DNA of 27,290 nt, taken from positions 1 through 27,290 of IMG/VR virus record IMGVR_UViG_3300043446_001198; one strand, written 5' to 3'. Each line of letters starts with the position of its first letter. The stretch's first letter is position 1. This document shows positions 1 to 27,290 of this stretch, one piece after another. Made by a program: the position numbers and the translations under genes. Under the pieces are notes generated by a model. It saw only the letters and a list, made by a program, of their open reading frames with translations. It did not search any database and was not told the DNA's origin. This stretch comes from a virus.

Positions 1-1160
1 GTCGCAGTCTTACGGTCGGATACCTGATACTGCGAACCAGCACCGAAGTCTGGATTGCCCATTCGGGCTTCGGCCAACATCCGCTCCTCCAGCATCAGGC
101 GCTGGAAGTCGAATGGCGGCTGGCTGAACTGCACCGGCTTTAACCCTTGCGGAAGGATCTGGCCGGGTTGCATCTTCAGGTTGGCTGTGTTGAGGCTGAT
201 CGGGTTCTGCGCCTCGAAAACGGGTCGGTTGGCAAGCTCAACGTAATCACTCAGGCTATTCTTCAGCTTGTTGAGTAGATTCTCTCCAGGGAGGAGAATT
301 TCTGCGACTCCCCGTGGGCTGTACCAACCGCCCCCTGTTACTTCATAGGGGAAATCAACAAAAGGAGGCTCGCCGTGCCGGTAGGGAAGGATGAACGGCT
401 TTCTTACATCCGTGTCGATAACCAGAGGACTATAAGTCTCGACCTTCCATCCGTCCTCGGAGGGCGTATACATTTCCCAAAGAATGATGCGATCATTCTC
501 AGCTTCCTGGGTAATTCCTTCACGGCGGTAAATCTCGTCCTGAATCTCGCTTCGTAAGCCCACCGATTTGGACGGTTTACCAGAAATGGTTTTGATGAAA
601 TTCTCATCCTGCTTGTAAAGGGGATTAGCCTTATAGGAATCGACGCTGGTTGAGATGATGTGAACAATGAAATCGGCATCCTTAAATTCCTTGGTGTACG
701 AAGGTACGATAATATGGAAGGGATCAATCGCCTCGAAGTCAATCCGCTTCTTGTCCTCGTTCCAGATCACCTTGGCAACGCCACGGCCATATAGAAGGAT
801 GTTGTCGATGACTGAAACGATCTCCTTCTGGAAGTTGGACTTCTCGCGCATCTGGTAGTCGAACCACCGCTCGGCGGAAACGGTAAGCGGGGTCAACTGC
901 TGGCGCATCGGGACGAAGCTGGAAAGAATGTCGTTGCCAATCGCGCTATTAACAAAAGAAGGCTTTAGCTTCTCAATGGCCGTGTCGATCAACTGAACGT
1001 GCAGGTCGGCTGCGGTCGGCCAAGGCTTGACCTTGCGGCGAACCCCAAAGTAACGAGCCTGATAAAACAAACGCTGGCGGTTCTCCCAGGTCTCGCGCTG
1101 GTTGAGCGCGTCAATAATCCGCGTGTAATAATCCCTGCGCTTTGTGTCCTTTTCGGTCAT
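1..1160 (-). CDS. Portal protein (head-tail connector), C-terminus cut by window edge
   Basis: I translated this frame from the ATG at 1160; it stays open for 386 codons to the left edge, so the C-terminus is missing. The start MTEKDTKRRDYYTRIIDAL is followed by a portal-like body with YGRGVAKVIWNEDKKR, FEAIDPFHIIVPS and GGGWYSPRGVAEILLPGEN, then a helical stretch LLNKLKNSLSDYVELANRPV. This pattern is typical of portal proteins of short-tailed phages, which form the dodecameric ring through which DNA enters and leaves the capsid. The ATG overlaps the stop of the upstream lipoprotein gene as ATGA, and large terminase lies two to three genes upstream, the usual neighbourhood of a portal gene. 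The assignment rests on sequence flavour and context, not on a database search. Confidence 0.8.
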   Translation of the reverse strand, partial: MTEKDTKRRDYYTRIIDALNQRETWENRQRLFYQARYFGVRRKVKPWPTAADLHVQLIDTAIEKLKPSFVNSAIGNDILSSFVPMRQQLTPLTVSAERWFDYQMREKSNFQKEIVSVIDNILLYGRGVAKVIWNEDKKRIDFEAIDPFHIIVPSYTKEFKDADFIVHIISTSVDSYKANPLYKQDENFIKTISGKPSKSVGLRSEIQDEIYRREGITQEAENDRIILWEMYTPSEDGWKVETYSPLVIDTDVRKPFILPYRHGEPPFVDFPYEVTGGGWYSPRGVAEILLPGENLLNKLKNSLSDYVELANRPVFEAQNPISLNTANLKMQPGQILPQGLKPVQFSQPPFDFQRLMLEERMLAEARMGNPDFGAGSQYQVSDRKTA

Positions 1161-1405
1161 TTATCCTTTTCCCTGTTCAGTTCAAACGAAAGATCGTTGA
1201 TATAATGCAAAGCACGTTTTGCCCATGCGCGGACGGCAGGAGAAGAATCGCGTACAGCAGGATAGTTCTCATCGCGCATCAGTGTCTCGACCGCCCCTGT
1301 CGTATTCGTCACCGGACTCGTTGTGGCGCACCCACCAAGCATTAGGGCCAAGATCGCGATCAATGGAATCACGGTTGTTGCGCCACTCGCCTTCAGCTCG
1401 GTCAA
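1157..1405 (-). CDS. Small lipoprotein, probable outer-membrane spanin (Rz1-like)
   Basis: The frame encodes a short signal sequence ending in a clear lipobox: VIPLIAILALMLGGC, with Leu-Gly-Gly-Cys at the cleavage site. The mature lipoprotein is about 57 residues (CATTSPVTNTTGAVETLMRD onward) with a charged C-terminus. I place the start at the TTG at 1405 because AAAGAGAAG lies just upstream and this gives a normal 26-residue signal. GTG codons at 1468 and 1372 are alternatives. The gene lies mostly inside and downstream of a second frame (1269-1475) that encodes a membrane-anchored charged peptide. Nested Rz/Rz1 pairs look like this, with the lipoprotein as outer-membrane partner in disrupting the Gram-negative envelope. 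Position next to a holin-like gene supports lysis. Its stop overlaps the portal ATG. Confidence 0.6.
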   Translation of the reverse strand: MTELKASGATTVIPLIAILALMLGGCATTSPVTNTTGAVETLMRDENYPAVRDSSPAVRAWAKRALHYINDLSFELNREKDK

Positions 1406-1475
1406 CGCGCTTCTCTTTCCAGCCGGGAATGAGGCGAAGGATCGACGCGATGATGTTGAGGATCGCACCGATCAC
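1269..1475 (-). CDS. Small membrane-anchored protein, possible inner-membrane spanin (Rz-like)
   Basis: A 68-residue frame begins with GTG at 1475. It has a hydrophobic N-terminus (IGAILNIIASILRLIPGW) followed by a highly charged tail rich in Arg, Asp and Glu. The layout resembles an inner-membrane spanin, with an N-terminal anchor and periplasmic charged region. It is shorter than typical Rz proteins and its tail is not a convincing long coiled coil. It overlaps the lipoprotein gene in another frame, as in nested Rz/Rz1 pairs, and follows the holin-like gene after 6 nt. No strong ribosome site is visible, so it may depend on translational coupling. The alternative is an unrelated small membrane protein. 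Confidence 0.45.
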   Translation of the reverse strand: MIGAILNIIASILRLIPGWKEKRVDRAEGEWRNNRDSIDRDLGPNAWWVRHNESGDEYDRGGRDTDAR

Positions 1476-1481
1476 TTAAAA

Positions 1482-1652
1482 TTATTTGATTTGCAGTCCG
1501 ACAGACTTCAGGAAGTTGACGATCTTTTCAAGGATCGAATCGTCCTTCGGAGTCGGGGTAAGCTTGACAATGATGCGTGCGGCCAGAACAACACCGCCAA
1601 CGGCGGCAACAATCTCGGTCCAGTTAGAAGTGATCCAGTTCCAGATATTCAT
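1482..1652 (-). CDS. 56-residue single-span membrane protein, holin-like
   Basis: The gene starts with ATG at 1652 behind an excellent ribosome site (GCAGGAGGTTAAAATG) that overlaps the end of the large terminase gene. The protein begins MNIWNWITSNWTEIVAAVGG, has one hydrophobic segment (about residues 13-28, IVAAVGGVVLAARIIV), and then an amphipathic charged C-terminus ending VGLQIK. Size, one membrane segment and position beside the spanin-like pair suggest a holin or another lysis membrane protein that controls release of the endolysin. The family is not one I can name with certainty. It was identified by direct translation of the gap between neighbours. Confidence 0.65.
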   Translation of the reverse strand: MNIWNWITSNWTEIVAAVGGVVLAARIIVKLTPTPKDDSILEKIVNFLKSVGLQIK

Positions 1653-1653
1653 T

Positions 1654-3090
1654 TTAACCTCCTGCGTCGAAGCCAGCCATGACAGGGTCGCTCGACTCCA
1701 TCAAAGCCTGCAATGACCTCCACGTTGGCTTCTCCACCGGAAAGGTCAAGTCGAAACTAATATTACCACCATCAAGGCAGAGGGCAAGGGCATCGGCCTT
1801 ATCAGGGCTGGCAAGACCTCTGGAGCGCATGGAGTCCTTGGACTCGACTCCCAATTTTCCCTTGGAATTGACAAGGCTCCGACGGCAGGTGAGTTGCGCC
1901 GTCAGTTCGTCGTCTTCGGGCAGGATGATCTCAGCCGCCTCGATCTTCTTGGCCATCCCATACCACATCTCGGACGCACGGTTGGTATAGGCATCGTTAT
2001 CGTAGGCGGTCGATCCAAAGTTGACCCGCTGCACCTCCCAGCCTGCTTCCGCCAGGGCATCGCACATGGGCATACCAAGGCCGCTTGCGTCGGCATAGAT
2101 GTCTTCGGCCTTTAGGCCGTGCTTCTTAAATTCCACAATAAACCTGCCTACCGCTGACATCGTATCCCTTTCGCGCCATGCCGTAATTGGCAGAACCTTG
2201 TTCCCATCCCGCACGCAAAGCACGTTGCAATCTCCGCCAGCCGCAAAGTCAACCCCGGCTATCTTGGTTCCAGGCCTGAAGTCTGGCGGGCTGGTAAGGC
2301 AGTTCTGAAGCTGGTTTAGGTTAATAATCAGGCTTTCACTGCCTATGTCCACAAACTCTCCATAGATCATTGAGCGGGTAAGCGGGTGCTTTTCGCCGTA
2401 CCGCTGGATAACCTCGTCGATTTGCTTCTGGGTGATATGTGGGCAGTCGAAGGCTGTTACAGCGTGCTTCTTCCACATATCCGCCTCTTTGGTGAAGGCG
2501 CGATAGAAAGCACCACTGCTACCACCAGGGCTGCTCGCAATAAGCAAGCGGGTAGGCTGACACCGGCTGATGGCTTCAAACAATGGGTCAGCAACTGTCT
2601 TGGCTTCGTCCACCACCATAAGCAATGGCGCAGTTTCGTGGTTCTCGGCGTGCCAGCCTTCAGCACGGCCAGGATCGGTCGCAGAATAGCCTATAATGCG
2701 CGATGTGTTGCCGTCAGGGTGCAGATAGCGGATCTCGCCAGATGTGACCTCCCAGGGTCCGCCAAGCTTGGCAATGTGGGAGCGAAGGCTAGGCCAAAGC
2801 TGAGACTCGACCTGGCGGAAAACTCCGGCGGTAGTTACGGCCACAGAACGCTGATAGACCAGTGCGTGCCATATCAAAACGCCTGAAATTACCGTGGAAG
2901 TCTTGCCGGAACCGTTGGCGGCGCGTAGAGCGACTCTGGAGTCGATTGGCTCAATATCTGCCAGTACGTCCTTTTGCCACTTGTAAAGATTGATGCCCAA
3001 TACTTTGTCTGCGAAATACGCAGGGTTTAGCAGTTGCTCTAAAACTTCTTCAGGAGCCTTTTGGGCTGACTTGGGAATACGCTTCGGCAT
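1654..3090 (-). CDS. terL: Terminase large subunit (DNA packaging ATPase and nuclease)
   Basis: A 478-residue protein with both domains of a phage large terminase. The ATPase part has Walker A AANGSGKTS (residues 58-66), Walker B LLMVVDEA (156-163) and a coupling motif LLIASSPGG (183-191). The C-terminal RNase H-like nuclease shows Asp281 in GVDFAAGGD, Asp334 in YADASG and Asp430/Asp433 in SPDKADALALC. It pumps genomic DNA into the procapsid through the portal and cuts it. The small subunit gene lies directly upstream (40-nt gap) and the portal is downstream on the same strand. The stop TAA lies 1 nt before the ATG of the holin-like gene, whose ribosome site is inside this gene. The length is normal for the family. 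Confidence 0.95.
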   Translation of the reverse strand: MPKRIPKSAQKAPEEVLEQLLNPAYFADKVLGINLYKWQKDVLADIEPIDSRVALRAANGSGKTSTVISGVLIWHALVYQRSVAVTTAGVFRQVESQLWPSLRSHIAKLGGPWEVTSGEIRYLHPDGNTSRIIGYSATDPGRAEGWHAENHETAPLLMVVDEAKTVADPLFEAISRCQPTRLLIASSPGGSSGAFYRAFTKEADMWKKHAVTAFDCPHITQKQIDEVIQRYGEKHPLTRSMIYGEFVDIGSESLIINLNQLQNCLTSPPDFRPGTKIAGVDFAAGGDCNVLCVRDGNKVLPITAWRERDTMSAVGRFIVEFKKHGLKAEDIYADASGLGMPMCDALAEAGWEVQRVNFGSTAYDNDAYTNRASEMWYGMAKKIEAAEIILPEDDELTAQLTCRRSLVNSKGKLGVESKDSMRSRGLASPDKADALALCLDGGNISFDLTFPVEKPTWRSLQALMESSDPVMAGFDAGG

Positions 3091-3129
3091 AACCTCTTTT
3101 TATTTTGTGGCGCAATTATTTGGGGGGTA

Positions 3130-3765
3130 TTATGCGTGTGAATCGGTGGCGGGGGGCGTAGGGGGAGGGGTGTCGTGTAGGGGATACTTTGCAAGGCTTT
3201 CTGCCCTTGGCTTTCGTCTCCTCATCGGCTGCTTTCTTAAAAAACCTTTTGTAAGTTGTTGACCTGATGCGTTTGTCGCACAATAAGCATTATCTTCAAC
3301 TTGTGCCGGTGGCAATGCTTTAACATCCTGGCTCTCAATCACTTGTGCTTTCTTTTCCGCTCTTCGCGATGCGAGTCCAGCGAGGAGGGCGGCGAATGAT
3401 CCGCCCGCTGTATGTTCCACTCCGCCAGAGACTTGCAACCTGGCCGATGGTTGAGCATAAGAATAAACACGCTCTGCCATCCATGCTTTTGCCTGCCAAG
3501 ACTTCTCTCCCGCAAGTTCGATGTCCCTTAAAAGCTTTAATTCATGTTTTTTTCGGGCCATCCGCACTTGATCTCCAAAAGCTGGCCGCTTCTTTGTCCA
3601 TCCTTGCACCGTTATCGGATTAAGTCCGACAAGCTCCGCCGCTTTCTCAAGCGTAAAGCCGGAGCCGCACGCATTGATTATTGTCTTGGCAATCTCGTCC
3701 GTGTATGCGGTTTTCCCATTCTTCGATTTTTCGGGCAGCTTGTCGGGCGAGTTTTCCACCCGCAC
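3130..3765 (-). CDS. terS: Terminase small subunit (DNA recognition)
   Basis: A 211-residue protein with an N-terminal helix-turn-helix: AYTDEIAKTIINACGSGFTL then KAAELVGLNPITVQGWTKKR (about residues 20-60). This matches small terminases that bind the packaging site and recruit the large subunit. A helical middle (MARKKHELKLLRDIELAGEKSW) would form the oligomer core. The C-terminus is proline- and arginine-rich and ends PPPTPPATDSHA. The start is GTG at 3765; GTG at 3759 is also possible, and upstream GGTAGG is a weak ribosome site. It sits immediately before the large terminase gene and is transcribed divergently from the small plus-strand genes that begin at 3834. Confidence 0.8.
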   Translation of the reverse strand: MRVENSPDKLPEKSKNGKTAYTDEIAKTIINACGSGFTLEKAAELVGLNPITVQGWTKKRPAFGDQVRMARKKHELKLLRDIELAGEKSWQAKAWMAERVYSYAQPSARLQVSGGVEHTAGGSFAALLAGLASRRAEKKAQVIESQDVKALPPAQVEDNAYCATNASGQQLTKGFLRKQPMRRRKPRAESLAKYPLHDTPPPTPPATDSHA

Positions 3766-3797
3766 AACCTACCACAAAAGATTCTCAAAAATAATTG

Positions 3798-3833
3798 TTG
3801 ACACAAGCAACCCGCTTGCACTAGGCTCCATCT
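3798..3833 (+). promoter_or_regulatory. Sigma70-type promoter for the plus-strand small-gene block, with inverted repeat
   Basis: TTGACA at 3798-3803 is a perfect -35 box. Eighteen bases downstream is TAGGCT (3822-3827), a partial -10 box. The inverted repeat CAAGC-aaccc-GCTTG (3804-3818) fills the spacer and could be an operator. The -10 box ends only 6 nt before the ATG at 3834, so the transcript would start at or next to the start codon. The region also separates the divergent terminase operon. Confidence 0.55.
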
Positions 3834-4043
3834 ATGCAAACAACGCACACCAAAACCGAAGCGGAAGCGGTTAAAGCCTTCCGCATTGCGATTCTCGACA
3901 AAATCTTCGAGGAGCAGGTCGCTCTTTCCAATGAAATCGGAGCCTCGGAGGCAAAGAAAAACAACCGCAAGGCCGATGCATTGCGTGAACGCAAGATGGG
4001 GCTTTGGATTGCAGAGCAGACCATCAAGCAGTTTTGCGGGTAA
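3834..4043 (+). CDS. Small charged helical protein, unknown function
   Basis: A 69-residue protein starting MQTTHTKTEAEAVKAFRIAI and continuing with a highly charged helical sequence (DKIFEEQVALSNEIGASEAK) to IAEQTIKQFCG. I do not recognise the family. It is the first gene of the plus-strand block and sits 6 nt after the -10 box of the promoter at 3798-3827, so it may be translated from a leaderless message. Its stop is 4 nt before the next ATG at 4048, so the two are probably co-translated. Confidence 0.6.
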   Translation: MQTTHTKTEAEAVKAFRIAILDKIFEEQVALSNEIGASEAKKNNRKADALRERKMGLWIAEQTIKQFCG

Positions 4044-4047
4044 TAAT

Positions 4048-4371
4048 ATGAGCAACACACGCACCAACGCCGACAAGCAGACGGCCAAAGTTCTGCGAAT
4101 CTCCGCAAACGAAATTGCCGAGCAGTTTATCAGCTCGACAATCCAACACGATGATTGGCAACAAGCAGGTCAAATCCTTTCCGATTTGGCCGACAACATT
4201 GTCACGCCCGAAACCTTGCGGGATTTGTCTCAATTATTGTCCGACATCGCAGACGAAGCAGAGCGGATCAAGCCAGATGATGAACACGAAGCACACGCCA
4301 CCGAATCCCTCTGCGAGTTGATTGCAGAAAAACTTATGGCGAAATATGATCGCCATACTGGCAGAGCATAA
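4048..4371 (+). CDS. 107-residue acidic helical protein, unknown function
   Basis: The start is taken as ATG at 4048, 4 nt after the previous stop. The frame is open further upstream, but that part overlaps the previous gene. The protein begins MSNTRTNADKQTAKVLRISA and is largely helical and acidic, with leucine-rich stretches (AGQILSDLADNIVTPETLRD, LSQLLSDIADEAERIKPDDE) ending KLMAKYDRHTGRA. The regular Leu/Ile spacing suggests a helical bundle or dimer. No catalytic motif is visible. The context is early-type accessory genes. Confidence 0.6.
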   Translation: MSNTRTNADKQTAKVLRISANEIAEQFISSTIQHDDWQQAGQILSDLADNIVTPETLRDLSQLLSDIADEAERIKPDDEHEAHATESLCELIAEKLMAKYDRHTGRA

Positions 4372-4401
4372 AACCAAAAACCAAAGAAAGGAATACACAC
4401 A

Positions 4402-4626
4402 ATGAGCGCACTATACGGAACACTGCAAGGAGCAAAAGGAATGGCCACACGATGCGGTCATCGGGAATTGACCACTCACGCTGCAAGTTGGGATGGAGCG
4501 GTTCGGGTGAGTCTTAACAACGACAAGAAAACTGGATCGACATCCTATGTTGTCGAGCTAGTGCCTTGGCACGGAAACGGAGAATATCGGAAGCTGGCCG
4601 AAGGAATTATGGAGAAGCGGAAATGA
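4402..4626 (+). CDS. 74-residue hypothetical protein
   Basis: The start ATG at 4402 follows the leader AAAGAAAGGAATACACACA, a good ribosome site that recurs before other genes here (5416, 5900, 16140). The protein begins MSALYGTLQGAKGMATRCGH and contains AASWDGAVRVSLN and TSYVVELVPWHGNGEYRKLA, which look like a small mixed alpha/beta fold. I do not recognise a named family. The stop overlaps the ATG of the next gene as ATGA. Confidence 0.6.
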   Translation: MSALYGTLQGAKGMATRCGHRELTTHAASWDGAVRVSLNNDKKTGSTSYVVELVPWHGNGEYRKLAEGIMEKRK

Positions 4627-4751
4627 TCTGCTTCTGTATCTACTCCCGCGCCGGTTCCTTCCTCCTTCGCTTCGAATCACTTGAGCGTGCCGAAGCGTGG
4701 CGGATGGCGAGAGGTGTTGAGAATTACACAATCAGAAAGGAGAAATGGTAA
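4623..4751 (+). CDS. 42-residue hypothetical protein
   Basis: The start ATG at 4623 overlaps the previous stop (ATGA); an upstream in-frame start at 4566 would lie inside the previous gene and is less likely. The peptide starts MICFCIYSRAGSFLLRFESL and ends NYTIRKEKW. It looks like a short beta-alpha unit with no recognisable motif. The stop codon is immediately followed by the ATG of the next gene at 4752, so translation is probably coupled. Confidence 0.5.
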   Translation: MICFCIYSRAGSFLLRFESLERAEAWRMARGVENYTIRKEKW

Positions 4752-5300
4752 ATGAAAACAATAGAAGTTAATACATACACCGCACAAGAATTGAAGGAAC
4801 ATAACCCAGAAGCTTTTGAAAAAGCTTTTGAGAGATATAAAGAATCCCAATATAGTTTTGGGCTAAATTGGGGAGATGAAATGTTTGAAAGTCTAAAGGC
4901 ATTGATTGAATTGGGTGGATACAAGCTAAAAGACTATTCCCTCGGAGATTCTTCTTGCCGTGATAATCATATCACAATATCGGAAAGAGATTGTGACGAT
5001 TTAAGCGGCAAGCGTGCTTTTGCTTGGCTGGAAAATAACATTCTGGCCAAGTTGAGGGATAAGAATGGCAAATTAGACGCAGGGGGACTCACGGGTTACT
5101 GCTTTGATTATAATCTTGTTGAGCATTTACAAAAATCAATCAAGGGCGGCAATTCTGTAAAAGAATCACTTGAAAGCCTGGTTTATCCATATGTTGAGCA
5201 AGTTGACGCAGAATGGGAGGATCAATTAAGCGAAGAAAGATTCATTGATGAATCGGACGCAAACGAAATTCAATTTCTTGAAGATGGGAGGAAAATATGA
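4752..5300 (+). CDS. 182-residue hypothetical phage protein (antitoxin-annotated family likely)
   Basis: The protein begins MKTIEVNTYTAQELKEHNPE and contains AFERYKES, NWGDEMFESLKALIELGGYK and YSLGDSSCRDNHITIS, then an acidic C-terminus. From memory, similar phage proteins with the TAQELK...AFE...W.DE...SLKAL pattern are sometimes annotated as antitoxin or stability-system proteins, on weak grounds. No toxin partner is evident next to it. The gene is AT-richer than its neighbours. The ribosome site is AGAAAGGAGAAATGGTAA before ATG 4752. The stop overlaps the next start (ATGA). Confidence 0.6.
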   Translation: MKTIEVNTYTAQELKEHNPEAFEKAFERYKESQYSFGLNWGDEMFESLKALIELGGYKLKDYSLGDSSCRDNHITISERDCDDLSGKRAFAWLENNILAKLRDKNGKLDAGGLTGYCFDYNLVEHLQKSIKGGNSVKESLESLVYPYVEQVDAEWEDQLSEERFIDESDANEIQFLEDGRKI

Positions 5301-5392
5301 TTGCCGAAGTCTCAACCGGAGTCGTTTTCGCCCACGGCCTGATCCTTGGCGGGATCTTGGCCGCGTTTGCGTTGTTAATCGGCAGGAAATAA
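5297..5392 (+). CDS. 31-residue single-span membrane peptide
   Basis: Starting with ATG at 5297, which overlaps the stop of the previous gene as ATGA, the frame encodes MIAEVSTGVVFAHGLILGGI followed by LAAFALLIGRK. The peptide is nearly all one hydrophobic helix with a positively charged end, so it should insert in the inner membrane. GGGAGGAAAAT upstream is a good ribosome site. Function is unknown; phages often encode such small membrane peptides for host takeover. Confidence 0.5.
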   Translation: MIAEVSTGVVFAHGLILGGILAAFALLIGRK

Positions 5393-5415
5393 AAACAATA
5401 AAAGAAAGGAACACA

Positions 5416-5775
5416 ATGAACAAAATAAGAAAATCAGACATAGAAATACAACTAAACGGAGACTACTTGGATGCCGACATTTATCAGATTGACGGCAAAC
5501 AGGAATGGAAACTTCGCCTAACCTTGGACTTGGGTAGCGAGAAGTTTTATTTCTCCCCGCTTCAATATGCCGAAACCTTGGAGGCAGACTTTGAGGAAGT
5601 TGAGAACTCGCCGGAAGCTCATTCGGTTGCAGAGGTGTTTACCAAGGCCAAGGCATTCAACCCAAGGCCATCTGAAGATGTCATCAGGGCATTCAAGAAT
5701 GCCGTCCCAATGGCAAGGGAGTTTATCAGAAAGGCGGAAAAGGAATTGAAACGCAAGCGGTTGAAAACGGTCTAG
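5416..5775 (+). CDS. 119-residue hypothetical protein
   Basis: ATG at 5416 follows the leader AAAGAAAGGAACACA, so this start is preferred over upstream in-frame starts that would overlap the previous gene. The protein begins MNKIRKSDIEIQLNGDYLDA, with beta-rich N-terminal repeats (IYQIDGKQEWKLRLTLDLGS) and a basic helical C-terminus (AREFIRKAEKELKRKRLKTV) that could contact nucleic acid. I do not recognise the family. It is the last gene before the intergenic hairpin and repeat at 5787-5848. Confidence 0.6.
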   Translation: MNKIRKSDIEIQLNGDYLDADIYQIDGKQEWKLRLTLDLGSEKFYFSPLQYAETLEADFEEVENSPEAHSVAEVFTKAKAFNPRPSEDVIRAFKNAVPMAREFIRKAEKELKRKRLKTV

Positions 5776-5786
5776 TCTCCCCTTGT

Positions 5787-5808
5787 CTTCCCCTTTAATC
5801 GGGGGAAG
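5787..5808. other. Intergenic hairpin, weak terminator candidate
   Basis: CTTCCCC (5787-5793) pairs with GGGGAAG (5802-5808) around an 8-nt loop, 12 nt after the stop of the gene at 5416-5775. There is no T-run on either side, so it is not a classical rho-independent terminator; it might stabilise or process the message. Confidence 0.35.
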
Positions 5809-5817
5809 CAAAGGTGA

Positions 5818-5848
5818 GATTCGCTAGAATCAGCCTAACAAACGGAAC
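5818..5848 (+). promoter_or_regulatory. Inverted repeat plus 14-bp repeat, copy 1
   Basis: GATTC-gcta-GAATC (5818-5831) is a small perfect inverted repeat that includes TAGAAT, a 5/6 match to a -10 box, although no -35 is visible. It is followed by CTAACAAACGGAAC (5835-5848), which recurs exactly at 6278-6291, also upstream of a small gene. The two copies probably mark a shared control site. Confidence 0.4.
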
Positions 5849-5899
5849 CGCAGCCGGGACAATCCTTGGCGGTGGGGATGAAAAGAAAGGGAACACATA

Positions 5900-6190
5900 A
5901 TGAAAAAAACAAAGTGGGAAGTTGCGGGACACGTTCCAGTAGATTCTGGATGCATTATGCTTTCTGATCCGTGCTATGCGGTTCAGAACATTATCGGCCA
6001 GCGTGTTGGTAATGATAGATGGCTGAAGTTTTGCGATAAACTTTGGGATCTTGAAAAGAAAAACAGAGTTGCGGGAGCTAGTTTGGATCTTGGCTATGTC
6101 GCAACTGGATTCGGTGGGGATGGTTTTTATCCAGTTGAAATAAGAAAAGATGATCGTGGGATGGTGAAGGAATTACGGATCAGATTCTAG
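5900..6190 (+). CDS. 96-residue phage hypothetical protein with DPCY and GDGFYPV motifs
   Basis: The protein begins MKKTKWEVAGHVPVDSGCIM and contains LSDPCYA and GFGGDGFYPVEIRKDDRG, ending VKELRIRF. A conserved DSG...SDPCY start and G-GDG-Y-V...GRV.EL.I.F end occurs, from memory, in a group of small bacterial and phage proteins of unknown function resembling DUF4241. The Cys and Asp residues may form a binding site, but no activity is established. The ribosome site is AAAGAAAGGGAACACATA. Confidence 0.6.
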   Translation: MKKTKWEVAGHVPVDSGCIMLSDPCYAVQNIIGQRVGNDRWLKFCDKLWDLEKKNRVAGASLDLGYVATGFGGDGFYPVEIRKDDRGMVKELRIRF

Positions 6191-6274
6191 CCACCCACCC
6201 CCGCCAAGGTTCCACCCCTTGCCGGTTCACCTAGTCCGCCATCCTCCCATAATCGGTAGCGTGGCGATTTGATT

Positions 6275-6304
6275 TGACTAACAAACGGAACTTTGGCCTA
6301 TAAG
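6275..6304 (+). promoter_or_regulatory. Candidate promoter with 14-bp repeat, copy 2
   Basis: TTGACT (6274-6279) resembles a -35 box. TATAAG (6299-6304) resembles a -10 box, with a rather long 19-bp spacer. CTAACAAACGGAAC (6278-6291), the exact second copy of the repeat at 5835-5848, lies within it. It sits just upstream of the gene at 6318. Confidence 0.35.
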
Positions 6305-6320
6305 GAGTTTATAAAAAATG
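6297..6320 (+). repeat. 24-bp initiation repeat, copy 1
   Basis: A 24-bp unit beginning CCTATAAGG, followed by an AT-rich TATAA stretch and ending in ATG. The ATG is the start codon of the 6318 gene, and AAGGAG inside the unit is its ribosome site. Two further copies occur at 6495-6518 and 6520-6543. Confidence 0.6.
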
Positions 6321-6485
6321 AATAAAGAACAAATAATTCGAGAGTATCTTTCAACCCTTGGACGCAAGGGCGGGAGCGTTAAGGGGCCGCAAAAGGCCCG
6401 GAAGTTATCGCGGGAGCATTACGAAAACGTATCACGCATTCAGCGGGAGCGTTGGGCGAAGTGGCGGGAGCAGAACAAACGGTAG
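6318..6485 (+). CDS. 55-residue basic protein, GRKGG type
   Basis: Direct translation from ATG 6318 gives MNKEQIIREYLSTLGRKGGS followed by VKGPQKARKLSREH and ending RIQRERWAKWREQNKR. It is strongly basic. Short proteins with a GRKGG...GP-KAR-LS motif are common in bacteria and phages and are thought to bind nucleic acid, though no function is established. The start lies inside the 24-bp repeat with the ribosome site AAGGAG. It is the last gene of the plus block and runs toward the minus genes. Confidence 0.55.
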   Translation: MNKEQIIREYLSTLGRKGGSVKGPQKARKLSREHYENVSRIQRERWAKWREQNKR

Positions 6486-6494
6486 CGTGGTGGC

Positions 6495-6543
6495 CCTATA
6501 AGGGTTTTATAAAGAATGTCCTATAAGGGATATATAAGAAATG
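6495..6543 (+). repeat. 24-bp initiation repeat, copies 2 and 3 in tandem
   Basis: Two diverged copies of the unit at 6297-6320 lie at 6495-6518 and 6520-6543, 1 nt apart. Each starts CCTATAAGGG and ends in ATG. The ATG of copy 2 opens only 31 codons and that of copy 3 stops after three, so they look like leftover or regulatory copies. Confidence 0.6.
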
Positions 6544-6548
6544 CTACT

Positions 6549-6677
6549 TTAGCGACCGATAGATACGCAACAGGCTCGGTTGCCAAGGGATTCGGGGATT
6601 TTGCGCTTTAAAGGCTGTATCTTGCGTTGGCAGGTATGTACTACTTGCTTGGCATCAATCGTCGTTTCTAGGGCCAT
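6549..6677 (-). CDS. Possible 42-residue basic protein
   Basis: From ATG at 6677 the frame reads MALETTIDAKQVVHTCQRKI and ends NRACCVSIGR before a TAA at 6551-6549. A GTG at 6698 would add seven residues. It follows the gene at 6713-6949 on the same strand but has no clear ribosome site. The composition is plausible for a small basic phage protein. It converges on the plus-strand block, so it could also be chance. Confidence 0.35.
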   Translation of the reverse strand: MALETTIDAKQVVHTCQRKIQPLKRKIPESLGNRACCVSIGR

Positions 6678-6712
6678 TTCCGCTCGATTGCGTGGCACTG
6701 TGGTGCGTTGTT

Positions 6713-6949
6713 TTACCACTTGCGGCAACTCCAGTAGCGTGCGGTAAGCTTGCTAGGCGGGTTGCTATCGCACCTATGCCTAGCCCTAAAGCTCTTGCGC
6801 CGTCCGGGGATGGACTTCTTAATAGTCATCTTGGGATCACCGAAGCGGATGGTCTTGGACTTGCCGCCAGAACAGGCTCGTACCACGAACTTCTTTCGCG
6901 CTCCAGAGGTACGCCTTGGGCTATTACACGGTAGGTTACGCGGGTTCAC
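6713..6949 (-). CDS. 78-residue basic protein of a conserved phage family (DUF6321-like)
   Basis: The central and C-terminal part (SGARKKFVVRACSGGKSKTI, then RFGDPKMTIKKSIPGRRKSF and ARHRCDSNPP...ARYWSCRKW) matches, from memory, a conserved small phage family with the FVVR...KT-RFGD...RR-SFRARH-C...ARYWSC pattern. The invariant Cys and His residues suggest zinc binding or a compact nucleic-acid-binding fold. No function is known. The start is GTG at 6949, overlapping the previous stop as GTGA, so it is translationally coupled. Confidence 0.7.
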   Translation of the reverse strand: MNPRNLPCNSPRRTSGARKKFVVRACSGGKSKTIRFGDPKMTIKKSIPGRRKSFRARHRCDSNPPSKLTARYWSCRKW

Positions 6950-7185
6950 TGATTCAAGGCTCCTGCCAGAAGTTTAAGCTTTTCTTGGTGCACATCAAGG
7001 AATTTTCCAAGATCTTCAAGGTCTGCCGTAAGGTCATTCATGTTGGCTTCGTAGACCTCGCGGGAGCAGTCAGCCAATATGTCACCGCAAAGCCGGTCAA
7101 CCTTACCTATGGTCTGATGCAGGCGGGAGTTCTCTGTAAGGAGAAGCTCAATATACGCCCAAGCCAGATCAACCCTTGGCTTCAC
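6946..7185 (-). CDS. 79-residue helical protein, unknown function
   Basis: The start is GTG at 7185 with AAGAAGGGCGG upstream; it overlaps the previous gene by 17 nt. The product begins VKPRVDLAWAYIELLLTENS and is predicted to be mostly helix with regular hydrophobic spacing (NMNDLTADLEDLGKFLDVHQ), a likely short coiled coil or helical dimer. No known motif. It lies between two conserved small phage genes on one message. Confidence 0.55.
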   Translation of the reverse strand: MKPRVDLAWAYIELLLTENSRLHQTIGKVDRLCGDILADCSREVYEANMNDLTADLEDLGKFLDVHQEKLKLLAGALNQ

Positions 7186-7312
7186 GAAAGCCGCCCTTCT
7201 TGGCCTTCATAAGCCTCCAGGTGCGTGGGCTAATGGTAGATTGGGATTTGGGGCGGGAGATGCCAGCCTTACGGCGGGCGTTGATATTGGCATAGAGGCC
7301 GGGGCGTTTCAT
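7169..7312 (-). CDS. 47-residue basic GLYANI-type small phage protein
   Basis: From ATG at 7312 the peptide is MKRPGLYANINARRKAGISR, continuing with KSQSTISPRTWRLMKAKKGG. Small phage proteins beginning M-(K/R)-xx-GLYANI-(N/H)-A-(K/R)-R-(K/R) are common and strongly conserved; their role is unknown. An extended -10 promoter (TGG TATACT) lies 6 nt before the ATG with no ribosome site, so this may be a leaderless message. It heads a short operon with the two or three genes downstream. Confidence 0.65.
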   Translation of the reverse strand: MKRPGLYANINARRKAGISRPKSQSTISPRTWRLMKAKKGGFREAKG

Positions 7313-7346
7313 TGGCCTAGTATACCACAAGCCAAACGACCACCAA
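7313..7346 (-). promoter_or_regulatory. Promoter with extended -10, leaderless spacing
   Basis: On the minus strand TATACT (7324-7319) is a 5/6 -10 box preceded by TGG (extended -10), with TTGGTG (7346-7341) 16 bp upstream as a weak -35. The -10 ends 6 nt before the ATG at 7312. Confidence 0.55.
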
Positions 7347-7380
7347 GATACCCCCACCCGCCGTTTTCATTTTGAAAACA

Positions 7381-7567
7381 CTTACGCAAGATTTGAGATA
7401 GTTCACATCCCTTAACTACCGCAGAAAAGATTTTGAACTGCCGCAGCAATACCGCAGAAATACCCCTATAAGGGGTATTTCTTGCGGTACTTGCGGTAGC
7501 GGGCAAAAAGCGAATTGTTGCGGTACCGCAGAAAGGTTTGTTGCGGTATACCCGTTTCTTGCGTAAG
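7381..7567. repeat. Cluster of GCGGTA octamers in both orientations, candidate origin or operator
   Basis: This lies in a 286-bp stretch (7313-7598) without a convincing gene. TTGCGGTA occurs at 7482, 7491, 7518 and 7541. The opposite orientation, ACCGCAGAAA, occurs at 7418, 7451 and 7525, and a variant GCCGCAGCAA at 7440. At 7518-7531 the two orientations meet as TTGCGGTACCGCAG. The cluster is bracketed by CTTACGCAAG (7381-7390) and its exact reverse complement CTTGCGTAAG (7558-7567). Such arrays bind an initiator or regulator. The site directly follows the primase-helicase gene, which favours a replication origin. Confidence 0.6.
7458..7480. other. Perfect 9-bp hairpin within the repeat cluster
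   Basis: AAATACCCC (7458-7466) and GGGGTATTT (7472-7480) pair perfectly around TATAA. The centre contains CCTATAAGG, the core of the initiation repeats at 6297-6543. It could act as a terminator for the primase message (only three T follow on either strand) or as a structural element of an origin. Confidence 0.5.
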
Positions 7568-7598
7568 TCGCATTTCTGCAAAAACCATTATCAACGAC

Positions 7599-9524
7599 TT
7601 ACGAAAGCTGAGTTATCTCCCAACCCTCCCCGGATTTGCTGATTGTCCCGTCCAATTTTGCGGCAGCAAACAACTCCTGGGCCTTGCGCTTTGAGCATCC
7701 AACCGATGCCACAATATGCTCAATGCAGTCGTTGTATCCATGCCCTTTGGGCCAGTCTGGTATGGCCTGTTCTATGGTCAGTTCCGGCCTTCCCCTGCCC
7801 TTGTTCTCAGGCCCATCAGAGCATTCCCAAGCCATCCACTCCTCTGCGTGCTTAAGCCATACATGGGTGGCGTACTTGCTGGCATGCAGGTCGGTATCGC
7901 TTTGCGGCCACGGGATAGCAGCCCTTCCTCCGCGCTTGGGAAAGGACAGCTTAAAATGCCCTTCCTTGACCGCCTGAAGGTACACCACGGCCCTTGCCCA
8001 ATTGGTAAGCTCACTTGACCCTATTCCTGCGTAGGCGAGGTCATAAAGCACCTGCGAACCTTGCCCTTCCTTGGGTGGCTTCGGCGTGTGGTGCATTACC
8101 ATCCAAGTCACACCAGTCGCCACACTGATCGGGTTCAGGCAATGCCGAAGGAACATTGTCATGTTCTCCTGGGCCAGCGCATCCCCTCCTATGAAGGACA
8201 GGAGCGGGTCAACCCAGCATAGGTCTGGTCTGTGCAATCCTATAAGGGCAGCAGCCATCTTGGCGAAGTCTTGCCCGGTCTTGGTAGAATCCCTGACGAT
8301 AACCACGTTGGCTAGGATCTGTGCGGACTGCTCCTCGGTCAGATTTAGCGTTCCCTTTAGGTGCCGAAGCACACCTTGTGCCATTTCAGCAACGTCACCA
8401 AGATCGTTCTCGGCCTGGATAAGCAGGCTACGAAGCGGCTTCTTAGGCGCGATGCCAAGGAACGGCAGGCCGATTGCCCAAGTCATCATGGCCTGAAGGC
8501 AGAGCGTGGACTTGCCAAGCCCCGAGCCTCCGACCCAGACGCAACTCCCGCCCCTGCACAACCAGCGATTGCCAAGCAAGCAATCACCATCCTCTTCCGC
8601 CTTGAATCCAAGGATGTCCGGCCACGGCGTAGGCTGTGGCAGGTTCATCGCCTCCATGTGCGCCTTCCACTCGCTCCATCCGCTGCGCCCCGTGTTCGTT
8701 GCGAGCAACGCCTGGTGGGCATTGGCGAGTTTCCTGGGCGCACCGGGGAGGCGCGATAGGCGAGAGGCATCCTTGTTCTTGGGGTCGATGTCGAACTGCG
8801 CCATCTTGGCGTAGAGATAGGAGACACGTTCCTCGTACTCCTTGGCATCCTTGGCCTCGACCTTGACCCATGCATGGACCGAGCGTGAGCCTGAATGGAT
8901 GACCGCAGAGCAAGGAAGCTCAAGGGCTGAAATGACCGACCACTGTTCCTCCATGGTTCCACTGTCGAACTCGATCAGGGCATGGCGGAAATTGGTGATG
9001 TCGTCCGACTTTCTGGATTGTCCGCATGGATTGATGCAGACGTACGCACCAACGTACGCATCTGGCAACTCTACCCCAGAATGAAACTGCTTAAGCCATT
9101 CCTCGCGGGTCTTGATGGTTCCTTTGCCCGACGGCCTTTCCGAGTCGTCCTGGTGTATTGCGCCCACAATGCACACCCGGTCGCCCTCGTTGAAGGCGGC
9201 AAGCAGGAACCGCCTGACATCATCGGCGTGGTGGCTGGGTTGCGGGCAAGGTTCCATGCGGATTGGTTCCTTTGGCTTGAAGGGATTGATGGACGTTCCA
9301 AGCGGTTGCCTTGCCGTGCGGCGATAGGCCGACTTGACCGCCGCCTCGATCTCCCTGTCCTTGAGGCCGGAGGATGCCGCTGAAGGGTAAAGCCTGTCTA
9401 TGGCCGAAGCCTCATCCATGCCAGCATCCCGCAACTGCTGTGCGGCCAGAAACAACTCCTCGTTGCGCTGACCCTCAGTTGCTCCGTTGCTGATGAAGTT
9501 CTCGGTTCTTTGGGGTAGTCTCAC
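7599..9524 (-). CDS. Primase-helicase, RepA-like (PriCT, AEP-like and RecA-like ATPase domains)
   Basis: I chose GTG at 9524: it overlaps the previous stop as GTGA and has GGAAAGGAAAGC before it. ATGs at 9554 and 9575 are alternatives but lie inside the previous gene. Numbering is from the GTG, 641 residues. The N-terminus (ATEGQRNEELFLAAQQLRDA, about 15-75) looks like a PriCT helical domain. It is followed by an archaeo-eukaryotic-primase-like region with HALIEFDSG, GSRSVHAWVKV and KDASRLSRLPGAPR (about 180-265). A RepA/RecA-type ATPase has Walker A VGGSGLGKST (331-340), Walker B DLCWVDPLL (434-442) and MVMHHTPKP. It probably primes and unwinds phage DNA. No DNA polymerase is visible in the window, so that function comes from the host or the unseen part. 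Confidence 0.85.
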   Translation of the reverse strand: MRLPQRTENFISNGATEGQRNEELFLAAQQLRDAGMDEASAIDRLYPSAASSGLKDREIEAAVKSAYRRTARQPLGTSINPFKPKEPIRMEPCPQPSHHADDVRRFLLAAFNEGDRVCIVGAIHQDDSERPSGKGTIKTREEWLKQFHSGVELPDAYVGAYVCINPCGQSRKSDDITNFRHALIEFDSGTMEEQWSVISALELPCSAVIHSGSRSVHAWVKVEAKDAKEYEERVSYLYAKMAQFDIDPKNKDASRLSRLPGAPRKLANAHQALLATNTGRSGWSEWKAHMEAMNLPQPTPWPDILGFKAEEDGDCLLGNRWLCRGGSCVWVGGSGLGKSTLCLQAMMTWAIGLPFLGIAPKKPLRSLLIQAENDLGDVAEMAQGVLRHLKGTLNLTEEQSAQILANVVIVRDSTKTGQDFAKMAAALIGLHRPDLCWVDPLLSFIGGDALAQENMTMFLRHCLNPISVATGVTWMVMHHTPKPPKEGQGSQVLYDLAYAGIGSSELTNWARAVVYLQAVKEGHFKLSFPKRGGRAAIPWPQSDTDLHASKYATHVWLKHAEEWMAWECSDGPENKGRGRPELTIEQAIPDWPKGHGYNDCIEHIVASVGCSKRKAQELFAAAKLDGTISKSGEGWEITQLS

Positions 9525-10087
9525 GCTTTCCTTTCCATGATTGCCTTCGTGCATTTGATCGCCTGATCCACGCATGACTTGGCATCATCCATGACCTCTT
9601 TTGCTGCGAATCTCAAAACAGTCCAGCCATTTTCAGTGCAATCCCTGTCCCTAGCCCGATCCCTTGTGAATGATTCCCTGCTGTTATGGTATGCGTAGCC
9701 GTCGATCTCAATGGCCAACTTGATTTCTGGATTTGCGAAATCAAACCTATACGACCTGCCATTGCACTCCACGCAATGCTGTATTATTAGGTAATCTAAT
9801 GCTTCATCGTTCCATGCCTTATGGAACATCCGCTCGACTTCGCTTTCGTATGAGTGGGCAAAGGCGCAAGCCACAAGCTCAAGCGCATCGGTTCTGCTTA
9901 TTCTGCTTGATGTGAGTGGGCCACCCTTTGCCTTGAAGATTCTTATGGCTCCATCTTGTCCGGCGTTCCACACGCGACAGTACATGGCAATGGCCGCGCA
10001 GGATGCATAAAATTCGCTGGCTGGCGCGTCATCGCTAACCCCGCAAAGCCTTTTGATAATAGTACGGAAGTCTTGATCGAAACTCAT
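9521..10087 (-). CDS. DUF559/Vsr-like endonuclease-fold protein
   Basis: A 188-residue protein whose C-terminal half is a PD-(D/E)XK fold of the DUF559 or very-short-patch-repair type: YRFDFANPEIKLAIEIDGYA with Asp116, Glu127 and Asp129, then YHNSRESFTRDRARDRDCTE and GWTVLRFAAKEV. The N-terminal half (about 1-100) has no known motif but contains several Cys residues, as does CVECNGR just before the nuclease core. It is likely a DNA nuclease in repair, recombination or host-DNA attack. It sits directly upstream of the primase-helicase. The start ATG at 10087 has GAGGCTAATAA before it. The stop overlaps the next start as GTGA. Confidence 0.75.
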   Translation of the reverse strand: MSFDQDFRTIIKRLCGVSDDAPASEFYASCAAIAMYCRVWNAGQDGAIRIFKAKGGPLTSSRISRTDALELVACAFAHSYESEVERMFHKAWNDEALDYLIIQHCVECNGRSYRFDFANPEIKLAIEIDGYAYHNSRESFTRDRARDRDCTENGWTVLRFAAKEVMDDAKSCVDQAIKCTKAIMERKA

Positions 10088-10111
10088 TTATTAGCCTCGG
10101 ATCATGCCCGC

Positions 10112-10249
10112 CTAAAACACCCGCGCAAGTAGCTTCCGCATGATATAAGTCTTGCTTATTTGAAAAATAATGCCCCTTTGTTTCAAATGGCTGAGTTTAT
10201 CGGCCAGCCGCATGATCTCCATGCGTACCATTCGGGGCATCGGGTTCAT
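10112..10249 (-). CDS. Possible 45-residue basic protein
   Basis: In the 254-nt gap between the glycosyltransferase and nuclease genes, an ATG at 10249 opens MNPMPRMVRMEIMRLADKLS, continuing HLKQRGIIFQISKTYIMRKL and ending LARVF. It is methionine-rich, basic and helix-forming. No strong ribosome site is seen. The remaining 92 nt (10250-10341) hold no convincing gene or signal. Confidence 0.4.
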   Translation of the reverse strand: MNPMPRMVRMEIMRLADKLSHLKQRGIIFQISKTYIMRKLLARVF

Positions 10250-10341
10250 AAAAAATTCATGCCGGATGATTCAAGAGGCGACACACACTAGGAGGACAGC
10301 CCGTTGCAGAATCTCTCTGCACACCACTTCCGGCATTGAAA

Positions 10342-11439
10342 TTATCCCTCCAACTCCATCGCCTTCTTCGCCGCATCGACGATGTCCTGGGCAGTGATGT
10401 TGCGTAGCGCATTGCACCACATTTGAGTTTTCGCGGTCTTGTTGGTTGCGTCCTTGCACTTCTGCTGCGGTAGACCCGCATGAGGGCGGCACGGAGCGTG
10501 TGGGCAGGTGTCCGGTTTGAAGACCGAGATGTTCTTCGGGTAGTACGTCATGCGGTCGTCGGGGTGGTAGCTTCCCCACAATGACACACAAGGCGTGTCG
10601 AAAGCGGCGGCCACATGGTTGACACTGCTGTCCGGTGCCACGACAAAGTCCGCCCCGCTGACGATGGGAAACAGCGTGCGGAACTGCTTGGTCACGTTGA
10701 ACAGGTCGATCACCCTGGGATGGTCCACCTTGAAGTTGTTAGAGTTGTCCAGCCCGATGATGACGGCCTTGTGGTTGGGGAACGCTTCGAGCAACGCCAA
10801 GACCGCATCCTGACCCATCTTGGGCGGGTAGGTGCGGGTCGGGCCGGAACTGGAGACATGGTAGGCGAAGTAGTCACCCTTGATCGGCCACTTGTGCATC
10901 TCGATCAGTTCCTTGTGGTCGGGTTCGATCAGGTACAGGTGCGGACGTTTGTACTTGGGATCAACATCGCCCGCATTCATCCAGGTATAGATGCGGTCGT
11001 AGCAGTTCCCCGGCCCTGTCCCTAACTTGGTGTTTCCAACCTGACCGGAGAACAAGTCGTCGGTCGGTAGGTGAGCGTCATAGCTATCCCAAGCCTCCAG
11101 CGTTGGCGGAAGCGGGAACAGCTTGGCACCTAGCCCAGCGTAGAGCGGAAGGTTTCTGGCTGGTGCGTAGAGATCCACGCAGCCGCCAGACTCGTTGACC
11201 AGGTAATGCACGAAGGCGGTTGTGATGATTGCGTCTCCCAATGCTCCTGCGCGGTAAACAGCTGTTGCGCCTCCAGTTGCGCGGCCCGGATAGTAAGGCT
11301 TGATCTTGTGCGGACAGGGTATGGATTCGTCCCAGGTCGGTCCCGTCAGTTCGTCCGGCAGCACATAGGTGTTGCGCGGGAACAGCATTTGGTCATCGAC
11401 CTTGTGGATTTGGTTGGTGAGGTTTGTCCAGAGTTTCAT
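10342..11439 (-). CDS. Glycosyltransferase family 9-like (heptosyltransferase fold)
   Basis: The start ATG at 11439 follows GGAGAAATCCC and overlaps the previous stop as ATGA. The 365-residue protein has the GT9/GT-B hallmarks: an N-terminal phosphate loop YRAGALGDAIITTAFVHYL (62-80) and the C-terminal donor-site motif VVAPDSSVNHVAAAFDTPCV followed by SLWGSYHPDDR (266-296). The end carries a Cys-rich segment (CPHAPCRPHAGLPQQKCKD) seen in several GT9 proteins. In bacteria GT9 enzymes add heptose to lipopolysaccharide. In a phage, possible targets are host surface sugars, a virion protein or modified DNA. It lies in the operon with a cytosine methyltransferase just upstream. Confidence 0.8.
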   Translation of the reverse strand: MKLWTNLTNQIHKVDDQMLFPRNTYVLPDELTGPTWDESIPCPHKIKPYYPGRATGGATAVYRAGALGDAIITTAFVHYLVNESGGCVDLYAPARNLPLYAGLGAKLFPLPPTLEAWDSYDAHLPTDDLFSGQVGNTKLGTGPGNCYDRIYTWMNAGDVDPKYKRPHLYLIEPDHKELIEMHKWPIKGDYFAYHVSSSGPTRTYPPKMGQDAVLALLEAFPNHKAVIIGLDNSNNFKVDHPRVIDLFNVTKQFRTLFPIVSGADFVVAPDSSVNHVAAAFDTPCVSLWGSYHPDDRMTYYPKNISVFKPDTCPHAPCRPHAGLPQQKCKDATNKTAKTQMWCNALRNITAQDIVDAAKKAMELEG

Positions 11440-11579
11440 TGGGATTTCTCCATTTTGGTTGAAACAACCGCCACATAGCATTTAGCCAAGTCATCAAGAT
11501 CAAGCTTGCAAAGATTCTCAAGCTCGCCTTCTGGCAAGGCTGTCATTATTTCCTTTATCATTTCCTGCTTCACGTTCAT
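11436..11579 (-). CDS. 47-residue hypothetical protein overlapping the methyltransferase 3' end
   Basis: ATG at 11579 follows a strong ribosome site (GGAGGATAAAA). The frame reads MNVKQEMIKEIMTALPEGEL then ENLCKLDLDDLAKCYVAVVS and ends TKMEKSQ. It overlaps the last 62 nt of the methyltransferase gene in another frame, and its stop overlaps the glycosyltransferase start (ATGA). The ribosome site begins just after the stop of the nested frame 11592-12545. It is a small helical acidic protein with no known motif. Confidence 0.65.
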   Translation of the reverse strand: MNVKQEMIKEIMTALPEGELENLCKLDLDDLAKCYVAVVSTKMEKSQ

Positions 11580-12549
11580 TTTTATCCTCCATTACTTTGT
11601 TGATGCATCTGATAATTTCCGCCGCGACTTGCGGGACGATGGCATTTCCGAGTCCACGCAGTTTAGCCACTCGGTTGGGTACCCCATGAGCCACGCGACC
11701 CACGTTGGGTTCAGAGAGCCATTGATGTGGTTGCCATCCGCCGTCACCACTCTCCCCAATGTGTCGATCCTGTTCTTTCCATCCTTCCTTATCGTTGCCC
11801 TCAACTCTCCCGTGTCCTTCCAGTCTCGTGCGCTGGCTGTTGGCCACATCACCGACTCGTTCACCGCCTTCACCAGACACCTGAACCGATTGTCCTTCGG
11901 GTTCACTTCGGCCGAGTTGTCCACAATCGGCGTCGGCCACATCTGCGGATGAACCACCTGCTCCCGCAAATTTCCGCTCCTCGACCTGCCCTCTCTGTTT
12001 TTCTGGTTGGTCGAGCAGTTTTCCGAATCCCTGGGCGGCAGCATATCCATCGAGTTTGGTGTCGCCCACATTGCGTGCGATGATCCACACCCTGTCCCTT
12101 CTGTGCGGAGCATCGACGGCGCAAGCTGGAATAATGATCGGCTCGACCTCGTAACCCTCCGCTTCCAGGTCAGCACACACCGTGTCGAGTGCCAGGTTGA
12201 CGATTCCAGCAACATTCTCACCAATGATCCAAGCTGGCCTTGCCTCGCGTATGACTCGGCACATTTCCGGCCAGAGATAGCGGTTGTCGTCCTTGCCTCG
12301 CTGCTTCCCGGCAACACTGAATGGCTGGCACGGAAACCCTCCTGTGAGAAGAGTGACTCCTGCGTATAGGTCGCCTCGTACTTCCCTGATGTCCTTGTGG
12401 CAGGGGACTTCCGGCCAGTGCTTTTTGATGACCGCTTGGGCGTATGGCTCATTGTCACAGAAGCCAACGGTTCTATACCCGTTCCACTTGGCTGCCAAGG
12501 CAAATCCCCCGATGCCTGAGAAAAGGTCGAGATGGGTGCGCTCATTCAT
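11518..12549 (-). CDS. dcm: DNA (cytosine-5) methyltransferase
   Basis: A 343-residue enzyme starting MNERTHLDLFSGIGGFALAA. The SAM loop DLFSGIGG (8-15), catalytic Cys74 in GGFPCQPFSVAG, ENV (111-113), HRRDRVWIIA (149-158) and the C-terminal LRGLGNAIVPQVAAEII (motif X) are all present, so it should be active. The region between motifs VIII and X contains two VAD/VAN repeats (VADADCGQLG, VANSQRTRLE) that form the target-recognition part; the specificity cannot be read. It transfers a methyl group to cytosine C5, likely protecting phage DNA from host restriction. The ATG at 12549 overlaps the stop of the HTH gene. The C-terminal 21 codons overlap the next gene, and an entire second ORF lies within it in another frame. 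Confidence 0.92.
   Translation of the reverse strand: MNERTHLDLFSGIGGFALAAKWNGYRTVGFCDNEPYAQAVIKKHWPEVPCHKDIREVRGDLYAGVTLLTGGFPCQPFSVAGKQRGKDDNRYLWPEMCRVIREARPAWIIGENVAGIVNLALDTVCADLEAEGYEVEPIIIPACAVDAPHRRDRVWIIARNVGDTKLDGYAAAQGFGKLLDQPEKQRGQVEERKFAGAGGSSADVADADCGQLGRSEPEGQSVQVSGEGGERVGDVANSQRTRLEGHGRVEGNDKEGWKEQDRHIGESGDGGWQPHQWLSEPNVGRVAHGVPNRVAKLRGLGNAIVPQVAAEIIRCINKVMEDKNEREAGNDKGNNDSLARRRA
11592..12545 (-). CDS. Nested 317-codon ORF inside the methyltransferase gene (WPTP/LNPxWVxWLMG type)
   Basis: A second frame on the same strand is open for 317 codons, from ATG 12545 (4 nt after the methyltransferase ATG and directly abutting the HTH-gene stop) to TAA 11594-11592. The C-terminal half contains MWATPNSMD, MWPTPIVDNS, MWPTASARDWKDTG, LGRVVTADGN and GSLNPTWVAWLMGYPTEWL. 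From memory this matches a group of phage proteins annotated as methyltransferase-related (WPTPTA...LNPxWVEWLMGFPxGWT). The ribosome site GGGGTGG lies 6 nt before this ATG but only 2 nt before the methyltransferase ATG. The stop lies just before the ribosome site of the next gene. It could be a genuine overprinted gene or a frame kept open by methyltransferase codon bias. Confidence 0.45.
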   Translation of the reverse strand: MSAPISTFSQASGDLPWQPSGTGIEPLASVTMSHTPKRSSKSTGRKSPATRTSGKYEATYTQESLFSQEGFRASHSVLPGSSEARTTTAISGRKCAESYARQGQLGSLVRMLLESSTWHSTRCVLTWKRRVTRSSRSLFQLAPSMLRTEGTGCGSSHAMWATPNSMDMLPPRDSENCSTNQKNREGRSRSGNLREQVVHPQMWPTPIVDNSAEVNPKDNRFRCLVKAVNESVMWPTASARDWKDTGELRATIRKDGKNRIDTLGRVVTADGNHINGSLNPTWVAWLMGYPTEWLNCVDSEMPSSRKSRRKLSDASTK

Positions 12550-12971
12550 TTCCACCCCGCCACGAAGCCCTTGTTGCGGGCGTACTCGACCGATGTCCTG
12601 TTGCACTTCCAAGCCCGTGCGATCTGGTGGGTGGTGTAGCCCTGCTCATGCTGGATCTTCCATAGTCCCCATCGCTTGCTGACTATCTCCTGGGTGCGGT
12701 TCCTTGCGCCCGACCGCTTGCACCCCGGCTTGATTCTGGATGGGATAACCGCCAATTCCTTCGGCACCACGATTTCCCTCTCATCAAGGATGTTGGCCAC
12801 CGCTATCTCGGCTGCCTGAAAGTTCTTTCTCTTTCGCTCGATGCGCCCAACCGTGATGTCGTGGCGCAGCCTTTGGATGGTCTGGACCGCCGCCACCAAC
12901 CGCCTCTCAAGCAGGTGGCTGTTGTCCTCAAGTGCCTTGATTCTGTCCGTCAGTATTTGCTGTGTGTTCAT
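12546..12971 (-). CDS. Coiled-coil plus helix-turn-helix DNA-binding protein
   Basis: A 141-residue protein. The N-terminus (MNTQQILTDRIKALEDNSHL then LERRLVAAVQTIQRLRHD, 1-40) is a likely coiled coil for dimerisation. A basic linker follows, and the C-terminus (WKIQHEQGYTTHQIARAWKC then NRTSVEYARNKGF, about 104-136) is a helix-turn-helix resembling DnaA-type or transposase-like DNA-binding domains. It is likely a phage regulator or replication accessory protein. AAAGGAGTTAAAGA before ATG 12971 is an excellent ribosome site, so the 44-nt overlap with the upstream gene is real. It could be the binder of the GCGGTA repeats, but nothing shows this directly. Confidence 0.7.
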   Translation of the reverse strand: MNTQQILTDRIKALEDNSHLLERRLVAAVQTIQRLRHDITVGRIERKRKNFQAAEIAVANILDEREIVVPKELAVIPSRIKPGCKRSGARNRTQEIVSKRWGLWKIQHEQGYTTHQIARAWKCNRTSVEYARNKGFVAGWK

Positions 12972-13128
12972 TCTTTAACTCCTTTGTGATTAACCCAGCC
13001 GCGTCAACGTCCGCAATGATCTCGCGTACCTTATGCGCCTCGGCGTGTGTGATGTCGTCCCGATGGCTGGCCAACTTCCTACGCACCCGCGCCAGAATGT
13101 CGGCCAGCCATGTCAACCGGTCTTCCAT
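12928..13128 (-). CDS. 66-residue helical protein, unknown function
   Basis: Begins MEDRLTWLADILARVRRKLA and is mostly charged helix through EAHKVREIIADVDAAGLI, with a polar C-terminus. The ATG at 13128 overlaps the TAA of the upstream gene by one base (TAATG), so initiation is coupled. The last 44 nt overlap the next gene. No family recognised. Confidence 0.55.
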   Translation of the reverse strand: MEDRLTWLADILARVRRKLASHRDDITHAEAHKVREIIADVDAAGLITKELKNEHTANTDGQNQGT

Positions 13129-13310
13129 TAGCGCGAGCGCATACGGAAGGTGCGGCCAGACTTCTTGGGAACCCCGGCTGCGCGAAGCGCGATGGCCAAG
13201 ATCTGCTTCTGCGAGCGCGGCGTACCGCCAGCCCCGCGAGCCGATCCTTTCTTGCGATTGTCAGCGCGTAGTTCCCTGATGTTTTTCCCGATGTCTTTAC
13301 CGAGTGGCAT
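13128..13310 (-). CDS. 60-residue basic small phage protein (SQKQILAIAL type)
   Basis: ATG at 13310 follows AAGGAGGTAACT, a near-perfect ribosome site, so the start is firm although the frame is open further upstream. The peptide begins MPLGKDIGKNIRELRADNRK and continues PRSQKQILAIALRAAGVPKK. Small basic phage proteins with a KNI-EL...PQKQ-IAIAL-AAR pattern are widespread (they resemble DUF6496 and related families). They probably bind nucleic acid; the function is unknown. Confidence 0.7.
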   Translation of the reverse strand: MPLGKDIGKNIRELRADNRKKGSARGAGGTPRSQKQILAIALRAAGVPKKSGRTFRMRSR

Positions 13311-13330
13311 AGTTACCTCCTTGTTGGTTG

Positions 13331-13405
13331 TTATTTGTCCATCCACATTGCGGCCAGCGCAACGAACATGGCAAACAAAATAAAGTCGATGGGTGTTATT
13401 TCCAT
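13331..13405 (-). CDS. 24-residue membrane micropeptide
   Basis: ATG at 13405 overlaps the end of the oxygenase gene and opens MEITPIDFILFAMFVALAAM followed by WMDK. Nearly the whole peptide is a hydrophobic helix. It ends 20 nt before the next start, whose ribosome site follows it. There is no strong ribosome site of its own, but coupling through overlap is likely. It is too short to assign. Confidence 0.4.
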   Translation of the reverse strand: MEITPIDFILFAMFVALAAMWMDK

Positions 13406-13974
13406 GCCGGTCCTGTGATCCATGCGACCAACGCCCAGCGTGTTCCCCAGATGGGTGCGCGGGCACAATGCTTCATCCACGCTGGAAAGAAACTTGCAGA
13501 CCCCTGCTGCCTGCTTTTTTCAGAGTTATGCCAATTTCCGTCAACCATCAAGCCGCCAAAAATATATTCCTCTGGTCTTGATAGGTTAATAACCATTGTC
13601 ATCTTTCTTATGTCTCCCTCGGTTTCAATTGTGTCAAAATGCCATTTGAACCATTGGCCAGGTCTGTATCTCAACACCTGAAGCTGCTGCATATCGGTTA
13701 TGTCGAACTGGTAATGTTCGTTGTTTACGTCATCAGTGACGGCGGCGACGTAATTGTAGAGCCACTGGAAATGCGGAGACTTCGGCACCCAACAAGAGTC
13801 ACAGGTTCGGGTGCGACTTTTGACATTCGTGCCATCCCTGGACAGCACCGGCGCACGCTTCATCCCGATCTTGGTGGCATCGTGGATGACCAGTTCGCAC
13901 TGGCCCGGGGTCAGGACTTGCGGGACCGTTACCGCCGTGAGGATCTTCTGCTTGAACGGTTTTTCGTTTTGCAT
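13396..13974 (-). CDS. 2-oxoglutarate/Fe(II)-dependent oxygenase (prolyl-4-hydroxylase-like)
   Basis: ATG at 13974 follows AAGGAAAAGCAA, giving a 192-residue protein (MQNEKPFKQKILTAVTVPQV...). The double-stranded beta-helix signature is clear: RYRPGQWFKWHFDT supplies His112 and Asp114, and MKHCARAPIWGTRWALVAWI supplies His169 and Arg179, the 2-oxoglutarate ligand. HxD...H plus GxRxxLxxW is the prolyl-4-hydroxylase-like version rather than the TET/JBP version. It would hydroxylate a protein side chain or possibly a nucleic acid. Such enzymes are common in aquatic phages but mostly uncharacterised. It lies in the same operon as the methyltransferase and two glycosyltransferases. Confidence 0.85.
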   Translation of the reverse strand: MQNEKPFKQKILTAVTVPQVLTPGQCELVIHDATKIGMKRAPVLSRDGTNVKSRTRTCDSCWVPKSPHFQWLYNYVAAVTDDVNNEHYQFDITDMQQLQVLRYRPGQWFKWHFDTIETEGDIRKMTMVINLSRPEEYIFGGLMVDGNWHNSEKSRQQGSASFFPAWMKHCARAPIWGTRWALVAWITGPAWK

Positions 13975-14168
13975 TTGCTTTTCCTTTCGGCGTATTCCTC
14001 CAAAAGCTTTCTGATGGCGTAATTGCATAGCTCATCCCTATCGTATTTAATCCTATTAAATCCAATGGACGCAAGCTTGTCGGCAACATTATCATCGATG
14101 TCGAACATCATCTCGACCATCGTGACCTCCCGCTCGCTTAAAAACTTTATTTGTCCCAGTTCGTCCAT
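13929..14168 (-). CDS. 79-residue protein with basic C-terminus, unknown function
   Basis: ATG at 14168 follows AGAGGAAAAATCGCA. The product begins MDELGQIKFLSEREVTMVEM and has a helical middle (DIDDNVADKLASIGFNRIKY then DRDELCNYAIRKLLEEYAER) like small ribbon-helix-helix or antitoxin-type DNA-binding proteins, with a very basic tail (KTKNRSSRRSSRR). It overlaps the oxygenase start by 46 nt. The DNA-binding role is inferred from the tail only. Confidence 0.5.
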   Translation of the reverse strand: MDELGQIKFLSEREVTMVEMMFDIDDNVADKLASIGFNRIKYDRDELCNYAIRKLLEEYAERKSKCKTKNRSSRRSSRR

Positions 14169-14317
14169 TGCGATTTTTCCTCTCTGGATTTTGCAATAAG
14201 CCAAGCCATAAAACTTGCGGCAAACACAAGCAGCATCAGGCCAGCGCCCGCAAGCAGGGCGAACAGAATGATATGTGCGCTCACTTCAGCAAAGAACCTC
14301 AGATATTCCATTATCAT
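14147..14317 (-). CDS. 56-residue membrane protein
   Basis: Direct translation from ATG 14317, which follows the strong site AAAAGGAGGAAAC, gives MIMEYLRFFAEVSAHIILFA followed by LLAGAGLMLLVFAASFMAWL, then a charged tail. There are one or two hydrophobic helices. It overlaps both neighbours in other frames. It could affect the host membrane or superinfection; no family recognised. Confidence 0.6.
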   Translation of the reverse strand: MIMEYLRFFAEVSAHIILFALLAGAGLMLLVFAASFMAWLIAKSREEKSQWTNWDK

Positions 14318-14621
14318 GTTTCCTCCTTTTCAGCATCCGGTTTAGAGTTGTTTGGTCAATATTTGCTCCACCAGCCCTGCACCAGAATAGTACCGATCCG
14401 TTCTTAAAATCGTCAAGCAGATTTTTGATGTTTTCATCCTCTCGGTAGCAGCAGCAATCGGTAAGGCGCGGGCGTTGTTCTGGCGGAACAATCTCTTCGC
14501 CAACCAATACCTTTCTGCGCTGCAATAGGCGCAGGTCATAAATTGCCCTGATGGCAATCTCGCTTGCGAGAAGCTGGATTCGCTCCTCGTGACTCAGGCG
14601 GTTCGCTTTGCCTTTGACCAT
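14286..14621 (-). CDS. 111-residue protein with Cys-rich centre, unknown function
   Basis: Begins MVKGKANRLSHEERIQLLAS, then a basic helix (IYDLRLLQRRKVLVGEE) and a cysteine cluster LTDCCCYREDENIKNLL with a further Cys in VLFWCRAGGAN, ending NRMLKRRKHDNGISEVLC. The Cys residues could bind metal. AGGCAGGAAAAAGAA before ATG 14621 is a good ribosome site. It overlaps the previous gene by 28 nt and the next by 32 nt. No known family. Confidence 0.55.
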   Translation of the reverse strand: MVKGKANRLSHEERIQLLASEIAIRAIYDLRLLQRRKVLVGEEIVPPEQRPRLTDCCCYREDENIKNLLDDFKNGSVLFWCRAGGANIDQTTLNRMLKRRKHDNGISEVLC

Positions 14622-14839
14622 TTCTTTTTCCTGCCTGAATGATTATCCGCCCAGGCCGAATAAGCGTTCCATAACCTCGCCGCATCCAAGGCGTTTTGTT
14701 TGTCGTCGAAAATATCATCAGCCGGTGGCAATCCGTTTGGCGGTTCGGCTCCCCATAGGCGCGGACCCACCGGATTCTCCATCGAGGCCGTGACAACCCT
14801 CCACTTGTCGCCATAGGGTATGACCTTGACCGGAGTCAT
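14594..14839 (-). CDS. 81-residue hypothetical protein
   Basis: Begins MTPVKVIPYGDKWRVVTASM and contains GPRLWGAEPPNGLPPADDIF, with a basic C-terminus (SGRKKKWSKAKRTA). The start looks like a small beta-sheet unit (KVIPYGDKWRVV) followed by a helix (DDKQNALDAARLWNAYSAWA), as in small phage regulatory proteins that modulate host enzymes. The ATG overlaps the previous stop (ATGA). Function unknown. Confidence 0.55.
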   Translation of the reverse strand: MTPVKVIPYGDKWRVVTASMENPVGPRLWGAEPPNGLPPADDIFDDKQNALDAARLWNAYSAWADNHSGRKKKWSKAKRTA

Positions 14840-15051
14840 CGCTTAAACCTTGAAAAGATTGGATCATTTTTAATCATTTCATCCACTTTTTTTCTTTCAA
14901 TGTGCCTTTTCATTATACCATTCCATCTGAATGGAAGTAGTATTAAATCTAAAAATGCGCCAACCGCAAATATTGTAACTATGATTCCAATGATAAAAAA
15001 CACAACAGCAACACCAGCAGTTAGCCCAATCCTAATTCCCTCGGCAATCAT
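14836..15051 (-). CDS. 71-residue membrane protein
   Basis: MIAEGIRIGLTAGVAVVFFI followed by IGIIVTIFAVGAFLDLILLP makes one long or two short membrane helices (about 8-42), then a basic cytoplasmic tail (MKRHIERKKVDEMIKNDPIF). The ATG overlaps the stop of the glycosyltransferase gene (ATGA). The gene is AT-richer than its neighbours. The role is unknown; it could be a host-membrane effector. Confidence 0.55.
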   Translation of the reverse strand: MIAEGIRIGLTAGVAVVFFIIGIIVTIFAVGAFLDLILLPFRWNGIMKRHIERKKVDEMIKNDPIFSRFKR

Positions 15052-15728
15052 CGTATTTCCTCCTGTAACTTCTTCTCGTCCCTCTCAATCTGGCCGCAAA
15101 GCTTGGCCATGTCGTTTGATTGACCGGCGTAATGTATGATGTTTGCATCCTTGTATCGGTTCAGGCCAAAATGTTCCTCAGCGCTTGTCATGCAGTTGAA
15201 TGCCGGGTCAAGGCTTGCTGTTGCCGTTGCCCATAGGTGAAGTTGTAGGTTGAGCCATGTTTGCTCGGCAAAGTGGTTTGGGAACAGTCCAAGCGGCGGC
15301 TGAGACAATGCCCCGATTGCGCCCTTCTTCATAACAAACACGCCGGTGTTATAGTAGAAGGATGGCTGAAACCCCGGAAGAAACCCGTAGGTCTTGGCCA
15401 GATCCGCCAGCCCCTTCTTGCGGTCAAGGTAGACACCCTCGTCAAACGCAAGGAAATCAAAATCATCCTCGCACGACTTGGCTATGTCTGGACAATCCAG
15501 CGCGACCAAAACATCGCAATCAAGGAATGTTACCTGGTCATATCCACGGGTTGCCATAATGTTACCGATGACAAGCTTGGTGTACTGAACCGGGTCCGCC
15601 AACGGCTTCTCGATGGAGATGAAGTCCTGCTCATGCCGCTTGCAGTAAGCCTCCATGCGCGGGCGGGTAAGGTTTAGAACTTCCAGCCAATCATCACCAA
15701 AAGCCTGTGTTACGACAACCTTCTTCAT
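15048..15728 (-). CDS. GT-A-fold glycosyltransferase (GT8-like)
   Basis: The start ATG at 15728 overlaps the previous stop as ATGA; a longer frame upstream overlaps that gene. The 226-residue protein begins MKKVVVTQAFGDDWLEVLNL, has VQYTKLVIGN and YDQVTFLDCDVLVALDCPDI with the metal-binding DCD (70-72), then FLAFDEGVYLDRKKG, YNTGVFVMKKGAIG and a late His in NIIHYAGQSNDM. This order (DxD, NTGVFV, H-AG) is typical of GT8-type nucleotide-sugar transferases. The acceptor is unknown; candidates are host envelope sugars, virion proteins or DNA bases. It is the first of two glycosyltransferases in the operon. Confidence 0.8.
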   Translation of the reverse strand: MKKVVVTQAFGDDWLEVLNLTRPRMEAYCKRHEQDFISIEKPLADPVQYTKLVIGNIMATRGYDQVTFLDCDVLVALDCPDIAKSCEDDFDFLAFDEGVYLDRKKGLADLAKTYGFLPGFQPSFYYNTGVFVMKKGAIGALSQPPLGLFPNHFAEQTWLNLQLHLWATATASLDPAFNCMTSAEEHFGLNRYKDANIIHYAGQSNDMAKLCGQIERDEKKLQEEIR

Positions 15729-15871
15729 TTCTTCATATCCTTCATGTCCACCCACGCTTCGAGCGGCAAGCCCGCTCCCACAAAGCACACCTGCACTTCC
15801 TTCTTTTCCTTGTCATTCACGGCGTACAAAGCCCACCCGCCGTCAACCTTTTCGCACTTGGTGAACTTCAT
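15725..15871 (-). CDS. 48-residue hypothetical protein
   Basis: Translated from ATG 15871, which overlaps the previous stop (ATGA): MKFTKCEKVDGGWALYAVND followed by KEKKEVQVCFVGAGLPLEAW and ending MKDMKK. It looks like a small beta-hairpin protein (GGWALYAV, EVQVCFVG). Its stop overlaps the glycosyltransferase start in the same way. No known family. Confidence 0.6.
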   Translation of the reverse strand: MKFTKCEKVDGGWALYAVNDKEKKEVQVCFVGAGLPLEAWVDMKDMKK

Positions 15872-16140
15872 GCCATCTCGCAAAGCTGGTAATCGGCTTC
15901 TTCGAGCAGAAGTTGCGTGGCAAACTCGGTCAGGTTCTCGTCATCCTTGACCTGTTGGCCGTCGATCAGAACCTCGATTCTTGCAAGATCCATGTCGTAG
16001 GGAACGTCAGCCATGTAGTGCTCGCGGTGGCCTTGCGGACCAATATCAACGCGGTGTGTTTTGTAGATCACATCGGCAAACGCCGTGGCCTCCTTGCCGC
16101 CCCAGATGAATGTCACTGTGATGTCCTCCAGCTTCTTCAT
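15868..16140 (-). CDS. 90-residue hypothetical protein
   Basis: Begins MKKLEDITVTFIWGGKEATA and contains VDIGPQGHREHYMADVPYDM, ending LLLEEADYQLCEMA. The leader AAAGAAAGGAATACCACGACT resembles that of several plus-strand genes. Both ends overlap neighbours as ATGA. A small alpha/beta protein is likely; no motif recognised. Confidence 0.6.
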   Translation of the reverse strand: MKKLEDITVTFIWGGKEATAFADVIYKTHRVDIGPQGHREHYMADVPYDMDLARIEVLIDGQQVKDDENLTEFATQLLLEEADYQLCEMA

Positions 16141-16475
16141 AGTCGTGGTATTCCTTTCTTTATTTGTATGATTGTGAAGATTGCTCTTACCAGAGCGCGT
16201 TCAAGGTGGTCAATAGAATTTTCTCCATTTGCATCTGGGCATGGTGAAGATTTGTGAAGCTGCATCTGCGCCGTTGAAAGATGCCGTATGGCGCGGGATA
16301 TATGATAGTCATGGGTCGGCTTGTCCTTGACCAGCCAATCACCAAACTGAGACTTATCCGATCCCTTGGACATTATCCGCCACACCACATCGTAAGCCTC
16401 TTGGGCAACTTCCGTGATGGACGGATAGGGTACGTTCACAGCTTCATCCCTGGCGGATTGTACCTTTTGCTCCAC
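16137..16475 (-). CDS. 112-residue helical protein, unknown function
   Basis: The frame starts MEQKVQSARDEAVNVPYPSI, continues EVAQEAYDVVWRIMSKGSDK and HYHISRAIRHLSTAQMQLHK-like helices, and ends with DHLERALVRAIFTIIQIKKG. The arrangement of His, Asp and Glu in long helices is faintly like small all-alpha phage proteins related to nucleotide metabolism, but no firm match is possible. It overlaps the exonuclease gene by 40 nt at its start. Confidence 0.55.
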   Translation of the reverse strand: MEQKVQSARDEAVNVPYPSITEVAQEAYDVVWRIMSKGSDKSQFGDWLVKDKPTHDYHISRAIRHLSTAQMQLHKSSPCPDANGENSIDHLERALVRAIFTIIQIKKGIPRL

Positions 16476-17254
16476 GCCCAGACTTTAAGCATGGCTTGGA
16501 ATGCAATACCTGCCTCGTGAAGTTCTTCCTCGCTCCACTGGTGGATCACCAGCGTTTCGGGATCGTTAGCCGCCAGAACCACAGAGACGCAAGCTGCCTT
16601 GGGGTTTTCCGATGCGATGCGGTAAGCCCATAATTGGGCCGCGTCCTGGTCATAGAATGGATCATATTTGGGATTAACTTTCCGATTCTTTAGGTCAATG
16701 ATCGCGTCACCAATTCCCTTTAGCCTGACGTAACCATCGCACCGTCCCGCATAACCAGCACCGACCAGTGCCTTTTCGCACCAGTAGGTTTTCTCGACGT
16801 TGTCTTCCGCCCATTCCTTGAAGGTTTTGATGTATGGCTGAAGTTCCGGGTCTTTGGAGCAACTACGTCCCAATAGGATATTCTCTGCCTGCTCATGCAT
16901 TTTTGTTCCATGATCTGCCGCTTTCTTTGTTTGTTGTTTGCTGTCCTCGACAACCCTTCTTGCGTACTCATCAAGCGACTCTCCGTCCATCTTGGGTAGC
17001 GTAAGTGCTGACTCTATGGCGCAAGAAATTTTCCAGCTGGTAAGCTGGGGTTTGTCCATGATGCCCAGGACGCTTGTTACCGACGGAAGCAGCCCCATCT
17101 TGCGGGCGTCCGTGACCGTGGTGTTGCGCTCATTGCCATTCTTACCAATGACAACGTGGGCGGACTCGCCTTCCTGTGTGTACCAATGTCCCGCCTGGTC
17201 CGTTTGGACCAGACGGGATTGGTTAGGCTCTTTCTGTGTGAGAGTGAGAGCCAC
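16436..17254 (-). CDS. RecB/Cas4-like PD-(D/E)XK exonuclease
   Basis: I take GTG at 17254 as the start, 4 nt after the upstream stop; the frame is open further but would overlap that gene by 170 nt. The 272-residue protein has an N-terminal region (KNGNERNTTVTDARKMGLLP then SVTSVLGIMDKPQLTSWK) and a nuclease core: HGTKMHEQAE (about 115-124), GRCDGYVRLKG with Asp173, and IIDLKNRK with Asp187 and Lys189, then DQDAAQLWAYR. This is the exonuclease layout of the RecB/Cas4/lambda-exonuclease group. With the single-strand-binding-like protein just upstream it suggests a recombination or replication-restart pair. Confidence 0.8.
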   Translation of the reverse strand: MALTLTQKEPNQSRLVQTDQAGHWYTQEGESAHVVIGKNGNERNTTVTDARKMGLLPSVTSVLGIMDKPQLTSWKISCAIESALTLPKMDGESLDEYARRVVEDSKQQTKKAADHGTKMHEQAENILLGRSCSKDPELQPYIKTFKEWAEDNVEKTYWCEKALVGAGYAGRCDGYVRLKGIGDAIIDLKNRKVNPKYDPFYDQDAAQLWAYRIASENPKAACVSVVLAANDPETLVIHQWSEEELHEAGIAFQAMLKVWAWSKRYNPPGMKL

Positions 17255-17258
17255 CGGA

Positions 17259-17903
17259 TTAGAACGGAACTTGGTTGCCGTCTCCGTCCGTGTCTCCAAC
17301 CTTGACCTGCGGTGCCGAAGACGCACCGGACAACTCCTTGCTTGCCCGGATCTTCTCCTGCAACCATTCAGGCAGTTCGTTGAACTGGCCACCCTCGCCC
17401 TGCTCGATCTCATAGAAGATATGGGCATTCTCGGTCTTGGCAGGAGCTTTCATAGACTTGGGCAGCTTGGCGATGCCTTGGATCGCGCAGTAGTTGCGAC
17501 CCGCTTGGCTGGTCTTGTGGACCAAGGTCAGTAAGCAAGCCTTGCCCAATAGGTTCTTAAGGCTGAAGCTGGCAAGTTCCTTGCTGGTAAACGCCTGACC
17601 CCGCCAAGTTTCGAGGTGCTTCCGCAAGGTCGCACGCTCTCCAAGGCTGCGGGTGAGTTCGATGGAGACAACCATCGGCTTCGTCACCTTGATCGTCTTG
17701 CCGTTCTCAGTCACCTCGCCTTCGATGACTTGATCCGGCAATTCAAAGGCCAAGCGGATTTTGGGGGTCCACTTCTCCTCGCCGTCCCAGGACACCTTTT
17801 GGGTGCCAAGGTCAACTTCGCTGAATAGAACTCCGATGGTCGCTCCGGCTTCGGGCAACTGGCGTTCTGTGTTTTTTGATGTCTCACTGATGGTTAGGCT
17901 CAT
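17259..17903 (-). CDS. Probable single-strand DNA-binding or recombination accessory protein
   Basis: A 214-residue protein: PEAGATIGVLFSEVDLGTQK, TPKIRLAFELPDQVIEG, then SIELTRSLGERATLRKHLET, WRGQAFTSKELASFSLKNLL and GKACLLTLVHKTSQAGRNYC. The pattern (LG-ATLRKHLE-WRG..FT..EL..F.LKNLLGK.C...V.H) recurs, from memory, in a phage family annotated as single-strand-binding or replication-related. The C-terminus is acidic and ends in Phe (GDTDGDGNQVPF), as in proteins that recruit partners through an acidic tip. GAGGAGAATAAATAAC before ATG 17903 is a good ribosome site. It lies directly upstream of the exonuclease. Confidence 0.6.
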   Translation of the reverse strand: MSLTISETSKNTERQLPEAGATIGVLFSEVDLGTQKVSWDGEEKWTPKIRLAFELPDQVIEGEVTENGKTIKVTKPMVVSIELTRSLGERATLRKHLETWRGQAFTSKELASFSLKNLLGKACLLTLVHKTSQAGRNYCAIQGIAKLPKSMKAPAKTENAHIFYEIEQGEGGQFNELPEWLQEKIRASKELSGASSAPQVKVGDTDGDGNQVPF

Positions 17904-17904
17904 G

Positions 17905-18132
17905 TTATTTATTCTCCTCTATTTCATTATAGTTTTTGCTTTTGTTTTTTAACGCATCCAATACTTTATCGTAATCATGTAAAATAATTCTTTTGCTTAT
18001 TTTCATGTATGGAATTATTTTATCATTTCTTAATCTTTCTATTGTTCTAATAGATAGATTTAATTTTTTAGATAATTCAGATGTTTTCATAAACATCTGT
18101 CTTGGTCTAATTTCCTCTATTTCTGTATTCAT
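17905..18132 (-). CDS. Helix-turn-helix protein of the MerR/excisionase type
   Basis: A 75-residue protein with MKTSELSKKLNLSIRTIERL followed by RNDKIIPYMKISKRIILHDY (about 15-55), the classic helix-turn-helix_17/excisionase fold with a wing. It probably binds DNA as a regulator of this operon; an excisionase role is less likely since no integrase is seen. The gene is visibly far more AT-rich than its neighbours, suggesting a separate origin. AGAAAGGACGAA before ATG 18132 is the ribosome site. The stop is 1 nt before the next ATG. Confidence 0.75.
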   Translation of the reverse strand: MNTEIEEIRPRQMFMKTSELSKKLNLSIRTIERLRNDKIIPYMKISKRIILHDYDKVLDALKNKSKNYNEIEENK

Positions 18133-18142
18133 TTCGTCCTTT

Positions 18143-18580
18143 CTAGTTTGGTTTGTTTGGATTTATTGGTTGGGAAGGCATTACAAACCCCTGCGCCACG
18201 GTGGTTGCAACAGGGGATGTGTGGACGACATCTACCGTAAAATTTGGAGGAGCTATGTGGCGGGCAATCTCGCAAAGATCGTCGGCTTGCACGATAGCCA
18301 GCCACTTCTTCTCGCCGTTGCGGCGAAAAAACACTGCGGGGATCTTGCCCTCTGGCGCATCGGACTTGGCCTGACGCATCCACTCTTCAGGCTTGATCTG
18401 TTGGCAACGTTTGACTTCGCAGTGAAATGGAAAATTGGCGCAAACCACATCGCCAGATCCGCCCTCTGGATTGCCAGCGTACTGTTGCGTTCTGCGAGCT
18501 TTCTGCCATCCCTGCTCACGCAGGTAGGATGCAAACTCGCGCTCCCCCGCAGCGCCCTTACGTCTGGAGTTTATTGCCAT
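18143..18580 (-). CDS. Holliday junction resolvase-like PD-(D/E)XK nuclease
   Basis: A 145-residue protein. MAINSRRKGAAGEREFASYL carries Glu13, QYAGNPEGGSGDVVCANFPF carries Asp44, and HCEVKRCQ carries Glu55 and Lys57. This E...GxGDV...ExK order, with the GAAGEREF start, is that of archaeal-type Holliday junction resolvases found in many phages. It would cut branched recombination or replication intermediates before packaging. The C-terminus past residue 105 is extra and variable (SQPINPNKPN). The ATG at 18580 overlaps the stop of the previous gene by 10 nt. Confidence 0.8.
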   Translation of the reverse strand: MAINSRRKGAAGEREFASYLREQGWQKARRTQQYAGNPEGGSGDVVCANFPFHCEVKRCQQIKPEEWMRQAKSDAPEGKIPAVFFRRNGEKKWLAIVQADDLCEIARHIAPPNFTVDVVHTSPVATTVAQGFVMPSQPINPNKPN

Positions 18581-18804
18581 AGGAGTTCCATGGTAACATC
18601 ACTGTCAAGCGACCCCTGCAACGCCAACACCGGCTTGGCGTTTTTGCACTTGTCGGAAAACTCGGAAATGGCGCGTTGCGTTACGACAAATGTGTTGCTT
18701 GGAGATTCGCAGCAAGCCGCACCAAGCACCATGCCCATTAGGATTTTCTGGGAGTAAGCGTCCATGCCAGAAAGCAGGACTTTGTGTTCTCCTGGCAGGT
18801 ACAT
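18571..18804 (-). CDS. First gene of the replication/modification operon, unknown function
   Basis: A 77-residue protein beginning MYLPGEHKVLLSGMDAYSQK, followed by the Gly- and Cys-containing segment ILMGMVLGAACCESPSNTFV and ending DSDVTMELLWQ. No known family. It starts 6 nt after the -10 box of the promoter/operator at 18802-18838, with no ribosome site, so the message may be leaderless. It overlaps the resolvase gene by 10 nt. Confidence 0.6.
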   Translation of the reverse strand: MYLPGEHKVLLSGMDAYSQKILMGMVLGAACCESPSNTFVVTQRAISEFSDKCKNAKPVLALQGSLDSDVTMELLWQ

Positions 18805-18838
18805 GGCGCGATATTGATCTATCGCGCAAATACGTCAA
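18802..18838 (-). promoter_or_regulatory. Operon promoter with overlapping palindromic operator
   Basis: On the minus strand TTGACG (18838-18833) is a 5/6 -35 box and CAATAT (18816-18811), 16 bp on, is the likely -10, ending 6 nt before the ATG at 18804. GCGCGATA-ttgatc-TATCGCGC (18806-18827), a perfect 8-bp inverted repeat, covers the -10 box and spacer, where a bound repressor would block transcription. Confidence 0.6.
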
Positions 18839-18841
18839 TAC

Positions 18842-19027
18842 TTATTTTTTAAGCTTAATGTCTTCCTCAAAACAAGCCAGCAGCCCCGCACCCGTCATCT
18901 TTCTGGCCACATCGGAATTTGCACGCAACCATTCGGCCGCCTCTTCGATGTCATTAGAATCCCTAATGGCTTCCTCAAAGATGCGCCAAGCATCCCGCGA
19001 TGTCATAGGTCGTTTACGATGCGCCAT
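18842..19027 (-). CDS. 61-residue helical protein, unknown function
   Basis: Starting with ATG 19027: MAHRKRPMTSRDAWRIFEEA, then IRDSNDIEEAAEWLRANSDV and ending LLACFEEDIKLKK. Almost entirely helical and charged. An upstream in-frame start at 19072 would lengthen the overlap with the nuclease gene (25 nt as annotated). It ends just before the promoter at 18802-18838. No known family. Confidence 0.55.
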   Translation of the reverse strand: MAHRKRPMTSRDAWRIFEEAIRDSNDIEEAAEWLRANSDVARKMTGAGLLACFEEDIKLKK

Positions 19028-19383
19028 GATGATCCCGTCTTTGGGTATAGCTTTTTGGTTGGGCCTTTGCAATCGGATGGTCTTAGCAGCCAGAACAAGT
19101 CTTCATCCATAGCCCACGCAATCAAATAATCAATACGATCCCTTGTGTATTTTAATTTACTTTCGCATCCAGTGCTGGTCATAAAACGATAATAAGTTTT
19201 GTCTCCCTCTGTTCGGCTGGTTGTCTTTACCTGGATTCTGTGAAACTTTCCATCTTTCTCTGCCACTAGATCATAACCAGCAAAATCCTCCATAGGGGCA
19301 AGCACGGAGTAGCCATTGCGGAACAACGCCCCGGCCACCCTGGCCACCCCGACTGCTCCTATCTGGCGGTTGGTTAATTTCAT
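19003..19383 (-). CDS. PD-(D/E)XK endonuclease-like protein (PDDEXK_5/group I intron endonuclease type)
   Basis: A 126-residue protein. GAVGVARVAGALFRNGYSVL, then EDFAGYDLVAEKDGKFHRIQ with Asp38 and VKTTSRTEGDKTYYRF (Gln51-Val-Lys53), has the D...QxK core seen in small nucleases related to group I intron endonucleases and other stand-alone PD-(D/E)XK proteins. No intron or target site is visible, so it may be a repair or host-DNA nuclease. ATG at 19383 has no clear ribosome site. It is transcribed divergently from the secreted-protein gene at 19421. Confidence 0.7.
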   Translation of the reverse strand: MKLTNRQIGAVGVARVAGALFRNGYSVLAPMEDFAGYDLVAEKDGKFHRIQVKTTSRTEGDKTYYRFMTSTGCESKLKYTRDRIDYLIAWAMDEDLFWLLRPSDCKGPTKKLYPKTGSSWRIVNDL

Positions 19384-19420
19384 GCTTTACTAGGCGGAGC
19401 AGATGCTGGAGTTTTTACGC

Positions 19421-19768
19421 ATGAAAGCAACACTATTCCTAATGGCGGTGCTGGTGGCACCGGTGATGGGGCAAGACCTGGATGAGTTTGTGGGTACCAC
19501 ATACCCGTCCGGCAACGCCGTGTTTAGCGGTGGGCGCGGAGTCGCCATCACGCAGAGCGGACTTGTGGTGAAAAGCGGTCCGCTATTCTTAACGACGACA
19601 GGGCTGTACGCATCGTGCGGGAATATGTATTACGGCAACGGCAAGCTGACCGTGGTTGATGGGGACTTTTCATACGGCACTGCTGGCAATATGAGGGTCA
19701 GGGATGGCAACTATTACGCCGGGAATAGCGGGCAGACCTATATTTACGACTCAGACGGCTCCGAATAA
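19421..19768 (+). CDS. Secreted beta-rich protein, lone plus-strand gene
   Basis: The ATG at 19421 follows CTGGAGTTTTTACGC, a usable ribosome site. The 115-residue product starts with a typical signal peptide (MKATLFLMAVLVAPVMG, cleavage likely near residue 17). The mature part is rich in Gly, Tyr, Thr, Asn and Asp with short repeated G-N/D-aromatic turns: CGNMYYGNGKLTVVDGDFSY, then GTAGNMRVRDGNYYAGNSGQ. This suggests a beta-solenoid or beta-sheet protein exported to the periplasm or surface. It is the only plus gene in a 20-kb minus region and its 3' end overlaps the lysozyme gene by 18 nt, tail to tail. I do not recognise a family; a moron-type gene is possible. Confidence 0.65.
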   Translation: MKATLFLMAVLVAPVMGQDLDEFVGTTYPSGNAVFSGGRGVAITQSGLVVKSGPLFLTTTGLYASCGNMYYGNGKLTVVDGDFSYGTAGNMRVRDGNYYAGNSGQTYIYDSDGSE

Positions 19769-20476
19769 AGAGAGCCTGTTGTTTATTCTGTTCTCAAGAC
19801 CCTGAAGGAATTTCCTTCTTTCCGGGTTTGTTCTGGCTCTGGCATATTCGTCCTGAAGCTGGGCTTGGCTTGCGGCCTTCATAAGCGCGCCTGGTTGCAC
19901 TGTTCCGATGGCTTGCAATGTCTTTGGCCCAAGAACTCCGTCAACGGAAACTTTCTGGCCAAGGATGTTTAACCCCTGCTGGATATACTTGGTAGCACCG
20001 CCAGCCCCACGGTTGAAGGCCAAGTCTTGTGCAAATGGACGTATTTGTTCCGGCAACTGATTTACAAAAGGGGATGTGTACTCCTTTATGTATTCGGCAG
20101 CCGCTTTTTCTCTTTGCTCTGCCGGTAGGGATGATATTCTTTTAAATGCCTGTGGATGATAACGGTCGTTTATTCCGGCCACCTCGTAGTTTCCTCCAAG
20201 ATCACCGCTCGGCATGGCGTAAACCGACAAATTCCCACGTTTATCTCTTCGGGCCTCCCAATCCACTGTTTGCATTGCTGCCGAAACAAGCGGGTCACCC
20301 GCGCCAACTTGGGGTTCCTCGGAAATGATTTCATATCCAACCTCTGGCTTGATTTGAGCCTGCACCTGTGGTGCTGGTTCGGCTGTAATTTTAGGCGACT
20401 GAATTGGTGCGCTTGGGGCTGGAACCGCTGGAGTTCTCTTAAACATTTCCGCCATATTTTTTTCGTATCTTTGCAT
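19751..20476 (-). CDS. Virion lysozyme/muramidase, GH108-like
   Basis: A 241-residue protein. The first 60 residues are a Pro/Ala/Gln-rich linker that includes VGYEIISEEP. A catalytic domain follows: QTVDWEARRDKRGNLSVYAM, GDLGGNYEVAGINDRYHP, AAAEYIKEYTSPFVNQLPEQ and IRPFAQDLAFNRGAGGATKY, with Glu74 as the likely acid; then GQKVSVDGVLGPKTLQAI, a peptidoglycan-binding_3-like end. This is the GH108/N-acetylmuramidase arrangement, though the usual EGG motif is replaced by EARR. It may act as the endolysin, or as the virion enzyme that opens the cell wall during entry, since it sits beside ejection proteins and shares a motif with one of them. ATG 20476 follows GGAGAAATAAA. Confidence 0.7.
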   Translation of the reverse strand: MQRYEKNMAEMFKRTPAVPAPSAPIQSPKITAEPAPQVQAQIKPEVGYEIISEEPQVGAGDPLVSAAMQTVDWEARRDKRGNLSVYAMPSGDLGGNYEVAGINDRYHPQAFKRISSLPAEQREKAAAEYIKEYTSPFVNQLPEQIRPFAQDLAFNRGAGGATKYIQQGLNILGQKVSVDGVLGPKTLQAIGTVQPGALMKAASQAQLQDEYARARTNPERRKFLQGLENRINNRLSLFGAV

Positions 20477-20477
20477 T

Positions 20478-23400
20478 TTATTTCTCCAGGGGAACCAAGT
20501 CTTCCCTGTTTAGTTTTATGAATTGTTTTTTGCCGTCCTCAAATCCCTTTTCGTAATTTTTCCTTAATCTCTTAATCTGAAATTCCGGTTCTGCAACTAT
20601 GAAGGTTGGGCTTTCAATGTCTCTGTCCACAAGGGCCTTCCTTCTGCGACCAACCTCTTCCTGAAAATCAGCATATTGTTCTTCTGTAAGCCTGTATGTT
20701 GTTCCCTTGATTGTTATGTTTCTGCCAGGAACCGACGGAAGTACATCCGGGTTTTTTGTGTCTTTCCATAGCCTGTAAAGAAATAAGTTGGACTCGTCCG
20801 ACTTGACCGACCTGCTTCTCGTCACATCAAAGAAATTGTAGAAGAATGGGTTTTCACCCTCAGGCGTTTGCTTGATTGGCTCTCCCCACAAATTTCTTGT
20901 TAGCGGGAGTTTTTCGAGATTCAAAGCATTTGCGGCAAATTCAGGCATTTTTGATTTTAACACATTCTGGAATCCCTGAAGCTTGTCATCTGACTTTATA
21001 TCAACCATGTACTCTCTGTATGCCCGATTGATGGCTTGCAATGTGCCAGGAAATGCTACTGATGAAATCGACCCATATAATGACTGAAGATAGCCATCAT
21101 ACTGCTCCCTGTTAATCGCGTTCAAAAGCGTATTTGTGCTTTTTAGGAATGTTTGGTTTAGGGTGTAGCTTGCAACATTTGGTATGCCAAGGAATGCCAC
21201 ATTGGCAGCGTCTTCAATAATTCCAGAACTTCCATCTTTTGAAAGAACGTTTGCATACACGTTAAAAACAGTTCCAAGATATCCAAAATTTTCAAAACTT
21301 CTCATTTCGTCACCTATCTGTATTGATGGATCTTCGCCATGGAGAAGTCTTTCAAGCCCAGACTTGTTTAAGGTATTGGGAGGCTGAACCTCATACTCAA
21401 TACCGCGTTGTTTTTCGCTTTTACCAGCAGATCCGGTAATAAGTCCGGCCCTATAAAGCGCTGATGCGGCCATTCCCATAACAGATCCAATCATTCCCCT
21501 AGCAGCCATATCCAACGCCTGCCTTCGATCTCCCTTGTTTACGTAATATATTGATTTAACAAAAGCAATCGGAGGAACCGCAATATCAACAACGTCGCTT
21601 ACGACATTAACCGGCGTTCTAATGTATGGAATGTTTGCCCTTAATAGCAATGGCCCAACCGCAGGTATGCTTGCAATAACATCGGCAACTCTTTGAATTG
21701 CGCTTGTAAGTTTGGTGTTTTGTTGGAATGTGGCTTTTGCCGCCTCATTTTCAATAGCGCTTAATTCAGATTTCTTTGGAAACCTTGCCGCTGCCAGTGC
21801 CTCTTCTTTGCTTGCGCCCCCAAGCAATGCCCTTTCAGTAACAAGCCTAGCTTCTGCCGCCCTTCTGAATGGTAAGTCTCCGACAGAAAGACCCCTGCCC
21901 ATGGGTTCTGTATATGAACCAATTACTCCTTCGGCAAACTTCCTAATTCTATCTGCAACAGCAACTCTTCCTCTTTCGTTTACAACTAGGTCTTTGCCAG
22001 TTATGGCCTGAGCCAGAGACCTAAACACATCGGTACCTTTCACCCCCTCACCGGCCAACGCTGCTTTTTCTGGTATGCCTGTTTTGAAAAATGTTCTTCC
22101 GGCCTCTTTGAATCCAGATATTGCGCCACCTAATGCAGCCCGCGCAGTTGTTGGAGATTGGGTAATTGTCTTTGGTTGTTTTGATAAAAATGAAAGAACT
22201 GAATCACCCACATTTGCAATCGCCCGTACGCCCGTTTGAGCAACTGCCCTATTTACGTTAAAGAATATATTCTTTGTTAAGGATAGTGGTGTCAGCAATG
22301 TAAGCTGAATAGCCTGCGGAAATGTTTCTGTTAAAAATCTTTTTGGTATTACATTTCTTGAATATCTCTGCAATTCTACCGCATCGCGCTGGGCGATTTT
22401 TTGTGCTTCCTCGGCAAGTTTTGCCGAGTCGTCCGTTAAGGTATTTCTGTAATTGTTTATTGCAGTCTTAAGCGCATCTTTTGATTGTTTGCTTTTTGTG
22501 AACAAATCGGCCAATCGTTGCTCGACTTGTGCTGGAATTTTCCTGCCAACCGATTCAGCTTGCTGCCTTATTGTGGAAATATATCCAGCCGGAGTATTTA
22601 TGTATTCCTGTATATTTCTTAATCCAAGTCCAAATTGCGAGTTCATTTTAACAAACTCGTTCAAATTTATGGCAGCGCTTGCAGGATCGCTGTCAATGTT
22701 TCTTGCGTACAGCAATGCCCTTGCGCCCTGTGATTCAATCGGATCAGTGCTTTCCCTTGCAACTCTTGAAAGCTCATCCGTTGGTAAATCCTCAAGCTCT
22801 CCGCGCTTTGCCGCAACTCCATAAATCTTCCTTACCGTATCCGGCTGGGTTGCAATCTCGGCCTTAACTGCGGTTGGAACTTTCTCTGATTTAAGCTCCC
22901 TAAGCGCAGTTTTTGCTATTGCATATCCTTTGGCTGGCTCAGGCATCTTAAATTCTGGTGCCTTAACTCCACTCTCAAATCCAGCCTCACCGACTGTTCC
23001 TGGTCTAATCGGCTGACCTGTTGCAGTCTCTTCCGCAATCCTCGCAACTGGTGCAATCTGAGGTTTAAAAGCTTGTTGAAATCTGTCAATCGCAAGCGTC
23101 GGCCTTGCGGCACCAGCCCCAATGGCGACAGGCGTGGCTATCTCAAGGGATGTTGTGGCTATTGGATATCTGGCTCTGTCGGCTTCACGAAGCCTTTGGT
23201 AATCCTCGTATCCCTGTTCTCCGGCCAAAAGCCTTGCCAACCCCTGCTGGCCTGTTTCACCTATTTTGTATCCGAGAGTTCCGCCAGCCAATGCGCCGGC
23301 AGCTATGCCAACCGGCCCCCCAGGCGCACCCGCAGCCGCCCCAAGAAGTGTTCCAGCCACGGCAGAAGCCCCTGGAATAACCTGCTCTCCAACCGATCTT

Positions 23401-23570
23401 AATGACGCACCGATAAGGGATGGCTGCACTGGTTCGGTTGGCTCGACGCGTGCGGATGGTTTCTCCGCCTGTTCTGGCGCTTGAATTTCTTCGATAACCT
23501 CGTATCCGGCCTGCTCATCTGGCAGGACTTCGTATCCGGGCTTTTCGTCCTCTAGGACTTCGTAGCCCAT
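20478..23570 (-). CDS. Large internal virion/ejection protein
   Basis: A 1030-residue protein. The N-terminus holds three tandem GYEV units (GYEVLEDEKP, GYEVLPDEQA, GYEVIEEIQA). A Gly/Ala-rich hydrophobic segment follows (GASAVAGTLLGAAAGAPGGP then VGIAAGALAGGTLGYKIGE, about residues 67-105) that could form a glycine-zipper membrane helix. The rest is long helical sequence. Its size and position among other such proteins beside a lysozyme match the big DNA-ejection proteins of podoviruses (T7 gp16-type), which exit the capsid and form a trans-envelope channel. Sequence identity to T7 is not evident. The stop leads directly into the lysozyme gene start (TAAAATG). Confidence 0.65.
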   Translation of the reverse strand: MGYEVLEDEKPGYEVLPDEQAGYEVIEEIQAPEQAEKPSARVEPTEPVQPSLIGASLRSVGEQVIPGASAVAGTLLGAAAGAPGGPVGIAAGALAGGTLGYKIGETGQQGLARLLAGEQGYEDYQRLREADRARYPIATTSLEIATPVAIGAGAARPTLAIDRFQQAFKPQIAPVARIAEETATGQPIRPGTVGEAGFESGVKAPEFKMPEPAKGYAIAKTALRELKSEKVPTAVKAEIATQPDTVRKIYGVAAKRGELEDLPTDELSRVARESTDPIESQGARALLYARNIDSDPASAAINLNEFVKMNSQFGLGLRNIQEYINTPAGYISTIRQQAESVGRKIPAQVEQRLADLFTKSKQSKDALKTAINNYRNTLTDDSAKLAEEAQKIAQRDAVELQRYSRNVIPKRFLTETFPQAIQLTLLTPLSLTKNIFFNVNRAVAQTGVRAIANVGDSVLSFLSKQPKTITQSPTTARAALGGAISGFKEAGRTFFKTGIPEKAALAGEGVKGTDVFRSLAQAITGKDLVVNERGRVAVADRIRKFAEGVIGSYTEPMGRGLSVGDLPFRRAAEARLVTERALLGGASKEEALAAARFPKKSELSAIENEAAKATFQQNTKLTSAIQRVADVIASIPAVGPLLLRANIPYIRTPVNVVSDVVDIAVPPIAFVKSIYYVNKGDRRQALDMAARGMIGSVMGMAASALYRAGLITGSAGKSEKQRGIEYEVQPPNTLNKSGLERLLHGEDPSIQIGDEMRSFENFGYLGTVFNVYANVLSKDGSSGIIEDAANVAFLGIPNVASYTLNQTFLKSTNTLLNAINREQYDGYLQSLYGSISSVAFPGTLQAINRAYREYMVDIKSDDKLQGFQNVLKSKMPEFAANALNLEKLPLTRNLWGEPIKQTPEGENPFFYNFFDVTRSRSVKSDESNLFLYRLWKDTKNPDVLPSVPGRNITIKGTTYRLTEEQYADFQEEVGRRRKALVDRDIESPTFIVAEPEFQIKRLRKNYEKGFEDGKKQFIKLNREDLVPLEK

Positions 23571-23573
23571 AAA

Positions 23574-24329
23574 TTAACGGGTCAGTCTTACTCTTGCTGG
23601 TCCGACTGTGCCATCCGCCTTTTTGGCATTTTGAAGAATAACAATATCACCAGCCTTTGCGCCTGCCGCTTTTGCAGCAGCCTCATCAGCGTATGATGGA
23701 ACTTGTGTGGGTTGCTGTGCTGGTGCCTGCTGCGCCTGTGTCTGTGGCTGTTGTGCTTGTTGTCCAGATGGTGCTTGCTGTGCTGGTTGTGGTTTCGTAA
23801 TAGGAGGAACGCCATAGGATGCAGGCATTGTTTCCCCTGTCATTGACTGCGCTCCAAACCCGGCACGCATATACTTTTCTTGCTGTTCCTTGATTCTTGT
23901 ATCAATTTCAGCCATTTGCTCTTTATATGGTTTTGAAAATGGAAGAATGTCTGGACCAAATCTTTCGTTACCCTTGTTAATTTCTGTGGCAAGTTTTGAT
24001 CTTTCCACGTTGAGTTTATCCATCTCAACCTGCGCCTTTGCCATCTGCGTCTTATATTTTTCCATCTTAAGATTCTGATCCATCATCCAATTTGATTCTT
24101 GTTGCTGCTTCCATGCCTGCTTTTGTTCTGGGCTTAAGGCACGAAAATCAATCATCTCTCCTCCAACATCAATCTTAAAATTTTCGTATGGCATCACTTG
24201 TCTTGATGCCTCATACTCTCTGGCCATTCTGTCTTCTTGGTATCTCTTTAATTGTTCTTCCTGCAAGGCTTGAGTAAGCTCCCTTGCCTTCCTCGTCTCC
24301 GGCCCCTCGATATTAAATTGAAGACCCAT
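23574..24329 (-). CDS. Coiled-coil structural protein with Gln/Ala/Pro-rich linker
   Basis: A 251-residue protein. The first 140 residues are charged coiled coil (MGLQFNIEGPETRKARELTQ, QMAKAQVEMDKLNVERSKLA). Next is a low-complexity Gln/Pro/Ala linker (about 175-210, PQTQAQQAPAQQPTQVPS), then a compact C-terminus (ADEAAAKAAGAKAGDIVILQ) resembling a small beta-domain. This composition and the location among virion genes suggest an internal virion protein. No ribosome site is visible upstream of the next gene, so translation may be coupled. Confidence 0.55.
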   Translation of the reverse strand: MGLQFNIEGPETRKARELTQALQEEQLKRYQEDRMAREYEASRQVMPYENFKIDVGGEMIDFRALSPEQKQAWKQQQESNWMMDQNLKMEKYKTQMAKAQVEMDKLNVERSKLATEINKGNERFGPDILPFSKPYKEQMAEIDTRIKEQQEKYMRAGFGAQSMTGETMPASYGVPPITKPQPAQQAPSGQQAQQPQTQAQQAPAQQPTQVPSYADEAAAKAAGAKAGDIVILQNAKKADGTVGPARVRLTR

Positions 24330-24338
24330 AATTTCTCC

Positions 24339-25904
24339 TTATTTGCTAAAGCTGAACGACGGAACAAGTCCGCTGATACCACTTGCGATTGCACCAAACT
24401 GCTGTGCAAACGTGGGTCTACTAGCTTGTGCCGCTGTGTATGCTCCATACGTTCTTGCTTGATAATCAGCCATTGATCCATATAAATTTGCAAATGTGCT
24501 AGTAAGATTAGTCGGAATACCCTGATCAACAGCCTGATAAAACGGCTGTGCCGTACTTGGAGCCTGACCGAACTGACCAGGAAGCGCTTGATTTGCCTGC
24601 ACATAATTCTGGAACGCAGCCTGCTGTGCGCCAGTGCGTGCTTGGCTTAAATTATACAGAGATGGTCCTCCTCCAATAAAACTTGCGGCAGCACCAAGGC
24701 GCTGTTGGGTAAGTGCGTCACGCAATGCAAGATCCCTTGCGGCTGCTGCTCCAGTTGTTTCTCCTGAACCCAAGAACTGCTGCGCCGCCCCGTAACGCGC
24801 AAGCTTGCGTTGTTCTCCGGCTGCACCAATCTGAGCTGCTTCCTGCACTGCCGGTCCAAGACCAAATATATTCCCACGCGCAGTCTGTGCTCCACGGATT
24901 GCCTGCTCATATCCACGCCGCTCTTCCGCCCCGATGGTCGAGCCAAGACGAAGCTGGTTTAACGCTTCCTGTTCTATGGTATTGCGAAGCTGCTCAGTTT
25001 GCTCTGTTGTTGTTTGTCCAAGAGGTTGTGTGGCCATCTGGCGATATTGACGGCCAAGACCAACGGCGGTTCTGTATGATTCAGGATCAATCTGGCGCAA
25101 CTGCTGCGTGGCGCGTTCTTCTGGAAGTTGCAGAAACTCACGAAAAGAGGTTATTTCCCTTGATGCCTCAGGAGATCCAACCGTAACTGGTTTGAAATCA
25201 TTTACCTGATTTGTCGCATCGGAAACAGCGCTTTGGACGCTGCTTAAATCTGATTTTAACTGATTGACGTAAACATTGCTTGATGTTCTGCGTGGATCTC
25301 CTTCTGGAAGTTGTGATAAAAGCGTCTGTGCGGCATTAAGCCTTTCCTGTATTCCTGCAATCTGGGCATTTCCACGATCAATAATTGAGTTAAGCTTTCC
25401 AAGCTTGGTATTGTTGTAATCATCAACAATCTGTTGATCTGAAACTTGAAAGTTTAATTTTGTTGCAAGGTCGGAAGATCCAAACGCTCTTGGTGCAGAT
25501 ATGGCAGACAGTGCCTCATTATACTGCTGTGGGGTTGCAGGATTTGTCTGACTCCTTCCACTAAGCGCAGCTATTTGATCGGAAAGTGATGTATACATCC
25601 TATCCATTGAAAGTTGTTCCTTATATTGATTTTCAAGATTTTGAAGTCGATTTTGTTGAACTTTGTTAACTTCGTTTGATGCTTGCTCAATAGTTGTAAA
25701 TGGAAAATTTTTTGATTGATTATCCCAGGATGATGCCTTATTTTTTGATGCTTCCAAAGCTCCTCTATTTATTGGATTATTATTATATCCATGTGCCTCG
25801 GAAAATCCCTGTAATGTTTCAATTTGACCAAGTTCATTAACCCTATACCTGCTTGGTCTTTCTATGGTTGTTCCCCTTAGCGGACTTCCGTAATTGCTTC
25901 CCAT
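24339..25904 (-). CDS. Internal virion/injection-type protein, helix- and Gln-rich
   Basis: A 521-residue protein starting MGSNYGSPLRGTTIERPSRY, with long helical stretches (QQNRLQNLENQYKEQLSMDR-like coils in the N-terminal half) and an Ala/Gln/Gly-rich C-terminal half (AAARDLALRDALTQQRLGAA, NYVQANQALPGQFGQAPSTA) ending GLVPSFSFSK. This resembles podovirus ejection proteins that are Gln-rich and unfold to exit the portal. No enzymatic motif. GAGGCTTAATATAT before ATG 25904 is the ribosome site. Confidence 0.55.
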   Translation of the reverse strand: MGSNYGSPLRGTTIERPSRYRVNELGQIETLQGFSEAHGYNNNPINRGALEASKNKASSWDNQSKNFPFTTIEQASNEVNKVQQNRLQNLENQYKEQLSMDRMYTSLSDQIAALSGRSQTNPATPQQYNEALSAISAPRAFGSSDLATKLNFQVSDQQIVDDYNNTKLGKLNSIIDRGNAQIAGIQERLNAAQTLLSQLPEGDPRRTSSNVYVNQLKSDLSSVQSAVSDATNQVNDFKPVTVGSPEASREITSFREFLQLPEERATQQLRQIDPESYRTAVGLGRQYRQMATQPLGQTTTEQTEQLRNTIEQEALNQLRLGSTIGAEERRGYEQAIRGAQTARGNIFGLGPAVQEAAQIGAAGEQRKLARYGAAQQFLGSGETTGAAAARDLALRDALTQQRLGAAASFIGGGPSLYNLSQARTGAQQAAFQNYVQANQALPGQFGQAPSTAQPFYQAVDQGIPTNLTSTFANLYGSMADYQARTYGAYTAAQASRPTFAQQFGAIASGISGLVPSFSFSK

Positions 25905-25909
25905 ATATA

Positions 25910-26386
25910 TTAAGCCTCAAGTTTTGGTTGGCTTATATTGGTGCCAATTGTTCCATAATATGATGCAGGCATTTCACGCGGAGCAAATGCAACAGATGGC
26001 TCAACCGATGCATACGGACTGCGACCATAAAGTTGCTCAAATTGTCTTGTCATTTGCGTCCCAAGCCCACGATTAAGCGCGTAAGCTTGAGGACTAATTT
26101 CGTATGAACGCCGAAGCCCCTCAAGTGTTCTTTGTCCGCCATATTGACGCTCTAGCTGTAGGGCTGCAATCGTAGATGCCTGCTGGTCTAGGGCTGAAAG
26201 CTGTCGCTCTAGCGAGCGTTGCTGTGGCATATATTGGATGCGAAGCTTATTTTCCAAAGCTGCCATTTCTGGAGCTTTTTCAATGTATGTTTCTACGTTC
26301 TTTTTATATGCCTCTGCATTAGCCTGCGCGACCGCATTTGGGTCTGGAGGGGGAGGGGGTGCCGGGATGGATGGTCCGCCGCCCAT
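25910..26386 (-). CDS. 158-residue structural protein with polyproline N-terminus
   Basis: Begins MGGGPSIPAPPPPPDPNAVA and continues as helix (QANAEAYKKNVETYIEKAPE, AALENKLRIQYMPQQRSLER, QLSALDQQASTIAALQLERQ). Its polyproline start and helical body are like small proteins encoded next to ejection proteins in short-tailed phages. The stop is 5 nt before the next ATG. The exact role is unknown. Confidence 0.5.
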   Translation of the reverse strand: MGGGPSIPAPPPPPDPNAVAQANAEAYKKNVETYIEKAPEMAALENKLRIQYMPQQRSLERQLSALDQQASTIAALQLERQYGGQRTLEGLRRSYEISPQAYALNRGLGTQMTRQFEQLYGRSPYASVEPSVAFAPREMPASYYGTIGTNISQPKLEA

Positions 26387-26387
26387 A

Positions 26388-26777
26388 TTAGTTCAGTGCC
26401 TTTCGCATAAATTTGTAGTAATCGTACTCCTTGTAAAAACCGTTGCGTTTGAATGTGATCCTCCTGCGCGGACCAAAACGATCCCACAGGATCGACAGCA
26501 GGCACTTCAGAGCCTTGCGACTCAGGGCATTAGTAATACCACCAATAGAGGTCACGGTCAAGTCCACAAACACACTCTCGCCATCCTCGTCATGTTGATA
26601 TGGCTCAGGCACTTCCATTCCTTTTATGCATCTGGCAATGGCCACTCCGGCAACCTCTTCCCCATCCTTGGCAATCCCAACCAAGCCACGCTCGGAATGC
26701 CAGTTAAACCATTCCCTGAAGTTAGGCCACATGGATTCAGGAACTCCTGAAGCCTCAATAAACTCCACAGCCGTCAC
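26388..26777 (-). CDS. GNAT-like protein, possible internal virion protein A
   Basis: A 129-residue protein. LVGIAKDGEEVAGVAIARCI, VFVDLTVTSIGGITNALSRK and ALKCLLSILWDRFGPRRRIT followed by FKRNGFYKEYDYYKFMRKAL follow the strand-helix order of a GNAT acetyltransferase fold. The usual acetyl-CoA loop (Q/RxxGxG/A) is not evident, so it may be inactive. Similar proteins near ejection genes in T7-like phages are annotated internal virion protein A (gp13-type). GTG at 26777 overlaps the upstream stop as GTGA. Confidence 0.45.
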   Translation of the reverse strand: MTAVEFIEASGVPESMWPNFREWFNWHSERGLVGIAKDGEEVAGVAIARCIKGMEVPEPYQHDEDGESVFVDLTVTSIGGITNALSRKALKCLLSILWDRFGPRRRITFKRNGFYKEYDYYKFMRKALN

Positions 26778-27290
26778 AGAGTCTTTTGCACCTCGATGGT
26801 GTCCGGATTGGCAGCAGCCGTAATTTGTCGGATAGCCATTTTATTTGCCGCGCTGGTAATCTTGATATTCAGCAATCTCCATTTCTCGTATGTGCGAAGG
26901 TCGCTGGCAAGCCTTTTCTTGACCGAGGTTGGAAGAACAGCAGGAAGCACGAAATCAAGCGTAAGCGCCGCGCTAGAGATATTCAGGTTTGGTTGAACAT
27001 CAATGTCTCCAACATCAATATCTCGCTGAATTGAAATTGACGCATCGGTTGAGAATGAATCGTCAAAGATAACCTCAAAATGGCTTCCGTACTTGGCCGA
27101 GAACGGATCGCCAAAGTTAAAGTCTTTGGTGCGGACATAGGATTCGTAATCCACGCCTGCATCTTGGTAATCTACGGTCGTCACCTGTGCTGGGCTTTTG
27201 TACCCGCTGTACTTGTTAATCTGTCCGGTGGTTGTCTTCATCATCAACCGCACACCCTCGTCCTCAAAATTAGTAAGCGCAAACTGCATC
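26774..27290 (-). CDS. C-terminal part of a tail protein, cut by window edge
   Basis: The frame is open to the right edge, so the visible Met at 27289 need not be the start. The visible 171 residues include VDYESYVRTKDFNFGDPFSA, SHFEVIFDDSFSTDASISIQ and RDIDVGDIDVQPNLNISSAA, beta-rich sequence ending AANPDTIEVQKTL. The ESYVRTKDFNFGDP-type stretch fits C-terminal parts of large tail proteins of short-tailed phages (nozzle or stabilisation type). It lies directly upstream of the GNAT-like and ejection genes, as in podoviruses. Assignment is by context and composition. Confidence 0.5.
   Translation of the reverse strand, partial: MQFALTNFEDEGVRLMMKTTTGQINKYSGYKSPAQVTTVDYQDAGVDYESYVRTKDFNFGDPFSAKYGSHFEVIFDDSFSTDASISIQRDIDVGDIDVQPNLNISSAALTLDFVLPAVLPTSVKKRLASDLRTYEKWRLLNIKITSAANKMAIRQITAAANPDTIEVQKTL

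Follow-up and report, generated by a model that had tools for sequence, protein, structure and literature searches.

A 317-codon ORF nested in a C5-cytosine methyltransferase gene is a genuine protein-coding frame and not a product of chance, and the two overlapping frames very probably encode the two subunits of one C5-cytosine DNA methyltransferase. The gene (alpha) and the nested ORF (beta) lie in a 27,290-nucleotide stretch of DNA (the window), which is a tailed-phage contig with a terminase and a primase. Alpha would contribute the large catalytic domain, i.e., the AdoMet site, the catalytic Cys74 and motifs I-VIII and X, and beta, begun 4 nt later in the +1 frame, would contribute motif IX and presumably the target-recognition part, represented by WPTP-type repeats. 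Neighbouring starts on a single mRNA would yield two chains, which would then join as one active, DNA-methylating enzyme; for the phage, such an enzyme may shield its own DNA from host restriction. In ordinary single-chain enzymes, motif IX and the target-recognition part are located between motifs VIII and X, and because the C5 methyltransferase motif set is complete once alpha and beta are taken together, a heterodimer is the best reading of the pair.

The initial annotation had placed the 317-codon ORF wholly inside the methyltransferase gene, on the same strand and in another frame, and its coordinates are confirmed (Table 1): beta runs from its ATG to its TAA entirely within the alpha coding sequence, in the +1 frame relative to alpha. 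It had also been called an outlier among the shadow frames, which holds insofar as it is the longest of them, but others reach 198 and 254 aa and not about 170 codons as had been stated; these are long shadow or antisense ORFs at 16938-17534 (198 aa) and 17993-18757 (254 aa), both (+). The start sequence is GGGGTGGAAATGAATGAGC, with the beta ATG four bases downstream of the alpha ATG, and the stop that the beta start abuts is the TGA overlapping the alpha ATG (ATGA), the end of the upstream gene. The gene-like ends ascribed to the ORF were all found, namely the abutted stop, a GGGGTGG 6 nt ahead of the ATG and a TAA directly upstream of a GGAGG ribosome site, but the GGGGTGG is also 2 nt ahead of the alpha ATG. 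The GGAGG site belongs to a small downstream ORF (MNVKQEM..., window 11577-11579 (-) onward), which begins within the 3' end of alpha right after the beta stop, and the alpha C-terminus is thus overlapped by a third reading frame. Elsewhere on the contig, three PD-(D/E)XK or DUF559-type nuclease-like proteins are encoded (18143-18580, 19003-19383, 9521-10087 (-)).

Table 1. Positions in the window of the two nested ORFs and of their sequence features.
Feature	Position	Strand	Remarks
Alpha, C5-cytosine methyltransferase, 343 aa	11518..12549	-	Motifs I-VIII and X; motif IX absent from its own frame
Beta, nested +1-frame ORF, 317 aa	11592..12545	-	ATG at 12545, TAA ending at 11592; subunit bearing motif IX, the target-recognition part probably included
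Shared start region GGGGTGGAAATGAATG	12543..12558	-	Alpha ATG 12549-12547, beta ATG 12545-12543
Alpha residues 4-162, motifs I-VIII	12064..12540	-	Invariant P73 C74 Q75 P76 F77, E111, R153 and others; catalytic PCQPF encoded at 12319-12333
Beta residues 61-160, conserved domain over alpha motifs IV-VIII	12066..12365	-	Constraint in both frames
Linker	11721..12065	-	WPTP-type repeats in beta (11928-11939 and 11835-11846); alpha frame open, without detectable constraint
Beta motif IX GSLNPTWVAWLMGYPTEW	11667..11720	-	L211 alignment to M.HhaI RKLHPRECARVMGYPDSY; PF00145 match of the L045 fusion
Alpha motif X LRGLGNAIVPQVAAEIIRCI	11602..11661	-	Profile search against M.HhaI 298-318, weak alone; N302 and P306 invariant

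Alpha is recognizable as a C5-cytosine DNA methyltransferase by its catalytic large domain, in which motifs I, IV (PCQ), VI (ENV) and VIII are present, and it matches PHROG 363 (E = 5e-76) and PF00145 (E = 1e-41), the latter over profile positions 4-164 only. Beta matches PHROG 1008 ('DNA methyltransferase', E = 1e-30), which bears out the earlier proposal that a family annotated as methyltransferase-related corresponds to the methyltransferase gene read in its other frame. The codon correspondences given with that proposal are correct, as VADAD in alpha reads WPTPI, and EPNVGRVAHGVPNRV reads NPTWVAWLMGYPTEW, one frame over. A Pfam search with beta alone gave no recognised domain, and tblastn with the second frame found 33-36% identity in Paenibacillus and Lacticaseibacillus phages; in some GenBank records (Tadhana), both overlapping frames are annotated as methyltransferase. 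Next to one match, on an Enterobacter plasmid, a restriction gene was sought and none was annotated. Over 350 loci, in which some contigs are included twice, were collected in scans whose query was alpha, beta, an alignment of beta or alpha residues 4-60 alone. A mixed alignment of alpha and beta fragments was misaligned and was discarded. The +1 relation of alpha and beta is found in 130 of 130 unswapped loci, both frames are whole and in this relation in 233 of 283 loci, and one frame is broken in about 3% of loci. The overlap cannot be put down to a pseudogene or a sequencing error, the frame relation being constant over hundreds of contigs.

To estimate how often chance would leave such a frame open, the methyltransferase was recoded either with the codon usage of the window or by shuffling its own synonymous codons, and the longest +1 run was scored. 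A run of 317 codons was reached in 0 of 5,000 codon-usage simulations and in 0 of 5,000 within-gene shuffles (the 95th percentile was 164 codons for the former and 207 for the latter, and the longest runs were 292 and 306 codons, respectively). Among the relatives, in the region aligned to alpha residues 4-160, +1 stops number 0.88 per sequence as compared with 5.17 after synonymous shuffling, whereas +2 stops are not depleted (6.86 observed vs 7.21 shuffled), and stop avoidance is thus confined to the +1 frame.

Raw +1 identity measured against synonymous shuffles failed to separate +1 from +2, because conserved third bases lift both, and a fourfold-site test with an internal control was used instead. 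The control is provided by distant members, in which the second frame opens only near alpha residue 42-63, so that constrained and unconstrained stretches can be compared within the same genes. Between distant pairs (<62% identity), third bases of alpha fourfold sites match at 0.265 over residues 4-60 (0.261 expected) and at 0.465 over residues 61-162 (0.263 expected); between distant and close members the values are 0.238 (0.274) and 0.483 (0.275), respectively, and as the pairs are non-independent we claim no p-value for these differences. Stop depletion and the fourfold-site match inside the second frame together indicate that beta is protein-coding. The initial annotation had named second-frame stops in close homologues, unreduced synonymous change and recoded sequences that often stay open over 300 codons as findings that would speak against a second gene; stops proved rare in the relatives, synonymous change is sharply lower inside the second frame, and 317 codons were never reached in the 10,000 recodings.

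The fourfold sites of beta are first codon positions of alpha, and they report on the constraint acting on alpha. They match at 0.703 over alpha motifs IV-VIII (0.278 expected) and at 0.702 over alpha motif X (0.281 expected), as compared with 0.317 (0.290 expected) among distant members and 0.281 (0.285 expected) between distant and close members over beta residues 161-275, which lie between VIII and IX. This pattern indicates that alpha is constrained at motifs I-VIII and X, and beta at its N-terminal domain, the WPTP repeats and motif IX. From VIII to IX, the alpha sequence seems to be carried along without constraint of its own, and because alpha is unconstrained between VIII and X, the pattern suggests that target recognition belongs to beta.

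The start signals of beta are also conserved. The beta start of distant members lies within the alpha coding sequence, at about 160-190 nt, and among 76 such loci a Shine-Dalgarno match of at least 4 nt is found at 84% of beta starts vs 25% of other internal positions, and one of at least 5 nt at 58% vs 6%; since alpha starts were assigned by rule, these counts are approximate. In the clade of the window, 65 of 81 loci have ATG as the codon 4 nt past the alpha start, which itself is either ATG or GTG.

Motif IX of C5-methyltransferases (LNPTWVAWLMGYP) is found in beta and is absent from alpha, which retains I-VIII and X. When a profile of alpha was compared with M.HhaI, residues 9-173 were aligned and a sub-threshold piece was found at motif X, with nothing in between. 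By contrast, locus L211, from a Rickettsiales genome, encodes one chain in which I-VIII are followed by ERLNPDWVEWLMGYPISWTEGGSRKQRLMALGNSVVP, aligned to M.HhaI RKLHPRECARVMGYPDSYKVHPSTSQAYKQFGNSVV (motifs IX and X). PF00145 is covered over positions 2-322 by L211 and over 4-294 by L045, a natural alpha-beta fusion, vs 4-164 by the alpha of the window; because the single chain and the fusion fill the profile where alpha does not, we identify LNPTWVAWLMGYPTEW of beta as motif IX, although in any single alignment its similarity to M.HhaI is weak (6-7 bits). Motif IX falls within the alpha ORF in two of the loci found via alpha residues 4-60 alone, namely L325 (by pattern) and L306 (by eye), both fused, and nearly all the other complete loci have it in the +1 frame. 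The single chain of L211 (L211:2286-3317), with the beta-type motif IX in frame, may be an ancestor-like or a re-fused form. In three loci from gut Clostridia genomes (L176, L187 and L192), the intact motif IX is preceded by a second, degenerate segment resembling it, a pattern that duplication or exchange of the C-terminal module could have produced. The AlphaFold model of beta alone has a pLDDT of 60 and a pTM of 0.29, and a PDB search with it gave no match; in the model of a fused relative (L059), the large domain is M.HhaI-like, and the target-recognition and motif IX region is at low confidence.

These data allow other explanations of the overlap to be weighed. It is exceedingly improbable that the second frame merely follows from the composition of the methyltransferase sequence and that its database family is an artefact: the G-rich first codon position of the gene does lengthen +1 frames beyond the usual (the mean longest run in simulations is 99-130 codons), but simulations never attain the observed length, the third-base constraint sets in at the beta start and the start signals are conserved, so that stop depletion, fourfold-site constraint and Shine-Dalgarno data already contradict it. 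Thus, between the two alternatives originally put forward, DNA encoding two proteins is strongly supported, and the reading of database entries as frame artefacts is contradicted for this family.

A real beta protein could instead have a separate function, such as that of an inhibitor or a regulator, and merely overprint the methyltransferase. Conservation of both frames and the lack of a recognised Pfam domain in beta would fit such a protein, but it holds precisely the motif that alpha is missing, and a single-chain enzyme has the same motif between VIII and X, which makes a separate function quite unlikely. We regard as very unlikely a single chimeric product of programmed +1 frameshifting downstream of motif VIII, in place of two separately started chains. 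Frame-exchanged relatives do run alpha I-VIII straight into beta motif IX, but the conserved part of beta extends far upstream of such a junction, into the stretch over alpha motifs IV-VIII, and in distant members beta starts independently, behind a Shine-Dalgarno match, neither of which a frameshift product would need; moreover, motif X remains in the alpha frame. Overall, the interpretation in the initial annotation is partly supported; what it overlooked is that the second frame is the conserved one between VIII and X and carries motif IX, and hence that beta, instead of being an independent protein, most likely belongs to the same enzyme as a subunit.

Of 260 distinct loci, 17 have their N- and C-terminal halves joined in a different frame. 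Between VIII and IX, 13 of these 17 have a strong tract (a homopolymer of at least 8, or a dinucleotide repeated at least 6 times), compared with 15 of the 243 normal loci (Fisher p = 2e-11, which is optimistic as the loci are related). Three related contigs form a graded set: in L155 (G10) alpha I-VIII is fused to beta motif IX, L149 (G11) has the normal arrangement, and in L154 (G12) the beta N-terminus is fused to motif X; the L149 and L155 linkers differ by one G and are otherwise about 100% identical. A one-G difference likewise distinguishes L129 from L066 and L039 from L057, and L146, L147 and L148 differ mainly in (AG)10, 19 and 17, with assembly or homopolymer error being possible for individual contigs. 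Per kb, the linker has 0.336 G/C or AG/CT tracts of this kind and the rest of the loci 0.012, a 28-fold higher density, though same-composition shuffled linkers would by themselves yield about 7 of the 30 tracts. L059, L060, L187 and L192 also have a poly-G or (AG)n tract downstream of VIII, ahead of the motif IX module. The linker of the window has no G8-G12 or (AG)n tract.

These observations suggest that the pairing of N- and C-terminal modules depends on the length of the tract, as in slipped-strand phase variation. We lean slightly towards the view that part of the family is a three-state phase-variable switch, in which slippage of G8-G12 or (AG)n between VIII and IX would shift both downstream frames together, and the catalytic half would be joined to motif X (normal), to beta motif IX (fused) or to neither. 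If so, a frameshift in the switch does not simply destroy the gene. As a known parallel, a translational stop is caused by (AG)n repeats in the gene for a Type III methyltransferase (PMC3498834). Campylobacter phage DA10 was considered as a precedent for a phase-variable phage methyltransferase and set aside, the passages found on it describing none.

Through this analysis, two puzzling phage protein families become a single nested enzyme whose division of labour can be tested, and long same-strand gene overlap in phage methyltransferases is shown to be old and common. Gene callers that forbid overlaps lose one subunit, and such enzymes are thus probably mis-annotated; alpha cloned alone would look inactive. 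The loci would constitute a natural split-methyltransferase family, possibly with a switch where frameshifts swap domains. Within the literature searched, no paper was found on this nested methyltransferase family or on a phase-variable phage enzyme of this type; what is new here is the extent, along with a different assignment of labour between the chains and a possible switch.

PHROG 363 (alpha) and PHROG 1008 (beta) are both labelled 'DNA methyltransferase', and the search output gives no hint that they are two frames of one gene. Alpha shares its catalytic domain and motif order with M.HhaI and other single-chain C5 methyltransferases (PF00145), but these hold every motif in one chain, whereas the alpha of the window is without IX, which is in the +1 frame. 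The closest parallel is M.EcoHK31I, whose small chain, said to be 176 aa long, is reportedly encoded within the large chain's gene in another frame, just as the second gene is observed here to be nested in the first. M.EcoHK31I consists of two polypeptides, the large one with I-VIII and X and the small one with motif IX alone (PMC3404938), and, compared by description, alpha and beta resemble it and M.EaeI in having a large chain with I-VIII and X that lacks IX and a putative second polypeptide with IX, so that a similar working of the pair is well supported. Unlike in these two systems, the enzyme here belongs to a phage and is without an identified partner nuclease, and beta, at 317 aa, exceeds the small chain in length and has its start 4 nt behind that of alpha. 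The target-recognition domain of M.EcoHK31I is predicted in the large subunit (PMC3404938), counter to our assignment to beta, which follows from the unconstrained VIII-X stretch of alpha. In M.AquI, C5 methyltransferase activity is likewise divided over two chains (PMC3404938), but there the split falls within the variable region and the small chain has both IX and X, whereas alpha here keeps X.
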